This document shows, piece after piece, positions 1 through 64,000 of a stretch of 64,000 bases of DNA. How positions within the stretch are numbered: the stretch's first letter is position 1; each line of letters opens with the position of its first letter. The notes under the pieces are model-generated. The model saw only the letters and a program-made list of their open reading frames with translations. It was not told the DNA's origin and did no database searches. Made by a program: the position numbers and the translations under genes. The DNA lies in assembly GCF_002217355.1 (NCBI RefSeq), contig NZ_MUHA01000005.1:10612-74611 (forward strand), given 5' to 3'. The stretch is from Flavobacterium oncorhynchi (GTDB lineage: Bacteria; Bacteroidota; Bacteroidia; Flavobacteriales; Flavobacteriaceae).

Positions 1-17
1 GATATTTTTTTTAAATG

Positions 18-2150
18 TTAGTCAATCAATATTTCTAAAATTTTGATGGCAGCTTCACTTATTTTAGTACCCGGACCAAATACCGCGGCCGCACCAGCAT
101 CAAACAAAAATTGATAATCTTGTGCAGGAATTACTCCGCCAACAATTACCATAATATCTTCACGATCACGTTTTTTAAGTTCTTCAATAACCTGCGGAAC
201 CAATGTTTTATGCCCTGCGGCAAGCGATGAAACGCCTAATATGTGAACGTCGTTTTCGACAGCTTGTTTAGCTGCTTCAGCAGGAGTTTGAAACAAAGGT
301 CCTATATCAACATCAAAACCTACATCGGCATAACCCGTTGCAACAACTTTTGCACCTCGATCATGACCGTCTTGTCCCATCTTGGCAATCATAATTCTAG
401 GGCGTCTTCCTTCTTGCTTCGCAAAAGCATCAGCTAACTGTTTTGCCTTTTCGAAATTCTCGTCATTTTTTATTGCTGCACTATACACACCGCTAAATGA
501 TTTAATTTGCGCTTTGAACCTTCCAAATACACTTTCAAGAGCATCGCTTATTTCTCCTAAAGTAGCTCTATTTCTAGCAGCTTCAATAGCAATTTCTAAT
601 AAGTTGCCTTCTTGAGTTCTTGCGCAATGAGTTAATTTTTCAAGTGATTGATTTACCTTTTGTGAATCTCTTTTTTCTTTTATTTCTGTAAGTCGTTCAA
701 TTTGTTGTTTACGAACCATTTGGTTGTCGACATCCAAAATATGAAGAGGATCTTCTTTCTCTAATCTAAATTTATTTACGCCAACAATTATGTCTTGACC
801 ACTGTCGATTCTAGCTTGTTTTCTTGCAGCTGCTTCTTCAATTCTTAATTTTGGAATTCCAGCTTCAATCGCCTTTGTCATTCCGCCAAGCTCTTCAACT
901 TCTTCTATCAGTTTCCAAGTGCTTTCTAGAATTTCATTTGTAAGCGATTCTACATAATAACTTCCGCCCCAAGGATCAACTGTTTTAGTTATTTTAGTTT
1001 CTTCTTGTAAATAAATTTGAGTATTACGTGCAATTCTGGCCGAAAAATCGGTAGGTAATGCAATAGCTTCATCAAGTGCGTTGGTATGTAGAGACTGTGT
1101 TCCTCCAAATGCAGCTGCCGTTGCTTCAATGCAAGTTCTGGCAACATTGTTAAAAGGATCTTGTTCCGTTAAACTCCATCCGCTTGTTTGGCAATGTGTT
1201 CTTAATGCTAATGATTTGTCGCTTTTCGGGTTAAACTGTTGAAGCAGTTTTGCCCAAATCATTCGGCCCGCTCTCATTTTGGCAATTTCCATAAAATGAT
1301 TCATTCCAATTGCCCAAAAGAAAGAAAGGCGTGGAGCAAATTCATCAATCGTCATTCCAGTTGATAATCCAGTTCGAATATATTCTAATCCATCTGCTAA
1401 AGTATAGGCCAATTCAATATCGGCAGTCGCTCCAGCTTCTTGCATATGATATCCAGAAATGGAGATAGAATTGAATTTTGGCATTTTTTTGCTCGTAAAC
1501 TCAAAAATATCAGCAATAATTTTCATTGATGGTGCTGGTGGATATATATAAGTGTTGCGCACCATGAATTCCTTCAAAATATCGTTCTGAATTGTTCCAG
1601 AAAGTTTATTAAGTTCAACGCCTTGTTCTTCAGCAGCAACAATGTAAAATGCCATAATAGGTAAAACTGCACCATTCATGGTCATTGAAACAGACATTTC
1701 ATCAAGCGGAATCTGGTCGAATAATACTTTCATGTCTTCAACAGAATCTATGGCGACGCCAGCTTTTCCAACATCTCCAACAACTCTTTCGTGATCAGAA
1801 TCGTAACCGCGATGAGTAGGTAGATCAAAAGCTATTGAAAGTCCTTTTTGACCTGCAGCAAGATTTCGTCTATAAAAAGCATTACTTTCTTCTGCAGTCG
1901 AAAATCCGGCATACTGACGAATCGTCCACGGACGACGAACGTACATCGTAGCGTAAGGTCCACGTAAATTGGGAGTAAAACCAGCTCCAAAATCTAGAAA
2001 CTCTAAATCTTCTATATCCTTTTCAGAATAGCTTTTTTTAAGTTCAATACCTTCAGCAGTTGTAAAGTTATGAGTTAAATCTTTAGGTTCTTGATTTTCG
2101 ACTTTCGATTTTTCAATGTCTAATTTAATATGTTTAAGGTCTTTTCTCAT
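18..2150 (-). CDS. mutB: methylmalonyl-CoA mutase large (catalytic) subunit
   Basis: Catalyses the B12-dependent interconversion of methylmalonyl-CoA and succinyl-CoA. The N-terminal two thirds is the substrate-binding barrel (for example the [18 protein letters not shown] segment). The C-terminal 130 residues are the cobalamin domain with the DGHDRG signature, whose His (about residue 596) is the lower axial cobalt ligand. I start it at the ATG at 2150, giving 710 aa. The open frame runs upstream to a TTG at 2207 overlapping the previous gene, but that extension is low-complexity and unlike the family. It is the last gene of a udk, FtsB-like, mutA, mutB run. Very sure of the family. Confidence 0.96.
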
Positions 2151-2199
2151 TATGGAGACGCTTTCTTTGGTGTGAATATTAATTACGTTAAAAAAAAAA

Positions 2200-3564
2200 T
2201 TATTCAAGTTCTAGTCTTTCTTGTTCAAGTTTCTCGGCTAATCTTTTTTCTATAATAGGTGTAATTAATGTTTTTCTGGGTTTGATTTTTACAAAAGGAA
2301 ACAATTCTAAATCATGTTTCATTCTGTCTTCTTTGTTAGGGTATTTATTGGTACCTAATAAAACTTCTTTTTTAGAATCAAATAATTCTTGTTCTTTAGC
2401 AGCGCTTTCCTGAATTTTCTTTTTGATAGTTCCATCATTCAAAAGCTTTAAGAAACCACCATTGGCTTCAATATCTTTAAATAAAGTCAAACTCTTTTCT
2501 GCCAATTGCATGGTTAAACTTTCAATGTAATAACTTCCATCCGCTGGATTATCGACTTTGTCGAAATAACTTTCATGTTTTAAAACTAAAAGCTGGTTTC
2601 TCGCAATTCTATCACCAAACTCATTGTCTTTATGGTATAAAGCATCATAAGGTAAATTAGCAACAGCATCCGCGCCGCCTAAAATTGCCGACATACATTC
2701 GGTTGTAGTACGAAGCATATTGACATTATAATCGTATATAGTTTTATTTCGTTTCGTTGGCGTAACCAATAAATGACATTCTAAATTAGAGTCGTATTCA
2801 GCTGCAATTAATTTAAAAAGCATTCGTAAAGCACGAAGTTTCGCAATTTCAAAAAAATAATTTGTTCCAACAGAAACTTGAAAAACAATTGGTTTTGTAA
2901 TACTAGGTAAACGATTTAAATATTCATTTGCATGCGCTAAACTATATGCGATTTGCTGCGTAATATTTGCCCCGGCATTTTGATATAAACCTAAATCAAC
3001 ACTAAGTAATGAAAGATCTTTTGCCTCGTTTGAAATTTTTTCAAGCGTTTCAAAATTATTTTTGTCTGAGGTTGTAAACCAATTTCCGTCACGGGCCAAT
3101 TGCCCGATAGGATCTAAATTACAATAAAAAACAGCCTTTTTCTGAACAGAAATTGCGTTTAATAATTTTACGAAATCGATTGAGAGAAAACTTAAATTGA
3201 AGTAAACGATTTTGTTTTCTAAAGGAAGATTTTCTAATAATTTTTGAATATCAGTATTTTCGTTTTGAATTGTAAAACGAAGACTTTCTGCACCTCTTTC
3301 GATTGTATCAATTGCACGTTTAATCGATTTTTCGATATCATGTACAAAGATATTTTGGCAGATTTGAAAATTAGAAGTGTGAGTTTTAACCGATGCCGCT
3401 TTTGTGAATTCGTCTCGATGATAAAAAGGTTTAACTTGAATATCTTCAGGAGAATTCCAAATCATCGTTTCGTTATAATCAGCTCCATCTAATTCAAACT
3501 GAATTTTTTGTTTCCATTGTTTGGATGAGATAGGATTAAAATCGTTGAATAGTGTATTAGCCAT
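2200..3564 (-). CDS. mutA: methylmalonyl-CoA mutase small subunit
   Basis: The non-catalytic partner of MutB, which lies directly downstream. It matches the barrel part of the family ([20 protein letters not shown] and the [20 protein letters not shown] segment). At 454 aa it stops after the barrel and lacks the C-terminal degenerate cobalamin-like domain found in classical small subunits of about 600 aa or more. The stop is natural and the reading frame is clean, so this looks like a short lineage form and not a break. The start ATG lies 17 bases after the FtsB-like gene, consistent with one transcript. Confidence 0.93.
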
Positions 3565-3581
3565 TAGTTGCTTTTTTCTGA

Positions 3582-3920
3582 TTATTCTTTATCTGGAATA
3601 GTATCTCCTTCGAATTGAATGATGTAAATATCTTCGCTGTCTTTTTTCATAAAGTACTTTTCGCGAGCATATTTTTCTATTTGTTCAGGATTTTTTAGCT
3701 GCTTGATCTGTTCCTGATCTTTCTTTATTTCGTCCTGATAGTACTTTTTATTGTCTTGCAGCTCATTAACCTGCTGGTCTAAAAAACGATGATCAAAATA
3801 GGAATAATTGTCTAGAAACAGCATCCAGATAACAAAAAAGAGAAGTACCCAAACATACTTATTGCCTAGGAGTTTAAACCATTTTTTGTCTTTATAAGGA
3901 TTTTTCATTTTACTTTTCAT
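3582..3920 (-). CDS. FtsB/DivIC-like septum formation initiator protein
   Basis: A small bitopic membrane protein of the cell-division FtsB/DivIC family. It has a basic cytoplasmic N-terminus, one membrane segment (about residues 21-41, YVWVLLFFVIWMLFL), then a periplasmic coiled coil rich in Q, E and K (about 50-85) and the family ending (EKYAREKYFMKK). Length 112 aa is normal. A second in-frame Met four codons in is an equally good start. It lies between udk and mutA with short gaps, so probably co-transcribed. Function is by family resemblance. Confidence 0.85.
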   Translation of the reverse strand: MKSKMKNPYKDKKWFKLLGNKYVWVLLFFVIWMLFLDNYSYFDHRFLDQQVNELQDNKKYYQDEIKKDQEQIKQLKNPEQIEKYAREKYFMKKDSEDIYIIQFEGDTIPDKE

Positions 3921-3992
3921 TACCTACATTATACTGATCCCAATAAAATCAGGATCAGCTCATTTTTTGATGGTTTAAATTTACAATAAAAA

Positions 3993-4601
3993 TTATGAAA
4001 TTCTCTGATTAATTACAGCGCGAACTACATCAATTGCTACAGTATTGTATTTGTCATTAGGTATAATAATATCAGCAAAAGCCTTAGATGGCTCTATAAA
4101 TTGCTCGTGCATAGGTTTTAATGTATTTTGATAACGGTTTAAAACCTCGTCGATATCACGTCCTCTTTCTGAAATATCTCTTTTTAAACGTCGAACTAAT
4201 CTTTCATCAGAATCGGCATGAACGAAAATTTTGATATCGCAAAGTTCACGTAATTCGGGATTCGTTAAAATTAAAATTCCTTCAACGATCATTACTTTTC
4301 TAGGGTGTGTTGACACGGTATCATCTGTCCTGTTGTGTTGTATGAAAGAATAAACAGGTTGATCGATAGTTTCGCCTGATTTTAGAGCCTTTAGATGTTT
4401 TACTAAAAGTTCAAAATCAATAGATCTTGGATGATCAAAGTTAATTAATGCTCTTTCATCAAAAGATAAATTATCGGTTTGTTTGTAATACGAATCTTGA
4501 GAAATTACACCAACTTCAGTGTCGGGTAATTCAGTCATGATTTGGTGTACAACTGTTGTTTTTCCACTTCCTGTTCCTCCTGCAAGTCCAATAATGAGCA
4601 T
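3993..4601 (-). CDS. udk: uridine kinase
   Basis: Phosphorylates uridine and cytidine to UMP and CMP in pyrimidine salvage. A P-loop GGTGSGKT lies at residues 8-15, followed by the family segments SQDSYYK, NFDHPRSIDF and VEGILIL, and the SDERLVRRLKRDISERGRD lid. Length 202 aa is typical. It is first in the udk, FtsB-like, mutA, mutB run and has a good TAnnTTTG element 26 bases upstream of its ATG. Confidence 0.96.
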   Translation of the reverse strand: MLIIGLAGGTGSGKTTVVHQIMTELPDTEVGVISQDSYYKQTDNLSFDERALINFDHPRSIDFELLVKHLKALKSGETIDQPVYSFIQHNRTDDTVSTHPRKVMIVEGILILTNPELRELCDIKIFVHADSDERLVRRLKRDISERGRDIDEVLNRYQNTLKPMHEQFIEPSKAFADIIIPNDKYNTVAIDVVRAVINQRIS

Positions 4602-4627
4602 AAAATTTTTGTTTGTTATTTGTTTGG

Positions 4628-4635
4628 CAAAAATA
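4628..4635 (-). promoter_or_regulatory. promoter -7 element for udk run
   Basis: TATTTTTG on the minus strand matches the Bacteroidota -7 consensus TAnnTTTG. It sits 26 bases upstream of the udk ATG. No convincing -33 TTG is visible. Confidence 0.5.
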
Positions 4636-4773
4636 ATAATTTAAGTGAATTGTGTAAGCATATTAATGTATTTAACCATATAAGTAATGTAAGTAAATTT
4701 ACGCAAGCAGAATATTCAAACAATTTATTACTTCATTGAACTAATATCACTTATATGGTGAAAAATATAAAAA

Positions 4774-4801
4774 AAATCCCGAAAGTAAACCTTCGGGATT
4801 T
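4774..4801 (-). terminator. Rho-independent terminator after the SDR gene
   Basis: A 10-bp stem (AAATCCCGAA with TTCGGGATTT) and an 8-base loop are followed on the minus strand by a T run. It lies about 55 bases past the stop of the dienoyl-CoA-reductase-like gene and closes the dnaA-side gene run. Confidence 0.85.
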
Positions 4802-4855
4802 CGCGCAATCAGTATAGTTTTAATAAAATATTCTGAATTTAGTAAGCACGTAAAA

Positions 4856-5737
4856 TTATTTATTCTTTTTTGCTTTTATCATCATTTCAAGCTGGTCCCA
4901 AAGCTCTTCTGGGATTGCTTCTAATAAATTGAATTGTCCTGCACCTTTAAGCCATTCACCTCCGTCGATTGTGATAACATCTCCATTTACATAAGCTGAA
5001 AAATCAGAAACTAAATAAGCGGCTAAATTTGCTAATTCTTGGTGATCTCCAACTCGTTTCAAAGGCACTTTTTTTGCCATATCAAACTTTTCAGAAAGAT
5101 CTCCTGGCAATAATCTGTCCCAAGCTCCTTTTGTTGGGAACGGTCCTGGTGCAATAGCATTAGAACGAATTCCGTATTTTGCCCATTCCACAGCAAGACT
5201 TCTTGTCATAGCTAAAACTCCAGCTTTTGCAGTAGCACTTGGTACGACATAGGCAGAACCTGTCCAAGCATAAGTCGTTACAATATTTAAAATCGTTGCC
5301 GATGTTTGTTTGGTGTCAATCCAGTGTTTTCCAAAAGCCAGTGTACAGTTTTTAGAGCCTTTAAGTACAATGTCTATAACAGTATCAAATGCATTTGCAG
5401 ACAAACGTTCTGTTGGAGAAATAAAATTTCCAGCAGCATTGTTCAAAAGAACGTCTACTTTTCCAAAAACTTTTAAAGTTTCCTGAAGCATGTTTTCTAC
5501 TTCTTCATAATGACGAACATCACATTGAAGAGGTAAACATTTTCCGCCAGTTTCACTTTCAAGCTCTGCTGCAGTCGTTTTTAACTTTTCTAAATCTCTA
5601 GAAGTTATAGCGACTTGAGCGCCTAATTCTAGAAAATATTTTGTCATAGCTTTTCCTAAACCGCTTCCGCCGCCTGTAACAACGATAACTTTTCCTTTTA
5701 AAGCGTCATCACGTAACATTTTATCTGTATAGCTCAT
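4856..5737 (-). CDS. SDR oxidoreductase, 2,4-dienoyl-CoA reductase-like
   Basis: A short-chain dehydrogenase with a Rossmann TGGGSGLGKA motif at 21-30 and an NNAAGNF motif. At the position of the usual catalytic Tyr-x-x-x-Lys it reads VVPSATAKAGVLAM, so Ser replaces Tyr. This is the arrangement I know from 2,4-dienoyl-CoA reductases (human DECR1 reads VVPSASAKAGVEAM). The PGPFPTKGAW segment also fits that group. The likely role is NADPH-dependent reduction of dienoyl-CoA in unsaturated fatty acid beta-oxidation. Length is 293 aa. It is the last gene of a long minus-strand run. Confidence 0.85.
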   Translation of the reverse strand: MSYTDKMLRDDALKGKVIVVTGGGSGLGKAMTKYFLELGAQVAITSRDLEKLKTTAAELESETGGKCLPLQCDVRHYEEVENMLQETLKVFGKVDVLLNNAAGNFISPTERLSANAFDTVIDIVLKGSKNCTLAFGKHWIDTKQTSATILNIVTTYAWTGSAYVVPSATAKAGVLAMTRSLAVEWAKYGIRSNAIAPGPFPTKGAWDRLLPGDLSEKFDMAKKVPLKRVGDHQELANLAAYLVSDFSAYVNGDVITIDGGEWLKGAGQFNLLEAIPEELWDQLEMMIKAKKNK

Positions 5738-5811
5738 ACTTTTCTTTTTTTACAATATTAATTAAAAAAATAGGATGCACGCATAATAAAGTTGTAAAAT
5801 TTTGATAAACT

Positions 5812-6939
5812 TTATATTTCGCGTAGTTTTTTTGTGGCAGCTTCTAGTGTTAAATTATCTTTGGCAAAGCAAAAACGAATTAATTTCTGGTCTTTATGAT
5901 CAGAGTAGAAAGTTGAAATAGGAATCGCAGCAACGCCATGATTAATAATTAGATTTTTACAGAAAGTTACATCATCTTCATCAGAAATAGCAGCATAAGA
6001 AGCTACCTGAAAATAAGTCCCTTCACATGGTTTCAATTCGAAACGGCTGTTTTGAAGCAGTTCCTGGAAATAATCTCTTTTTTCTTGATAGAACTTTCCA
6101 AGTAAATTGACATCAACAACGTCTAAATATTCGCTGATTGCAGCTTGAGAAATACTGTTTACACTGAAAACCAAAAACTGATGTACTTTTTTGATTTCTT
6201 TCATTAAATGTTCCGGTGCAATAGTGTAACCAATTTTCCAACCCGTAATATGAAATGATTTTCCAAAAGAGGAAATCATAATACAACGATTTAAAAGGAA
6301 ATTTTTGGTATGTGCCGAAATGTGTTTCTCTTCAAAAGTTATGTATTCATAAACTTCATCAGATAAAACCAAAAGATCTGGATATTTTGAAAGTATTTTC
6401 TCTAGTTTATCAAAATCAGTTTCAGTTAATATTTTCCCTGTTGGATTATGCGGGTTATTAATAATAATCATTCGACTTTTCTGAGAACAGGCTTTTTCGA
6501 TTGTCTCCCAATTTGGAGTATAATCATCGTTTAGCGCCACACGTACAGGTTTTGCATTACAGAGTAAAACTGGAGATTCGTACGAATCATAACTTGGATC
6601 AAGAATAATTACTTCATCATTTTCTTTAACCAAAGCCAAAATCGATGTAAAAATTCCCTGTGTTGCGCCAGCAGTAATCAAAAGTTCTAATTCAGGATTT
6701 ATTGTTCTGCCGTAAGAACTCTGAGTCAGCTTGGCAATTTTGCTCATCAATGGCGGAAAGCCTGCCATTGGTGTATATTGGTGTACATTTTCTTTTGATA
6801 ATCTCGCTGCTATATCTGTCAACCTTTCATCAACAGGAAAATTTGGAAATCCTTGAGAAAGATTTATCGCATTGTATTCGGCTGCCATTTTTGACATTAC
6901 CGTGAAAATGCTTGTGGTTACATTTGGTAGTTTACTCAT
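5812..6939 (-). CDS. PLP-dependent aminotransferase (methionine aminotransferase/KAT-like)
   Basis: Fold-type I class I/II aminotransferase. NNPHNPTGK lies at 161-169, SDEVYE at 193-198, and the PLP lysine is K227 in SSFGKSFHITGWKIGY. The N-terminus INLSQGFPNFPVDERL is characteristic of the YbdL/kynurenine-oxoglutarate transaminase group that accepts methionine and aromatic amino acids. Length 375 aa is normal. It lies 12 bases after the TonB-domain gene. The substrate is inferred from subgroup resemblance only. Confidence 0.85.
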   Translation of the reverse strand: MSKLPNVTTSIFTVMSKMAAEYNAINLSQGFPNFPVDERLTDIAARLSKENVHQYTPMAGFPPLMSKIAKLTQSSYGRTINPELELLITAGATQGIFTSILALVKENDEVIILDPSYDSYESPVLLCNAKPVRVALNDDYTPNWETIEKACSQKSRMIIINNPHNPTGKILTETDFDKLEKILSKYPDLLVLSDEVYEYITFEEKHISAHTKNFLLNRCIMISSFGKSFHITGWKIGYTIAPEHLMKEIKKVHQFLVFSVNSISQAAISEYLDVVDVNLLGKFYQEKRDYFQELLQNSRFELKPCEGTYFQVASYAAISDEDDVTFCKNLIINHGVAAIPISTFYSDHKDQKLIRFCFAKDNLTLEAATKKLREI

Positions 6940-6951
6940 GATAAAGTTTAA

Positions 6952-7437
6952 CTATTTTAAAGTTATTGGGAGTGAATATAAAACTCTAACTTTTTTGCCG
7001 TCTTTTTCTCCAGGAGACCATTTCGGGCATTTTTTTAAAACTCGAATTGTTTCAATTCCTGTATTATAGCCTGCATCTTTTAGGATTTTTATGTCAGTTA
7101 GTGCGCCATCTTGCTCTACTATAAATCTTGCGTATATTTTTTTTCCTTTTAAGTCAAGGCCTTCGTCAGAATATTTAAAATTGTTTTCTATGAATTTATA
7201 AAATTTCTCAAATCCTCCCGGAAAAATTGGTTTTATATCTATCTCTGCCGTATTGTAAACTTTGTTGTCACTATTCGTTGGAATAGGTTCTTCGATGATT
7301 AAATGTGAATCGAAATAAAGATTCTTGTCTTTAATACTGTCTGGTTCTGCATTTTTTGTTTTAGAAACTTGTTTAGTGTTTTGAGAAAACGCAGTTTGTA
7401 GACCGCAAATCAAAATCAGGATTAAAAGCTTTTTCAT
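6952..7437 (-). CDS. secreted TonB C-terminal domain protein
   Basis: It begins with a signal peptide (MKKLLILILICGLQTAFSQ, cleavage about residue 19) and ends in a TonB C-terminal domain (about 75-161), with KKIYARFIVEQDGALTDIKI and the closing CPKWSPGEKDGKKVRVLYSL. There is no N-terminal membrane anchor or proline-rich linker, so it is not a standard TonB. Such stand-alone domains are common in Flavobacteriia and their job is unclear. It lies between the aminotransferase and the methylase with gaps under 20 bases. Confidence 0.8.
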   Translation of the reverse strand: MKKLLILILICGLQTAFSQNTKQVSKTKNAEPDSIKDKNLYFDSHLIIEEPIPTNSDNKVYNTAEIDIKPIFPGGFEKFYKFIENNFKYSDEGLDLKGKKIYARFIVEQDGALTDIKILKDAGYNTGIETIRVLKKCPKWSPGEKDGKKVRVLYSLPITLK

Positions 7438-7454
7438 TGCGAGAACTTTTAAAT

Positions 7455-8168
7455 TTACATTTTATGAATAATAAAAATAGTAGGGCGATTGTGTAAATCT
7501 ACTTTCAATTTTTTCCAATCAGAAATACGCATTGTTTTAATAAATTCTGTTGGTAAAGTAATATCTGTTGCAATACATAAATATGTTGACGGATTTACAA
7601 TCTGTAAAATATCTTCAACCAATTTATTATTTCTATAAGGCGTTTCAATAAAAATCTGAGATTGATTTTTATCGTGAGATAATTTCTCGAAATGCCTCAA
7701 TGCCGATTTTTTTTCGTCTTTGTCAATTGGTAAATAGCCATTAAAAGTAAAGCTTTGGCCATTCATTCCAGAAGCCATCATGGCTAATAGGATAGAAGAG
7801 GGGCCAACTAATGGGACTACTTGAATTCCTTTTTCATGTGCTAATTTTACAATAACAGCACCAGGATCAGCAACGCCTGGGCAGCCTGCTTCACTCATTA
7901 AACCCATATTTTTTCCCTCTAGTAAAGGTTTGATAAAATCTAAATGTTCGCTTGGTTCCGTTCGTTTGTTAAGGGTAAAAAGAACCAATTCTGATTGTTT
8001 TTTTTCAGGATAAACTGCTTTTATTGATTTTCTAGCAGTTTTGTCATTTTCGACAATATAGTGATCTATAAGTTCGATACTTCTTCTAACGGTTTGCGGC
8101 AAAACATCCATCGGATCGCTTTCGCCCATTGTAGTTGGAATTAAATATAGTTTTCCTAGAAGTTTCAT
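7455..8168 (-). CDS. RsmI-like SAM-dependent methyltransferase
   Basis: A tetrapyrrole-methylase-fold protein. It has GKLYLIPTTMGE at the start, LMSEAGCPGVADPGA in the middle (the RsmI-type SAM loop) and VPLVGPSSILLAMMASGMNG. RsmI 2'-O-methylates C1402 of 16S rRNA. This 237-aa protein is shorter than classical RsmI (about 280 aa) and its N-terminus departs from it, so it may be a paralogue with another target. It lies in the dnaA-side gene run. Confidence 0.8.
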   Translation of the reverse strand: MKLLGKLYLIPTTMGESDPMDVLPQTVRRSIELIDHYIVENDKTARKSIKAVYPEKKQSELVLFTLNKRTEPSEHLDFIKPLLEGKNMGLMSEAGCPGVADPGAVIVKLAHEKGIQVVPLVGPSSILLAMMASGMNGQSFTFNGYLPIDKDEKKSALRHFEKLSHDKNQSQIFIETPYRNNKLVEDILQIVNPSTYLCIATDITLPTEFIKTMRISDWKKLKVDLHNRPTIFIIHKM

Positions 8169-8240
8169 TTTGTGATATTTTATAGTTTAAAACAAAAAAT
8201 GTATTTTAATTATTTATGAATAACTAAAATACAAATTAAA

Positions 8241-8708
8241 TTATGAATGTTTTTTGATAAGTTTTTGGGCAATTATTTCAGATGCTTCGTCCAACATTTG
8301 ATAAACATTATCAAATCCGTTTGCAGCTCCGTAATAAGGATCTGGAACATCTACATTTTCGTCTGGAAATAATTCATTCAGAATAAGATGAACTTTGTTT
8401 TTGTGTTCGGGAGTTTTGGCAAGATGAAGGACGTCGCGTAAATTGGAATTATCCATTACATAAATGTAATCAAATTCGTCAAAATCAGAAGTTTTAAATT
8501 GTCTTCCTTTTTGATTGTCAATACATAAGCCGTTTTTTTTAGCTACAGCAATAGAACGTTTATCTGGTGCGTGACCTATATGCCATGATCCTGTTCCAGC
8601 AGAATCAACGATGAATCTATCATTAGGTAATTTTGAAGCTAGTATTCCTTCTGCTAAAGGAGATCTGCAAATATTTCCTAAACAAACCATTAAAATTTTT
8701 ACTGGCAT
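8241..8708 (-). CDS. low molecular weight protein-tyrosine phosphatase
   Basis: The P-loop C9-LGNIC-R15-S and the general-acid DPYYG (Asp about 123) define the low-Mr phosphatase family. Length 155 aa is standard. Targets may be phosphotyrosine proteins of capsule or envelope kinases, but no such kinase is in view. The start lies 9 bases after the dnaA stop, so the two are probably co-transcribed. Confidence 0.93.
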   Translation of the reverse strand: MPVKILMVCLGNICRSPLAEGILASKLPNDRFIVDSAGTGSWHIGHAPDKRSIAVAKKNGLCIDNQKGRQFKTSDFDEFDYIYVMDNSNLRDVLHLAKTPEHKNKVHLILNELFPDENVDVPDPYYGAANGFDNVYQMLDEASEIIAQKLIKKHS

Positions 8709-8717
8709 GATTCGCGT

Positions 8718-10145
8718 TTATAGCGTTAGTTTTTTGTTGATATCTTCGACAAATTTTTTGAATTGTTTGTCTGTAGAAACTAAATTGTCAACAGTCTTGC
8801 AGGCGTGTAAAACAGTGGCGTGATCTCGGTCTCCAATTTGTGAACCAATATTTGCCAAAGAAGCTTTGGTGAATTTTTTTGCAAAAAACATAGCCAACTG
8901 CCTCGCTTGAACAACGTGCCTCTTTCGTGTTTTAGATTGAAGTGTTTCAATGTCAAGTTGAAAATAATCAGATACAATTTTTTGAATATAATCGATAGAG
9001 ATTTCTCTCTTAACGTTTTTAACGAATTTCTCTACAACACTTTTTGCCAGCTCAATAGTAACTTCTTTTTTATTGAAAGAAGATTGAGCAATTAATGAAA
9101 TGATCGCGCCTTCTAATTCTCTAACATTAGATTTAATGTTTCGAGCAACATATTCTATAATATCTTCTGGCATTTCAACTCCATCACGATATAAAATATT
9201 TTTTAAGATTGAGATACGAGTTTCGTAATCAGGCTGATGCAATTCTGCAGATAATCCCCATTTAAAACGAGATAATAAACGCTGTTCAATATCTTGCATA
9301 TCAACAGGAGCTTTATCCGAAGTTAAAATTACCTGTTTTCCGTTTTGGTGCAGGTAGTTGAAAATATGGAAAAATACATCCTGAGTTCCTGATTTTCCAG
9401 ATAAAAACTGAACGTCATCAATAATCAAAACGTCAATTAATTGGTAAAAGTGAATAAAATCATTACGATTATTCTTTTTAACCGAATCAATATATTGTTG
9501 TGTGAAAATCTCAGCAGAAATATATAAAACCGTTTTTTCTGGATATTTATCTTTTACTTCTACACCTATAGCATGTGCTAAGTGCGTTTTTCCTAAACCA
9601 ACTCCTCCAAAAATCAACAATGGATTAAATGAAGTTCCTCCAGGTTTGTTGGCAACAGCCATACCTGCAGAACGAGCTAAACGGTTTGAGTCTCCTTCAA
9701 GGAAATTGTCAAAGCTGTAATTAGGGTTTAATTGAGATTCAATTTTTAAATTTCTAATTCCCGGAATTACAAAAGGATTTTTAAGTTCTGGATTTAAATT
9801 TTTAAACGGAGCATCAACCTCTTGCGGTTTCATTGGCACTCTGTTGGAACTTGGCAGCTGTTCGGTAAACGGCTGTTTATTTCCATAAGTGTTCTCCATT
9901 TTAATTTTATAGAGTAACTTTGCGTTTTTTCCCAGTTCTTTGGTAAGCGCAACTTTCAATAATTTTACGTAGTGCTCTTCGAGCCATTCGTAGAAAAATT
10001 TACTTGGTACCTGAATATATAATGCGTTGTCGGTTAGCTCAACTGATTTGATTGGTTCGAACCAAGTTTTATAAGCTTGATCTTGAATATTGTCTTTTAT
10101 AAAGGACAAACAGTTTTCCCATACCGATTGAGCAGTTTTAGTCAT
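8718..10145 (-). CDS. dnaA: chromosomal replication initiator DnaA
   Basis: Binds DnaA boxes and opens the replication origin. Domain I is at about 1-85. After a variable linker comes the AAA+ domain with Walker A GGVGLGKTH (180-188) and Walker B LIIDDVQFL (240-248). Domain IV carries the DnaA signature GDRDHATVLHAC (438-449). At 475 aa it is complete. dnaN is not a neighbour; a low-Mr phosphatase gene follows, and a divergent thioesterase gene lies upstream. Confidence 0.98.
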   Translation of the reverse strand: MTKTAQSVWENCLSFIKDNIQDQAYKTWFEPIKSVELTDNALYIQVPSKFFYEWLEEHYVKLLKVALTKELGKNAKLLYKIKMENTYGNKQPFTEQLPSSNRVPMKPQEVDAPFKNLNPELKNPFVIPGIRNLKIESQLNPNYSFDNFLEGDSNRLARSAGMAVANKPGGTSFNPLLIFGGVGLGKTHLAHAIGVEVKDKYPEKTVLYISAEIFTQQYIDSVKKNNRNDFIHFYQLIDVLIIDDVQFLSGKSGTQDVFFHIFNYLHQNGKQVILTSDKAPVDMQDIEQRLLSRFKWGLSAELHQPDYETRISILKNILYRDGVEMPEDIIEYVARNIKSNVRELEGAIISLIAQSSFNKKEVTIELAKSVVEKFVKNVKREISIDYIQKIVSDYFQLDIETLQSKTRKRHVVQARQLAMFFAKKFTKASLANIGSQIGDRDHATVLHACKTVDNLVSTDKQFKKFVEDINKKLTL

Positions 10146-10332
10146 AAATTCAGATAAGTTTTTTTATTATTGATAAAGATTCTCCTAATAAAAATGGAGC
10201 AATTTTATTCCGTATTTCGGGATAACAAATATGTGAACAAATTTCTGTAAAAAAAAATATTTTGGGGTCTAATTTTATAAAAAAATGTTGTAAGGACGTT
10301 TTTGAAAGTTAATTTTTTTTAATCTGTAAATA
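10146..10332. other. dnaA upstream region, weak oriC candidate
   Basis: An AT-rich 187-base gap between divergent dnaA and the thioesterase gene, with A and T runs. It holds only one near-match to a DnaA box. An origin is possible because many bacteria have oriC beside dnaA, but clustered boxes are absent here, so this is speculative. Confidence 0.25.
10232..10240 (-). promoter_or_regulatory. possible DnaA box
   Basis: TTGTTCACA on the minus strand differs at one position from TTATNCACA. It is a single isolated copy about 90 bases upstream of the dnaA ATG, so it could serve autoregulation or be chance. Confidence 0.3.
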
Positions 10333-10737
10333 ATGAAAAATCATCAAACGCAAGTGCGTGTTCGTTACTCTGAAACTGACCAAATGGGGGTTGTTTATCA
10401 CGGAAATTATGTGCCTTATTTTGAAATTGGACGCGTCGAATGGCTTAGAAATAAAGGGATTTCGTATGCTAGCATGGAAGAAAGCGGAATTGGACTGCCA
10501 ATTGTTTCGATGCAGATTAATTACAAAAAATCGGCACGTTATGATGAGCTTTTAACAATTCATACCACCTTCAAAAGTCAGTCTTCTGTTAAGATTGAAT
10601 TCGACTGCGCAATTTATAATGAGTCAAATGAGTTATTAACAACAGCAGTGTTTATTTTAGTATTTATTTCGTTAAAATCGGGTCGTCCGACTGCACCTCC
10701 AAATTACATTTTAGAATTATTTAAAACACTTGAATAA
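10333..10737 (+). CDS. acyl-CoA thioesterase, YbgC/4-HBT hot-dog family
   Basis: A hot-dog-fold thioesterase of the 4-hydroxybenzoyl-CoA group. The N-terminal RVRYSETDQMGVVYHGNY contains the catalytic Asp and the family YHGNY stretch. Length 134 aa is typical. It is divergent from dnaA. The substrate cannot be told from sequence; no Tol-Pal genes are adjacent to link it to the YbgC role. Confidence 0.9.
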   Translation: MKNHQTQVRVRYSETDQMGVVYHGNYVPYFEIGRVEWLRNKGISYASMEESGIGLPIVSMQINYKKSARYDELLTIHTTFKSQSSVKIEFDCAIYNESNELLTTAVFILVFISLKSGRPTAPPNYILELFKTLE

Positions 10738-10768
10738 TTGTTAAAATGAGATGTGTTTTAATGTTAAT

Positions 10769-11401
10769 TTATATAATTTTAATATCGATTTCAAACATTA
10801 AATCAAAAATGTCGAATACTGATTCGGCATTTTTTTTTCGCGTTTTTGTGATTATTTTGCCAATTGGAAGTCCAGAATCTTCATCCATTTCCATTTCTTG
10901 AGAAGTAATTTCGAGTTTTTTTTCTTTTATAACCCGCATTACTTTATTCATGTTTTTATAATCGAACGAAATTAAAAAATGAACGTCAATTGTTTTTTCA
11001 ACAATTTCACAAACTTCTAATGTCATTTGCGCCGTTGTTCGATAAGCAGCTATTAAACCGCCAACGCCTAATTTAGTACCTCCAAAAATACGAACCACAA
11101 CTATAAGAACGTTTGTTACACCAAAAGATTGTATTTGTCCATAAATTGGCGCTCCAGCCGTGTTGCTCGGTTCGCCATCATCATTTGCTCGGTAGGAAAT
11201 TTTTGGAGCTGTGCCCAATTGATATGCATAGCAGTAATGTACAGCATGCGGATGAAGTTTTCTTAAATTCTCAATTATTGGTTTTACTTCTTCCTCATTT
11301 TCTATAGGAAAAGCGTAACCAAAGAATTTGCTTCCTTTTTCTTTAAAAAGTACTTCTTCAGATTCAATTGCTATGGTTTGATAAGTATCGCTGTATTCCA
11401 A
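10769..11401 (-). CDS. YigZ/IMPACT family protein
   Basis: The IMPACT N-terminal domain is clear (ANDDGEPSNTAGAPI, VVVRIFGGTKLGVGGLI), followed by a short C-terminal ferredoxin-like part. I choose the TTG at 11401 (EYSDTYQTIAIESEEVLFKE). The frame stays open to a GTG at 11431 inside a long inverted repeat, which is an unlikely place for a start. Biochemical function of YigZ is not established; the fold is linked to ribosome or translation regulation. Confidence 0.87.
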   Translation of the reverse strand: MEYSDTYQTIAIESEEVLFKEKGSKFFGYAFPIENEEEVKPIIENLRKLHPHAVHYCYAYQLGTAPKISYRANDDGEPSNTAGAPIYGQIQSFGVTNVLIVVVRIFGGTKLGVGGLIAAYRTTAQMTLEVCEIVEKTIDVHFLISFDYKNMNKVMRVIKEKKLEITSQEMEMDEDSGLPIGKIITKTRKKNAESVFDIFDLMFEIDIKII

Positions 11402-11426
11402 AATTAAAATTCTAAATTGAGTTTTT

Positions 11427-11500
11427 GCCACGAATTACACAAATTTTCGTGAATTTTATTTAATCCAATTTTATTAGTGAAAATTTGTGTAATTCGTGGC
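11427..11500. repeat. 22-bp perfect inverted repeat, CACGAATTACAC family
   Basis: The left arm (11427-11448, starting GCCACGAATTACACAAATT) and right arm (11479-11500) are exact reverse complements around a 30-base loop. It lies directly upstream of the YigZ start. The same core recurs at 39714-39740 and 47630-47660 as CACGAATT units, so this is a dispersed intergenic repeat. Confidence 0.85.
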
Positions 11501-11547
11501 GGTGTTTTTTAATCCTTTTAGTCACATTAATTGGTGACTAAGTATTT

Positions 11548-12150
11548 TTATAGTATCCCTTTGTTATATAAATCGACAACATCTTCTTGGCCAACTTGTA
11601 AATTCCAAACATGAAAACCTAATGTTGCTGCACTATCAGTATTCTCTTTTTTGTCATCAACAAATAACGTTTGTTCAGGAATTAAATTATGATCGTCAAT
11701 TAAATGCTGAAATGAATTTGCATTTGGTTTTCGTTTTCTGATCTCGAATGAAAAATGAACTTTTTCAAAACAATTGTAAAAATCAGTATAAAATGGTACG
11801 CCGCTTTTTTTCTCGAAAGTCGCAATATGAATAGAATCAGTATTGCTTAATAAAAACAAACGATACTTTTTTGAAAGCTCTTTTAAGAAGTCTAGTCGAT
11901 ATGAAGGGAAATCAGCCAAAACGGCATTCCAAGCTTCTAGAATTTCTTCAATGCTTGCATTTGGAAGCTGTTTTTGAAATCCGCCAATAAAATCATCGTA
12001 TGAAATATCTCCAGTTTCAAATAATAGATTCAAACGATCAAGATCAGCATTCCATTCTTTTAATCCTAATTTCTGTAATCCCGAAATAGTTCCTTGTTTG
12101 TCTAGATTGATAAAAATATCACCAAAGTCAAAAATTATAGTATCAATCAT
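11548..12150 (-). CDS. HAD-superfamily hydrolase, YihX-like
   Basis: The N-terminal IIFDFGDIFINLD carries nucleophile D8, with Gly at the +2 position where many HAD phosphatases have Asp. This is normal for the YihX-like group. Motif II is LLSNTD and motif IV is LFVDDKKEN. Length is 200 aa. Its start overlaps the ribD stop by 8 bases, so translational coupling with ribD is likely. It may supply a phosphatase step in riboflavin synthesis, but that is inference from position only. Confidence 0.85.
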   Translation of the reverse strand: MIDTIIFDFGDIFINLDKQGTISGLQKLGLKEWNADLDRLNLLFETGDISYDDFIGGFQKQLPNASIEEILEAWNAVLADFPSYRLDFLKELSKKYRLFLLSNTDSIHIATFEKKSGVPFYTDFYNCFEKVHFSFEIRKRKPNANSFQHLIDDHNLIPEQTLFVDDKKENTDSAATLGFHVWNLQVGQEDVVDLYNKGIL

Positions 12151-13192
12151 GATTTCTTACATATATTAATTCGTCGTTCTGAATATAAGTTTTTGCTTCA
12201 TTCTTCCTTTTAAGTTCTGGCGCTTTCGTACCTTTTTCAAACGTATTCTGTCCAATAAAAATTCTAGCCTCGTCCCAAATGTTTTTATCAATAAAAGATT
12301 GCAGTGTTTGTTTCCCGCCTTCAATAATTATGGATTGAATTTGATGCTGATGTAAAACCGATAAAATATTCTCAATCGTATTTTTATTAAACACTATTGT
12401 TTCATAAATCGTATTTTCAGTCGAAATATTATTTTCTGATTTTGTTAGAACAATAGTTTTTACATTATTATCAAAAACAAAACTGTCTTTTGAAATTCGG
12501 TTGTTTTGGTCTAAAACTACGCGAACAGGATTGTTCCCAGACCAATCTCTAACATTTAATTTAGGATTGTCATCAATAACAGTTTGTGTGCCAACTAGAA
12601 TTGCCTGTTCTTCACTGCGCCATTTGTGAACTAATTGACGAGAAAATGTATTAGTAATCCAAACCGGTTTGCGTTCCTGATTAGTTTCTTTTTCAGGAGC
12701 TAGATAACCGTCCAGGCTTTCGGCCCATTTTAGTACAATATAAGGTCTCTTTTTTTGATGAAAAGTAAAAAAGCGTTTGTTGAGTTCGTTACATTCGTCT
12801 TCCAAAACACCTACTACCACATTAGCGCCCGCCTCAACAAGTTTTCTGATTCCGTTTCCGGCTACTTTTTCATTTGGATCAACAGTTCCTACAACAACAT
12901 TCGGAATTTTATTTTCAATAATTAAATCACAACACGGAGGTGTTTTTCCAAAATGACTGCAAGGTTCTAAACTAACATAAATTGTAGCTTTCTTTAAAAG
13001 CGATTTGTCTTTTACAGAACGTACTGCATTTACTTCGGCATGTGGTTCGCCGGCTTTTTTGTGCCAGCCTTCTCCAATAATTGTATTATTATAAACAATT
13101 ACACTTCCAACCATTGGGTTTGGATACGTTGTTCCGAGGCCATTTTTGGCTAGTTCAATGCAGCGTCTTATGTATTTTTCATGTATATTCAC
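12143..13192 (-). CDS. ribD: bifunctional riboflavin deaminase/reductase RibD
   Basis: Carries the second and third steps of riboflavin synthesis. The N-terminal deaminase has the zinc motifs PHAEVNA and EPCSHFGKTPPC. The C-terminal half is the reductase (VLKWAESLDG, IIEGGKQTLQSF). I start it at the GTG at 13192 (reading NIHEKYIRRCIELAKNGLG), giving 349 aa. The frame is open 21 codons further up, but that stretch covers the promoter element TACTTTTG and is not family-like. Other rib genes are not in view. Confidence 0.94.
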   Translation of the reverse strand: MNIHEKYIRRCIELAKNGLGTTYPNPMVGSVIVYNNTIIGEGWHKKAGEPHAEVNAVRSVKDKSLLKKATIYVSLEPCSHFGKTPPCCDLIIENKIPNVVVGTVDPNEKVAGNGIRKLVEAGANVVVGVLEDECNELNKRFFTFHQKKRPYIVLKWAESLDGYLAPEKETNQERKPVWITNTFSRQLVHKWRSEEQAILVGTQTVIDDNPKLNVRDWSGNNPVRVVLDQNNRISKDSFVFDNNVKTIVLTKSENNISTENTIYETIVFNKNTIENILSVLHQHQIQSIIIEGGKQTLQSFIDKNIWDEARIFIGQNTFEKGTKAPELKRKNEAKTYIQNDELIYVRNHD

Positions 13193-13196
13193 CCTG

Positions 13197-13204
13197 CAAA
13201 AGTA
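13197..13204 (-). promoter_or_regulatory. promoter -7 element for ribD, leaderless
   Basis: TACTTTTG on the minus strand matches TAnnTTTG. Only four bases separate it from the GTG start, so transcription should begin at or next to the initiation codon. Confidence 0.6.
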
Positions 13205-13300
13205 GTTATTTTTGAGTTTAGTCTCAATAATGGTTCGGATTCGATTAATGATCAAAAAAACTATTTTACATTTACAATAGGATTGAATAATATAAGGAAA

Positions 13301-13786
13301 ATGAATAATTGGATTATAAGAAAAATTGAAAATAAAGACAATCAGTCGGTTGCGAAATTAATAAGATCTGTTTTTGATGAAATGGAAATTCCAAAAGTGG
13401 GTACCGCATACGAAGATCCCTATTTGGATTTAATGTTTGAAGAATACAGTAAACCAAATTCGGTTTATTTTGTAGTTGAAAACGATGGTAAAATTTTAGG
13501 TTGTGCGGGAATTGCTCCATTAGAAAACAGCGATCCGAAGATTTGTGAATTGCAAAAGATGTATTTTTTGCCTGAAACACGTGGTTTAGGAATAGGAAGT
13601 ATAATGATGGAGAAATGTTTAGAGCAGGCAAGAAATTTTGGCTTTGAAAAATGTTATATCGAAACAATGCCTTTTATGCACGCCGCTCAAAAATTATATA
13701 AAAAATCAGGTTTTGAATATTTAGATGCTCCATTGGGTTCTACTGGGCACGATTCTTGCCCTGTATGGATGTTGAAAAAATTATAA
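13301..13786 (+). CDS. GNAT family N-acetyltransferase
   Basis: A single GNAT domain. The acetyl-CoA loop is LPETRGLGIGSIMMEKCLEQA, followed by IETMPFMHAAQKLYKKSGFEYLD, all typical. The start is the ATG preceded by AAGGA, giving 161 aa. The open frame extends upstream to 13181, but that overlaps the ribD promoter. Substrate unknown. The next gene follows after 4 bases. Confidence 0.88.
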   Translation: MNNWIIRKIENKDNQSVAKLIRSVFDEMEIPKVGTAYEDPYLDLMFEEYSKPNSVYFVVENDGKILGCAGIAPLENSDPKICELQKMYFLPETRGLGIGSIMMEKCLEQARNFGFEKCYIETMPFMHAAQKLYKKSGFEYLDAPLGSTGHDSCPVWMLKKL

Positions 13787-13790
13787 GTTT

Positions 13791-14597
13791 ATGAAAAAAA
13801 GTGTTTTTGGTTTTCTTTTGATTTCAATTTTATTTTCTTGTAAAGATGCTAAAGAAGCAAAGTCAGTAAAGAATAACGTAATTGCAAAAGACTCTGTAAT
13901 TACTACTGACGAAAGTAAAATTACCGCATCAGAAGACGAATTTAAAAATGAATTTAATATTCTGATACCACAAAACTATCGAACTTATGATAATCAAAAT
14001 CCTGTAACAGCTTTAAATAATAAATGGATTGAGTTGTATCAGGAAAATGATGAGTATTTTTTAGGGAAATCTAATTTTAAAATTGAAAAAGGATACAGCG
14101 AATGTTCAGGTGATTCTCTTCTTTCAATTTTGCCTAAAAAGAAAGTTTTGCTATTGATGGATTATCCTGAATTGAAAATAGGAAAAGTAAAATCAATAAA
14201 AATTGAAGAGGATAAAATCTGGCCAAAAGAAAAGTTGAGTTTTACTTTTGGTAATCTTAATTACACTTTACGTGGAGAAGGAAAAGTTCTTTCAGAAGAA
14301 CAAGTAAGTACTGATGATGATAAAATAGAGATTTTTAAGAAAGTAGAGGATTATAAACTGTATTTAACCGTTGGTAATAATCCAGAAAAACTGCTGTTGA
14401 CCGAAATGTCGTTTAATGACACCTTTGTAGAGTTGCTTTTTGCAGGGGATATTGACGGAGATGGAAAACTTGATTTTGTTTTTGGGGCAAATAGAAATTA
14501 CGAAGAAGAACGAGTAATTTTGTTTCTTTCTTCAAAAGCTGAAAACGGAGATTCAGTGAAGAAAGTTTCGGAAATAGCAGTGCAGTTTGACTGCTAA
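13791..14597 (+). CDS. predicted lipoprotein with FG-GAP-like calcium motif
   Basis: It begins with a lipoprotein signal and a lipobox ending in Cys (FLLISILFSC, Cys about 17). The body is not a family I can name. Near the C-terminus GDIDGDGKLDFVFG resembles a calcium-binding FG-GAP or VCBS-type loop. Length is 268 aa. It lies 4 bases after the GNAT gene. Likely exposed in the periplasm or on the outer membrane. Confidence 0.75.
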   Translation: MKKSVFGFLLISILFSCKDAKEAKSVKNNVIAKDSVITTDESKITASEDEFKNEFNILIPQNYRTYDNQNPVTALNNKWIELYQENDEYFLGKSNFKIEKGYSECSGDSLLSILPKKKVLLLMDYPELKIGKVKSIKIEEDKIWPKEKLSFTFGNLNYTLRGEGKVLSEEQVSTDDDKIEIFKKVEDYKLYLTVGNNPEKLLLTEMSFNDTFVELLFAGDIDGDGKLDFVFGANRNYEEERVILFLSSKAENGDSVKKVSEIAVQFDC

Positions 14598-14631
14598 TTA
14601 AAAAGATTATCTAATAACAGGAGATATAAAA

Positions 14632-15486
14632 ATGAAAATTAAACAATACCGGACTCAATTTATAAAAGAATTATCACCTTTTTATGATGCATACGAAGCG
14701 GAGAGTTTTTTCTATTTGATTTTAGAAGATAAACATAAATTAAGACAAATAGATTTGGCATTAAATCATGATTTGACTTTTAGTGAAGCTGATTTTATAG
14801 TATGGAATTCGATATTGGAAGAATTAAAAAAAGAAGTTCCAATTCAGTATTTACTCGGGAAAACGCATTTTTACGGCTTAGAGTTTGAAGTAAATGAAAA
14901 TGTATTGATTCCAAGACCAGAAACCGAAGAATTGGTCGAATGGGTTATCAACGAGAATAAAGCCATTGATAAAAAGAAGAAAATTAAAATTCTTGATATA
15001 GGAACGGGAAGCGGTTGTATTGCTATTTCACTGGCTAAAAATTTACCAAATGCAGAAGTTTACGCAATCGATGTTTCGAAAAAAGCACTTGAAACAGCGA
15101 AGAGAAATGCAATAAGCAATAAAGTTGAAATAATTTTTATGCTTAAGAATGTTCTGGAATTAGAAATTTTGAAATCAAATTATGATATAATTGTTTCCAA
15201 TCCGCCTTACGTCCGTAATTTAGAAAAAGAAGAAATCAAGAAAAATGTTCTGGATTATGAGCCGCATTTGGCGCTTTTTGTTGAGGATAACGATGCGTTG
15301 ATTTTTTATAGAAAAATTGCTGATTTAGCAAAAAAGAATCTTTTAGAAAATGGTCAGCTGTATTTTGAAATTAACCAATATCTTGGAAAAGAAATGGCGG
15401 GCTTACTGGAGGAAATGAATTTTAAAAGTATCGAATTGCGAAAAGATATTTATGATAATGATCGAATGATTAAAGGCAATATTTAA
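14632..15486 (+). CDS. prmC: release factor glutamine methyltransferase PrmC
   Basis: Methylates the Gln of the GGQ motif in RF1 and RF2. An N-terminal helical domain is followed by RPETEELVEW (95-104), SAM motif I LDIGTGSG (121-128) and the catalytic NPPY (190-193). Length 284 aa is normal. It converges with the ABC permease gene downstream. Confidence 0.95.
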   Translation: MKIKQYRTQFIKELSPFYDAYEAESFFYLILEDKHKLRQIDLALNHDLTFSEADFIVWNSILEELKKEVPIQYLLGKTHFYGLEFEVNENVLIPRPETEELVEWVINENKAIDKKKKIKILDIGTGSGCIAISLAKNLPNAEVYAIDVSKKALETAKRNAISNKVEIIFMLKNVLELEILKSNYDIIVSNPPYVRNLEKEEIKKNVLDYEPHLALFVEDNDALIFYRKIADLAKKNLLENGQLYFEINQYLGKEMAGLLEEMNFKSIELRKDIYDNDRMIKGNI

Positions 15487-15540
15487 GTGTTCAGTAAATA
15501 GAACGTTTTAATGAATCCTCATTGAACTGAATACCTAAAT

Positions 15541-16782
15541 TTATTCGTATCGAAGTGCTTCAATTGGATCTAGTTTTGAAGCTTTGATTGCAGGATATAA
15601 TCCAGAAACAATTGCAACCATAAAACTGGTTGCAAACGCAGCAAAAATTGCCATCCACGGAATTACAAATGCAAAACTCATAGCGGCAGCAAAAGCAAAA
15701 CCTACCAAGATTCCTAAAACAATACCAACCAAACCGCCAATTTGTCCTATTAATAAGGTTTCAATAAAAAATTGAACCGAAATAGTAACTTTTGTTGCGC
15801 CCAGCGCTTTTCTAACCCCAATTTCACGAGTACGTTCAGTTACAGATACAATCATAATATTCATCAAAGCGATTGATGAACCTAGAATAGTAATGATGCT
15901 TATAATCCACGAAGCCCATCCTAAATATTTGGTGATTCCAAGAATTCTATTAATTAAATCATCGCTGCGTCCAATCCCAAAATTATTATCTTTAACCGGG
16001 CTTAATTTGCGAACTCTGCGCATAACACTTGTTGCATCATCAACAGCTTGATCTAAAAGCTCTTTTTTAGAAACCATTACACTCATCGTGTAATTAATAT
16101 TGGGGGCAGTAAATAAAGATCGCGCCACCTGAATAGGAATTAAAACGCGTAAATCCTGACTGTTTCCAAAAGTAGATCCTTTTTCTTTTAAAACTCCAAT
16201 TACTTTAAAACGAGCGCCTCGAATAGAAATAACTTTGTCAATAGGGTTAACATCTTTCAGTAAGCCTTTTTCAAAATCAGAACCAACTATGCAGGTGTAA
16301 GTGTTATTGTCAATGTCAAATTGATTAAATGATCTGCCTAAAGTTGTCTCTAAACCAGAATTAGAAATATAATGTTCATCGACTCCAATGATCGAAATTT
16401 CAGGATCAGTTTTAGTGTCTAGAAATTTTACCTCCGCTTTTGATGTGGCAGTAAACGAAAGAGAAGTTTCGGTAAAAGGATATTTGTATTTGTTTTTGAA
16501 GGCAACAGCTTCTGGATAGGAAATAATAGGATTAATAACTTCACGTTCGTTTCCGCCGCGATTTCGAACTGTATTTGCATACTGTTTGATGTTGAATGTG
16601 TTAGCTCCCATTGAAGCAAAATTGGTCGAAACAGTATTCTCGAGTGCCGTTACAACAGTAAGAATTCCAACTAATGCTGTGATTCCGATAGCAATAATTA
16701 ATACAGTAAGAATGGTTCGCAATAATTGTGTTTTGATAGAACCAAAAGCAATTCGGATATTTTCTTTAAATAATTTTAGCAT
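15541..16782 (-). CDS. MacB/FtsX-type ABC transporter permease
   Basis: Four membrane segments with a large periplasmic domain between the first and second (about 45-285), as in MacB-like permeases. The N-terminal LLRTILTVLIIAIGI and the C-terminal TRARTREIGVRKALGA-type segment (ERTREIGVRKALGATK) are diagnostic. It has no ATPase domain and none is adjacent. Length is 413 aa from the second of two consecutive ATG codons. It may export lipoproteins, peptides or drugs; the substrate cannot be assigned. Confidence 0.88.
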   Translation of the reverse strand: MLKLFKENIRIAFGSIKTQLLRTILTVLIIAIGITALVGILTVVTALENTVSTNFASMGANTFNIKQYANTVRNRGGNEREVINPIISYPEAVAFKNKYKYPFTETSLSFTATSKAEVKFLDTKTDPEISIIGVDEHYISNSGLETTLGRSFNQFDIDNNTYTCIVGSDFEKGLLKDVNPIDKVISIRGARFKVIGVLKEKGSTFGNSQDLRVLIPIQVARSLFTAPNINYTMSVMVSKKELLDQAVDDATSVMRRVRKLSPVKDNNFGIGRSDDLINRILGITKYLGWASWIISIITILGSSIALMNIMIVSVTERTREIGVRKALGATKVTISVQFFIETLLIGQIGGLVGIVLGILVGFAFAAAMSFAFVIPWMAIFAAFATSFMVAIVSGLYPAIKASKLDPIEALRYE

Positions 16783-17025
16783 CATGACCAATTTGTCACG
16801 AAAATACGGTTTTTGTTACAAGTTTGTTTTCGAACACGTATTATTTATTTTAAAAAGTAAGATATTTGCAAACTTAATTAAGTCGAAAGTTGGAAAGTCA
16901 TAAAGTCGAAAGACTAAAGAGCCAACAATCTAAAAAAAATCTAGAAATAAATTAATTTTAAAGGTTTATGATTTTAGTTCTCAAAGAAGTCTAAAATCTA
17001 AAATCTACAATCTAAAATAAAAAAG

Positions 17026-18453
17026 ATGGCTTCAAAACCAAGCATTCCGCAAGGAACAAGAGATTTTTCGCCTGCAGAGGTGTCAAAACGTCAATATATA
17101 ATTCAGACGATAAAAAATAATTTTGAAAAATTTGGTTTTCAGCCCATTGAAACACCTTCGTTCGAAAATTCAGATACCTTAATGGGGAAATATGGAGAAG
17201 AAGGGGATCGTTTGATTTTTAAAATATTAAATTCAGGGAATTTTTTCTTCAATAAAAATAAAATTGAATTACCAGAATCTATAGCGTCACTGCAAGTTAA
17301 TTCAGCAGAAACGATCGATCTTAATCAAAGAATCGAGCTGAATAAATTTACAGGAAAAATTTCTGAAAAAGCACTTCGTTACGATTTAACAGTTCCATTT
17401 GCAAGATACGTTGTACAGCATCAAAATGAAATTGAGTTTCCTTTTAAAAGATATCAAATTCAACCCGTTTGGAGAGCTGATCGTCCGCAAAGAGGACGTT
17501 ACAGAGAATTCTATCAATGTGATGCCGATGTTGTTGGCTCAAAGTCACTTTGGCAGGAAGTAGAATTGGTTCAATTATATGACACTGTTTTTACTTCTTT
17601 AGGATTAGAAGGTGTTACTATTAAAATTAACAACCGAAAAATATTATCAGGAATTGCCGAAGTTATTGGCGCTTCTGATAAATTGATAGATTTTACAGTT
17701 GCTCTGGATAAATTGGATAAAATTGGCGAAGACGGCGTAAAGAAAGAAATGATCGAAAAAGGTATTTCTGAAGAAGCGTTGGTAAAAGTACAGCCTCTTT
17801 TTAGCTTTACAGGAACATTTGCAGATAAAATTAAACAGTTATCAGAATTATTAGCGTCATCTGAAGAAGGTACAAAAGGAGTTGAGGAACTTAAATTTAT
17901 TTGTGACAATGTGGCAACTTTAGGTTTGTCTACAGCAATTTTGGACCTTGATGTGACACTTGCTCGTGGTTTAAATTATTATACCGGAGCTATTTTTGAA
18001 GTTGCAGCACCAAAAACAGTTTCAATGGGATCTATTGGAGGCGGTGGAAGATACGACGATTTGACGGGTATTTTTGGATTGAAAAATATGAGCGGTGTTG
18101 GAATTTCTTTTGGATTAGATAGGATTTATTTAGTTTTAGAAGAACTACAGTTGTTTCCAGAAACTGTTGCAGCTACTTCGAAAGCATTGTTTATCAATTA
18201 TGGAGACAATGAGGTTTTGTATGCTTCAAAAGCCATTCAGAAATTAAGAAAAGAAAATATAAAAGTAGAATTATACCCTGACAATGTAAAAGTGGGCAAG
18301 CAGTTTCAATACGCTGATAAACGTTTGATTCCATTTGCTGTAATTGCAGGAGATCAAGAAATCGCTTCAAATTCTTACGCACTTAAAAATTTAGTGACAG
18401 GAGAGCAGATTTCTGTTGACTTTGAAGGATTGAAAGCTGCTTTATTGGCATAA
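17026..18453 (+). CDS. hisS: histidyl-tRNA synthetase
   Basis: A class II synthetase that charges tRNA-His. Motif 1 region IPQGTRDF at the start, motif 2 [17 protein letters not shown], the His-specific ARGLNYYTG, motif 3 [16 protein letters not shown] and a C-terminal anticodon domain are all visible. At 475 aa it is about 50 residues longer than the E. coli enzyme, with an insertion between residues 60 and 115 that is usual in this lineage. The 240-base gap upstream holds short repeats of the form aaatctaaaatctacaatct. Confidence 0.97.
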
Positions 18454-18761
18454 GATTTTAACCGCAAAGTGCGCTAAGATTTAATTTTGCTTCACGCATA
18501 GAAAACACAAAGTTCGCAAAGCTAGATCAAAATAAAGCTTTGCGAGCTTTGTGTTTTTATAAAACCAGACTTTTAAAAAACTTAGCGTACTTTGCGGTTA
18601 TTTTGTAAAGTTTTTGTTTTGATTGAAAAATAAAAACGCACAAAGTTCTGAAAGTGATTGTGTTAATAAATCTCAGTCTTTATCTGCTTGTATCTTTTTA
18701 AAATTTGCCCGAAATAGTTGGTAGAAAAGAAAAAAAAGCCTTTAATTTGCGGACTTGAGTT
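18454..18761. repeat. CGCAAAG long inverted repeat between hisS and tRNA-Trp
   Basis: There is no gene here. From 18462 to 18600 lies a nested inverted repeat. Outer arms begin ACCGCAAAGTGCGCTAAG and close with CTTAGCGTACTTTGCGGT. Inner arms are AACACAAAGTTCGCAAAGCT and AGCTTTGCGAGCTTTGTGTT. The same words recur on the other side of the tRNA and near 39800, so this is a dispersed element. Confidence 0.75.
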
Positions 18762-18832
18762 ACGGGCGTAGTTCAAGGGTAGAATAGCGGTCTCCAAAAC
18801 CGTTGATGGGGGTTCGAATCCCTCCGCCCGTG
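18762..18832 (+). tRNA. tRNA-Trp (CCA anticodon)
   Basis: A full cloverleaf. Acceptor ACGGGCG pairs with CGCCCGT. The D stem is GTTC/GAAT. The anticodon stem GCGGT/ACCGT holds loop CTCCAAA with anticodon CCA, and the T arm contains TTCGAAT. The discriminator is G, followed by CA in the genome. Seventy-one bases, isolated from other RNA genes. Confidence 0.96.
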
Positions 18833-18990
18833 CAATATTTCTTATCGAAAAGGAAACAAGGATTTTATCTAAGATACTATCAAAAAAAGTTTGCAAAGCT
18901 AAATCAATACAAAGCTTTGCGAATTTTTTTTTTGAAGTCAAGAGTAAAAATCTTAGCGTTCTTTGCGGTAAATTTTTCTCAAAAAGCATA

Positions 18991-19030
18991 AAAAAAAGCT
19001 TCGTCTCTACTATAAGGCGAAGCTTTTTTT
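18991..19030 (+). terminator. Rho-independent terminator
   Basis: Stem GCTTCGTC with GGCGAAGC (one G-T pair), 10-base loop, A run before and T run after. Probably ends the tRNA-Trp transcript. Confidence 0.85.
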
Positions 19031-19228
19031 AATATAAGGTAAACTTGAATTAATAATTATTTATGAGGCCGAAGCCAACCCTTAAATTCAATTTTGATAG
19101 GTAATAATTTAGTTTCCAATTTTGAACTCAAATTTAGCATAAACTAAAACGTAATAGTCTTAAAATTATACTAAATTTTAATTTCCGAATTAGGTTTTTA
19201 AAACTCTCATAACTAATAAAGTGACAAT

Positions 19229-19260
19229 TTGACATTTTATAAGATTTGGCAGTACTTTTG
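19229..19260 (+). promoter_or_regulatory. promoter of grpE-dnaJ
   Basis: TTG at 19229-19231 and TACTTTTG at 19253-19260 with a 21-base spacer fit the flavobacterial TTG / TAnnTTTG promoter. The grpE ATG follows 23 bases later. No CIRCE or other heat-shock operator is visible. Confidence 0.65.
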
Positions 19261-19283
19261 CAATCCAACAGAAAGAATAAAAA

Positions 19284-19862
19284 ATGAAGTTTAAAAATAT
19301 TTTTAAAAATAAAAGTAATATGACTACGGAAAATACAGAATTCGATCAGGAATTAGATGATGTAACGTTAGAGAACAATGCCAACGGTGAGCAGTTAATT
19401 GTTGAAGAATTAAGTGTTGAAGAGCAATTGGCTCAAGACTTGGCAAAAGAAAAAGATAAGTTTTTGAGATTATTTGCCGAATTTGAAAATTACAAAAAAA
19501 GAACTTCAAAGGAGCGCATCGATTTATTCAAAACGGCAAATCAAGACGTTTTGCAAGCAATGCTTCCTGTTTTAGATGATTTTGACAGAGCAACTGTAGA
19601 GATCAATAAATCTGACGATGAAAATTTGAAAAAAGGAGTTGAGTTGATTCATGAAAAATTGAAAAACACTTTAATTTCTAAAGGTTTAGAGCAGGTTGAG
19701 ATTAAAGCAGGTGATGCTTTTAACGCAGATATTGCTGAAGCAATTACTCAAATTCCAGCTCCTTCGGATAAATTAAAAGGCAAAATTGTTGATGTTATTG
19801 AAAAAGGATACAAATTAGGAGACAAAATTATTCGTTTTCCTAAAGTTGTTGTTGGAAACTAA
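19284..19862 (+). CDS. grpE: nucleotide exchange factor GrpE
   Basis: Exchange factor for DnaK. An acidic N-terminus is followed by a long coiled coil (about 55-105, ENYKKRTSKERIDLFKTANQ) and the C-terminal beta domain (VEIKAGDAFNADIAEAI, VIEKGYKLGDKIIRFPKVVV). The ATG at 19284 gives 192 aa. A second ATG at 19320 (MTTENTEFDQ) is a possible start. dnaJ follows after 74 bases; dnaK is not in view. Confidence 0.95.
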   Translation: MKFKNIFKNKSNMTTENTEFDQELDDVTLENNANGEQLIVEELSVEEQLAQDLAKEKDKFLRLFAEFENYKKRTSKERIDLFKTANQDVLQAMLPVLDDFDRATVEINKSDDENLKKGVELIHEKLKNTLISKGLEQVEIKAGDAFNADIAEAITQIPAPSDKLKGKIVDVIEKGYKLGDKIIRFPKVVVGN

Positions 19863-19936
19863 AATGCAAATAGATTCTAGAAATCAGTTTTTAAATTGAA
19901 ATTTGGAATTTGTAGTATTGGAATTTAACCTAAATT

Positions 19937-21046
19937 ATGAAAAAAGATTTTTACGAAATACTAGGCATTTCTAAGAGTGCTGATGCTGCCGAAATAAAAA
20001 AAGCGTACAGAAAAAGTGCGTTGAAATATCACCCGGATAAAAATCCAGGCGACAAAGAGGCAGAAGAAAACTTTAAATTAGCGGCAGAAGCTTACGAAGT
20101 ATTAAGCGATCCTAACAAAAAAGCAAAATACGACCAATACGGACATCAAGCATTTGATGGTTCTGGTGGATTTGGCGGTGGTCACGGCGGTATGAATATG
20201 GATGATATTTTCAGCCAGTTTGGTGATATTTTTGGTGGTGGATTTGGCGGTTTCGGAGGCGGAGGCGGAGGTCCTCGTCGCGCTAAAGGAAGTAATCTTC
20301 GAATTAAAGTGAAACTAACTTTAGAAGAGATTGCAAATGGTGTAGAGAAAAAAGTAAAAGTAAAACGTAAAGTTCAAGCCAAAGGTGTAACGTATAAAAC
20401 TTGTACGACTTGTAATGGTCAAGGGCAGGTAATGCGTGTTACAAATACCATTTTAGGAAGAATGCAGTCAGCATCAACTTGTCCTACTTGTGGAGGTTCT
20501 GGTCAAATTTTAGATAAAAAACCTTCTGAAGCAGATGCACAAGGAATGGTGGTAGAAGACGAAACAGTTTCTATCAAAATTCCAGCTGGTGTTGTTGACG
20601 GAATGCAGTTGAAAGTTTCTAACAAAGGAAACGATGCGCCAGGAAATAGTATTCCAGGTGATTTAATCGTTGCCATTGAAGAGTTAGAACACGAATTCTT
20701 GAAACGCGAAGGTGAGAACATTCATTACGATTTATACATTAGTTTTCCAGAAGCTGTTTTAGGAGCTTCAAAAGACATCGAAGCAATTAACGGAAAAGTT
20801 CGTATTAAGCTGGAAGAAGGAATTCAATCTGGAAAAATCTTAAGATTAAAAGGAAAAGGAATTCCAAGTATAAACGGTTACGGAAGTGGTGATTTACTAG
20901 TTCACGTAAACGTTTGGACTCCAAAAACATTAAATAAAGAGCAAAAACAATTCTTTGAGAAAGCTCTAAATGATGAACATTTTGTACCAAGCCCAGAAAA
21001 ATCAGAGAAATCATTTTTCGAGAAAGTAAAAGATATGTTCTCGTAA
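19937..21046 (+). CDS. dnaJ: co-chaperone DnaJ with a reduced zinc domain
   Basis: Stimulates DnaK ATPase and delivers clients. The J domain has HPD at 32-34, and a Gly/Phe-rich stretch runs about 72-110. The central region contains only two CxxCxGxG motifs (C156/C159 and C182/C185) where classical DnaJ has four. One zinc site at most can form. The C-terminal substrate domains are intact (RIKLEEGIQSGKILRLKGKG). Length 369 aa. Forms one operon with grpE. Confidence 0.95.
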   Translation: MKKDFYEILGISKSADAAEIKKAYRKSALKYHPDKNPGDKEAEENFKLAAEAYEVLSDPNKKAKYDQYGHQAFDGSGGFGGGHGGMNMDDIFSQFGDIFGGGFGGFGGGGGGPRRAKGSNLRIKVKLTLEEIANGVEKKVKVKRKVQAKGVTYKTCTTCNGQGQVMRVTNTILGRMQSASTCPTCGGSGQILDKKPSEADAQGMVVEDETVSIKIPAGVVDGMQLKVSNKGNDAPGNSIPGDLIVAIEELEHEFLKREGENIHYDLYISFPEAVLGASKDIEAINGKVRIKLEEGIQSGKILRLKGKGIPSINGYGSGDLLVHVNVWTPKTLNKEQKQFFEKALNDEHFVPSPEKSEKSFFEKVKDMFS

Positions 21047-21078
21047 GCAGCACTTTTTTTGAAGATGTATATAAAATC

Positions 21079-21114
21079 AAAACCCATTCTAAACATAAAT
21101 AGAATGGGTTTTTT
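21079..21114 (+). terminator. Rho-independent terminator of grpE-dnaJ
   Basis: Perfect 13-bp stem AAAACCCATTCTA with TAGAATGGGTTTT, 8-base loop, and a T run. Confidence 0.9.
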
Positions 21115-21207
21115 GCGTATTATAATGTAGATTCCGTGTGAATTATTTACTTTTACAGACTGTTGGCAAAAATAAAAAAGCCACTGAAAGAAAACCTAAA
21201 AAATAAA

Positions 21208-22152
21208 ATGAGCAACTTACTCGAAGTACATAAAGTCGTAAAACAATATGGCGATTATGTAGCGCTTAACGAAGTTTCATTAAATGTGCCAAAAGGCAGT
21301 ATTTATGGACTTTTAGGACCTAATGGAGCTGGAAAAACTTCTCTTATCAGAATCATCAATCAAATTACAATGCCAGACAGCGGTGAAGTAATATTAGATG
21401 GCGAAAAATTACAGCCAAAACACGTTCAAACTATAGGATATCTTCCCGAAGAAAGAGGTTTGTACAGCTCGATGAAAGTGGGAGAGCAGTGTTTGTATTT
21501 GGCACAAATGAAGGGACTTTCTAAAGCTGAGGCAAAGCAACAGCTTGAGTTTTGGTTTGATCGCTTAGGTATTCAAGGATGGTGGAACAAGAAAATTCAA
21601 GAATTATCTAAAGGAATGGCACAAAAAATTCAGTTTGTGGTTTGTGTACTGCATAAACCGAAACTGCTGATTTTTGATGAACCTTTTTCAGGGTTTGATC
21701 CTGTAAATGCCAATATTATTAAGGACGAGATTTTGGCTCTGAAAGAAGAAGGAGCTACCATTATTTTTTCGACCCATAGAATGGAAAGCGTTGAAGAGCT
21801 TTGCGATCATATAGCTTTAATTCATAAATCAAATAAATTGATTGAAGGAAAAGTAAGTGACGTAAAACGTCAGTTTAAAACCAATAGTTTTGAAGTTGGA
21901 ATTTTGACTGACAATGTCGAAGGTTTGATGTACGATATTACACAAAAATTTACCGTTTCGCCAGCGAATTTCAAGTCTTTAAATGACGATTTAAAATTAA
22001 ATATCCAAATTGGAAATTCAGCTCCAAATGAATTATTGAATGTGTTGACACAACGCGGACAAGTAACACACTTTGTAGAAAAAATTCCAAGCGTAAACGA
22101 TATTTTTATTCAAACCGTTACCGAAAACAAAAAACTAAATTCCAATAATTAA
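21208..22152 (+). CDS. ABC transporter ATP-binding protein (NatA-like)
   Basis: An exporter-type ATPase. Walker A GPNGAGKTS, signature LSKGMAQKIQF, Walker B LLIFDEPFSGFD and the switch STHRMESVEELCDHI are present, then an 80-residue C-terminal extension (DUF4162-like). I take the ATG at 21208 (MSNLLEVHKVVKQYG), giving 314 aa. The frame is open from a TTG at 21163, but that leader looks like 5' untranslated sequence. It pairs with the ABC-2 permease that follows. Confidence 0.92.
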   Translation: MSNLLEVHKVVKQYGDYVALNEVSLNVPKGSIYGLLGPNGAGKTSLIRIINQITMPDSGEVILDGEKLQPKHVQTIGYLPEERGLYSSMKVGEQCLYLAQMKGLSKAEAKQQLEFWFDRLGIQGWWNKKIQELSKGMAQKIQFVVCVLHKPKLLIFDEPFSGFDPVNANIIKDEILALKEEGATIIFSTHRMESVEELCDHIALIHKSNKLIEGKVSDVKRQFKTNSFEVGILTDNVEGLMYDITQKFTVSPANFKSLNDDLKLNIQIGNSAPNELLNVLTQRGQVTHFVEKIPSVNDIFIQTVTENKKLNSNN

Positions 22153-22224
22153 ATTCCAAATTCCAAATCTGAGACAGAAAAAGTTGGAATTTGGAATTTT
22201 AGATTTGAAAATTAAAAAACATTT

Positions 22225-23541
22225 ATGAGTATTATCTCGTTGATTATAAAAAGAGAATTCATTGCAAAAGTTCGTAATAAATCTTTTGTTGTCATGACTT
22301 TTTTGAGTCCGCTTTTGTTTGTAGCTATAGCCGTATTTATTGGCTATTTAAGTTCAATGAAAGCAGAAACAAAGCGTATCGCAATTCATGACGAAACAGG
22401 GCTTTTTGCGGCAGATTTTTTAAAAGAGAATAAAAAAGGAGCCGAATTTAAATACTTTAATTTATCTGAGATTGAAGTAAAAGCTTTAAAAGACAGTATT
22501 ACAAAAGAAAATTTCAGCGGTTTAATAGTTATTCCAAAAACAGCTGATATTAAAGATTTAGAAAGTAAAATTGAATTTATTTCAAATAACAGTCCAAGTA
22601 TTTCTTTTGTAGAAAACACACAAGATATCATTGGAAATAAAATAACGAAACTAAATCTAGAAAAAGCAAAACTAGACACTTTAGCAATTCAAAAAGCACA
22701 GTCAGATGTCAATATTCATTTGATAAAAGCATCTGGAGAAGAGAGTTTAAAAGGTTTGAACGAAATAAAAATTGCAATTGGAGGCGCTTTTGGTTATTTG
22801 ATTATGATGTTTATTATCATTTATGGAAATATGGTAATGCGAAGTGTAATCGAAGAAAAAACAAATCGAATTATAGAAATCATTATTTCATCAGTAAAAC
22901 CATTCCAGTTAATGATTGGTAAAATTGTTGGAACTTCGTTAGCTGGAATTTTACAGTTTATGATTTGGGCGATTATTGGTTTGGGATTAATGTTTGCTGC
23001 TTCGACATTTTTTGGAGTTAATGTTGGTCCAACGGCTAGAATTTCGCCAGAATTAATGCAATCAGCACAGCATCAACTTTCGGGTTCAGCACAAATGTAT
23101 ATTGCTGAATTATGGAATCTGCCAATTGCGAGTATTATAATTGGATTTATAGTTTATTTTATTGGAGGATATTTTCTGTACAGTTCATTCTATGCGGCAA
23201 TTGGAGCAGCAGTTGACAATCAAACAGATTCTCAACAGTTTTTACTGCCCATTTTAATGCCTCTTATTTTGAGTGTCTATATCGGATTTTTTACAGTTGT
23301 AAATGATCCTCACGGGACAGTTGCAGTTGCATTTTCAATGATTCCGCTAACATCGCCAATTGTTATGCTTATGCGTATTCCGTTTGGCGTGCCGTGGTGG
23401 CAAATTGCAATTTCGGTATCATTATTGTTTGCTACCTTTTTCCTTGTCGTTTGGTTCGCAGCAAAAATTTATCGTGTAGGTATTTTAATGTACGGCAAAA
23501 AACCAACTTGGAAGGAATTGTATAAGTGGCTTAAATATTAA
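22225..23541 (+). CDS. ABC-2 type permease (NatB-like)
   Basis: One N-terminal membrane segment, a roughly 150-residue extracytoplasmic loop, then five more membrane segments from about residue 185. The segment MVMRSVIEEKTNRIIEIIISSVKP is diagnostic of the NatB/YhaP family. Length is 438 aa. With the ATPase upstream it makes a complete exporter, possibly for sodium ions or lipophilic compounds. The 72-base gap contains an inverted repeat of AATTCCAAATTCCAA words, found also near 30430-30500. Confidence 0.9.
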   Translation: MSIISLIIKREFIAKVRNKSFVVMTFLSPLLFVAIAVFIGYLSSMKAETKRIAIHDETGLFAADFLKENKKGAEFKYFNLSEIEVKALKDSITKENFSGLIVIPKTADIKDLESKIEFISNNSPSISFVENTQDIIGNKITKLNLEKAKLDTLAIQKAQSDVNIHLIKASGEESLKGLNEIKIAIGGAFGYLIMMFIIIYGNMVMRSVIEEKTNRIIEIIISSVKPFQLMIGKIVGTSLAGILQFMIWAIIGLGLMFAASTFFGVNVGPTARISPELMQSAQHQLSGSAQMYIAELWNLPIASIIIGFIVYFIGGYFLYSSFYAAIGAAVDNQTDSQQFLLPILMPLILSVYIGFFTVVNDPHGTVAVAFSMIPLTSPIVMLMRIPFGVPWWQIAISVSLLFATFFLVVWFAAKIYRVGILMYGKKPTWKELYKWLKY

Positions 23542-23550
23542 TTTTTAAAG

Positions 23551-23646
23551 CTGCTAAGGTACTTAGGTTCTAGATGCTAAGATTTTTTTTAGCTTCTTGC
23601 AGAAAAACCTTAGAACCTTAGTATCTTAGAACCTCAGAACCTTAAA
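23551..23646. repeat. CTTAG-family inverted repeat
   Basis: Units of gctaaggt / acttaggtt are answered by aaccttag / tatcttag and form a long imperfect hairpin. Other copies lie at 47848-47884 and 58663-58740. It ends right before the response regulator ATG. Confidence 0.7.
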
Positions 23647-23649
23647 AAA

Positions 23650-24813
23650 ATGAGTAAAATACTAATTATCGAAGACGAAGCAGCGATCAGAAGAGTTTTG
23701 GTAAAAATATTATCAGAAGAAAATGATTCCTATAAGGTTGATGAAGCAGAAGATGGTGCTGCAGGTCTTGAAAAAATAAAAAACAACGATTACGATTTGG
23801 TTTTGTGTGATATCAAAATGCCAAAAATGGATGGTGTTGAGGTTTTAGAAGAAGCAAAAAAAATAAAACCAGAAATCCCGATGGTTATGATCTCTGGTCA
23901 TGGAGATATGGAAACAGCAATTCATACCATGCGTTTAGGAGCTTTTGATTATATCTCAAAACCGCCGGATTTGAATCGTTTATTGAATACAGTTCGTAAT
24001 GCTTTAGACAAAAAACAATTAGTTGTTGAAAATAAAATTCTAAAGAAGAAAGTCAGCAAGAATTATGAAATGATAGGCGAGAGCGAATCAATTAATCATA
24101 TTAAAGTGATGATTGATAAAGTAGCTCCAACAGAAGCCAGAGTTTTAATTACAGGTCCAAACGGAACAGGTAAAGAATTAGTTGCGCATCAATTGCATGA
24201 AAAAAGTGAACGCTCTAATTATCCTTTAATTGAAGTTAACTGTGCTGCAATTCCGAGTGAATTAATCGAAAGTGAGTTGTTCGGACACGTAAAAGGTGCT
24301 TTTACATCAGCAGTTAAAGATCGTGCTGGAAAGTTTGAAGCTGCTGATAAAGGAACTATTTTCTTAGATGAAATTGGAGATATGAGTCTTTCGGCGCAAG
24401 CCAAAGTTTTGCGTGCACTTCAAGAAAGTATGATTACTAGAGTGGGAGCTGAAAAAGACATTAAAGTAGATGTTCGTGTGGTTGCCGCAACCAATAAAGA
24501 TTTAAAAACAGAAATTGCCGAAGGCCGTTTTCGTGAAGATTTATACCATCGTTTGGCAGTTATTTTAATAAAAGTACCGCCATTGAATGAAAGACGTGAC
24601 GATATTCCGGCTTTGATTAAGCATTTTGCAGAAAAAATTGCATCAGAGCAAGGAAATGCTGTAAAAGGATTTTCGGCGCAAGCCATAAAATTATTGCAGG
24701 AATACGATTGGACAGGGAATATTCGTGAACTTCGAAATGTAGTCGAGAGATTGATTATTTTAGGAGGAAGTGAAATCTCTGAAACTGATGTAAAAATGTT
24801 CGCAAGCAAATAA
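23650..24813 (+). CDS. sigma-54 activator response regulator lacking a DNA-binding domain
   Basis: An N-terminal receiver with phospho-acceptor D54 is followed by a sigma-54 interaction AAA+ domain with Walker A GPNGTGKE (170-177) and Walker B GTIFLDEIG (236-244). The sigma-54 contact loop reads GAFTSA (217-222), not GAFTGA. The protein ends at residue 387 right after the AAA+ domain, so the usual C-terminal Fis-type helix-turn-helix is missing. It should act from solution or through a partner. No cognate histidine kinase is adjacent. The reading frame is intact. Confidence 0.92.
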   Translation: MSKILIIEDEAAIRRVLVKILSEENDSYKVDEAEDGAAGLEKIKNNDYDLVLCDIKMPKMDGVEVLEEAKKIKPEIPMVMISGHGDMETAIHTMRLGAFDYISKPPDLNRLLNTVRNALDKKQLVVENKILKKKVSKNYEMIGESESINHIKVMIDKVAPTEARVLITGPNGTGKELVAHQLHEKSERSNYPLIEVNCAAIPSELIESELFGHVKGAFTSAVKDRAGKFEAADKGTIFLDEIGDMSLSAQAKVLRALQESMITRVGAEKDIKVDVRVVAATNKDLKTEIAEGRFREDLYHRLAVILIKVPPLNERRDDIPALIKHFAEKIASEQGNAVKGFSAQAIKLLQEYDWTGNIRELRNVVERLIILGGSEISETDVKMFASK

Positions 24814-24915
24814 GTGCTTCGCGCAATAGGCTATAAGCTTTAAGCTTTAGGCTGTTAAAATTATAAATAATTTTTGCTTACGGCGTATCGCTTAAAGCTT
24901 AAAGCATAAAAAAAA
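24814..24915. repeat. short inverted repeat of GCTTTAAGC words
   Basis: The words ataagctttaagctttagg and cgcttaaagcttaaagc face each other in the gap before the DEAD-box gene. It probably belongs to the dispersed hairpin families of this genome and could act as a weak terminator. Confidence 0.5.
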
Positions 24916-25581
24916 ATGAAACTAAAAAAAATAAACGAGAAATTACAAGACGCCCTAATTGAAAATGGTTTAACAGAAGCAAATGCTTTACAGCAGGAAA
25001 CTTTTTCGACTATAAAAAGCGGTGCGGATTGTTTGATTGTTTCTCCGGAAGGAAGTGGTAAAACAACTACGATTGTATTGAATGTTATTCAGCAATTGGC
25101 AGGAAAAACCGAAGAATCGCCTCGTGCTTTGATTATCGTTGAAGATAAAGAAAAGGTTCTTGCAATGGAAGAACTTTTTGAAAAGTATGGAAAATATACT
25201 AATCTTGAGGTTTACGGTGTACACGATAAAGGCGACATGGATTACGATAAAAATTATGTTTCTACGGGAATTGATGTTTTAATTGGTACACCAAATAAAT
25301 TAAGCGACATGTTTTCGACGGCTGGTTACAATGTAAACCGTTTAAAAATGTTTATTTTAGATGATGCTGATCCTATTTTGAAATTGCGTCATGAAACTAA
25401 AATAATGCGTATTTCAAACAGTATTGCAAAAACACAGCGTATCGTTTTTGCTGAAACTTTGACAGAACGTATCGAGATCCTGACAGATAAAATGCTGTTA
25501 GAACCTTATTTTTTCGATATGGATGAAGAAGGTGAAGAAGAATTGGATGAGGACGAAGAAGATATTGAAGAAGAGGAATAA
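24916..25581 (+). CDS. half-size DEAD-box ATPase-like protein
   Basis: It resembles the first RecA domain of a DEAD-box RNA helicase: Q-motif Gln in LQQETF, Walker A SPEGSGKTT (43-51), GTPNKL (125-130), and DDAD (149-152) in place of DEAD. The SAT motif is replaced by AET. There is no second RecA domain, and the protein ends in a very acidic tail (residues 202-221, nearly all D and E). A complete helicase needs both domains, so this is either a regulator or an RNA-binding adaptor. No frameshift is visible downstream. Confidence 0.8.
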   Translation: MKLKKINEKLQDALIENGLTEANALQQETFSTIKSGADCLIVSPEGSGKTTTIVLNVIQQLAGKTEESPRALIIVEDKEKVLAMEELFEKYGKYTNLEVYGVHDKGDMDYDKNYVSTGIDVLIGTPNKLSDMFSTAGYNVNRLKMFILDDADPILKLRHETKIMRISNSIAKTQRIVFAETLTERIEILTDKMLLEPYFFDMDEEGEEELDEDEEDIEEEE

Positions 25582-25608
25582 TTGAAAATCATTATAAAAT
25601 AAAGTGTT

Positions 25609-25827
25609 ATGGGATTAATGAAAGTGTATTCAGGAAGTGAAGTATTAGCAATTGCTTTACAGGAAAGATTAGAAGAAGCAGGAGTAGAAACAGTTAAAAA
25701 AGATAATATTCAGTCGTCTCGTTTAGGAGGTTTTCCTCGCACAGATCTTGCTGTTGAGATTTTTATTCAAGAAACTGATTTTGCAAAAGCAAATCCAGTT
25801 ATCGAAAATTTCAGAATGAGTATTTAA
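25609..25827 (+). CDS. DUF2007 putative signal-transducing protein
   Basis: A 72-aa protein matching the DUF2007 pattern: VYSGSEVLAIALQERLEEAG at the start, then a ferredoxin-like fold ending in IEIFIQE-type and ANPVIENF segments. Function is unknown. It lies 27 bases after the half-helicase gene, so likely co-transcribed. Confidence 0.82.
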   Translation: MGLMKVYSGSEVLAIALQERLEEAGVETVKKDNIQSSRLGGFPRTDLAVEIFIQETDFAKANPVIENFRMSI

Positions 25828-25905
25828 AAAGTTATCAGTATTCAGTCTGAAATGAATAGTTTTAGTAAGGCAGAATGAATACGAGAAACTGAAAACTTAA
25901 AAAGC

Positions 25906-26709
25906 ATGCAATACAAAATGTTAGTTCTCGACATGGATGATACCTTGTTGACCGACGACCACAAAATATCTGATTTAAATAAAAAAGTACTTTTAGAAGC
26001 TCAGGCAAAAGGTGTTTATGTCGTTTTGGCTTCAGGAAGACCAACTTCGGCAATGACCGCTTATGCTAAAGAATTGGAATTAGATTTAAACGATTCTTAT
26101 ATAATTTCATTTAATGGTGCTATTATAAGTCAGGCAAAAGATGATCAAATTTTATTTGAGCAGAAATTAACGGTTAAGCAAATTCACGAATTGTATGATT
26201 ACAGCGTCAAAACAAAAACGCATATCATAACCTATTTGGATGATGAAATCATAAGCGAAACAGATTCTGAATATATTGAGGTTGAAAAGGAAATTACAGG
26301 AATGGCGCATCGCAAAGTAGCAAGTTTTAAAGATTACATCGATCGACCAGCTGTAAAATGTATTTTGCTAGAAAACCCTGCCTATTTAAAATCTGTAGAA
26401 AATGATTTGATTATAGAAATGCCACATTTAAGCGTTTCGATGTCTAAACCATTTTTCTTAGAAGCAGCACAGCAAGGAATTGATAAAGCGGCTAGTTTAA
26501 AACTTTTAGCTGAAAAACTAAATATTAATCAAAGCGAAATTATCGCTGTTGGAAACGCAGGAAATGATTTAACGATGATCGAATATGCTGGATTAGGAGT
26601 TTGGGTAGATAATGTAACACCTGAATTGCGTGATAGAGCAGATGTAATTGTAGCTTCAAATAATGATAACGGCGTTGCCGAAGTAGTACAAAAATTTATT
26701 CTAAATTAA
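25906..26709 (+). CDS. Cof-type HAD-IIB hydrolase
   Basis: A sugar-phosphate or flavin-phosphate phosphatase family member. Motif I is LDMDDTLL (D9 and D11), motif II ASGRP, and motif IV VGNAGNDLTMIEYAG. The large type IIB cap lies between. Length 267 aa is normal. It is followed after 6 bases by a GNAT gene. Substrate not predictable. Confidence 0.92.
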   Translation: MQYKMLVLDMDDTLLTDDHKISDLNKKVLLEAQAKGVYVVLASGRPTSAMTAYAKELELDLNDSYIISFNGAIISQAKDDQILFEQKLTVKQIHELYDYSVKTKTHIITYLDDEIISETDSEYIEVEKEITGMAHRKVASFKDYIDRPAVKCILLENPAYLKSVENDLIIEMPHLSVSMSKPFFLEAAQQGIDKAASLKLLAEKLNINQSEIIAVGNAGNDLTMIEYAGLGVWVDNVTPELRDRADVIVASNNDNGVAEVVQKFILN

Positions 26710-26715
26710 TTTTAG

Positions 26716-27243
26716 ATGAAAAAACCAATCGAAACGGAACGCTTGCTATTACGCGAAGTAATTGTCTCAGATGTTGATGGAATGTTTGAATTAGATTCTA
26801 ATCCGAATGTTCATATTTACATTGGAAAGAAACCTGTTACTACCATTGAACAGAGTGCAGCATACATTGAAAATCTTCAGCAGCAATACAAAGATTTTGG
26901 AACTGGACGCTGGGCTGTAATTCTAAAAGAAACAAATGAGTTTTTAGGTTGGTCTGGGATTAAATTTATTACGGATGAAATCAACAACCATAAAAATTTC
27001 TACGAAATTGGTTATCGTTTTATAGAGAAACATTGGGGCAAAGGATATGCAACCGAAGCCGGAAAAGCTTTTATAGAGTATGCTTTTGATAATTTAAAAG
27101 CTGATGCTGTTTATGCCTATGCAGATGCGGGCAATGATAATTCAAGAAAAATACTCGAAAAATTAGGTTTACGATATGTAAATTCTTTTGAATACCAAGA
27201 AGAGTTAGAGGTTTGGTATGAGTTAAAGAACCCAAACTTATAA
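26716..27243 (+). CDS. GNAT N-acetyltransferase, RimJ/RimL-like
   Basis: Begins with the RimJ/RimL-type ETERLLLREVIVSDVDGMF, contains the acetyl-CoA segment HWGKGYATEAGKAFIEYAFD and ends with NDNSRKILEKLGLRYV. Length 175 aa. Members acetylate ribosomal proteins or small molecules; the target is unknown here. Confidence 0.9.
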   Translation: MKKPIETERLLLREVIVSDVDGMFELDSNPNVHIYIGKKPVTTIEQSAAYIENLQQQYKDFGTGRWAVILKETNEFLGWSGIKFITDEINNHKNFYEIGYRFIEKHWGKGYATEAGKAFIEYAFDNLKADAVYAYADAGNDNSRKILEKLGLRYVNSFEYQEELEVWYELKNPNL

Positions 27244-27264
27244 TGTTGTTCTAAGAATTGTGTC

Positions 27265-27310
27265 CCAAATCTTTGTAAACTTATCTCGTTTAAGATTTGC
27301 AAAGATTTGG
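27265..27310. terminator. hairpin between convergent genes
   Basis: CCAAATCTTTG pairs with CAAAGATTTGG across a 24-base loop between convergent genes. There is no clear T run, so terminator function is uncertain. Confidence 0.45.
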
Positions 27311-27349
27311 AAAACAGCTCGAAGTTTTTGTAAATACCTGAAAAGTATT

Positions 27350-27868
27350 TTATTTTTTAGCTACAGAAACAAAATATTTATTTCCGTCTCCCATTGTCAA
27401 TTTAACACGCTCGTCGCATAAATCAATCGCAAAGTTTGCACTTTCGTAGCAGCTGCAAGTTGTGTTTTTGTCTTTAGACATTTCAGTTTTACAATTGTTA
27501 TTTTTAAAAGTAGCCAATTGAGGTGTGTATAAACTTACCAAATCAGTTGAAGCTGTTACTAATGAAATAATACTTGCTGAGTTATTGTTTGTAATTCTGT
27601 AAACAATTCTGTCTGTATAGTTTACTTCGTTTACAGTAACTTTACGAATATAAGTATAAGCTGTAGATCCTTCGCCTGGTTCTTTTACTTCAAATTTAAA
27701 TCCAACAGCACGAATGGCAATATCAAATTGAGACTGCGAATTTAAGCTCGCCCAAGTTGTTAAGGTACTGATAGACGGAAATGGATTTGCAGCAGGAGTA
27801 TTAGTTTGCGCCTGCGAACTAAAAATGGTTAAGAACATTAAGCAGATTGTGGGTAAAAATGCTTTCAT
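27350..27868 (-). CDS. hypothetical exported protein
   Basis: It starts at the ATG with a clear signal peptide (MKAFLPTICLMFLTIFSSQA, cleavage about 21), giving 172 aa. The frame is open 19 codons further, but those are basic and unlike a leader. The mature part holds Cys residues in NNNCKTEMSKDKNTTCSCYES, which may form disulfides. I do not recognise the family. It stands alone between a convergent GNAT gene and divergent mtaB. Confidence 0.7.
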   Translation of the reverse strand: MKAFLPTICLMFLTIFSSQAQTNTPAANPFPSISTLTTWASLNSQSQFDIAIRAVGFKFEVKEPGEGSTAYTYIRKVTVNEVNYTDRIVYRITNNNSASIISLVTASTDLVSLYTPQLATFKNNNCKTEMSKDKNTTCSCYESANFAIDLCDERVKLTMGDGNKYFVSVAKK

Positions 27869-28357
27869 AATGGAATTTGTAATTTTTAATTGTTGCCTAC
27901 TCTTTCTGGTTTTCGGCGTTCCCATGCTTTTTGTAACAAAACAACAACATAACGATTGAATTTCAAAATAGTTATGCTCGAATTGTTATAATATTACTAA
28001 TAACGGTCATTTTTTTAGAATCTTAATTAAATCTTGCTAAAGACTTAAACAAAGTTAAATGTAAGAAAATTTTAAGCCATAACTTGAAAAAAATGCGCTT
28101 TACCGATGTAATTTGCACTTAATCGATGTTTTTGTCATTTTATTCTTATTGAATCCTGATTTTGTTTTTTTACAATTAATTATGCCTGCGATTTGCGATA
28201 TGGTCAATTAAGACGATTTTAAATAGGTGTTTAATGCAAAATATTGATATATAGTGTATTATTGATTTTATTTTAAAGAATATTGTACGTAAATTTGCAA
28301 ACTCTTTAAAAGAGATATAAATATAATATCTTACTGCTTAAAACGTAGTGTGTTCCC
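27869..28357. other. 489-base gap with mtaB promoter
   Basis: AT-rich and without a credible gene on either strand. Its right end holds the mtaB -7 element. A CAAAGTTA at 28050-28057 (TAACTTTG on the minus strand) might serve the exported hypothetical gene with a long leader; otherwise I see nothing. Confidence 0.5.
28290..28297 (+). promoter_or_regulatory. promoter -7 element for mtaB
   Basis: TAAATTTG matches TAnnTTTG, 60 bases upstream of the mtaB ATG. A TTG lies 25 bases upstream, a little far for a -33 element. Confidence 0.5.
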
Positions 28358-29692
28358 ATGGAAAATAGAAAAAAAGTTGCTTTTTATACGCTTGGATGTA
28401 AACTGAATTTTTCAGAAACGTCTACAATTGCCAGAAATTTTAATGACGAAGGATTCGACCGCGTCGATTTTGAAGAAGTCGCAGACATTTATGTAATCAA
28501 TACTTGTTCTGTAACAGACAATGCCGATAAGCAGTTTAAGCAGGTAGTAAAGAAAGCAATGAAACTTAATGATAAGGCATTTGTTGCAGCCGTGGGATGT
28601 TATGCGCAGTTGAAACCTGAAGAGTTGGCAAATGTTGACGGAGTTGATTTGGTACTTGGAGCTACAGAAAAGTTTAAAATTACAGATTATATTCATGACT
28701 TAAGCAAAAATGATATGGGTGAAGTTCACTCATGCGAAATTGCTGAAGCTGATTTTTATGTTGGAAGTTATTCAATAGGAGATCGTACTCGAGCTTTCTT
28801 GAAAGTTCAAGACGGCTGCGATTATAAATGTACGTATTGTACAATTCCTTTAGCGAGAGGAATTTCAAGAAGTGATGCTTTAGAAAATGTATTGCAGAAC
28901 GCCAAAGAAATCTCGGCTCAAAATATTAAAGAAATTGTTTTAACTGGAGTTAATATTGGAGATTACGGAAAAGGAGAGTTTGGAAATAAAAAACATGAAC
29001 ATACTTTTCTAGAACTTGTTCAAGCTTTAGATAAAGTTGAAGGTATCGAACGTTTAAGAATTTCATCGATTGAACCAAACTTATTGAAAAATGAAACGAT
29101 AGAATTTGTTTCAAAAAGCCGCACCTTTGTACCGCATTTTCATATTCCATTACAATCAGGAAGCAATGATATCTTGAAATTAATGAAACGCCGTTATTTG
29201 CGTGAAGTGTATACTGAACGAGTGAATAAAATTCGTGAAGTGATGCCTCATGCTTGTATAGGAGTTGATGTAATTGTTGGTTTTCCAGGAGAAACAGATG
29301 AGCATTTCTTAGAAACGTATCATTTCTTAAACGAAATGGATATTTCGTATTTACACGTTTTTACCTATTCTGAAAGAGATAATACAGAAGCTATAGATAT
29401 GCCTGGAGTTGTTCCTGCAAATGTAAGAGCAAAAAGAAGTAAAATGCTTCGCGGTTTATCTGTAAAAAAACGTCGTGCCTTTTACGAAACCCAATTAGGA
29501 ACAAACAGAACAGTTCTTTTTGAAGGTGAAAATAAAGAAGGTTATATTCACGGTTTTACAGAGAATTACGTAAAAGTAAAAACACCATGGAATCCAGAAC
29601 TTGTAAATACGCTGCAAGAAATTAATTTGACTAAAATTGATGAAGACGGAAGCGTTCGTTTAGAGTTTATAAATAAATTAGCGGAAGCTTAA
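28358..29692 (+). CDS. mtaB: tRNA t6A37 methylthiotransferase MtaB
   Basis: A radical-SAM methylthiotransferase that turns t6A37 into ms2t6A. The N-terminal cluster Cys are C14, C50 and C81. The radical SAM motif is C154-DYK-C158-TY-C161. A TRAM domain closes the protein. The GYTLGCKLN-type start (FYTLGCKLNFSE) separates MtaB from MiaB and RimO. Length 444 aa. Confidence 0.95.
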   Translation: MENRKKVAFYTLGCKLNFSETSTIARNFNDEGFDRVDFEEVADIYVINTCSVTDNADKQFKQVVKKAMKLNDKAFVAAVGCYAQLKPEELANVDGVDLVLGATEKFKITDYIHDLSKNDMGEVHSCEIAEADFYVGSYSIGDRTRAFLKVQDGCDYKCTYCTIPLARGISRSDALENVLQNAKEISAQNIKEIVLTGVNIGDYGKGEFGNKKHEHTFLELVQALDKVEGIERLRISSIEPNLLKNETIEFVSKSRTFVPHFHIPLQSGSNDILKLMKRRYLREVYTERVNKIREVMPHACIGVDVIVGFPGETDEHFLETYHFLNEMDISYLHVFTYSERDNTEAIDMPGVVPANVRAKRSKMLRGLSVKKRRAFYETQLGTNRTVLFEGENKEGYIHGFTENYVKVKTPWNPELVNTLQEINLTKIDEDGSVRLEFINKLAEA

Positions 29693-29744
29693 AAACATAA
29701 TTTAGCTTTGACAAAGTTAATGTGATATTGATATACGCAAAGTA

Positions 29745-29848
29745 TTGTCATTTCGACCAAAGGGAGAAATCACACTAGTGAGTCGACAAAGATTATAGGT
29801 TTTTAATGTGAAATTACGAGTGTGATTTCTCCTCCGTCGAAATGACAA
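29745..29848. repeat. palindromic repeat, GTCATTTCGA family, copy 1
   Basis: Long arms open with TTGTCATTTCGACCAAAGGG and close with the complement ending CGTCGAAATGACAA. They enclose a loop with TCGACAAAGATT. A closely related 102-bp copy lies at 59910-60011. It looks like a dispersed, possibly mobilised, hairpin element. Confidence 0.85.
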
Positions 29849-29850
29849 AA

Positions 29851-29886
29851 AACAACAAAGCCCTTTATATAAAGGGCTTTGTTGTT
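29851..29886. terminator. bidirectional terminator
   Basis: Perfect palindrome AACAACAAAGCCCTTT with AAAGGGCTTTGTTGTT between mtaB and the convergent hypothetical gene. It has A runs before and T runs after on both strands. Confidence 0.9.
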
Positions 29887-29900
29887 TTATAATAAAAAAT

Positions 29901-30413
29901 CTACTTCTGGTTTTCGGGAATTACTAATTTCAAAGAATTAATATAGTCTGTATCAAATTCAATAACTCGGATTTTTTGCGGATTAAAACTTAATTCTCCG
30001 CCAAATTGACCTTTTGTATCTAAGAAATCAATTATAAGTTCTTCGTCGTTTAAAGAAATTAATTTTCCTAAATAAGCTGATTTTGCTGATTTTTTAGAAA
30101 TCTGAAAAATACCATGTTTATTGTTGATGAAATTTAAAATCGAATTTAAATCCCGAATCGGAATAATATCTTCGGCATTTGTTTTTAAACCTTTTAAGCG
30201 AATCACTTTTTCTATAAAAGCCAAATCCTGATCTCTGTGAACAGCTTCAATATTTTTGTTTTTTAAAATGACAAAACCATCCAAAATGTAATCAACCGGA
30301 TTGTTTCGAAGCAGAATCCAATCATCAGAATAGTCAATAAGAAATCCTGTGAAAATTTCTTTTTTATCCTGAAATTCTATTGCTATTAATTGTCTTAAAT
30401 ATTGTTCCATCAT
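29901..30413 (-). CDS. conserved-looking hypothetical protein
   Basis: 170 aa with no signal peptide or membrane segment. I do not recognise it. The N-terminal part (FTGFLIDYSDDWILLRNN, then VILKNKNI) alternates short hydrophobic strands in a way that suggests a small beta-barrel, perhaps Sm-like, and a similar strand pattern recurs near residue 115 (KLISLNDEELIIDFLD). Likely cytoplasmic. Confidence 0.6.
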   Translation of the reverse strand: MMEQYLRQLIAIEFQDKKEIFTGFLIDYSDDWILLRNNPVDYILDGFVILKNKNIEAVHRDQDLAFIEKVIRLKGLKTNAEDIIPIRDLNSILNFINNKHGIFQISKKSAKSAYLGKLISLNDEELIIDFLDTKGQFGGELSFNPQKIRVIEFDTDYINSLKLVIPENQK

Positions 30414-30501
30414 ATATTTTTTAAAATTTCAATAATTAAATTCCAAATTCCAATTTACTACGTTGTTAGAATTTGGGATTTTAAAAATTTGGAATTTAGT
30501 T

Positions 30502-31218
30502 TTATGGGTTGGTCGACCAAATACTGCTGTTTTTTATAAATACTCTGCGGTTTAGTTTTAACTGTGCAACAACTAATTCTGCAATATCTTCAGATTGCAT
30601 CACTTTTTCAGGATTCCCATCCGTTAAGTTCAAATCTTTTGCCATATCTGTTGCAACAGTACTTGGAGTTAAAGCAGTAACACGAATGTTGTGTTTGCGC
30701 ATTTCCTGCATTAAAGAATCCGTTAAACCCAAAACTGCAAATTTAGAAGCACTGTATGCACTTGTTAAAGCATTGCCATTTAAACCAGCTGTTGACGAAA
30801 TATTAATAATGTCTCCAGTTTGTCTCTCTATCATGTTTGGGATTACGGCACGTGTTGCATAATAAGTTCCCATTAAATTTACTTGAATGATTTTTTCAAA
30901 AGCAGCAGGTTCTAGATCAAGGAATTTTCCAAAAGAAGCAATTCCTGCACTGTTGATTAAAATATCAATATGTTTAAACTCAGTTAGTGCTTTTTCAACG
31001 GCACTATTTATAGAATTAATGTCCGATACATCTGCAGAAAGTGCTAAAGATTTAACACCTAAATCATTCGTTTCATCTGCCAATTGATCAACATCTGCTT
31101 GAGTTCTTGAAACCAAAATTACGTTTACACCTTCTTTTGCCAAGGCAATTGCAATTGCTTTTCCAATTCCTTTTCCAGCTCCTGTAATTAGAGCATTTTT
31201 ATTTTTTAAGCTTGTCAT
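30502..31218 (-). CDS. classical SDR, 3-ketoacyl-ACP reductase-like
   Basis: NADP-dependent [11 protein letters not shown] is at 12-19, NSAG at 89-92, catalytic Ser in ISSTAG about 141 and YSASK at 155-159. Length 238 aa. It resembles FabG-type reductases, but no fatty acid synthesis genes are nearby, so the substrate is open. Its promoter lies inside the loop of a perfect inverted repeat. Confidence 0.9.
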
Positions 31219-31239
31219 GATTTATTGTTTAGAAATGCC

Positions 31240-31298
31240 GAAAGCATCATTTTAAGTCTTACAAAAATAAAGCTTTTGCAAACTAAAATGATGCTTTC
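31240..31298. repeat. 15-bp perfect inverted repeat around a promoter
   Basis: GAAAGCATCATTTTA at 31240-31254 is answered by TAAAATGATGCTTTC at 31284-31298. The 29-base loop holds the minus-strand -7 element of the SDR gene. It can be a terminator of the upstream scramblase-like gene, an operator, or both. Confidence 0.8.
31262..31269 (-). promoter_or_regulatory. promoter -7 element for the SDR gene
   Basis: TATTTTTG on the minus strand, 43 bases upstream of the ATG. Confidence 0.5.
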
Positions 31299-31331
31299 AA
31301 GTATTTTCTTAATCTAAGTTTAACAACTTTG

Positions 31332-31919
31332 TTATTCTTTCAAAACCATATCTATACACATTACGGCAGCAAGGATTAATTGTCTAAGCGAACTGTCGGC
31401 TGCTACGCTATCTTCGATTTGAAGCACGTAATTGTCAGCACTGGTGAAAAACTCTTTACCTAAACCAGCCCATTTTTTACTTACTTGAGCAAGCTGTTTG
31501 TTTTCGTGAGAAAATTTAAAATCCCAACCCGTCCATTTTCCTTGTAAAGTTGCAACTGGTTTTTCGTTTTTATCCATGATTTCAAACTTCCCTCCAATAG
31601 AAAAGAATTTTTGTTTAAAAGTTCCTACCAATCTGTCTTTCTCATCAAATATTTCGACCGTTGAGCGAAAAACTGCAATACCTCGTTTTACTGAGATTAA
31701 TTTTTCTCCAGAAGCCGTTGTAATTTCAACATTAAAAGGAGTCATTCTTTTATAATCTGTGAAACGCATCATTTTTGTAAAAAAACCAAGATTGTTCTCA
31801 CGGCAATTCATAGTTATTTGATTTGTCTCAGGATTATAAATATCATAATTGTTAGCAGCTTTAAACATTCCGACATGTTCTTTTACTAAAAATAGATTTT
31901 GGCTTAAAATTGGGTTCAT
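31332..31919 (-). CDS. phospholipid scramblase/LURP-one-related protein
   Basis: A 195-aa beta-rich protein in the scramblase-related (tubby-like) fold: YDIYNPETNQITMNCREN at the start, MTPFNVEITTASGEKLISVKRG, then FSIGGKFEIMDKNEKPVATLQGKWTG-type strands and the WDFKF segment, ending in a hydrophobic helix. Bacterial members are of unknown function. It has a good -7 element upstream and no clear partner. Confidence 0.75.
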   Translation of the reverse strand: MNPILSQNLFLVKEHVGMFKAANNYDIYNPETNQITMNCRENNLGFFTKMMRFTDYKRMTPFNVEITTASGEKLISVKRGIAVFRSTVEIFDEKDRLVGTFKQKFFSIGGKFEIMDKNEKPVATLQGKWTGWDFKFSHENKQLAQVSKKWAGLGKEFFTSADNYVLQIEDSVAADSSLRQLILAAVMCIDMVLKE

Positions 31920-31957
31920 ACGTTTTTTAAAAAAATTAGTGTTTAGATTTTAGAACC

Positions 31958-31965
31958 CAAATGTA
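31958..31965 (-). promoter_or_regulatory. promoter -7 element for the scramblase-like gene
   Basis: TACATTTG on the minus strand, 38 bases before the ATG. Confidence 0.5.
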
Positions 31966-31977
31966 ATAAAATATTTA

Positions 31978-34101
31978 TTAATTATACTGTTTTGAAGTCT
32001 CTACAAGACGGATAAATTCAGCTTTATAACCATCGCCGTCATTTGAAATTCCTTGTTTGGCTAATTTCACAATTTCTTCTGATGATTTGTCAGCAATCAA
32101 TTTAGAATCTCTTAATTTTAAACCAAACCAAGCTACAGCGGAACTGAATTTTAAATCATCACTTGCTTTGTCTAAAGGAACCGATTTATTGTCAATTACC
32201 TGAATCATTTCAATGCTTTTATCGCCGTCAGGTTTTTTATAACGGAATTTTATTGTCGCCAGTTCGCTGCTGTAATTAGCAGAATTAGTTTCCGTTTTAG
32301 TGTATTTTAAATCATCCGGCTGAACATTTAAATAATCACTTTTTACACCAGCTGGAATAATTTCATACAAAGCTGTAACCGTATGATTACTTCCTAATTC
32401 TCCTGCATCAATAGCATCATTTTTAAAATCCTCTGGACGAAGTTTTCTGTTTTCATAACCAATTAAACGATACGCCTGAACTTGTTTTGGATTAAATTCG
32501 ATTTGAATTTTTACATCTTTAGCAATGGCAAACATCGAACCTTTAAATTCTTTTCCTAAAAAACGATTGGCTTCTTGAATATTATCAATGTAGGCGTAAT
32601 TTCCGTTTCCTTTATCAGCAAGAATTTCCATTTTGCTGTCTTTGTAATTTCCCATTCCATAACCCAGACAAGTCAAGAAAACACCAGTTTTTCTTTTCTC
32701 TTCGATTAATTTTTCCATATCAGAATTAGAAGAACTTCCCACGTTAAAATCTCCGTCGGTTGCTAGAATTACGCGATTATTGCCATTTTTAATAAAATTC
32801 TCAGATGCAATTTTATAAGCAAGTTCAATTCCTGCTCCGCCGGCAGTACTTCCTCCGGCTTCTAATTTATCCAGTGCCTCAATTATTGTTTTTTTCTCAT
32901 CTCCAGAAGTTGGTTTCAAAACCATTCCTGCTGCTCCTGCATAAACTACAATTGCAACTTTGTCTTTTGCACGTAATTCATTTACCAATATTTTTAAAGA
33001 TTGTTTTAATAAAGGCAGTTTATTCATATCGCTCATCGATCCTGAAACATCAATTAAGAAAACAAGATTTGAAGCTGGTAAATCATTTGTTGGAATGTTT
33101 TTTCCTTGTAAACCAATTTTCAGAATTTTGTTTTTTGAATTCCAAGGCGAGTCACTTACGTCAGTGTTAATAGAAAACGGGTGCTGGTCTTTTGGCTGTG
33201 GATAATTGTATTTAAAAAAGTTTACCATTTCTTCAACACGTACAGCATCTTTTGGAACTTCTTGTCCGTTGTTTAGAAAACGTCTAATATTAGTGTAAGA
33301 AGCATTATCAACATCTATAGAAAATGTAGAAAGCGGAGCAGTTTTTGGGCTTTCAAAAGCATTTTCTACAAAAGTATCGTAATCTTCCTGAGTTGGTTGA
33401 GCTGGAATTGGTCTAATAATGTTTAATTTTTTGTCTAATTCTTTTTCCGAAAGATTTTTATAAAGTTCATTTTTAGTGACAATTACAACGGCTCCGTTTG
33501 CAGTTTTACTGCCATAAAGAGAGGCCGCCGATTCATCTTTTAGAACTTTCACGTCATCAATATCATTCGGATTAATTTTTGCAATTTGATCTGCTTTTAC
33601 AGGAACACCATCAACAATGTACATGGGTTCATTTTTAGCCGAAATAGATTCAATTTCACGTATACTAACATTCGGAGCCGAAAGATATTGGCTATTTAAT
33701 GAAACTGGAACACCTGCCGCCGTACCTCGAATCATCACCACTGATCCTGTTGTCATTTTCTTTTTTGTAGCAGCATAAGCTGTTGTAACAACCTCTTGCA
33801 GTTGGTTAGCATTTTCTTTCAATGTAACATTAATTACATTTGAGTTTTTTACAACAATATTTTCAGTCCGCATTCCAATATAACTAAAAACGAGAATGTC
33901 TCCTTTCTCAGCTTTAATAGTATATTTTCCGTCAAAATTGGTGACAGCAGATGTTTTTGATTTTTTAATGAAGATGTTAGCGCCGGGAAGCGGAGCAGAA
34001 TTTACATCTGTAACTGTTCCAGTAATAGTTCTTTGCTGTGCTATGGTTACGAAACATATAAGCATAGCAATGGCTGATGAAATAAGTTTTAGACTTTTCA
34101 T
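31978..34101 (-). CDS. VWA protein with CarboxypepD-like and SusC plug-like domains
   Basis: Order: signal peptide (1-21), CarboxypepD-regulatory-like domain (about 24-97, ITGTVTDVNSAPLPGANIFI), a segment copied from SusC-type plugs (160-209, YIVDGVPV then IDDVKVLKDESAASLYGSKT), a YfbK-type N-terminal region (240-320), and a von Willebrand A domain with MIDAS DVSGS at 351-355. The C-terminus is the DUF3520 type. Length 707 aa; there is no barrel, so it is not a receptor. It follows an anti-sigma-like gene with a 71-base gap. It likely acts in the envelope. Confidence 0.88.
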   Translation of the reverse strand: MKSLKLISSAIAMLICFVTIAQQRTITGTVTDVNSAPLPGANIFIKKSKTSAVTNFDGKYTIKAEKGDILVFSYIGMRTENIVVKNSNVINVTLKENANQLQEVVTTAYAATKKKMTTGSVVMIRGTAAGVPVSLNSQYLSAPNVSIREIESISAKNEPMYIVDGVPVKADQIAKINPNDIDDVKVLKDESAASLYGSKTANGAVVIVTKNELYKNLSEKELDKKLNIIRPIPAQPTQEDYDTFVENAFESPKTAPLSTFSIDVDNASYTNIRRFLNNGQEVPKDAVRVEEMVNFFKYNYPQPKDQHPFSINTDVSDSPWNSKNKILKIGLQGKNIPTNDLPASNLVFLIDVSGSMSDMNKLPLLKQSLKILVNELRAKDKVAIVVYAGAAGMVLKPTSGDEKKTIIEALDKLEAGGSTAGGAGIELAYKIASENFIKNGNNRVILATDGDFNVGSSSNSDMEKLIEEKRKTGVFLTCLGYGMGNYKDSKMEILADKGNGNYAYIDNIQEANRFLGKEFKGSMFAIAKDVKIQIEFNPKQVQAYRLIGYENRKLRPEDFKNDAIDAGELGSNHTVTALYEIIPAGVKSDYLNVQPDDLKYTKTETNSANYSSELATIKFRYKKPDGDKSIEMIQVIDNKSVPLDKASDDLKFSSAVAWFGLKLRDSKLIADKSSEEIVKLAKQGISNDGDGYKAEFIRLVETSKQYN

Positions 34102-34172
34102 GATAGTAAGTTTTAAGAATTAATGTTCGGATTTAGCTTTGTCAAAGCTGCAGACTTTGACAAAGCTTGGGA

Positions 34173-35147
34173 TTATTTTTTCGGAGTAGGTTTTCCCGTT
34201 TTTGTTGTAATTATGACAACTCCTTTTTTACCTTTTTCGCCATATTTTGCTGTAGCTTCAAGGTCTTGTAAAATGGTTATTGTTTTAATGTCCTGTTTGT
34301 CTAAAGGTGCATATGGACTTGTTGGGTTATTACCAAATAAATCATTTTCTGAATAATAAATACCGTCAATGATATATAAAGGCTCGTCAAGAACAACAAG
34401 AGAATCTACATTCTCTGGATTTAGATTCGGAAGCTCATCCTGCATCATTTTTTCTTTTTTGGCATCATCACTGTGAGCTACTGCATTCCCGTTCAAAATT
34501 ACTAAAGGCGTACTTTTTTTAACGCTTTGAAATTGTTTTGCAGCATAAGCGACTTTAGCCGATTCTTTGGCTTTTGAATATCTAGCCGCTGAGACTGTTT
34601 CTTCTTTTGCAAATGCAGCATTGTCTTGTTCTTCAGCATAATTTTGCTGAACTGGGGCAGCAAGTGCAGGAGCTGAACCAACAGGTTCTGTTAAAACTAT
34701 TTTGTCTGCTAAAGGCTCTATCGATTGTGCATTTGGAGCCGCAGTTTCATGAATGGCAACAGCTTCTTGTCCTTTATTTTGTTTTTCTAAAATTTTAGCT
34801 GCTTCTTCATTTGAAATAAGCCCAGAACCAGAAGACGTAATTGTATTTTCTTGATTTAAAACAGGTTCTTTAGATTTTTGTTTTTCATTTTCTTGAATTA
34901 CCACTTTTGGAGTTTCAGTTACAGCATTGTTATCTGAAAGAAAAAATTGGGAACCTAAAGAAATCAATAAAAGAAGAGAAGCAGCAACAGCAATTTTTTT
35001 CCACAATGCGATTGTTTTTTTATCTTCTTTTTTGTCCAGTTTTTCTTCAACGCGTGACCAGACCTTTTCCATTCCTGGAAAGTCTTTAAACTCGGCATTT
35101 TGCGAAGCTTGTTTTATTTTATCGAATAATTTATCTTGATTGTCCAT
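34173..35147 (-). CDS. anti-sigma-like membrane protein with C-terminal plug-like repeats
   Basis: The start (DKLFDKIKQASQNAEFKDFPGMEKVWSRV) is cytoplasmic and acidic/basic like anti-sigma factors. One membrane segment follows (51-70), then a low-complexity periplasmic linker. The C-terminus (about 215-324) holds two tandem plug-like halves: PLVILNGNAV...NPENVDSLVVL, then PLYIIDGIYY...LDKQDIKTITILQD and AKYGEKGKKGVVIITTK. The second is complete. The gene starts 2 bases after the sigma-factor stop, so it is translationally coupled. Sigma-factor control is inferred from position. Confidence 0.8.
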   Translation of the reverse strand: MDNQDKLFDKIKQASQNAEFKDFPGMEKVWSRVEEKLDKKEDKKTIALWKKIAVAASLLLLISLGSQFFLSDNNAVTETPKVVIQENEKQKSKEPVLNQENTITSSGSGLISNEEAAKILEKQNKGQEAVAIHETAAPNAQSIEPLADKIVLTEPVGSAPALAAPVQQNYAEEQDNAAFAKEETVSAARYSKAKESAKVAYAAKQFQSVKKSTPLVILNGNAVAHSDDAKKEKMMQDELPNLNPENVDSLVVLDEPLYIIDGIYYSENDLFGNNPTSPYAPLDKQDIKTITILQDLEATAKYGEKGKKGVVIITTKTGKPTPKK

Positions 35148-35149
35148 GA

Positions 35150-35686
35150 CTATTTTGCTTTTTGATAATAGAGTTTATTAACCAGTTCTTTTAATTTGGT
35201 CTTTGCTGCATTCAATTGTGATTTTGAGGTGCCCTCGGAGATCTTTAGCATTTCGGCTATTTCTTTGTGCGCAAAACCTTCAATAACAAAAAGGTTAAAT
35301 ACTGTTTTACAGCCGTCTGGAATATGGTTTAATAAATTAAGTAAATCTTCTTCTTCCAATGTCGTTAATTCATCTGTTGAAGGCTGCGAAATCAGCTTAA
35401 CATCGTCAAGATACATATTGAAGTTTGTTTCTTTTCTAATGGTCGCCAAACAATGATTTACCGTTATTCTTCTTGCCCAAGCTTCAAAAGCATACGCTTC
35501 TTTCAATTGATCCAATTTGGTGAAAATGGTAAAGAAAGAATCTGCCAAAGCTTCTTCGATTTCTTCTTCCTTTTTTAAATATCGTTTGCAAAGGCGGTAC
35601 AGCTTTGGCGCCATGTATTCGTACACCTGACGCTGGGCATCACGATGCATTTTTTTACAGTTTGCTATTTGAGTCTCGTTTATCAC
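35150..35686 (-). CDS. ECF RNA polymerase sigma factor
   Basis: 178 aa with region 2 (YEYMAPKLYRLCKRYLKKEEEIEEAL to AFEAWARRITVNHCL) and region 4 (LLNHIPDGCKTVFNLFVIEGFAHKEIAEMLKISEGTSKS). First gene of the sigma, anti-sigma, VWA unit. It is held in check, most likely, by the next protein. Confidence 0.94.
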   Translation of the reverse strand: MINETQIANCKKMHRDAQRQVYEYMAPKLYRLCKRYLKKEEEIEEALADSFFTIFTKLDQLKEAYAFEAWARRITVNHCLATIRKETNFNMYLDDVKLISQPSTDELTTLEEEDLLNLLNHIPDGCKTVFNLFVIEGFAHKEIAEMLKISEGTSKSQLNAAKTKLKELVNKLYYQKAK

Positions 35687-35767
35687 AATTGTTGTCTTTC
35701 TTATATAGAGAGATAAAAAGATAAAAAGGTTGGGACAGGGGTGAAAAAATATTAAAATATTTTTTTA

Positions 35768-35832
35768 GGGTCAAAGTTACAAAGCTACAAAGGCTCAAAG
35801 GTTTTATTGTAGAGACGCACCGCAGTGCGTCT
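35768..35832. repeat. short repeats with AGACGCAC hairpin
   Basis: caaag/ctcaaagg words precede AGACGCAC CGCA GTGCGTCT, an 8-bp perfect hairpin. It lies between the sigma-factor operon start and the next convergent-side gene, and looks like a dispersed intergenic element. Confidence 0.55.
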
Positions 35833-35860
35833 TCATGTTATTATTGTAGTAGAATAGTTT

Positions 35861-36697
35861 TTATTTAACTGGCAGCGTCAACTTATAAATTTTAGTTTCT
35901 AAAACTTCTGTATCATTATCTTCGCAAAGCAAGAATTCAATTTTGTTGTTTTCTTTTTTGTAAAAAGTTAAACCTTCAAATTTATTAGTTGAAGTAATTT
36001 TTTGAGTAAAATCTATTTTCATGGTTTTCTGATCGATTCGGCCAATGAAACTTCCTAAGATTTCACCGTCATCGTAAGTTGATTTAGTGTTTTCGACTGT
36101 AGAAAGAAAATAGATTTTGTCTTCGACTAAAATTGCATCAGTAAAGCTGGAACGAATACCTTTTATTTTTGGAAGTTTATAATTCACAGAAATTAAAGCA
36201 AATTCTTCACCAAGACTTTTGGCGTGAATCGTAAAAATGGTGTTTTTGTTTGAAACGCCATTGCCGCGATTAAACAAATACCAGTTTTCGCCGTCGAAAA
36301 TAGAGCCTTCGAGATTGAAATCTTCGGGTTTTATTTCTCCAAAATTTTGCATTAAACCGTATAAATCGACCAAATTGTTTTTTTGTAAAACAGTTTTAGA
36401 TTTAAGGTCGAATTCAATCATTTTATTTCGATTTTCGGTTGAACCAGAACCAAAAACATATAAAGTGTCATTATGATTTGTCAATGATTCAAAATCTGGT
36501 TTTAAGTTTTTTGGAATATTCTGTGTCGGATTATCAATTAAAGCATGCTGATTCAATTGCTGATTCTGCATATTGTATTCGTATAAGAATCCACTGTTGT
36601 CGCCAATTACATAAAGTGCATCATTATTATAAAATAATCCTGATGCTGAGCCGATTCCTATGATTTGAAATAATATTTCTAAAGTGAATTTTTCCAT
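35861..36697 (-). CDS. hypothetical beta-propeller-like protein
   Basis: 278 aa with no signal peptide. Repeated short strands with the pattern G-x-LF-Y/N-DALYVIGDNSG, PDFESLTNHNDTLYVFGSGS, FNLEGSIFDGENWYLFNRGN and KFEGLTFYKKENNKIEFLLCED suggest a propeller of the SdiA-regulated or DUF6929 kind. Function unknown. It is divergent from the PPK2 gene; between them is a TTCCGATA/TATCGGAA hairpin. Confidence 0.65.
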   Translation of the reverse strand: MEKFTLEILFQIIGIGSASGLFYNNDALYVIGDNSGFLYEYNMQNQQLNQHALIDNPTQNIPKNLKPDFESLTNHNDTLYVFGSGSTENRNKMIEFDLKSKTVLQKNNLVDLYGLMQNFGEIKPEDFNLEGSIFDGENWYLFNRGNGVSNKNTIFTIHAKSLGEEFALISVNYKLPKIKGIRSSFTDAILVEDKIYFLSTVENTKSTYDDGEILGSFIGRIDQKTMKIDFTQKITSTNKFEGLTFYKKENNKIEFLLCEDNDTEVLETKIYKLTLPVK

Positions 36698-36794
36698 TAA
36701 TGTTGTTTTGAAAAGTATTGCAATGAATAGCAGTTCCGATAGTTATCGGAATTCGTAAAATTACTATATTTATAATACAAAAAACTAAAAAAAT

Positions 36795-37673
36795 ATGAAA
36801 TCAATAGACCCGAAAGATTTTAAAGTTACAGATAAAATTAAATTAAGTAAGCTCCCTACTTTATTAAATATCGATGCTGATGACGATGAAAAGGAAGAAA
36901 AATTGGATAAGGTTCAGGCGAAATTGAGTGATTTGCAGGATGTAATGTATGCTCATAATAAATATGCAGTTTTAATTTGCCTTCAAGGAATGGATACCTC
37001 AGGAAAAGACAGTTTGATTCGAGAAGTTTTTAAAGAATTTAATCCGCGTGGAGTAGTGGTGCATAGTTTTAAAACACCCAATTCAACAGAGCTGGAACAC
37101 GATTATTTATGGCGCCATTATATTGCCTTACCCGAAAAAGGAAAGTTTGCGATTTTTAATAGAACACATTATGAGAATGTTTTGGTGACGCGCGTGCATC
37201 CCGAATATATTTTATCAGAGAATTTACCAGATATTAAATCGATAGATGATATTACGCCTAAATTTTGGGAAGATAGAATTAAACAGATCAATAATTTTGA
37301 AAAGCATATTGCTCAAAACGGAACTATTGTCATGAAATTCTTTTTGCATTTAAGTAAAGACGAACAAAAGAATCGTTTATTGCGCCGTTTGGAAGAAGAA
37401 AAACACCATTGGAAATTTTCACCAGGCGATTTGAAGGAACGTGAACATTGGGCAGAATATCAGCAATATTATGAAGAAGCAATTAATCAAACCTCTACAG
37501 ATTATGCGCCATGGTATGTAGTTCCTGCCGATGATAAGGAAATGGCACGTTACATTGTGGCAAAAATTATTTGGGAAGAAATGCAAAAACATACCGATAT
37601 TAAGGAACCAGAATTAGACGATAAAATAAAAGCTAATTTCGAAATGTATAAAAAAGCTTTAGAAAATGATTAA
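36795..37673 (+). CDS. polyphosphate kinase 2 family protein
   Basis: Transfers phosphate between polyphosphate and nucleotides. Walker A is QGMDTSGKDS (64-73). The second motif is FNRTHYENVLVTRVHPE (about 121-137), and RRLEEEKHHWKFSPGDLKER is the lid. FNRTHYENV in place of FDRSWYNR marks the PPK2-related group 1. Length 292 aa. Direction of reaction and nucleotide preference cannot be decided from sequence. Confidence 0.9.
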   Translation: MKSIDPKDFKVTDKIKLSKLPTLLNIDADDDEKEEKLDKVQAKLSDLQDVMYAHNKYAVLICLQGMDTSGKDSLIREVFKEFNPRGVVVHSFKTPNSTELEHDYLWRHYIALPEKGKFAIFNRTHYENVLVTRVHPEYILSENLPDIKSIDDITPKFWEDRIKQINNFEKHIAQNGTIVMKFFLHLSKDEQKNRLLRRLEEEKHHWKFSPGDLKEREHWAEYQQYYEEAINQTSTDYAPWYVVPADDKEMARYIVAKIIWEEMQKHTDIKEPELDDKIKANFEMYKKALEND

Positions 37674-37702
37674 TTAGATTATTAGATCATTTTTTTATAA
37701 TG

Positions 37703-37734
37703 AACCCGACAGGTTTTTAAAACTTGTTGGGTTT
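37703..37734 (+). terminator. ACCCGACAGG-family hairpin, terminator of PPK2
   Basis: A 15-bp stem (AACCCGACAGGTTTT with AAAACTTGTTGGGTT, three G-T pairs) and a following T-rich stretch. Sister hairpins are at 47751-47783 and 62635-62668. Confidence 0.75.
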
Positions 37735-37894
37735 GTTTTTTGAAGTTGGGTTCTAAATAGGAATCGTTTAGTTAAAACAGCTAAATAGCAATTATTTAAA
37801 TCCGTTTGTCAAAACACTAATGTAGTTCATCAAACTAATTTTAATAGTGGTTGAGGTTTGTGCTCCTTTGCATCAAATTATAAACATTATTATC

Positions 37895-38494
37895 ATGAAC
37901 ATGTACAAATTATTATTGTTGACTACAGTTTTTATTTTCGGATTAGTTTCTTCTAAAATTAATGCACAATCTTCGTTTCCAATTCATATTGGAATTAAAG
38001 GCGGATCTAATTATTCTGAGCTTCCAGTTTCAGATGGTTACAAATCAAAATATGCTGTTGGTTATTTTGGAGGCGCTATGGCTCGATTTGATTTTAAGAG
38101 ATTCTATATTCAAAATGAAATCTTATACAGCGAGAAATCTTCCGAAATCGAAAAAACGACTTCAACAGGATCTAAAAATGCAAAATGGAAAAGTCTTGAA
38201 ATGCCTTTACTTATTGGTTACAAAGTAATTGATCTTGAGGCTTTAAATGTCAGAGTATTTGGAGGCGGAGTTTATTCTTATGTTTTGGATGAAAATTTTT
38301 CGTCATTGAACCAGTTAAAAGATTCGTATAAGAAATTTGATAAATCGAATATTGGATATCAGGTTGGGGCAGGAGTTGAAATGTGGAAATTTACTGTAGA
38401 TGTAATTTACCAAGGCGGATTAAATAATATAAGTAATAATTTCAGCTCTAAACCAAATTCGTTTAATGTAAGCGTTGGATACTTTTTCTTATAA
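37895..38494 (+). CDS. outer-membrane beta-barrel (porin-like) protein
   Basis: Signal peptide (MNMYKLLLLTTVFIFGLVSSKINAQ) then a PorT/OMP_b-brl_2-type barrel of about 170 aa (IHIGIKGGSNYSEL, YFGGAMARFDF, FTVDVIYQGGLNNI), ending in aromatic FFL. I start at the ATG at 37895 (199 aa). An open frame extends 16 codons up but adds no leader. Likely an outer-membrane protein of unknown specificity. Confidence 0.82.
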   Translation: MNMYKLLLLTTVFIFGLVSSKINAQSSFPIHIGIKGGSNYSELPVSDGYKSKYAVGYFGGAMARFDFKRFYIQNEILYSEKSSEIEKTTSTGSKNAKWKSLEMPLLIGYKVIDLEALNVRVFGGGVYSYVLDENFSSLNQLKDSYKKFDKSNIGYQVGAGVEMWKFTVDVIYQGGLNNISNNFSSKPNSFNVSVGYFFL

Positions 38495-38573
38495 GTTCAC
38501 AACTTATCGTTTAGCCTTATGAACAGCACAGAATCTTTTTGGTTCTTTGCTGTTTCTTTAGAAAATATAGGGG

Positions 38574-38581
38574 TATTTTTG
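38574..38581 (+). promoter_or_regulatory. promoter -7 element for the LytS-like kinase
   Basis: TATTTTTG, 36 bases upstream of the ATG. A TTTG lies 24 bases further up. Confidence 0.5.
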
Positions 38582-38617
38582 AACTCAAACTTTCTCATAA
38601 TTATAGATTTTTTTTAG

Positions 38618-39667
38618 ATGATTGCAAAATATAAAAATAGGCATTGGATATTCTTAGTCTTTTTTTGGAGCTTATTAGGTATGACAATCTGGGCGCAGAT
38701 GATCGAAGATTACGATTTTTTGACGGCTACAATTCAGGCTGTTTTAGTTTTGTTTTGTTCTGCCGTTTTAGCTCATATTTTGAGCGATGTTATATTGCCC
38801 AAAGCACTAAAACAAAATAAAATGAACTCTTTTGCGGTACAAAGCGTTATTGTTGTACTGCTTTTGGCATTTTGTCTGTCATTGATTTATATTGTTTTTT
38901 CAGATTCGGTTTTGAGAAGCAGAATATATCCTGAAGAAGCAGATGTGGATTCTCTTCATTTTTTATGGACACGATTTTACGGCAACATTCCGTCAGCGAT
39001 TTTAATTTGCGGTACTGCTTGCGGACTTCGATTTTATCAGGAACATAATGTAATCGAAAGAAATCATGCGCAATTGCAGCAAGTACATCTTGAAGCTCAA
39101 ATCAAAATATTGCAAGATCAGATTAATCCGCATTTAATGTTTAATATCCTGAATCATATTCATATTCTAATGCAGAGTAATGTAAAACTGGCGTCTGTTT
39201 TATTGGTTCAGTTTTCGGATATTTTGCGTTATCAATTGTATGAATGCAACAAAGAATATGTGCCGCTGCATCTCGAGATTAAATATTTGAAAGATTTAAT
39301 TGCCGTTGAAGAAACCCGATGGGGAAATGAATTAGAAGTAAAAAGCAAATGGAATATTGAAGACGGACAGCTTCAAATTGTGCCATTACTTTTGGTTCCG
39401 TTAATTGAAAATGCCTTTAAACATGTTTCCCGACTTCCAAACCAAAAAGGTTATGTACGTTTATCATGCGAACAGCTAAACGATCAATTGAATTTTAGAA
39501 TCGAAAATTCATATACTGAACAATATAAAGTACCATCTAAAAATCAAGGTTTAGGACTTGAAAATGTGAAGAAAAGGCTATCGATCCAGTATCCAGAAAA
39601 ACATCAATTTAATATCAATAAAAGCGATTCTGATTTTACGGTTACAGTGACTTTAGATTTAAAATGA
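38618..39667 (+). CDS. LytS-family sensor histidine kinase
   Basis: Four N-terminal membrane segments (about 10-28, 38-58, 72-94, 124-140) are followed by the His_kinase domain, with the phospho-acceptor His in INPHLMFNILNH (H172). The usual Phe after His is Leu here. An ATP-binding region follows (LVPLIENAFKHV, GLGLENVKKRL). Length 349 aa. It pairs with the LytTR regulator 268 bases downstream, with dispersed repeats in the gap. The signal is unknown. Confidence 0.9.
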   Translation: MIAKYKNRHWIFLVFFWSLLGMTIWAQMIEDYDFLTATIQAVLVLFCSAVLAHILSDVILPKALKQNKMNSFAVQSVIVVLLLAFCLSLIYIVFSDSVLRSRIYPEEADVDSLHFLWTRFYGNIPSAILICGTACGLRFYQEHNVIERNHAQLQQVHLEAQIKILQDQINPHLMFNILNHIHILMQSNVKLASVLLVQFSDILRYQLYECNKEYVPLHLEIKYLKDLIAVEETRWGNELEVKSKWNIEDGQLQIVPLLLVPLIENAFKHVSRLPNQKGYVRLSCEQLNDQLNFRIENSYTEQYKVPSKNQGLGLENVKKRLSIQYPEKHQFNINKSDSDFTVTVTLDLK

Positions 39668-39712
39668 TTTTACTTTTGCCGCAGATTATAAGGATTAAAA
39701 AGATTTTATTTT

Positions 39713-39840
39713 TGCCACGAATTGCACGAATTAGCACGAATTTTTAATCTGTAGAATCTTAACATGTTGCTTTGTGATCTTTGCATCCTTTTTAAGACTT
39801 AAAACTTTGCGTAAACCTTTGCGGTTAAATTTTTTGCCAC
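39713..39840. repeat. mixed dispersed repeats between kinase and regulator
   Basis: Starts with GCCACGAATTGCACGAATTAG (CACGAATT family) and continues with CTTTGCGTAAACCTTTGCGGTT (CGCAAAG family). There is no gene in the gap. It may uncouple kinase and regulator transcription. Confidence 0.6.
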
Positions 39841-39935
39841 AGATTATCAGATTAAAAGGATTTCAAAAAAAATCTGCCAAATCTGCCAAATCTGCGTGAA
39901 ACAAAAAAACACCAAACCAGAAACAAAACAATATT

Positions 39936-40649
39936 ATGACTATGAAATGCCTCGTTATAGACGACGAACCTATCGCAAGAAACGGAATCGTAGACTTTAT
40001 TTCTAAAATTGATTTTCTGGAAGTTGCAGGAACTTGTGCTTCGGCATTAGAGGCGACTTCGTATCTTCAGGAAAAGCAAATTGATTTGATGTTTTTAGAT
40101 ATCAACATGCCTTATCTTACCGGATTAGAGTTTCTGGAAGCATTAGATAACCCGCCTTTGGTGATTTTTACAACAGCATATTCTGAGCATGCTTTAGATG
40201 GATATCGTTTGCAAGTAGTTGATTATTTATTGAAGCCAATTTCATTTCAGCGTTTTTATCAGGCTTCGCTAAAAGCAAAACAATGGTATCAAATGATTCA
40301 ATCTCCAAAGCAAAACCAATTGGATCTGTTTTTGTATGTGCGTCAGGAAGAAGGATTTCAGAAAATTTCTTGGGTTGATATTTTGTATATTGAAGGAATG
40401 CAGAATTATGCCAAACTTCATTTTAAAGATAAAGTGCTGGTAATTCATCAAACCATGATTTCATTAGAAGAAACACTCCCGACAGAGATTTTTTTTAGAA
40501 TTCATAAATCTTTTTTAGTAAATATAACACACATAGATTCTGTTTCTGGCGGACGATTGTTTATAAATGGACAAGAACTACCTATTTCAAGAACACGCCG
40601 AGAAGCATTGCTGAAAGAGGTAGTGTATAAAAACTTATTAAGTCGATAG
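39936..40649 (+). CDS. LytTR-type response regulator
   Basis: A receiver domain with phospho-acceptor D55 (LMFLDINMPYLTG) is followed by a LytTR DNA-binding domain (about 130-235, ILYIEGMQNYAKLHF, RIHKSFLVN, ISRTRREALL). Length 237 aa. It is the partner of the upstream LytS-like kinase. It ends 2 bases before the convergent outer-membrane gene. Direct targets are not visible. Confidence 0.93.
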   Translation: MTMKCLVIDDEPIARNGIVDFISKIDFLEVAGTCASALEATSYLQEKQIDLMFLDINMPYLTGLEFLEALDNPPLVIFTTAYSEHALDGYRLQVVDYLLKPISFQRFYQASLKAKQWYQMIQSPKQNQLDLFLYVRQEEGFQKISWVDILYIEGMQNYAKLHFKDKVLVIHQTMISLEETLPTEIFFRIHKSFLVNITHIDSVSGGRLFINGQELPISRTRREALLKEVVYKNLLSR

Positions 40650-40651
40650 CA

Positions 40652-41587
40652 TTAGAATTTCCATTTTAAAGCCACAGCTCCATAAAAAGTAGTAGTGAAT
40701 CTTGGATCGGCTATATCTTTTTCTTTAAAAATGTCTTTAATTTTTCGGCTGTTGCTTGAGAAATTTCGAACAATAGTGCTTCCGGCCGTAGGTTCTAATG
40801 TCCAGTGTTCTCCTAATTTTATCTGAGGACGCAATCCAGCAATAATTTGTTGATATCCCAATAACATTGATTTGTTTTCAACTCTAGTTTCGGCTGTCAT
40901 TCCGCTTATTTCTGCGACGGCTTTCAAATCAAAATTGTCAGACATTCGGTAACCTAATTCTAAACCTTCTGGAAATGCAACTTTAAAATGTAAAGCTCCT
41001 CTAGATTCCCAATTAAAGTAAATTCCTGGCAGAACCATCGGAACACCAAAACTATTGGTTAAAACTGGCCCCATACCAAATGCCAAATTAGGATTGAATT
41101 GTTTGATAAAAAGAACACCTCCTTGTATTAAAACATCATCTTTATTAATTTCGACCATATCAGTATAAACTCCAACTGACAACATTGTCAATAAAGACCA
41201 AGAGGATGAAAGAGAGCGTAAATGCTTGACACCAATTTGTGTATTCAGCAGTTCATTTGGAAATCCTTCTTGAAATTGTGCTGGAAGCGATTGAATTTCA
41301 TAATTCTTGTTCTCCATTCGGGCATAACTTCCATTAACAAAAATAGACCAGAGCCTTGGATGATTGTATTGATCCATTTTTAAAGATAATGGAACTTCAA
41401 AAGCAATTTGAGCTCGTTTAAAATTACTTTCAGCATTTGTTTTAGTACTGTCCATTGGTCGAACGTACTTAGAAAAAGGAACATAATCGACTTTAAATTC
41501 TCCTGAGATTCCAGATTGTGCCCTTGTGGCAACAGAAAGCAATAAAAAAAGTAAAAGTTGTGCTAAATAAAAAACTGTTTTGTTCAT
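40652..41587 (-). CDS. outer-membrane protein, DUF6268-like
   Basis: Signal peptide (MNKTVFYLAQLLLFLLLSVATRAQ) and a beta-rich body of 311 aa that ends in TTFYGAVALKWKF, a typical barrel C-terminus. It resembles flavobacterial DUF6268 proteins. Function unknown. It converges tightly with the LytTR regulator, which leaves no room for a terminator and suggests antisense overlap of the two transcripts. Confidence 0.7.
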   Translation of the reverse strand: MNKTVFYLAQLLLFLLLSVATRAQSGISGEFKVDYVPFSKYVRPMDSTKTNAESNFKRAQIAFEVPLSLKMDQYNHPRLWSIFVNGSYARMENKNYEIQSLPAQFQEGFPNELLNTQIGVKHLRSLSSSWSLLTMLSVGVYTDMVEINKDDVLIQGGVLFIKQFNPNLAFGMGPVLTNSFGVPMVLPGIYFNWESRGALHFKVAFPEGLELGYRMSDNFDLKAVAEISGMTAETRVENKSMLLGYQQIIAGLRPQIKLGEHWTLEPTAGSTIVRNFSSNSRKIKDIFKEKDIADPRFTTTFYGAVALKWKF

Positions 41588-41688
41588 GATTTGATTAATT
41601 TTTCTGCGAATTACTGCCTTCTAAATCAATCCTAAAAAATCATTTGACTAATGACACTTCTCTTTTGACCAATGGTATAAAAAAAACA

Positions 41689-41720
41689 AAGCCCGATAGA
41701 CTATGAAAACTATCGGGCTT
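41689..41720 (-). terminator. Rho-independent terminator
   Basis: Perfect 11-bp stem AAGCCCGATAG with CTATCGGGCTT, a T run on the minus strand, placed just past the small barrel gene. Confidence 0.88.
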
Positions 41721-41757
41721 GTTACCAAAAACAAAATAATAAATTAAACCTTTCTTT

Positions 41758-42273
41758 TTATAATTTAAAACCATAAGCTAAGCGTAATGCCACTTGGTTG
41801 GTATTGAATTTGTTATAGTCTTCATAGCGAACACTAATATCAATGTACTTATTGGCATATCCAATTCCCGGAGCCCACAAAAATGTAGTGTCGTTATAGC
41901 CATTTGTTACGGCAAAACCAGCACCAACTTCACCTAAAACATAAAATTGGTCTTCCCAGATAAAGGCTTTAAAACCAGCTTTAGCAGGTATAAATCCAAG
42001 ATCTTTTACTTCAACTCCATTTTGATCTTTCATAAACAAGTTTGTAAAACCTGTAGTTAAGGTCAACGATGTTTTTTTAGATAAATCGTATTGTAAACGA
42101 ACATCTCCACCAAGCGACCATCTGTAATCATTGTCAGTTGGTATTCCGCCATTTACACCAAATCCTAATCTAAAACCTTTATCGTAATTTTTTGTTTCAC
42201 TGTCTTGAGCGAAAGTGGTATTGGCGTATAAAAAAGCGAAAGTCGCCAGGCATAACATTTGTAATTTTCTCAT
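41758..42273 (-). CDS. small outer-membrane beta-barrel protein
   Basis: Signal peptide (MRKLQMLCLATFAFLYANTTFAQ) and eight-stranded barrel character over 150 residues (GFRLGFGVNGGIPT, KAGFKAFIWEDQFYVLGEVGAGFAV), ending LRLAYGFKL. Length 171 aa. Related to OmpA-barrel-like proteins of unknown function. Stands alone with its own terminator. Confidence 0.8.
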   Translation of the reverse strand: MRKLQMLCLATFAFLYANTTFAQDSETKNYDKGFRLGFGVNGGIPTDNDYRWSLGGDVRLQYDLSKKTSLTLTTGFTNLFMKDQNGVEVKDLGFIPAKAGFKAFIWEDQFYVLGEVGAGFAVTNGYNDTTFLWAPGIGYANKYIDISVRYEDYNKFNTNQVALRLAYGFKL

Positions 42274-42435
42274 GACAATTTTTTTTGAATTTCTAATATT
42301 GTAAAAGTAGGATCAAGACCTTTGGAGCTCGTTATATAATTTTAAAAAATCGTTACATAATATTGCGTTTAGTCAAATTTCACCTTAAAATTGGCTTATC
42401 TTTTTATTAATAGAATAGAATTCGAAGCTTCTGAT

Positions 42436-42443
42436 TATCTTTG
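42436..42443 (+). promoter_or_regulatory. promoter -7 element for the MATE gene
   Basis: TATCTTTG is an exact match to TAnnTTTG, 20 bases before the GTG start. The leader would be short. No good -33 element. Confidence 0.6.
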
Positions 42444-42463
42444 CACACTAAAAAAGAATAGAA

Positions 42464-43849
42464 GTGAATTTAAAGCAGTACACCAAAGAGTTTTCATACA
42501 ATTTAAAATTAGCATATCCTATAATTTTAGGAATGGTTGGGCATACCTTAATTGGTATTGTTGATAATATAATGGTGGGGAAACTAGGAAGTACTGAACT
42601 CGCAGCAGTTTCTCTTGGAAACAGTATGATTTTTATAGCAATGTCTCTTGGAATTGGTTTTTCTACTGCTATTACTCCGATTGTTGCTGAAGGTGATGCC
42701 GAAAAAAACGATACTAAAATTAGATCTGCTTTTCATCACGGATTATTTTTATGTACCATTTTAGGATTGGTTCTTTTTACGGTAATTATGTTTGCAAAAC
42801 CGATAATGGAATTACTGCAGCAGCCGGCAGAAGTAATTGTACTGGCAAAACCATATTTAGGCTGGGTGGCATTTTCGTTGATTCCTTTAATTATGTATCA
42901 AGGATACAAACAATTTGCTGACGGATTATCATTGACAAAATACTCTATGTATGCCATGATTATGGCAAATGTACTGCACGTAGGAATCAATTATGTGTTG
43001 ATCTATGGAATATGGATTTTTCCAAAAATGGGAATTATTGGAGCTGCTTTAGGAACTGTAATTTCTAGAATTTTCTTAGTTATGTTTATGCATATTATGC
43101 TTTCTAGAAGAAATGATTTAAAGCGTTTTTTCAAGAATTTCAGCTTTCAGGAAATTAAAAAAGCAACCATTAAAAAAATTATAAGTATTGGATTTCCATC
43201 GGCAATGCAAATGCTTTTTGAAGTTGTTTTATTTACAGCATCAATATGGCTTTGCGGCAATATTGGTAAAACGAGCCAGGCAGCCAATCAAATTGCTTTA
43301 AGTCTTGCTTCCATGACATTTATGTTTGCGATGGGACTAAGCGTAACTTCGATGATTAGAGTTAGTAATCAGAGAGGATTACAAGACTATAAAAAGTTAA
43401 TTATTGTGGCACGTTCTATTTTCTTGCTTGCCATTATAATAGAAACCGTTTTTGCGATACTCTTTGTTGTTTTTCATGATTACCTGCCATATATCTTTTT
43501 AAATATGGAAAATACTGGGCAGATTCTTGATAATACCGAAGTAATAAGTATTGCATCAAAATTACTTTTAATCGCGGCAGTTTTTCAAATTTCTGACGGA
43601 ATTCAGGTAGTTGTTCTTGGAGCTCTACGTGGTTTGCAGGATGTGAAAATTCCAATGTATATCACTTTTGTAGCCTATTGGATAATTGGTTTTCCAATTT
43701 CGTATTATTTAGGTGAACATACTGAATGGAAAGCACAGGGTGTTTGGATTGGACTTTTAGCGGGATTAACCGCTGCGGCAATTTTCTTGTTCATTCGCTT
43801 TCATTATTTAACTAAGAAATTAAATACTAATTCAGTTTCAAATACTTAA
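42464..43849 (+). CDS. MATE-family efflux transporter
   Basis: Twelve membrane segments in two six-helix halves. MVGHTLIGIVDNIMVGKLGSTE at the start and TSQAANQIALSLASMTFMFAMGLS in the second half are MATE signatures. Start is a GTG preceded by AGAA. Length 461 aa. Exports cationic drugs or metabolites by ion antiport. The substrate cannot be assigned. Confidence 0.93.
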   Translation: MNLKQYTKEFSYNLKLAYPIILGMVGHTLIGIVDNIMVGKLGSTELAAVSLGNSMIFIAMSLGIGFSTAITPIVAEGDAEKNDTKIRSAFHHGLFLCTILGLVLFTVIMFAKPIMELLQQPAEVIVLAKPYLGWVAFSLIPLIMYQGYKQFADGLSLTKYSMYAMIMANVLHVGINYVLIYGIWIFPKMGIIGAALGTVISRIFLVMFMHIMLSRRNDLKRFFKNFSFQEIKKATIKKIISIGFPSAMQMLFEVVLFTASIWLCGNIGKTSQAANQIALSLASMTFMFAMGLSVTSMIRVSNQRGLQDYKKLIIVARSIFLLAIIIETVFAILFVVFHDYLPYIFLNMENTGQILDNTEVISIASKLLLIAAVFQISDGIQVVVLGALRGLQDVKIPMYITFVAYWIIGFPISYYLGEHTEWKAQGVWIGLLAGLTAAAIFLFIRFHYLTKKLNTNSVSNT

Positions 43850-43976
43850 ATTTGAGCAGAAAATAAGAATCTGGCACGGATTAAATGACTTAAACAAATA
43901 ATAAATCCTTTAATCCTTGCGTTTCGATAACTTCGGGAAAAGCAAAAAAATAAAACAAAATAATAAATAAATAAAA

Positions 43977-44204
43977 ATGGAATTACCTAAATTTTTACTT
44001 GGAGATAATACTGATTTTCCAGATGATATTTTTATCATTCACCTTGATTACCCTAGATTTATAATCAATCTAAAAGATGATGAGGTTGAGTTTATGGAAG
44101 AAGCTGAAGATCTTGATGAAGCAGAGTTAAATGCAGAAATGGAAGGCTTGATTGTTTTGGCAAATGAGTTCTATGACAGAGAAATAAAACGTTACGAAGA
44201 GTAG
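43977..44204 (+). CDS. small acidic conserved-looking protein
   Basis: 75 aa, very acidic, with ELPKFLLGDNTDFPDDIFIIH at the start and EAEDLDEAELNAEMEGLI in the middle. Reading frame, base composition and tight position before the sulfatase gene (60 bases) support a real gene. Function unknown. Confidence 0.72.
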   Translation: MELPKFLLGDNTDFPDDIFIIHLDYPRFIINLKDDEVEFMEEAEDLDEAELNAEMEGLIVLANEFYDREIKRYEE

Positions 44205-44264
44205 AAACGCACCAGAGTGTTTCGCTGGAGTTTGCCTTAATCAAAAAATAGTTTAAATCATCTA

Positions 44265-46202
44265 ATGAAAAATTTACGTTATTTAAAACCTATAGTTAAT
44301 TTTATTTTAATCGGATTACTGATTACTACTTTAAGCCGAATCTTTTTATTTTTTCTATTTAAAGAAAGAGTAATAGAAACACCAAATTTCTGGTACATTT
44401 TTCCAATCGGTTTGCGAATGGATTTGATTTTACTTTGCTATTTGTCATTTCTACCTGCTGTTTTGATTACTTTTTTACCCAATAAATGGCTCAAATTCAC
44501 CAATAATTTTTTGGTAATTTATAGTTTTTTATTCCTGTTTCTGATTCTTTTTGTAGAATTAGCTTCACCTGATTTTGTCAAACAATACGACACACGTCCC
44601 AATAAAATTTTCTTAGATTATCTTATTTACCCAAAAGAAGTTGTTGGAATGCTTTTAAAAAGTTATTTGACTTCTATTATTGTAACTTTTTTAATTTTAG
44701 GAGTTGTGATTTACTTTGCCTTCAAAAAAGGGAAAAAGTATTTTCATACCACAAGTACTCAATATAAATTCAAATTAATGGTTTTTCCATTACTAGCATT
44801 TTTATTGTTTTTTGGAGCACGTTCAAGTCTTACTTCAAAACGTCCTATTAATGCCAGTAATGCTGTTTTTTCAACAGATCAATTGACCAATACTTTAGGA
44901 TTAAATTCATTTTATACTGTTGCTTTTGCTGCTTATTCAATTAAGAATGAAGGAAACACAAAAATGTACGGTAAAATGGATGAAACAGAAGCAATAGCTC
45001 GTGTAAAAAAATACATGATTGCCGGTCCTAATGATTTTACCGATGCTGAAATTCCGTTTCTTCATGTACAACAGCCAGATTCTGTTATGAAAAAGCCATA
45101 CAATTTGGTGATTTTTTTACAAGAAAGTCTAGGTGCTGAATATGTTGGAATTTTGGGAGGAAAACCTTTGACACCAGAATTTGATAAATTATCAAAAGAA
45201 GGATTATTGTTTACCAATTTGTATTGCACAGGAACAAGAAGTGTTCGCGGAATTGAAGCTGTTGTAACTGGATTTTTACCATCGCCTTCAGAAAGTGTGG
45301 TAAAACTTGGAAACTCGCAGCAAGGATTTTTTACACTTGCCGATGCTTTAAAACAAAAAGGATACGATACGAGTTTTATCTATGGAGGAATGGCCAATTT
45401 TGATAATATGGCGTCGTTTTTCAACGGAAATGGTTTTCAAGATATTGTAGATCAAGAAGATTTTGAATCTGATGGAAATAAATATGCTTTTAAAGGAACT
45501 TGGGGTTATTCTGATGAAGATTTGGTTACTAAAGCAAATAATTACTTTAAAGCAAAAGGGGATAAACCATTTTTCTCTTTAATGTTTTCGACTTCAAATC
45601 ATGAACCTTTTGAATATCCTGCTGGCAGAATAAAACCTTATGATACAAAACCTGCAACGGTAAACAATGCCATGAAGTATGCCGATTTTTCGATTGGAAA
45701 ATTCTTTGAAATGGCTAAAAAAGAGCCTTATTTTAAAAATACAATCTTTATTGTAATTGCGGATCATAATACAAGAACTTATGGAAAAAATTTAGTGCCA
45801 ATAAATAAATTCCATATTCCTGCATTTATTATGGGACCTGGAGTTCCAAAAGGTGCTGTTTATAATAAATTAGCAAGCCAAATTGATATTCCGCCAACAT
45901 TATTAAGCTATTTAGGACTTCCGTTTGAAACACCAATGGTAGGCAGAAACTTAAGCAAACTTGATGAAAAGGTACAAGGAAGAGCAATTATGCAGTTTAA
46001 TGATATTAATGCATTTAGAGTCGAAAATCAGGTTGTAATTATGCAGCCCAATTTAAAACCTCTTCAGTTTGAAGTTAAAAACGATACGACTTTAGTTCCT
46101 GTAAAATTAAACGAAGAATTGGCAAAAGATGCCTTGGCACACGTAATTACAGCGGGTAATTTGTATAAAGAAAGCAAATATAAGCTTAGAGCTAAAAAAT
46201 AG
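44265..46202 (+). CDS. LTA-synthase-like sulfatase / phosphoglycerol transferase
   Basis: Five N-terminal membrane segments (about 10-32, 45-63, 76-100, 122-145, 167-183) and a large periplasmic sulfatase domain. The putative nucleophile Thr lies in YCTGTRSVRG (T322 or T324), with metal-binding residues in VIADHNTRTYG. Length 645 aa. Enzymes of this kind transfer phosphoglycerol or phosphoethanolamine to lipids or glycans. In a Gram-negative cell the acceptor is open. Confidence 0.87.
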   Translation: MKNLRYLKPIVNFILIGLLITTLSRIFLFFLFKERVIETPNFWYIFPIGLRMDLILLCYLSFLPAVLITFLPNKWLKFTNNFLVIYSFLFLFLILFVELASPDFVKQYDTRPNKIFLDYLIYPKEVVGMLLKSYLTSIIVTFLILGVVIYFAFKKGKKYFHTTSTQYKFKLMVFPLLAFLLFFGARSSLTSKRPINASNAVFSTDQLTNTLGLNSFYTVAFAAYSIKNEGNTKMYGKMDETEAIARVKKYMIAGPNDFTDAEIPFLHVQQPDSVMKKPYNLVIFLQESLGAEYVGILGGKPLTPEFDKLSKEGLLFTNLYCTGTRSVRGIEAVVTGFLPSPSESVVKLGNSQQGFFTLADALKQKGYDTSFIYGGMANFDNMASFFNGNGFQDIVDQEDFESDGNKYAFKGTWGYSDEDLVTKANNYFKAKGDKPFFSLMFSTSNHEPFEYPAGRIKPYDTKPATVNNAMKYADFSIGKFFEMAKKEPYFKNTIFIVIADHNTRTYGKNLVPINKFHIPAFIMGPGVPKGAVYNKLASQIDIPPTLLSYLGLPFETPMVGRNLSKLDEKVQGRAIMQFNDINAFRVENQVVIMQPNLKPLQFEVKNDTTLVPVKLNEELAKDALAHVITAGNLYKESKYKLRAKK

Positions 46203-46360
46203 GTTCAAAGGTGCATAGCAACAAAGGAGCAAAGGTTCAAAGAAACAGAGTTAATGACTTTGTTACTTTGAACCTTTTTACTTTTATGAATTTAGACTTA
46301 GAAAAGACAAACTAGGAGAAAACCTGGGTCAAACGAAAAAGTTGGGGATTAGGCAAAAAT

Positions 46361-46434
46361 ATAGCCCGTGGTTTCAACCACGGGGACACAATGTATTTAA
46401 AAACACGTTTCCCGTGGTTGAAACCACGGGCTAT
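46361..46434. repeat. 24-bp perfect inverted repeat with nested palindromes
   Basis: Arms at 46361-46384 and 46411-46434 are exact complements, each built of CCCGTGGTT and AACCACGGG so each also folds alone. The loop is 26 bases. Caaagg words (46204-46280 and 46451-46496) flank it. A REP-like element between convergent genes. Confidence 0.88.
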
Positions 46435-46472
46435 GTTTGATAAGAAAAAACCTTTGTCTCTTTGAATCTTTG

Positions 46473-47570
46473 CTACTTTGAACCTTTATTAAAATACAAT
46501 TTTAATAAACTCTGTGCAGCCGTAAAAGGTGAAATTTCATTATTTTGCACTGCTTTTTTGTTTTGTTCTAAAAGGGAGATAATTTCAGGACTGTTATAGA
46601 AATTTTGCTTTAATTGTTCGTCTATTGTTTCCATCATCCAAAAATGATTTTGTTCATGTCTTTTCTCTTGGAAGAAACCTGTTTCTTTTGTTAATTCGAA
46701 ATAGTCAGAAATCGTGTTCCAGATATCTAAGATTCCATCTTTAGTTATGGCGCTGCAAGTAGTTACTTTTGGCTGCCAGTTTGATTTTTTTGGAGGAAAC
46801 AAATGTAAAGCTCTGTTGAATTCAAGTTTTGCCTGATTTGCTTTTTTAATATTATCGCCGTCGGCTTTGTTAATTACAATTGCATCTGCCATTTCCATAA
46901 TACCGCGTTTAATACCTTGAAGTTCATCACCGGCGCCAGAAATTTTTAATAAAAGAAAAAAATCTACCATGCTGTGAACAGCTGTTTCGCTTTGACCAAC
47001 GCCTACTGTTTCAATAATTATAGTATCAAAACCTGCAGCTTCACATAAAATTATTGATTCACGGGTTTTGCGAGCCACACCGCCTAAAGTTTCTCCAGAT
47101 GCACTTGGGCGTATAAAAGCATTTTCATCTTTTACCAATTCCTCCATGCGGGTTTTATCACCCAGAATACTTCCGTGTGAAATAGAACTGCTTGGATCAA
47201 CAGCTAGAACTGCCACTTTTTTTCCTGTACGTGTAAGGTAGGTTCCAAAAGCTTCAATAAAAGTACTTTTTCCAACTCCTGGTACTCCCGTAATTCCTAT
47301 TCGGACAGATTTATTTGCATGAGGCAGGCAGCCGTTTATAATTTCATTTGCTTTCTCATAATGTTCAGGATTTGTACTTTCTACGAGAGTAATGGCACGG
47401 CTGAGAGCCGTTCTATTTCCAGAAAGAATTCCAGAGATTAATTCATCGGCAGAAGGTTGTTGTCTGCGTTTGTTTTTAATTTGATTAATAGCCGAAACAT
47501 TGGTGATTTCAGGAGGTGAAATCCCAGCTTTTTCAGTTAAACTGCTCGACTGTTTCTTTAAACTTGACAA
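46473..47570 (-). CDS. meaB: methylmalonyl-CoA mutase-associated GTPase MeaB
   Basis: A G3E P-loop GTPase that loads and protects B12 mutase. GVPGVGKS is at 95-102, AVDPSSSISHGSILGDKTRM and ETVGVGQSE follow, and NKAD is the base-specificity motif. Length 365 aa from a TTG start at 47570; no other in-frame start fits. It is about 44 kb from mutA/mutB in this window, unlike species where it is adjacent. Confidence 0.93.
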   Translation of the reverse strand: MSSLKKQSSSLTEKAGISPPEITNVSAINQIKNKRRQQPSADELISGILSGNRTALSRAITLVESTNPEHYEKANEIINGCLPHANKSVRIGITGVPGVGKSTFIEAFGTYLTRTGKKVAVLAVDPSSSISHGSILGDKTRMEELVKDENAFIRPSASGETLGGVARKTRESIILCEAAGFDTIIIETVGVGQSETAVHSMVDFFLLLKISGAGDELQGIKRGIMEMADAIVINKADGDNIKKANQAKLEFNRALHLFPPKKSNWQPKVTTCSAITKDGILDIWNTISDYFELTKETGFFQEKRHEQNHFWMMETIDEQLKQNFYNSPEIISLLEQNKKAVQNNEISPFTAAQSLLKLYFNKGSK

Positions 47571-47886
47571 AGTACTTTTTTAATAATGTAAAAGTACTGA
47601 AAACAAAAACAGTTTCAAAAAGTTAGTTTGCTACGAATTACACGAATTTACACGAATTTGTGATCATATTTTTTTCTTCCTGAATGAAGCCAAAGAATTG
47701 ATACAAACAGCTCGACAAAGATTGTTTAGCAGCAATTTTTTGATACAAAGAGACCCGACAGATTTTTAAAACCTGTCAGGTCTGATTAGTATTACAGAGT
47801 TTCTAGCTCAGAATGACATACAGAACTTAGCTTTAATATAAAAAAAACTTAGTATCTCAGAATCTTAGAGCCTTAGCATCTTAAAA
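47571..47886. repeat. 316-base gap with three repeat families
   Basis: No gene. It holds CACGAATT units (47630-47660), an imperfect ACCCGACAGG-type hairpin (47751-47783, AGACCCGACAG with CTGTCAGGTCT), a remnant CTCGACAAAGATTG also seen inside the 102-bp palindrome, and CTTAG words (47848-47884). Confidence 0.7.
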
Positions 47887-48528
47887 TTAATATCCAGCCG
47901 TAAATCGTACTTGATGATGTTTTGGGTTTTCAACTTCATCAGCGATAACAACTGCTAGATCCTCTACAGATAAGATGCTTCTTTGTTCGTCATTAAAAAC
48001 TGGGTTTTCTAAACCTAAACGATATTTACCAGTTCTTCCTGTTTTAGTTCCCGCATGCATTTCGAACGCCGGACTAAAAAATGCCCAGTCTAAATCTTTT
48101 TCTTCTTTAATTATATTCAAGTAGTTTCTGGCTGCATTTGCACCATTAAAGATTTCTTTTGGAAAATCTGGAGTATCTACTGCTTGTAAATCTGGAGCAA
48201 CAAATAAACTTCCTGCACCTCCAATAGTAATAAAACGTTTTACACCTGATTTTTTTACAGCTTCTTGTATTGCCTTTGATCCGTTAAGGAAATCATCATA
48301 AATATTAGGATTCGTCCATCCTGGATTAAAAGCATTTACTACAATATCATGTCCTTTTAAAGCTTCTGCCAAAGCATCAACATTAAAAACATCCGCCGCA
48401 ATCCAGGTTGCATTTGTAGTGTCTTTTGGATTTCGGGCAATTGCCGAAATTTCATGTTTTCTGTCTGCTAATTCATTTAAGATGGCTGAGCCAACAAATC
48501 CTGTAGCTCCAATAATTGCGATTTTCAT
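47887..48528 (-). CDS. NAD(P)H-binding protein (YwnB-like atypical SDR)
   Basis: 213 aa with the N-terminal Rossmann motif GATGFVGSAIL (8-18) and the NmrA/YwnB-type body (VNAFNPGW, RFITIGGAGSLF). It lies 57 bases downstream of the Rrf2 regulator gene and has a Rrf2-type dyad in its own leader, so it is likely a target. Probably senses redox or protects against electrophiles. The pair recalls B. subtilis ywnA-ywnB. Confidence 0.82.
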   Translation of the reverse strand: MKIAIIGATGFVGSAILNELADRKHEISAIARNPKDTTNATWIAADVFNVDALAEALKGHDIVVNAFNPGWTNPNIYDDFLNGSKAIQEAVKKSGVKRFITIGGAGSLFVAPDLQAVDTPDFPKEIFNGANAARNYLNIIKEEKDLDWAFFSPAFEMHAGTKTGRTGKYRLGLENPVFNDEQRSILSVEDLAVVIADEVENPKHHQVRFTAGY

Positions 48529-48545
48529 AATATATAAATTTATTT

Positions 48546-48564
48546 AGTAATAAAAAATGTTACA
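48546..48564. promoter_or_regulatory. putative Rrf2 operator 2
   Basis: AGTAATAAAAAATGTTACA. It is 17 of 19 identical to the site upstream of the Rrf2 gene, and lies 18 bases upstream of the YwnB-like ATG. Confidence 0.5.
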
Positions 48565-48585
48565 GTTTGGGATAAAAAAATAGTT

Positions 48586-48993
48586 TTAAAATTGGTTCGA
48601 AAAATCTTCAAGCGAAATATTCTCTAATTGTGCGCTCACTTTCTTATTCATTTCTCGATATAAATCAGCTAGATTTTGATTGATTTTTTTTCCAACAGGA
48701 CAATCTGGGTTAGGTTCATTTTTTGCATACCCCAAATTAATAGTTTCAAAAGTCATCTCAAAAATCTCTTTTAAAGTCAATTTCGCAGCATCTACGGCCA
48801 ATTTTGTTCCGCCATTTTTCCCTTCTTTACTTTCTACAATATGATGTGCTTTTAGGTTTGCAATTTCTTTTCGAACCAAAACAGGATTTAAATTGATACT
48901 GCCGGCAATAAACTCTGATGATAAATAATCATTAGGGAATTTAGTCAGCAAAGTAAGAATGTGAATCGTTATGGCAAATTTACCTGAAATCAT
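48586..48993 (-). CDS. Rrf2-family transcriptional regulator
   Basis: 135 aa with an N-terminal winged helix (SGKFAITIHILTLLTKF to LVRKEIANLKAHHIVESKEGKNGGTKL). Only one Cys (about 108, in NPDCPVGKK) is present where Fe-S members such as IscR have three, so it does not look like a cluster sensor and resembles YwnA-type members. It likely represses itself and the next gene via the TGTAA-N9-TTACA sites. Confidence 0.88.
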   Translation of the reverse strand: MISGKFAITIHILTLLTKFPNDYLSSEFIAGSINLNPVLVRKEIANLKAHHIVESKEGKNGGTKLAVDAAKLTLKEIFEMTFETINLGYAKNEPNPDCPVGKKINQNLADLYREMNKKVSAQLENISLEDFSNQF

Positions 48994-48995
48994 AC

Positions 48996-49014
48996 TGTAA
49001 TAAAATATGTTACA
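48996..49014. promoter_or_regulatory. putative Rrf2 operator 1
   Basis: TGTAATAAAATATGTTACA: the TGTAA and TTACA ends are inverted around nine bases. It starts two bases upstream of the Rrf2 ATG and overlaps its -7 element, so binding would block transcription. Confidence 0.55.
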
Positions 49015-49020
49015 AATGTA
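49013..49020 (-). promoter_or_regulatory. promoter -7 element for the Rrf2 gene
   Basis: TACATTTG on the minus strand, 19 bases before the ATG, overlapped by operator 1. Confidence 0.55.
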
Positions 49021-49132
49021 AGGAGCTTTGACGAAATAAAAAAGATTTTAACTAAAAATTAATTTTTGAATGAAATGGGGCTAATGCATTAAAATAAAAT
49101 GATTTGAGAACTCGTGTGTTTTTTATTAGTAT

Positions 49133-49140
49133 TAGATTTG
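49133..49140 (+). promoter_or_regulatory. promoter -7 element for the serine hydrolase gene
   Basis: TAGATTTG, 32 bases before the ATG. The overlapping TGTAATTAATTTGTAACA (49139-49156) resembles the Rrf2 dyad but less closely. Confidence 0.5.
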
Positions 49141-49172
49141 TAATTAATTTGTAACACTCTCAATTTATTACA

Positions 49173-50255
49173 ATGAAATTTAAATTAAGATTCCTTTTCT
49201 TTTATTGTTTTTCAACTTTGATATATGGGCAAAATCATGCGCAATATGCAGATTCTATTCGTGCTGCACATGCAATTCCAGAATTGAGTTATGCCGTTGT
49301 TAATGGCAGTAAAACGTTAGAAATTAATACATCTGGATTGCATTCGATAGATTTAAAGGATGTGGCTTCATTAAATGACCGATTTCATATTGGTTCGAAT
49401 ACAAAAGCGATGACCGCTTTTATTATTGCAAAATATGTTGAAAAAGGAAAACTGAAATGGACGTCTAAATTTTTTGATTTATTTCCAGATTTAAAGAAAA
49501 CTTCAAAACCAGAATATTACGCTGTAACTCTCGAAAAATTATTGTCGCACCAAGCTAGAATTCAGCCTTTTCAGGGAGAAAACGACCCAGCAGTTCCTAA
49601 TTTTACAGGTACTCATCAAGAGAAAAGAAATCAATTTGGGAAATTTGTACTTACCTTAAATCCTGCAGAAATAGAGGCTGACCACAAATATGTTTATTCT
49701 AATGCAGGTTACACTCTCGCCACAATGATGGTCGAAAAAGTGAGTGGAAAAAGCTGGGAAAAACTGGTTGATGAGGTTTTTAATAAAGATTTGAAACTTG
49801 ATGTTAAATTGTCATGGCCAGAAAATGTAAAAGCAAAAGATACATGGGGACATTCTTTTGAAAACAATAAACTAAGTCCCGTTCCTTCAAATACAGATTA
49901 CCATTTAGATTATACAGAACCTGCGGGTGATATTAATATTAAACTTACTGATTATATTAAGTTCATTCAGCTCAATATTCAGGGACTTCAAGGTCAGGAT
50001 AATTATTTAAAAGCAAGTACTTATCATTTTATTCATAAAGGAATCGAAGGTTATTCTTTGGGTTGGTTTAATAGTTACGAGAACAATCAAGACTTTTCGA
50101 CGCATTCTGGAACTGCAGGAACATATTATACCATTGCTTCGATCGATCGAAAAAAGTTTATCGCGTACATCATTTTTACCAATTCTTTTAATGAAGCAAC
50201 TGTAAATGGAGTGAGATTGTTAATGAGAAAATTAAAAAAGGATTACGGAAGCTAA
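49173..50255 (+). CDS. exported serine hydrolase, beta-lactamase family
   Basis: Signal peptide (1-20), then a class C/penicillin-binding-type hydrolase domain. The catalytic SxxK is S75-NT-K78 (HIGSNTKAM), YSN is at 175-177 and the HSG equivalent is THSGTAGTYY. Length 360 aa. It is divergent from the Rrf2 gene. Whether it hydrolyses beta-lactams or peptides/esters is not decided by sequence. Confidence 0.88.
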   Translation: MKFKLRFLFFYCFSTLIYGQNHAQYADSIRAAHAIPELSYAVVNGSKTLEINTSGLHSIDLKDVASLNDRFHIGSNTKAMTAFIIAKYVEKGKLKWTSKFFDLFPDLKKTSKPEYYAVTLEKLLSHQARIQPFQGENDPAVPNFTGTHQEKRNQFGKFVLTLNPAEIEADHKYVYSNAGYTLATMMVEKVSGKSWEKLVDEVFNKDLKLDVKLSWPENVKAKDTWGHSFENNKLSPVPSNTDYHLDYTEPAGDINIKLTDYIKFIQLNIQGLQGQDNYLKASTYHFIHKGIEGYSLGWFNSYENNQDFSTHSGTAGTYYTIASIDRKKFIAYIIFTNSFNEATVNGVRLLMRKLKKDYGS

Positions 50256-50295
50256 AATGTTTAGCTTCTATAAAAACTTACATGCAATAAAAATG

Positions 50296-50303
50296 TATTT
50301 TTG
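50296..50303 (+). promoter_or_regulatory. promoter -7 element for the AEC transporter gene
   Basis: TATTTTTG, only 14 bases upstream of the ATG, so the leader should be under about 10 bases. Confidence 0.55.
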
Positions 50304-50317
50304 AGGCTTTTAGCGCC

Positions 50318-51229
50318 ATGAATAATTTTATACTTATATTTTTCTTTCTTGCTTTGGGTTTGATTTTACAACATGTAAAACAATTTCCAACTTCTATTTA
50401 TAAGGTTTTAAATAAAATTGTCATCTATTTATGTTTGCCTGCAATTACCTTATATCATATTCCGAAAATAAAATGGAGTAACGAATTACTGTTTCCTATA
50501 GGAGCTGGGTGGATTGCTTTTTTATTGGCATTTGTCTTTTTTCATTTCTTAGGAAAAAAGTTAGGCTGGTCGAATAAATTAATTGGCTGCTTAATTTTAA
50601 CTGCAGGTTTAAGTAACTCCTCTTTTTTAGGCTATCCAATTATAGAAGCTTTGTATGGAAAAAAAGGATTAGAAACTGCGATATTAGTAGATCAGCCTGG
50701 AACTTTTGTGGTAGTTTCTACTTTAGGTGTTTTTGTAGCTGCATTTTATTCTAAAGGAAGTCCAGACGCATGGAGTATCTGCAAGAAAATAATCTTTTTT
50801 CCGCCTTTTATTACTTTTGTTGCAGCCTGTTTATTAAATGTCTTTGAATATGACTTAGAACTAAACATACAATCTTTTTTATTAAAAATTGGCAGTTTGG
50901 TAACACCTCTTGCTTTACTTTCGGTAGGATTGCAACTTACTTTTGATAGAAGAAGTCAACATTGGCGATTTCTTCGTCTCGGTCTTTTTTTTAGATTGAT
51001 TCTCACACCGTTTATTATTATGGTTTTGTATGTATTTGTTTTTAACCAGCATTCAGAGCCTATAAAAATAACGATTATGGAAACGGCAATGGCGCCCATG
51101 ATTACTGGTGCAATTTTAGCTTCGACTTATGGTTTAAAACCAAAATTGAGTAGTATGATGATTGGTTTCGGAATTCCAATTTCGTTTGTAACCCTTGCAT
51201 TCTGGTACTTTGTGATGCGCTTTATTTAG
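50318..51229 (+). CDS. AEC-family transporter
   Basis: Ten predicted membrane segments in two five-helix halves, with the family NSSFLGYPI-type motif (GLSNSSFLGYPIIEALYG) and APMITGAILASTYG in the second half. Length 303 aa. AEC members resemble auxin efflux carriers and move malonate or other organic acids. Substrate unknown. Confidence 0.9.
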   Translation: MNNFILIFFFLALGLILQHVKQFPTSIYKVLNKIVIYLCLPAITLYHIPKIKWSNELLFPIGAGWIAFLLAFVFFHFLGKKLGWSNKLIGCLILTAGLSNSSFLGYPIIEALYGKKGLETAILVDQPGTFVVVSTLGVFVAAFYSKGSPDAWSICKKIIFFPPFITFVAACLLNVFEYDLELNIQSFLLKIGSLVTPLALLSVGLQLTFDRRSQHWRFLRLGLFFRLILTPFIIMVLYVFVFNQHSEPIKITIMETAMAPMITGAILASTYGLKPKLSSMMIGFGIPISFVTLAFWYFVMRFI

Positions 51230-51340
51230 TTTAAAATAGTAATTATATAGATAAGATAGAATTTTAACTTTTTTTTAATTCCTGCGTGTTTTCTAAATGT
51301 ATTTTTTAGTTAATTTTAGAGGAACTAAAAAATATAAATT

Positions 51341-51979
51341 ATGTCAACATTAAGATTAGGCGATATAGCTCCAGATTTTCATGCGGAAACCACGCAGGGA
51401 CCAATTAATTTTCATGAATGGTTAGGAGATTCTTGGGGAGTTTTATTTTCGCATCCAGCAGATTTTACTCCTGTTTGTACGACCGAATTAGGAACTGTAG
51501 CGAATTATGTTCCTGAGTTTACAAAAAGAAATACTAAGGTTATTGCTTTGAGTGTAGATGGTTTGCAATCACATTTAGATTGGATTAAAGACATCAACGA
51601 AACTCAGAATACTGAAGTTAATTTTCCAATTATTGCTGATGAGGATAAAAAAGTAGCTACTTTGTATGATATGCTTCATCCAAATGCAAGTGATAAATTT
51701 ACCGTAAGATCTGTTTTTGTAATTGGTGCCGATAAAAAAATCAAATTGACTTTGACTTACCCAGCATCAACAGGAAGAAATTTTGACGAATTGCTTCGTG
51801 TTATTGATAGTTTGCAGCTAACGGCAAATTATAGTGTTGCGACACCAGCAAACTGGAAAGACGGAGAAGATGTGGTGATTGCACCAGCAATTCCAGACAG
51901 CGATATTCCTGCAAAGTTTCCTAAGGGACACACACCTATAAAACCTTATCTGCGTATGACACCGCAGCCAAATAAATAA
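51341..51979 (+). CDS. 1-Cys peroxiredoxin (Prx6-type)
   Basis: Reduces peroxides. The peroxidatic motif is HPADFTPVCTTELG with C46, which is the only Cys in the protein, so there is no resolving Cys. The Prx6-type C-terminal domain follows (DGEDVVIAPAIPDSDIPAKF). Length 212 aa. Followed by a bidirectional terminator. Confidence 0.94.
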   Translation: MSTLRLGDIAPDFHAETTQGPINFHEWLGDSWGVLFSHPADFTPVCTTELGTVANYVPEFTKRNTKVIALSVDGLQSHLDWIKDINETQNTEVNFPIIADEDKKVATLYDMLHPNASDKFTVRSVFVIGADKKIKLTLTYPASTGRNFDELLRVIDSLQLTANYSVATPANWKDGEDVVIAPAIPDSDIPAKFPKGHTPIKPYLRMTPQPNK

Positions 51980-51987
51980 AAAAAGAA

Positions 51988-52019
51988 AAAGCCACAGATT
52001 AAATAATTCCTGTGGCTTT
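51988..52019. terminator. bidirectional terminator
   Basis: AAAGCCACAG with CTGTGGCTTT, flanked by A and T runs, between the convergent peroxiredoxin and antiporter genes. Confidence 0.88.
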
Positions 52020-52043
52020 CTTTTTTATATAAGTGATTAGATT

Positions 52044-54293
52044 TTAAAATGATACGTGTGTACTTTTTTGCATTAATTCGTTCATTCGTTTTTTATCGCC
52101 TACAACCCAGATGATATCGTTTTTTTCTAAAATGATATTCGATTCAGGATTCAAAATTCGATTACCGTTACGTTCAATTCCTACAACAAGTCCGCCGGTT
52201 CTTCCTCTAAATTGACCGATACTTTTTTGAATAAAATCTTCGTTAGAAATCTCTAATTGACGAAGTACAATATCAGATTCCTCGCTGTTGTTAGGAGCTT
52301 CAATTTCATTTTTTAGATAAGTAGTAAACTGTGCAATTTGTTCGTCAGTTCCAATAACGCATATCTCATCACCAGGAAACAATCGTTCATTTTTGGTTGG
52401 AATTGGAATTGTAATTTCTCCACGACGAATAAAAGCGATGTTTATTCCCATATTTTCTCGAATTCGCAATTCTTCAAGTGTTTTACCGGCAAGGTTTGAT
52501 TCTTTTCCTATATCAAAAATAGACATGTGACCGTCCCAAGGCATTAGATTAGCATATCTTCTGTCTATTTTTTTGTTTTCGCGATCGTTTAAGTTCTTTA
52601 AAAAGTGATTTTCAATTTTATGATATTGTTCGTTTAGCTTTTTTGGAAAAATTTGATAGGCTCCAATTGCAATAATTAGTGCAACAAATGCTACTAACGG
52701 AGAAAAGAAAATATTCAACAAGAAACCTACAAAGAATAATCCAAGGCTCATTCTAATTAATATAAGCATTAAAAGTGCGCCTCGATATTTACGTTCTTCC
52801 CATAAAGTTTCAACTTCATCAACTTTTACACGACGCAGCGAAAGTGCCCATAAAAAAGGAGCAATGATTACAAGTGTAATAAGCGCAGCTAAGGTGTTGC
52901 CAAAACGAGTATCAGCAACGAGAGGTGCAACAAATTTTGATGATAATAAAATTATAGCAACAATAATTATAGTATGCAGTATGATTTGAGTTATAGACGC
53001 TCTTAGTACAATTTGCCAAGTACTGACTGATTTTATTGCTTGTGCATTGACGCTGTAACGGTTTATGTTTTTAACCCATTTTTTTGGCAGCTTTCGCTCA
53101 AGAAGTTCAGAGAAAGGATCTGAATATTTAATTAAAAATGGAGTTGTAAAGGTTGTAACTGCTGATACAGCAACAATAATTGGATACAAGAAATCGCTGG
53201 TAACTTTTAATGTCATACCCAGAGTGGCGATAATAAACGAAAACTCTCCAATTTGTGCTAAACTCATACCGGTCTGAACTGATTGTTTAAGCGGTTGACC
53301 AGAAAGCAGTGCACCAAATGAGGAACTAAAAGCTTTCCCAAAAATGGTAATAAGTGTAATTAAAGCAACAGGGAGCGCATAAGTAATTAAGGTGTCAGGA
53401 TTAATTAACATTCCGACTGATACAAAGAAAACGGCTCCAAATAGATCTTTTACGGGCTGAATTAAGTGTTCGATTTTTTCTGCCATCGTAGTTTCGGCAA
53501 TGATAGAACCCATTATAAAAGCTCCTAATGCAGGCGAGAAGCCAACTTTTGCAGCAAAAACAACCATCATTAAACATAATGCCAGCGAAATAATAAGCAG
53601 CATCTCATCTGTTAAAAGATGTTTAGCTTTTTTAAGAATCGTTGGTATGATAAAGATTCCTCCTAGAAACCAAATGATTAAAAAGAAAACCAGTTTTAGA
53701 ACTGATTGTAATAATTCGGCGCCTGAAACTTGATCGCTGACTGCAATAGTCGATAATAAAACAAGCATTAAAATGGCCACAATATCTTCGACTATTAAGG
53801 CTCCAAATACTATTCCGGCGAATTTTTTACCTTTTACTCCCAGTTCATCAAAGGCTCTAATAATGATGGTCGTTGATGAAATCGAAAGTGTTGCACCAAG
53901 AAAAACGCTGTCCATTTTTCCCCAGCCCATCCATTGACCTACACAATAACCTATAATGGACATGAATAAAATCTGGGTTATTGCGGTGATGGAGGAGGTG
54001 CCTCCAACTTTCATCAGCTTTTTAAAACTAAATTCGAGTCCTAAACTAAACAGCAAAAAGATAACCCCAATTTCGGCCCAAACTTCAACACTTTTCATGT
54101 CGGTTATTGAAGGGAAAAAATCAAAGTGGTTTCCAGCCAAGAATCCTGCAATCAGGTATCCTAAAACTAGAGGTTGTTTCATTTTTTTAAATAATAAAAC
54201 AGCGATTCCTGCAGTCATCAGGATTAATCCCAGATCACTGATTAAGGGTTGTAAATGGTGTGTACTTTCGGCAGCGGCGTTTAAGGCAATCAT
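52044..54293 (-). CDS. CPA2-type cation:proton antiporter with two TrkA-C domains
   Basis: Twelve or so membrane segments of the Na/H exchanger fold (GYLIAGFLAGNH, LFSLGLEFSFKKLMK), two further hydrophobic segments, then two TrkA-C domains (about 585-660 and 675-745) with no TrkA-N nucleotide domain. Length 749 aa. Likely moves K or Na in exchange for protons at the inner membrane. Ligand control is through the C-terminal domains. Confidence 0.9.
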   Translation of the reverse strand: MIALNAAAESTHHLQPLISDLGLILMTAGIAVLLFKKMKQPLVLGYLIAGFLAGNHFDFFPSITDMKSVEVWAEIGVIFLLFSLGLEFSFKKLMKVGGTSSITAITQILFMSIIGYCVGQWMGWGKMDSVFLGATLSISSTTIIIRAFDELGVKGKKFAGIVFGALIVEDIVAILMLVLLSTIAVSDQVSGAELLQSVLKLVFFLIIWFLGGIFIIPTILKKAKHLLTDEMLLIISLALCLMMVVFAAKVGFSPALGAFIMGSIIAETTMAEKIEHLIQPVKDLFGAVFFVSVGMLINPDTLITYALPVALITLITIFGKAFSSSFGALLSGQPLKQSVQTGMSLAQIGEFSFIIATLGMTLKVTSDFLYPIIVAVSAVTTFTTPFLIKYSDPFSELLERKLPKKWVKNINRYSVNAQAIKSVSTWQIVLRASITQIILHTIIIVAIILLSSKFVAPLVADTRFGNTLAALITLVIIAPFLWALSLRRVKVDEVETLWEERKYRGALLMLILIRMSLGLFFVGFLLNIFFSPLVAFVALIIAIGAYQIFPKKLNEQYHKIENHFLKNLNDRENKKIDRRYANLMPWDGHMSIFDIGKESNLAGKTLEELRIRENMGINIAFIRRGEITIPIPTKNERLFPGDEICVIGTDEQIAQFTTYLKNEIEAPNNSEESDIVLRQLEISNEDFIQKSIGQFRGRTGGLVVGIERNGNRILNPESNIILEKNDIIWVVGDKKRMNELMQKSTHVSF

Positions 54294-54472
54294 AAAGGGT
54301 ATTTTGTTTTTAAGGAGCTTAGTCCGATTTTTTATTTAAGCTGTTTACTTAAATAGCCCTTTTTAGATTGGTTCATGGCGCTTTCGTATGCCATTCAGCA
54401 GTGATGAAAAAAACAATATTTTTTCGATAAAAGGATTTTTGTTTGAATCTGGATTAACTTCCTGCGTTAAAA

Positions 54473-54506
54473 AAAAAAGCTATCTCGATAAAGATAGCTT
54501 TTTTTT
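54473..54506. terminator. terminator of purB
   Basis: Perfect stem AAAAAAGCTATCT with AGATAGCTTTTTT and a 6-base loop. T runs on both strands. Confidence 0.9.
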
Positions 54507-54527
54507 AGAAAATATTTTAGGTTTTAT

Positions 54528-55874
54528 TTAAATTCCTACATAATTACTAGGAGTTATCTGCATTAATTCAGTTCGAACAGCATCAGAAACTTCTAAAGTT
54601 GCAATGAAATTGTGAATTGCATTTTTATCAATGGCCTCATTTGTTCTTGTTAGTCCTTTTAGTGCTTCATATGGATTTGGATATGCTTCGCGACGTAAAA
54701 TAGTTTGAATAGCTTCTGCAACAACAGCCCAGTTTTTCTCTAAATCTTCGGCAAATTTACTTTCGTTTAATAATAATTTGTTTAAACCTTTTAGAGTTGC
54801 TTCAAAAGCAATAATGGTGTGTCCCATTGGAACTCCAACATTACGTAAAACAGTACTGTCTGTTAAATCACGCTGTAATCTTGAAATAGGCAATTTGGCA
54901 GCTAAATGCTCAAAAATTGCGTTTGCAATTCCTAAATTTCCTTCTGAGTTTTCAAAATCAATAGGATTTACTTTATGCGGCATTGCTGATGAACCAATTT
55001 CGCCTGCTTTTATTTTTTGTTTGAAATATTCCATTGAAACATAAGTCCAAATGTCACGGTCTAAATCAATAATGATATTGTTGATTCTTTTTAAACCATC
55101 AAAGAATGCTGCAAAATGATCGTAGTGCTCAATTTGAGTTGTTGGAAAAGAATGGTGTAAACCTAAATCTGTTTCAACGAATTTATTTCCAAATTGTTTC
55201 CAGTCGATTTGCGGATATGCTACATGATGTGCATTGAAGTTTCCTGTTGCACCGCCAAATTTAGCTGCAAACGGAACATTAAATAACAAACGCATTTGCT
55301 CTTCAAGACGTTCTACAAAAACCAAAATTTCTTTTCCTAAACGAGTTGGAGAAGCTGGCTGTCCATGTGTACGCGCTAACATAGGAATGGCAGCCCATTC
55401 TACACTTAATTCTTTTAATTTAGAAATTAAAGCAATTAATGACGGCATATAAACCTGCTCAAACGCTTCTTTTGTAGAAAGCGGAATTGCAGTGTTGTTA
55501 ATATCTTGAGATGTTAATCCGAAGTGAATGAACTCTTTGTATTGAGATAAACCTAATTTTTCAAATGCATCTTTAATAAAGTATTCAACCGCTTTTACAT
55601 CGTGATTGGTTACTTTTTCAGTTTCTTTAATCCAAAGTGCATCTTCTGTAGAGAAATTTTTGTAGATATCTCTTAAGCTGTCAAATAAACTAGAGTCTAT
55701 GTCTGAAAGCTGAGGCAAAGGCACTTCGCATAAGGCAATGAAATATTCAATTTCAACCAATACGCGATATTTGATTAAAGCTTCTTCTGAGAAAAAAGGT
55801 GCTAAATTTTGAGTTTTATTTCTATATCTTCCATCAATTGGCGATATAGCATTCAGTTCGTTTAGAGTAGTCAT
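54528..55874 (-). CDS. purB: adenylosuccinate lyase
   Basis: Catalyses two steps of purine synthesis. The fumarase/aspartase signature is SSAMPHKVNPIDFEN, with THGQPASPTRLGKE and TSQDINNTAIP upstream. I start it at the ATG at 55874 (448 aa); the frame is open 9 codons further, but that overlaps the -7 element. Length fits the long bacterial form. Confidence 0.96.
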   Translation of the reverse strand: MTTLNELNAISPIDGRYRNKTQNLAPFFSEEALIKYRVLVEIEYFIALCEVPLPQLSDIDSSLFDSLRDIYKNFSTEDALWIKETEKVTNHDVKAVEYFIKDAFEKLGLSQYKEFIHFGLTSQDINNTAIPLSTKEAFEQVYMPSLIALISKLKELSVEWAAIPMLARTHGQPASPTRLGKEILVFVERLEEQMRLLFNVPFAAKFGGATGNFNAHHVAYPQIDWKQFGNKFVETDLGLHHSFPTTQIEHYDHFAAFFDGLKRINNIIIDLDRDIWTYVSMEYFKQKIKAGEIGSSAMPHKVNPIDFENSEGNLGIANAIFEHLAAKLPISRLQRDLTDSTVLRNVGVPMGHTIIAFEATLKGLNKLLLNESKFAEDLEKNWAVVAEAIQTILRREAYPNPYEALKGLTRTNEAIDKNAIHNFIATLEVSDAVRTELMQITPSNYVGI

Positions 55875-55898
55875 TGTTATGTTGTTTTTCGAAAGGTG

Positions 55899-55906
55899 CA
55901 AATATA
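55899..55906 (-). promoter_or_regulatory. promoter -7 element for purB
   Basis: TATATTTG on the minus strand, 24 bases before the purB ATG. It decides the start, because an upstream start at 55901 would lie within the promoter. Confidence 0.6.
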
Positions 55907-55963
55907 AGCTATTGTTAAAACTTCTGAAAATTACCGAAGCGTTATTATATAGGAACTTTCAAA

Positions 55964-56656
55964 TTAAATGCTAGTTTTGAAAATTTTATCCCAAATGGTA
56001 AAGTAAAAGCCAAAATTATGGGCTTCATTTTTATGATGATCACCATGAAATTTTGTGGTAGAAATCCATTTTGTCATAAAGTTTTTGTGCCAAAATGCAG
56101 GAAATAGATTTTTCTGTAAATGACCAAATATTCCGTACATCAAATTTAAAAACAGATAAATAATTAAACTGATGTAATTAAATTGAAAAACAGAAATGAG
56201 AATAAGCCATATAAAACCAAATCCGAGAGTTTCTATAGGATGAAGCACAAATAAACTATAAACATTGGTGTTGATGTGAGTGTGATGCAATTTATGAATG
56301 GGATAAAACCATTTTAAATTATGTGCCAGAAAATGAAAACAAAACATAAAAAAGTCCATCAAAATAATGAGTATAAGAGTATCGATTACAGCCGAAGTTA
56401 AAGAAACTGAAAAATCAATTCGAATGATTTGTAGTTGATACAATTTAAACCCTAAAGCGGTAATTAATATATTGCAGATCAAAGTAGAAATAACCCATTT
56501 ACGATCCTTTATATTTAAAACAGTGTTTTTGGGTTCAATTATTTTTCCAATTAAAACTGCCATTAGCAGTAGAATGCCATTTTCTATTGTAAAAACAAGT
56601 AATTGAGCCAAGAAACCTATTTGCGATAATTGCTGTAAAAGATTTTCTGCGATCAT
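55964..56656 (-). CDS. sterol desaturase/fatty acid hydroxylase superfamily protein
   Basis: Four membrane segments and the three histidine boxes of di-iron membrane oxygenases: HFLAHN, HKLHHTH and HGDHH. Length 230 aa. It overlaps the Sir2 gene by 4 bases and ends the GNAT, Sir2, desaturase run. Likely hydroxylates or desaturates a lipid; the substrate is unknown. Confidence 0.88.
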   Translation of the reverse strand: MIAENLLQQLSQIGFLAQLLVFTIENGILLLMAVLIGKIIEPKNTVLNIKDRKWVISTLICNILITALGFKLYQLQIIRIDFSVSLTSAVIDTLILIILMDFFMFCFHFLAHNLKWFYPIHKLHHTHINTNVYSLFVLHPIETLGFGFIWLILISVFQFNYISLIIYLFLNLMYGIFGHLQKNLFPAFWHKNFMTKWISTTKFHGDHHKNEAHNFGFYFTIWDKIFKTSI

Positions 56657-57354
56657 GATATTTTTTCCAGTTCGAACAATTTATTTCTCATTTCTGTAAC
56701 TCCTTCAGTTGCAGTTTTAGGAATAACTTCGACTTTGTTCTGAATATTAGGAATCGAAATTGGTTTAGGATCAATGTAAAAAACTGGGGTAATACTATAG
56801 GTGTAAGAAATTAATCCAGCAGCAGGATATACTTGAAGCGAAGTTCCAATTACGGCCAGATAATCAGCTTCTTCTACAATCGAAATGGCTTCTTCGAGTG
56901 CAGGAACTTCTTCACCAAACCAAACAATATGTGGTCTCAATTGATGACCGTTTTTATCAAGATCACCAGTAAATAAATCATTGGTCCAGTCTAGAATTAA
57001 TTCGCGATTTTTTGTGCTTCTTACTTTTAATAATTCTCCATGTAAATGCAAAACTTTTGAGCTTCCTGCGCGTTCATGCAAATCATCAACATTTTGAGTA
57101 ACAATATAAACATCAAAATGGTTTTCTAATTCAGCTAAAATCTGATGTCCTAAATTTGGATTCACTTCTTTAAGCTGTTGGCGTCTTTTGTTGTAAAAAT
57201 CTAGAACTAAATCTTGGTTTTTGTTCCAGCCTTCAGGAGTTGCAACTTCCATTATGTCATGGCCTTCCCATAAGCCGTCGCTGTCTCGAAAAGTTTTAAT
57301 ACCGCTTTCGGCACTAATTCCTGCGCCGGTCAGAACAACTAATTTCTTTTTCAT
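56653..57354 (-). CDS. Sir2-type NAD-dependent protein deacylase without zinc Cys
   Basis: NAD-binding GAGISAESGI (10-19), TQNVDDLHERAG and HLHGE catalytic segments are present. Y54-NK-R57 (YNKRRQ) is the YxxR pair that marks class III desuccinylase/demalonylase sirtuins such as CobB and SIRT5. The Cys pairs that bind structural zinc in most sirtuins are absent: the region between HLHGE and IVWFGE has no Cys. Length 233 aa. Translationally coupled to the desaturase-like gene. Confidence 0.9.
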   Translation of the reverse strand: MKKKLVVLTGAGISAESGIKTFRDSDGLWEGHDIMEVATPEGWNKNQDLVLDFYNKRRQQLKEVNPNLGHQILAELENHFDVYIVTQNVDDLHERAGSSKVLHLHGELLKVRSTKNRELILDWTNDLFTGDLDKNGHQLRPHIVWFGEEVPALEEAISIVEEADYLAVIGTSLQVYPAAGLISYTYSITPVFYIDPKPISIPNIQNKVEVIPKTATEGVTEMRNKLFELEKIS

Positions 57355-57358
57355 TTTG

Positions 57359-57880
57359 TTATTTTAGCGTTAGCTTCATTAATAAATCGGTTTGTTCCTC
57401 ATCTCCAAGTACGAAAATGTGTTTGTCAAATTCTACGAAACCATTTTTTTTATAAAAGTTTAACGCTCTTGTGTTTTCTTCCCAAACACCTAACCAAATA
57501 TATTTTAAATCCAAATGTTTTGCAGTTTGTAAAGCATGATCGTATAAAAGCTGCCCTATTTTAAGTCCATGAAATTCTTTTGAAACATATATTCGTTCTA
57601 TTTCTAAACCGTCTTTGTCTTGAAGTTCTGTTTGTGCTTGACCAAAATTTAGTTTTAAATACCCTAAAATTTGATCATCAATGTGAGCAAAATAAAAAGC
57701 TGAATCTGGATTTGTTACTTCAGCTGTAAGTTTGTCGACAGCGAATTTTTGATCTAAATAGGAGGTCATGTTTTCTTCAGAATTGTGATCTGCGAAAGTT
57801 TCACGAAATGTTTCTCTACCTATTTTTTGTAATAGTTGTATTTCTGATGAGTCGATTTTTCTAATTTCTGGTATTCCCAT
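57359..57880 (-). CDS. GNAT family N-acetyltransferase
   Basis: 173 aa with the GNAT core: IYVSKEFHGLKIGQLLYDHALQTA, then YIWLGVWEENTRALNFYKKNGFVEF. It lies 4 bases upstream of the Sir2 gene. An acetyltransferase and a deacylase in one operon is a plausible acylation-control pair, but that is inference. Confidence 0.9.
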   Translation of the reverse strand: MGIPEIRKIDSSEIQLLQKIGRETFRETFADHNSEENMTSYLDQKFAVDKLTAEVTNPDSAFYFAHIDDQILGYLKLNFGQAQTELQDKDGLEIERIYVSKEFHGLKIGQLLYDHALQTAKHLDLKYIWLGVWEENTRALNFYKKNGFVEFDKHIFVLGDEEQTDLLMKLTLK

Positions 57881-57941
57881 TTATTTTTTTTACGAATTTA
57901 ACTAAAGTTTTCCTGATGTTAAAGAGATGAGGTTCTTTAAT

Positions 57942-57949
57942 CAAACTTA
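57942..57949 (-). promoter_or_regulatory. possible promoter -7 element for the GNAT-Sir2 run
   Basis: TAAGTTTG on the minus strand, 61 bases before the GNAT ATG. Confidence 0.35.
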
Positions 57950-57969
57950 AAAAGAAAGATAAAAAATGT

Positions 57970-57977
57970 ATTTTTGC
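57970..57977 (+). promoter_or_regulatory. promoter -7 element for trmH
   Basis: TATTTTTG, only 16 bases before the ATG, so a short leader is expected. Confidence 0.55.
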
Positions 57978-57993
57978 AGCAAACAGATACAAA

Positions 57994-58656
57994 ATGGTTG
58001 ATTTAGATTACCTCGCTTTTCTCGAAAATATATTAACGGATAATCGTAAAGAAAGATTTTTAAACGTACTTGGAAATCGTACTAAACATTTTACTATTGC
58101 AGTTGAAGATGTTTTTCAAATGCATAACACAAGTGCCGTGATGCGCAGTTGTGAAGTTTTTGGAATTCAGGAACTAAATGTTATTGAACAGCGCTACGGA
58201 AAAAAAATCGATAAAGAAATCGCAATGGGTGCTCAGAAGTGGGTAGATATTAATCAGTTTGATTCTGTCGGCAATTGTATTTCGACTTTAAAAGATCAAG
58301 GTTATCAAATCATTGCAACTACTCCGCATGAAAATGATTGCTTGCTGGAAGATTTTGATATTACAAAACCAAGTGCTTTATTTTTTGGAACAGAACGAGA
58401 TGGATTATCTGAAGAAATATTAGAAAAAGCCGATGGTTTCCTTAAAATCCCGATGGTTGGATTTACAGAGAGTTTGAATATTTCTGTTTCAGCTGCGATC
58501 ATTATTCAAAACCTAACTAATAGACTGCGAAATTCAGATATCAAATGGCAATTGTCTGATGACGAAATTCTAGAAAAACGTCTAGCTTGGGCTAGAAATT
58601 CAATTAAAGATATTAAGAGAATTGAGGCGCGTTATTACGAAGAAAACCCAAGATAA
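57994..58656 (+). CDS. tRNA (guanosine-2'-O-)-methyltransferase, TrmH-like
   Basis: A SpoU/TrmH knotted methyltransferase. Motif 1 HNTSAVMRSCEVFG, motif 2 LFFGTERDGLS and motif 3 IPMVGFTESLNISVSAA are all present. Length 220 aa resembles TrmH (Gm18 in tRNA) more than the longer rRNA enzymes. Confidence 0.9.
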   Translation: MVDLDYLAFLENILTDNRKERFLNVLGNRTKHFTIAVEDVFQMHNTSAVMRSCEVFGIQELNVIEQRYGKKIDKEIAMGAQKWVDINQFDSVGNCISTLKDQGYQIIATTPHENDCLLEDFDITKPSALFFGTERDGLSEEILEKADGFLKIPMVGFTESLNISVSAAIIIQNLTNRLRNSDIKWQLSDDEILEKRLAWARNSIKDIKRIEARYYEENPR

Positions 58657-58662
58657 ATTTTA

Positions 58663-58740
58663 AAGATACTAAGGTGCTAAGGCTCTGAGATGCTAAGATA
58701 AAAAACTTAGAACCTCAGAGCCTTAGTCCCTCAGTACCTT
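58663..58740. repeat. CTTAG-family inverted repeat, 35-bp arms
   Basis: Imperfect 35-bp arms (58663-58697 and 58706-58740) with central CTAAGGCTCTGAG and CTCAGAGCCTTAG exact. An 8-base loop follows. It sits between convergent trmH and the outer-membrane gene and can act as a two-way terminator. Confidence 0.8.
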
Positions 58741-58743
58741 TTT

Positions 58744-59703
58744 TTACAAAGTATAATTCAAATTAATACTCCATCTGTAATTAGCTTCCATGTTGCCATT
58801 TGACAAATGCTGTGTTATTGGAAGCATTGCATTTACACCAATCGAAAATTTATCTTTACCTGCTTCGATGCCAAATTTTCCAAACAAAATATCTCCTGCC
58901 GTATTTGGTAAATCAAGTCCGTGTTGCTTATTAGTTTGATAAACTTCACCCGCAAGTCCTAACTGCGGAACAATTTGAAATTTATTTGCATCAAACAAAT
59001 AGAAAAAAGTACCAGCATAATTAAATTGGTCGCCGTATTGGTAATTTTTACTATTTTCAGTTTTAAAAATATAATTCAAAGTAGTGTTTAGACCTAGATT
59101 TTTGTGTTTGATTACATATTCTGAAACCAAAGGAAAATCCCAGCTTCCTGTTCCTAATTGAAAACTCTGATTTATAGTTCCTAAATTGTTGATTTCTTTG
59201 AATTTTCCTGTCGGAATCTTAACTCCACCTCCTAGATTTATTTTATGAGTAAAAACCGTACTATCTTTTTGAGTTTCATAAACAGTATAAAGTCCCATAA
59301 GAGTCATGTCGCCTAGACCTTCAATGCTTTGTGTACCTGCTGTTAATTGTCTTTCGTGAAAATGATATGGAAGTAAAGCCGAAATCTGAATTTTCTCTGA
59401 AATCGGAATCCTTGCCCAGGCTTGAACAGTATTGAAATTTTCGTCTATCCAAGGGGAATTAGCAAAAATACCATCACGGCTTGTATAGCTTTGTTTAAAA
59501 TAGCGAAGCCCAACAAAATTGTTATTCAACATCGAGCTAAAACCCATGCTTCCGCCGCTTGCAGAGCAACCGCAGGCATCACACTCAAAATCTTCCATTA
59601 GAGCCAAACGCTGAAAGGTGAATGTCGAAATACTGTCTTTTACAGTAGAACTAAAGGCTGAAAATCCAACCAAAAAAGTGCAAACTATTATTAATTTTTT
59701 CAT
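58744..59703 (-). CDS. outer-membrane transporter-like protein with CxxCxC motif
   Basis: Signal peptide (MKKLIIVCTFLVGFSAFSS), then at about residues 40-47 of the mature start a Cys motif ECDACGCSAS, then a barrel-like body (NNFVGLRYFKQSY; ISALLPYHFHERQL; ending WSINLNYTL). Length 319 aa. The barrel resembles the MetA-pathway/SphA-like transporter group. It follows the MbnH gene in the same direction, with a 327-base gap between. A metal-binding mouth is plausible from the Cys motif. Confidence 0.78.
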   Translation of the reverse strand: MKKLIIVCTFLVGFSAFSSTVKDSISTFTFQRLALMEDFECDACGCSASGGSMGFSSMLNNNFVGLRYFKQSYTSRDGIFANSPWIDENFNTVQAWARIPISEKIQISALLPYHFHERQLTAGTQSIEGLGDMTLMGLYTVYETQKDSTVFTHKINLGGGVKIPTGKFKEINNLGTINQSFQLGTGSWDFPLVSEYVIKHKNLGLNTTLNYIFKTENSKNYQYGDQFNYAGTFFYLFDANKFQIVPQLGLAGEVYQTNKQHGLDLPNTAGDILFGKFGIEAGKDKFSIGVNAMLPITQHLSNGNMEANYRWSINLNYTL

Positions 59704-59716
59704 TTTTATTGTTTTT

Positions 59717-59859
59717 AGGAGCTAATCCCGCTTTTCGTTTCAAGCTTTTTTCAAAATCCCATTTTTCTATAAGTTTATAAAGCTTCCGTTGGTCGCTCTA
59801 TAAACTCAAGAAAAATAAGGTCTTTCTTCAAAAAGGCTTTCCACTTCAATCGGGGCTAG
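59717..59859 (-). repeat. TAGCCC...GCTCCT structured element, copy A
   Basis: Read on the minus strand it begins TAGCCCCGATTGAAGTGGAA and ends GCGGGATTAGCTCCT, 13 bases before the ATG of the outer-membrane gene. An inner inverted repeat (AGTTTATAAAGC and GCTCTATAAACT) could fold into a long arm. A relative lies at 61090-61210. Confidence 0.55.
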
Positions 59860-59909
59860 GCGCCTGTTTTCATAAGATTTATTTTTTTGTCATTTTTGAT
59901 AAGGCAATT

Positions 59910-60011
59910 TTGTCATTTCGACGGAGGAGAAATCACACTCGTTGGTCGACAAAGATTTGCGCTTTTCTTTACGGAGTTTCTAGTGTGATTTCTCCTTCGT
60001 CGAAATGACAA
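59910..60011. repeat. palindromic repeat, GTCATTTCGA family, copy 2
   Basis: Arms opening TTGTCATTTCGACGGAGGAG and closing CTCCTTCGTCGAAATGACAA, internal AGTGTGATTT and TCGACAAAGATT shared with copy 1. Placed just past the MbnH stop. Confidence 0.88.
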
Positions 60012-60030
60012 ACTTTAATGATGTACTTTG

Positions 60031-61071
60031 TCAAAATTCCGAGAAACGTTTATCTGTCAAATACTGATTATCTGTCAGTGTTTTTAGAAAAGCGATTATT
60101 TGTGTTTTTTCTGTAGCAGAAAGCGCAATTCCAAATTTTCCATTCTGTTTTAAAATTGGATCTAAAGTTGGAGAATCTTCAATTCCGCTTGCGTAATGAT
60201 CTAGAACACCTTCCAGAGTTCCAAATCTTCCATCGTGCATATAGGGAGCAGAAACTTCTACATTTCGTAAACTCGGCACTTTAAATTTGTAATAATCACT
60301 CTTCAGTTCTGTTACTCTATAACGTCCAATATCATTAACGGCTGGATTTACTGCTAAACCATTATTTCGGAACGAATTATCAGTCTGTAAATCTGTTGCA
60401 TGACATGAGGCACATTTTGATTTGAACAAATCGTAACCTGCCAATTCATCAGAAGTCAAAGTTCCGCCGGTTTCATTTCGTCTGTATTTATCAAATTTTG
60501 AATTTGATGAAACCACCATAACCATAAATTGAGAAAGGGCTTTCAGCATATTTTCGGTTGTAATGGCACCATCATCAAAAGCCTGCCCAAATAGTTTTTG
60601 ATATTCCTTATCGGCTTTCATCATTTTTAGAATCGCATTTAAATCACCATTCATTTCGATCACACTTTTAAGCGGAATCAGCGGCTGTAAGTCTAAATGG
60701 TCGGCAGCACCGTCGTACATAAAAGCAGTTTGAAACCCTAGGTTTTGAATGGATGGTGTATTTCGTGTTCCCTGAGCATTGTCTACACCATGACTTACAG
60801 TATGTCCGTGATGCGTAAAGGCATTTGCTTGAATATGACAGAAACCGCAGGAAACTACTCCGTCAGATGCTAAACGTCCATCGTAGAATAATTTTTTTCC
60901 TAGTTCGAATCCTTTTACTGTTGGCGGATTTAAGGCAATATTATAAGCAAGATCTGGAAAGTTTGACGGAACTTTAAATTCCAGCGGTACATTTATATAT
61001 TCGTCATCTTGATCTGAGCAGCTCCATAATAATGGAATGATCAGCCAAAGAAAATATTTTATTTTCAACAT
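60031..61071 (-). CDS. di-heme cytochrome c peroxidase-like lipoprotein (MbnH/MauG type)
   Basis: Lipoprotein signal with Cys18 (LLWSCSDQ). Two c-type haem sites: C75-GF-C78-H79 and C220-AS-C223-H224. The C-terminal YMHDGRFGTLEGVLDHY is typical of the CCP/MauG fold. Start is the ATG at 61071 (346 aa); the frame is open 8 codons up. Next to an MbnP-type protein it is best seen as MbnH, which in methanotrophs oxidises a Trp of MbnP. A plain peroxidase role is the alternative. Confidence 0.88.
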   Translation of the reverse strand: MLKIKYFLWLIIPLLWSCSDQDDEYINVPLEFKVPSNFPDLAYNIALNPPTVKGFELGKKLFYDGRLASDGVVSCGFCHIQANAFTHHGHTVSHGVDNAQGTRNTPSIQNLGFQTAFMYDGAADHLDLQPLIPLKSVIEMNGDLNAILKMMKADKEYQKLFGQAFDDGAITTENMLKALSQFMVMVVSSNSKFDKYRRNETGGTLTSDELAGYDLFKSKCASCHATDLQTDNSFRNNGLAVNPAVNDIGRYRVTELKSDYYKFKVPSLRNVEVSAPYMHDGRFGTLEGVLDHYASGIEDSPTLDPILKQNGKFGIALSATEKTQIIAFLKTLTDNQYLTDKRFSEF

Positions 61072-61089
61072 GTTTTTTTGGGTTTTAAG

Positions 61090-61210
61090 AAGCACAAAAG
61101 GTGTTTTTTAGCCCTGACAGCAGTGATATCCTTTTACGGCGGTGTTCGCCGTGAAAGATTTAACGGATGGCAGGACGAGTGGTCTGTTAAACCATAACTT
61201 TTGTGCTCCT
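61090..61210 (+). repeat. TAGCCC...GCTCCT structured element, copy B
   Basis: Bounded by a 10-bp inverted repeat AGCACAAAAG and CTTTTGTGCT. Inside are TAGCCCTGACAGCAGTGATA, a perfect ACGGCGG TGTT CGCCGT hairpin and a GGATGGCAGGAC segment, ending GTGCTCCT. It shares the TAGCCCYGA and GCTCCT ends with copy A but lies on the other strand. It spans the MbnP-MbnH gap. Confidence 0.55.
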
Positions 61211-61220
61211 GAAAATAAGT

Positions 61221-62024
61221 TTAGTCGTTATGTACGTGATCTACTCTAAACATTGCAGAGATGTTTTGAGTAATTAATGGCAAATTAGCACCGCCCATAA
61301 TCATCGCACCCATTCCGCCCATGTTGTTGTCAGAAAGTTTGATTTTGTTTTTTCCGTCGATAATTTTCGAAAGATCTGTGATAATGTGTACAGCAGGAGT
61401 AATGTTTGTACGAACTAAAGCTTTTGTTGGAAGATCTAGCGTTACTTCGGTATAATTGTAATCAGTTCCCGTTTTTCCAGTGTGAATCATAAATGGAGTA
61501 GCAGTTGTAACAGTCGACGAAGTAAAAGTACCTTCAAGAGCTAGAAATTTATATCCGGCAGCCCATGACCACATCATTCCGGCGGCATCGGCTTGCGCTA
61601 AGAAATCACCTTGTCCTGCAGCGCCTAATTTCCATTGCTCTTCGTCAACTCCAATTCCGAATTTTACTTTTGTGTAGTCTCCAGCAGGAATATCAGCAAG
61701 TTGAAATTGCTGTCCAGCTGCAGTAGATTCATCTGCAATAAAGTAGCTTTTGCTTTTTGGGTATGTAAAAGTGGTTCCGTCTGCTTTTGTAAAAACAACA
61801 TTGCTGACAATATATTTTACAAGACTAATTTTTAATACTTCATTGTTAGAAGTTGTGTTTCCTTGTGTGCTTAAAATTAAATCGTTTGCTCCGTAAGCAT
61901 TGTCAAATTTTAAAGTGATTTTTCCGTTTCCTGTAATCGTTTCGTTGTTATCATCGCTTGAACAAGAAAATAAAGATATAGATAGTGTTACAATAGCTAA
62001 AGCTCTGTATAAAGTATTTTTCAT
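61221..62024 (-). CDS. MbnP-family copper-binding lipoprotein
   Basis: Lipobox with Cys21 (ISLFSCSSDD), then the MbnP-type body: ITLKFDNAYGANDL, KYIVSNVVFTKADGT, KFGIGVDEEQ and MMWSWAAGYKFLALEG (W152 and W154), with PFMIHTGKTG and the C-terminal RVDHVHND. The Trp pair is the best candidate for modification by the neighbouring di-haem enzyme. Start ATG at 62024 gives 267 aa; an open frame continues 15 codons up without a leader. Confidence 0.85.
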   Translation of the reverse strand: MKNTLYRALAIVTLSISLFSCSSDDNNETITGNGKITLKFDNAYGANDLILSTQGNTTSNNEVLKISLVKYIVSNVVFTKADGTTFTYPKSKSYFIADESTAAGQQFQLADIPAGDYTKVKFGIGVDEEQWKLGAAGQGDFLAQADAAGMMWSWAAGYKFLALEGTFTSSTVTTATPFMIHTGKTGTDYNYTEVTLDLPTKALVRTNITPAVHIITDLSKIIDGKNKIKLSDNNMGGMGAMIMGGANLPLITQNISAMFRVDHVHND

Positions 62025-62132
62025 TTTTATGAGTTTTATATAATTTAAATTTGAGATGTGCGTAAGCACGTTTCATTGCTTTTGGGCAATAAAAATGATT
62101 TCAATTGTAAAATTGAAAATAGATTTAAAAAA

Positions 62133-62510
62133 TTATATAAAATAGGATGGAGGGCGAAACGAAGTGTTCGAAACCGAAACAGGTTTTTGGTCTAAAACAG
62201 AAAAGTTTTGTGTTTTAGTTTTAATAGGCACTATTAAGCTGTAAGGTGCTGTAATTGTATTTTGAATATAAACAATCTCTGATTTTTCTTTAAGATTGTT
62301 CTCCATTTTTTTCTCGTTATCGGCGTATTTTTTCAAGCTTTTTTGAAGCTCGCATCGACCGTTACAGGTATTGAAAACTTGTTTACGCTGTACACAAATG
62401 GTTTTTATAATTTCCTCCTGATTCAGTTTGAAATTAGTGTAAACAAAGAAATTGCCAAAAGATGGCAGTAAAAGTATACCGGAAAGTAATATGATGAAGA
62501 TATTCTTCAA
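62133..62510 (-). CDS. small Cys-rich membrane protein of the MbnP locus
   Basis: I place the start at TTG 62510 (KNIFIILLSGILLLPSFGNF), giving 125 aa; the frame is open to 62645, but a TACTTTTG element at 62535-62542 lies inside that extension. One membrane or signal segment (5-25) is followed by a Cys group CVQRKQVFNTCNGRCELQKS with three Cys in 16 residues, then a Lys-rich helix. I know such proteins only as neighbours of Bacteroidota metal loci. Metal handling is inferred. Confidence 0.7.
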   Translation of the reverse strand: MKNIFIILLSGILLLPSFGNFFVYTNFKLNQEEIIKTICVQRKQVFNTCNGRCELQKSLKKYADNEKKMENNLKEKSEIVYIQNTITAPYSLIVPIKTKTQNFSVLDQKPVSVSNTSFRPPSYFI

Positions 62511-62534
62511 GACTTGATTTCGTTGTTTCGAATG

Positions 62535-62542
62535 CAAAAGTA
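62535..62542 (-). promoter_or_regulatory. promoter -7 element for the MbnP locus
   Basis: TACTTTTG on the minus strand. It lies 24 bases before the TTG I chose for the small Cys-rich protein and argues against the longer frame. Confidence 0.55.
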
Positions 62543-62634
62543 CATTTAATTCGTTTTGGAAAGAACTTATTTTAATTTTTTTCAAAAAAAAAATCTTCAA
62601 GAGGTTTAAGCAATTGAAGATTCTTTTAAATGAT

Positions 62635-62668
62635 AAAGCCGACAAGTTTTTGAAAACGTGTCGGCTTT
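62635..62668 (-). terminator. terminator of secA, ACCCGACAGG-type hairpin
   Basis: AAAGCCGACAAGTTTT with AAAACGTGTCGGCTTT (one mismatch). It lies about 20 bases beyond the secA stop on the minus strand. Confidence 0.82.
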
Positions 62669-62690
62669 AATATGTAATTTGAAATAAAAA

Positions 62691-64000
62691 TTATTCTTTA
62701 ACAATAACCCAAGCTCCTGAAGCTAAAAGAGTTTCTGCTTTTTTATATTTCATTGTTTCTGTTTTACCAGTTGCAACTTCTTGAATAGTTACATTGTCAT
62801 TACGATTGATTTTTGGCATCTCTCTAACAATGGTTTCTGTAACTTGACGTTGCTGTGTTTCTCCAGCTTCACGATTCATTTCTTCGCTGTTTACAATTTC
62901 GTCTTTGCTTAATTGTAAATTTTCTTTCTGGCGAACTTCTCTTGCTTCGTGAATTTCAGGAACGTTTTGCGCAGGTAAATCTCCTTTAAATAAGAATGAA
63001 ATAACTTCTTTATTAACGTTGTCCAACATTCCTCTAAACAAATTGAAAGCTTCTAATTTGTAAATAAGCAATGGATCTTTTTGTTCGTGAACAGCCAATT
63101 GAACAGATTGTTTCAATTCGTCCATTTTACGTAAATGTTTTTTCCAAGCTTCATCAACAATCGAAAGTGTGATGTTTTTCTCAAAATCAGCAATTAACTG
63201 AGCTCCTTCGCTTTCGTATGCTTTCTTTAAGTCTGTAACAACATTAAGCGTTTTGATTCCGTCAGTAAATGGAACTACGATTCTTTCAAAATGGTTGTTT
63301 GGCTCTTCGTAAACTCCTTTAATAATTGGGAAAGCTTCTCTTGCGCTTCTTTCTGTTTTTTCAGTGTAGAAAGCAAGTGCTTCTTTGTATACTTTTCCAG
63401 TAATTTCAATATCTGATAATTTTGTAAAATCAGCTTCAGAGATTGGAGAAGTAATTCCGAAGTAACGAATTAAATCAAAATCGAAATTTTTGAAATCGTT
63501 TGTTACTTTATTATTGCTTACGATTAGTTCGCACGTATCGTAAAGCATATTTGCGATATCTAGTTTTAAACGCTCACCAAACAAAGCATGACGACGACGT
63601 TTGTAAACTACTTCACGTTGTGAGTTCATTACGTCATCATATTCTAATAAACGTTTACGAACGCCAAAGTTGTTTTCTTCTACTTTTTTCTGAGCGCGCT
63701 CAATAGATTTAGTCATCATCGAATGTTGAATAACTTCACCTTCTTGAAGTCCCATTCTATCCATAACTTTAGCTACTCTTTCAGAACCAAATAAACGCAT
63801 TAAGTTGTCTTCTAGAGAAACATAAAATTGAGAACTTCCTGGATCTCCTTGACGACCAGCACGACCACGTAACTGTCTGTCTACACGACGAGAATCATGA
63901 CGTTCTGTACCAACGATTGCTAAACCTCCTGCAGCTTTTACTTCTGGAGATAATTTAATATCGGTACCACGACCAGCCATGTTTGTAGCAATAGTTACAA
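62691..64000 (-). CDS. secA: protein translocase ATPase SecA, C-terminal part (cut by window edge)
   Basis: The frame enters the window at 64000 without a start and ends at 62691, about 436 residues. [14 protein letters not shown] and [21 protein letters not shown] belong to the second helicase domain, followed by the helical wing and scaffold ([19 protein letters not shown]-type segment, [19 protein letters not shown]). The usual Cys-rich zinc motif at the SecA C-terminus is absent; the protein ends [14 protein letters not shown]. It drives preprotein export through SecYEG. Confidence 0.96.

What the first reader, a model, noticed from the sequence alone, without database searches (positions are those of the whole stretch)
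58744..62510. MbnP/MbnH locus with two Cys-motif partners, without methanobactin genes
Four minus-strand genes: a small membrane protein with three Cys in 16 residues, an MbnP-type lipoprotein with the MMWSWAAGYKF segment, a di-haem MbnH/MauG-type lipoprotein, and an outer-membrane barrel with a CxxCxC motif behind its signal peptide. In methanotrophs MbnH oxidises a Trp of MbnP to kynurenine to create a copper site. No methanobactin synthesis gene is in the window. So this may be a copper acquisition or storage system in which the barrel takes the receptor role. The grouping and the motifs are seen; the copper role is inference.
Basis: partly seen in the sequence, partly recalled or inferred. 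Interest (0 to 1): 0.72.

Follow-up and report, generated by a model that had tools for sequence, protein, structure and literature searches.

The report
Kynurenine-copper cassette with Cys-tagged barrel
Many Bacteroidota carry a conserved four-gene set that probably builds an unusual copper site on a surface protein and hands the copper to a new kind of outer-membrane channel, without the methanobactin compound this protein pair is best known from.

Summary
In detail: the genes form a conserved cassette, C (small Cys protein) - MbnP - MbnH - barrel. In 199 genomes of the window's family the barrel occurs in 30, always beside MbnH. Barrel CxxCxC and C-protein C-x9-C-x-G-x-C are essentially invariant.

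MbnP-MbnH pairs outside methanobactin operons are known (PMC3621798). Beyond that: (1) in two lineages without mbnH at the locus, MbnP lost both the Trp aligned with the kynurenine precursor and a conserved His; MbnPs beside mbnH keep that Trp with one exception. (2) Barrel-linked MbnPs carry extra His (46 of 48 against 1-3 of 51); a clade with a TonB-copper-like receptor instead of the barrel lacks them. (3) C genes precede outer-membrane receptors or channels in 41 of 42 other loci.

Best reading: copper capture by a surface lipoprotein with an MbnH-made kynurenine site, passed to a channel with a Cys-bearing N-terminal segment. Kynurenine, copper, direction and Cys roles are inferred. Against: the interheme Trp is Tyr here, the presumed Met ligand is Leu in 11 of 82 named MbnPs, and both proteins score below the TIGR equivalog cut-offs.

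The parts
62133..62510 (-). C: small protein with a hydrophobic N-terminus (by eye), 125 aa, motif C39-x9-C49-x-G-x-C53 and C-terminal PP
   Evidence: ORF; C39, C49, G51, C53, P120, P121 invariant in 39 homologues, the same six in 70 of 70; no curated family at E<=1e-3
61221..62024 (-). MbnP-like lipoprotein (PF20243), mature N-terminus CSSDDNN
   Evidence: PF20243 149.9 bits; AF2 model pLDDT 90, only strong PDB match 7l6g MbnP, Z 17.0, rmsd 3.3, 215 aligned
61545..61577 (-). M-x-W-x-W-x-x-G-Y-x-F segment with the candidate kynurenine Trp (W152 of 267; codon 61569-61571)
   Evidence: M165, W167, W169 47/48, 48/48, 48/48 in barrel-context MbnP
61482..61484 (-). His aligned with the His of HVGS in 7l6g (H196 in GTG numbering), candidate Cu ligand
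   Evidence: 99 of 99 MbnP loci; alignments
61386..61388 (-). barrel-associated His (H228)
   Evidence: 46 of 48 barrel-context, 3 of 51 others
61230..61238 (-). barrel-associated C-terminal H-x-H (H278, H280)
   Evidence: 46 of 48 barrel-context, 1 of 51 others
60031..61071 (-). MbnH/MauG-type di-haem lipoprotein, mature N-terminus CSDQDDE
   Evidence: PF03150 166.5 bits; TIGR04039 214.7 bits, below its 362.85 cut-off; 6e1c E 4.7e-42
60835..60849 (-). first haem motif CGFCH
   Evidence: sequence
60400..60414 (-). second haem motif CASCH
   Evidence: sequence
60715..60717 (-). Tyr at the interheme position (Trp in 6e1c and 1iqc)
60193..60195 (-). Tyr at the axial position (Tyr in 6e1c, Met in the peroxidase 1iqc)
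   Evidence: 48 of 48 barrel-context MbnH
58744..59703 (-). outer-membrane beta-barrel, 319 aa
   Evidence: AF2 pLDDT 82.4; 5o65 FapF Z 24.9 and 4rl8 COG4313 channel Z 24.1
59566..59583 (-). CDACGC: CxxCxC motif in the low-confidence N-terminal segment before strand 1
   Evidence: C41 49/49, C44 49/49, C46 48/49; residues 16-51 pLDDT under 50

Best explanation
A copper-acquisition cassette of the cell surface. MbnP and MbnH are lipoproteins with acidic Bacteroidota-type export signals (predicted surface exposed). MbnH, with a MauG-type Tyr at the axial position of its second haem, oxidises the first Trp of MbnP's M-x-W-x-W to kynurenine, which with the conserved His (and the Met, where present) gives a Cu(I) site, as in Methylosinus MbnP. 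A second His cluster (H228, H278, H280), found almost only where the barrel is present, would pass copper to, or dock on, the barrel, whose CxxCxC N-terminal segment would be a Cu(I)-binding gate in or under the channel. On the inner side the small C-x9-C-x-G-x-C protein would take copper over. Shown here: gene linkage, motif conservation, fold, the co-absence of mbnH and the Trp/His site, and the barrel-versus-receptor contrast in the extra His. Inferred: kynurenine itself, copper as the metal, surface location, direction (uptake) and every hand-off step.
For: Linkage: MbnH beside MbnP in 99 of 99 loci; barrel beside MbnH in 30 of 30 genomes. Kyn site: M/W/W/H conserved and aligned with 7l6g; fold Z 17.0. 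Natural deletions: L231 and L234 show no mbnH in the fetched stretch, and both MbnPs lost the first Trp and H196 but keep W169 and the His cluster; the barrel tree forces two separate changes. All 82 other named MbnPs keep W-x-W. DNA-pattern test: W-x-W-x-x-G-Y in 0 of 5 further mbnH-less places and 8 of 10 places with mbnH; a sixth mbnH-less place (G548:C130) has it. Receptor slot: eight TonB-context MbnPs form one clade nested in barrel-context ones (100/99, 100/94); 41 of 42 other C genes precede a TonB receptor or barrel-like gene. Copper: the L101 receptor's best NCBIfam model is TIGR01778 TonB-copper, below cut-off; this genome's second C sits with such a receptor next to NosZ and NosD. 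Export signals resemble F. johnsoniae SDDFE (PMC5080379 passages).
Against: The interheme residue is Tyr in the window and in 57 of 61 readable named MbnHs (21 more unread); it is Trp in 39 of 48 barrel-context MbnHs of the other set, and BthA works with Ser there (PMC6405878 passages). The presumed Met ligand is Leu in 11 of 82 named MbnPs that have W-x-W. Six tandem second MbnPs have their own MbnH and W-x-W but no His at the usual place. Scores are below the TIGR04052 and TIGR04039 cut-offs and the four-Cys feature is missing. Some C-led operons, including the module beside the cassette in relatives, carry a siderophore-like TonB receptor and a PepSY protein. The pair test for barrel with H-x-H goes the same way in 3.5 of 4 pairs but cannot reach significance. 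No copper regulator was identified; the palindrome enriched before C genes is absent before this one. CorB, a counterpart of MbnH, is described as mainly periplasmic.
Confidence: 0.52

Rival explanations
1. Copper defence or sensing: the Kyn-copper lipoprotein buffers copper at the surface and the barrel exports or leaks it, so the cassette protects rather than feeds.
For: The barrel has COG4313/FapF-type similarity and its direction cannot be read from sequence; another MbnPH class lies just upstream of Fe-S assembly genes sufA/sufB, a pathway that copper damages (general knowledge).
Against: A TonB-copper-like receptor, an uptake-type protein, stands in for the barrel in one clade; C genes precede receptor genes. 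Methanotroph counterparts CorA and MopE are copper-repressed (PMC3912023 passages).
Confidence: 0.2
2. An iron (or other metal or siderophore) system in which MbnH makes a modification of MbnP that is not used for copper.
For: The adjoining C-TonB-PepSY module in relatives (L147) scores best to siderophore receptors (TIGR01783 181.8 bits, cut-off 223.5) and PepSY_TM; the Met of the copper signature is not strictly kept.
Against: Trp, Trp and His of the copper protein are kept in 48 of 48 barrel-context MbnPs, and the receptor in the barrel-less clade scores best to TonB-copper (L101).
Confidence: 0.17
3. Ordinary peroxidase with an unrelated neighbour lipoprotein; linkage reflects shared expression only.
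For: MbnH scores well to bacterial peroxidases too (1iqc E 6.4e-36), and the window's enzyme lacks the interheme Trp.
Against: The axial position is Tyr (48 of 48) where the peroxidase has Met; absence of mbnH goes with loss of the Trp and His in MbnP in two lineages.
Confidence: 0.07

Closest known systems
MbnP-MbnH pair of methanotrophs (7l6g MbnP; 6e1c, named only 'Di-heme enzyme')
   Same: Adjacent genes; PF20243 fold (Z 17.0); M-x-W-x-W and His aligned; Tyr at the axial position
   Different: Two extra constant partners (C protein, CxxCxC barrel); no four-Cys motif; extra H228/H-x-H; interheme Tyr instead of Trp; scores under the TIGR cut-offs
CorA-CorB / MopE-SACCP (surface copper proteins with kynurenine and their di-haem partners)
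   Same: Surface copper protein with a di-haem partner gene; kynurenine at the copper site, proposed to be made by the partner (PMC3912023, PMC3621798 passages)
   Different: MbnP is not markedly similar in sequence to MopE or CorA (PMC3621798); no barrel partner named in the passages I saw
COG4313 outer-membrane channel (4rl8) and FapF (5o65)
   Same: Barrel fold, Z 24.1 and 24.9; in 4rl8, a 12-stranded barrel, the N-terminal segment fills the lumen (PMC4493636 passages)
   Different: No sequence-family match; the N-terminal segment carries CxxCxC; the model lists 13-14 strand segments, so the strand number is not settled; proposed cargo is copper
TonB-copper-like receptor loci with C, a ~307-residue lipoprotein, MbnP and MbnH (L101 and relatives)
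   Same: C gene in front; same slot beside MbnP-MbnH in one nested clade; the lipoprotein has a sub-threshold YtkA match (21.8 bits, cut-off 25.9)
   Different: TonB-type receptor instead of a small barrel; MbnP lacks the extra His; MbnH has Phe or Leu at the axial position in 8 of 9

Membership tests
MbnP (Pfam PF20243) | score over the curated cut-off | tested here: met
   149.9 bits against 27
MbnP (NCBIfam TIGR04052; PDB entry name 'four-Cys motif protein') | score over 140 bits; four conserved Cys | tested here: not met
   43.2 bits; the only Cys is the lipobox one
Kynurenine-copper MbnP | Met-x-Trp-x-Trp and His in register with 7l6g | tested here: met
   that these are the ligands and that the first Trp becomes Kyn is recalled from the 7l6g paper, which was not held
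Kynurenine-copper MbnP | Trp oxidised to Kyn and Cu(I) bound | not testable with these tools
   needs mass spectrometry and metal analysis
MbnH (TIGR04039) | score over 362.85 bits | tested here: not met
   214.7 bits, though the best NCBIfam model
MauG/MbnH-type di-haem enzyme | Tyr, not Met, at the axial position of the second haem | tested here: met
   Tyr in the window and 48 of 48 barrel-context MbnHs; 6e1c Tyr, 1iqc Met
MauG/MbnH-type di-haem enzyme | Trp between the haems | tested here: not met
   Tyr in the window; Trp 39, Tyr 7, Phe 1, Ala 1 of 48 barrel-context; BthA lacks it too
Methanobactin operon | mbnA/mbnB/mbnC nearby | not tested
   only the flanking ORFs were looked at by eye: SecA-like upstream, RNA-methyltransferase-like downstream
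COG4313 / Phenol_MetA_deg channels | fold | tested here: met
   4rl8 Z 24.1, rmsd 2.9, 247 aligned
COG4313 / Phenol_MetA_deg channels | Pfam sequence match | tested here: not met
   no Pfam family at E<=1
PcoB copper channel | fold match above the general barrel background | tested here: inconclusive
   7pge Z 12.2, below many unrelated barrels
CorA/MopE | sequence or fold match | tested here: inconclusive
   not among the rows

The most novel reading that the evidence does not exclude
A TonB-independent outer-membrane copper import route: a di-haem enzyme writes a kynurenine copper site into a surface lipoprotein, which feeds a dedicated channel gated by a CxxCxC segment through a second, barrel-associated His site, with a C-x9-C-x-G-x-C protein receiving the metal inside. 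The channel and the Cys protein would be founding members of new families of copper carriers across Bacteroidota.
Probability: 0.3. Interest if true: 0.85.

Novelty: new variant of a known kind. Interest (0 to 1): 0.62.

Why it matters
How copper crosses the bacterial outer membrane without methanobactin is poorly known. This cassette names two unannotated partners with near-invariant Cys for the MbnP-MbnH pair in a very large bacterial group, and nature offers the key contrasts: loci without the modifying enzyme have also lost the residues it should act on, and loci with a receptor in place of the barrel lack the barrel-associated His. That makes the function of the widespread pair directly testable in an easily grown genus.

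Tried and rejected
Searches that led nowhere: the papers on Methylosinus MbnP and MbnH were not held; 'metallo-mystery' found no paper; MbnP with Bacteroidetes and related terms found only the 2013 genome-mining paper; two searches listed nothing on this cassette. So I do not claim that any part is absent from print: the 2021 neighbourhood analysis (recalled) could not be read. Profiles of the barrel and C protein hit nothing in the PDB at E<=1.

Considered and set aside: weak barrel relatives (at most 88.5 bits) as cassette members; four looked at (L162-L165) have an N-terminal CC instead of CxxCxC, and in four other loci one adjoins a C gene. The palindrome TGAYNNNNRTCA before C genes (40 of 177 upstreams against 89 of 2889 others, spacing controls flat) is not in the 180 bases before the window's own C gene, so it is not used as evidence. 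A regex count of interheme residues left 21 of 82 rows unread, and a second attempt failed on most rows.

Rows dropped or not seen: 100 of about 206 PF20243 places (5 shared) were fetched, mostly the higher scoring; L121 and L123 had no MbnP ORF called and are left out of n=99. Lists are truncated, so no full table of Trp against mbnH was possible for the genus. For the genus, MbnP places (about 146) were compared by eye with MbnH places (E<=1e-50 with the window protein), so a more divergent MbnH would count as absent; besides the six mbnH-less places named, one MbnP fragment at a contig end (G624:C342) was set aside, and a few MbnH matches are broken by stops or partial (G601, G603, G628, G637, G671 and others). 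Whether L231's and L234's genomes have mbnH elsewhere was not tested. Named loci were selected with the barrel, so their linkage is not independent evidence; one search is. My notes give L231's change as Trp to Gly; the alignment shows the first Trp gone with a two-residue insertion.
Full report
WHAT IS THERE. Reading the minus strand from 62510 to 58744: a 125-residue protein with a hydrophobic start and C39, C49 and C53 ('C'); an MbnP-like lipoprotein; a di-haem lipoprotein; and a barrel with CDACGC behind its signal peptide. Pfam gives MbnP 149.9 bits (cut-off 27) and CCP_MauG 166.5 bits. The barrel has no Pfam or NCBIfam hit at E<=1, and C only chance-level ones (E 0.04 and 0.025). TIGR04039 (MbnH family) is the best NCBIfam model for the di-haem protein (214.7 bits, cut-off 362.85); TIGR04052 scores MbnP at 43.2 bits (cut-off 140). 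The genes are not tightly packed here: Flavo-1 RNA elements (RF01705) lie between MbnP and MbnH and between MbnH and the barrel, the latter gap also holding a ~100-bp palindromic repeat with dozens of copies in the genome.

LINKAGE. PF20243 matches in 99 of 199 genomes drawn from the window's family and 78 of 296 from its phylum, and once in the own genome. These groups are unnamed; I take them as Flavobacteriaceae and Bacteroidota from the named relatives (Flavobacterium sp. YO12 and F. plurextorum, 97% barrel identity). I fetched about 18 kb around 100 of roughly 206 such places. In the 99 loci with a called MbnP ORF (window included; two dropped), MbnH is near MbnP on the same strand in 99. 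Contexts: barrel 48, SUF genes 20, TonB-type receptor 9 (one, L133, siderophore-like), YHYH protein 6, other 16. With the barrel profile, 30 of 199 family genomes score 308 bits or more and the next 88.5 or less. In 29 of the 30 MbnP and MbnH lie beside it; the thirtieth is on a 4977-base contig and is preceded by the C-terminal part of MbnH. In 80 named loci found with the barrel, 79 have C, 79 MbnP and 77 MbnH; the usual order is C-MbnP-MbnH-barrel with flanks that change between species.

MOTIFS. Barrel C41 49/49, C44 49/49, C46 48/49; C protein C, C, G, C, PP 70/70. These align with M, W, W and H of 7l6g. That the first Trp becomes kynurenine and that a His and a Met bind copper in 7l6g is recalled from its paper, which I could not open. 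Against a strict copper signature: in the named set 11 of the 82 MbnPs with W-x-W have Leu at the Met position, and six tandem second copies lack the His. SUF-linked MbnPs are a contrast: Trp 19 of 20, but Met 4 of 20 and second Trp 9 of 20. MbnH has Tyr at the axial position where 6e1c has Tyr and the peroxidase 1iqc has Met, 48 of 48; the interheme residue is Tyr here and Trp in 39 of 48, while in the named set 57 of 61 readable rows have Tyr (21 unread). One search names 6e1c only 'Di-heme enzyme'; that it is Methylosinus MbnH is recalled.

NATURAL DELETIONS. L231 (a MAG titled Bacteroidetes bacterium, placed among Flavobacterium on the barrel tree) and L234 (F. zepuense) have C-MbnP-barrel without mbnH: tblastn with the window MbnH finds nothing between MbnP and barrel (elsewhere in those genomes not tested). 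In both, MbnP has lost the first Trp (L231: gone with a two-residue insertion; L234: Ser) and H196 (Tyr in both), yet keeps the second Trp, H228 and the C-terminal H-x-H. The other 82 of 84 named MbnPs keep W-x-W, and the first Trp is kept in 98 of 99 in the other set. The barrel tree forces two separate changes; L234's nearest relative L232 has mbnH and WTW. In eight genus genomes a DNA pattern for W-x-W-x-x-G-Y hit 8 of 10 MbnP places beside mbnH (the two misses, in G663, are tandem copies; tandem copies in named relatives read WMWHTSY) and 0 of 5 places with no mbnH match at E<=1e-50 nearby. A sixth such place, on contig G548:C130 of a 76%-complete genome, does have the pattern; I could not see whether its contig ends before mbnH. 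None of the six is sequence-checked.

BARREL-ASSOCIATED HIS AND THE SWAP. H-x-H in the last 40 residues: 46 of 48 barrel-context, 1 of 51 others; H228: 46 of 48 and 3 of 51. In a 99-row tree (midpoint root), eight of the nine TonB-context MbnPs form one clade (100/100) whose sister is two barrel-context rows (100/99) and then ten Flavobacterium barrel-context rows (100/94). One replacement of barrel by receptor, with loss of the His, is the simplest account there; over the whole tree the barrel label changes at least four times. Independent-pair testing agrees in direction (3.5 of 4 pairs) but has too few pairs for significance.

THE C PROTEIN. It occurs in 116 of 199 family genomes, against 99 for MbnP. 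Of 42 C genes looked at away from the cassette (40 chosen through the truncated list, plus L161 and L167), 41 are followed within two genes by a TonB-receptor homologue or, in four cases, a barrel relative (L273 is the exception). In this genome the second C is followed by a 283-residue protein of no NCBIfam family and a receptor whose best model is TonB-copper (132.3 bits, cut-off 472.45), next to nosZ (936 bits) and nosD (419.7 bits). C thus marks outer-membrane uptake operons, copper-linked ones among them; others look siderophore-like.

STRUCTURE AND PLACE. The barrel model (pLDDT 82.4; 13-14 strand segments) is closest to FapF (Z 24.9) and the COG4313 channel 4rl8 (Z 24.1), ahead of autotransporters (about 19) and PcoB (12.2). 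In 4rl8 the segment before strand 1 fills the lumen of a 12-stranded barrel (PMC4493636, passages); here that segment carries the CxxCxC and is modelled with low confidence. Mature N-termini such as CSSDDD resemble the F. johnsoniae lipoprotein export signal SDDFE (PMC5080379, passages); with a crude lipobox finder that misplaces some rows, 29 of 47 MbnPs and 33 of 48 MbnHs have two or more acidic residues there. So both may be on the cell surface, as reported for CorA and for SACCP with MopE, though CorB is described as mainly periplasmic (PMC3912023, passages).

MECHANISM. Shown: the cassette, its residues, the co-absence of enzyme and target residues, the receptor-for-barrel contrast. Inferred: kynurenine, copper, surface capture, passage MbnP to barrel to C. 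My confidence is about 0.75 for Trp modification by MbnH, 0.7 for copper, 0.55 for uptake, 0.5 for the barrel as conduit.

KNOWN OR NEW. The pair was described beyond methanobactin producers in 2013 (PMC3621798, passages), so the pair is not new. The paper searches made listed nothing on the barrel or C protein, but the library lacks the main papers on this pair, so that is weak evidence. I call it a new variant of a known kind.

Noticed in passing
L061, L078, L080, L090, L095, L100, L102, L104-L110, L112-L117 (20 of 99 MbnP loci): A second MbnP-MbnH class sits upstream of sufA-sufB (family scans run on L109 only; others by phmmer), with a choice-of-anchor-B/T9SS protein in front in L109; its MbnP mostly lacks the Met and in 11 of 20 the second Trp of the copper signature.
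   Followed up: partly
upstream of C genes in many loci; own copy at L161 (G000:C14): Palindrome TGAYNNNNRTCA is enriched before C genes (40 of 177 against 89 of 2889 upstreams, p 2e-20; other spacings flat), often near -47: a candidate regulator site; absent before the window's C gene.
   Followed up: partly
window 61106-61181 (+) and 59720-59861 (-): Two Flavo-1 RNA elements (RF01705, 67.1 and 58.6 bits) lie inside the cassette's intergenic gaps.
   Followed up: no
window about 59904-60016: A ~100-bp palindromic repeat with dozens of copies in this genome separates mbnH from the barrel gene.
   Followed up: no
L089, L092-L094, L148, L152: A third MbnP-MbnH class is followed by a YHYH-domain protein (family scan on L089 only); one supported clade (100/95) spread over several families.
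   Followed up: no
L194, L200, L201, L202, L206, L207: Tandem MbnP-MbnH copies; one MbnP reads WMWHTSY and has no His at the usual place, though it lies beside MbnH.
   Followed up: partly
L096, L097, L099, L101, L103, L133, L155-L157 (TonB-context MbnH): The axial position is Phe or Leu in 8 of 9 of these MbnHs, so their chemistry may differ.
   Followed up: no
L162-L165: Barrel relatives with an N-terminal CCSGG next to a conserved lipoprotein of 355-372 residues; in L162 heavy-metal-type and PepSY-like genes (by eye) are near; possibly another metal channel family.
   Followed up: no
L147, L179, L182-L186 and others against the window: A C-TonB receptor-PepSY module follows the barrel in many close relatives and is absent from the window at the same site (family scans on L147 only).
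   Followed up: partly
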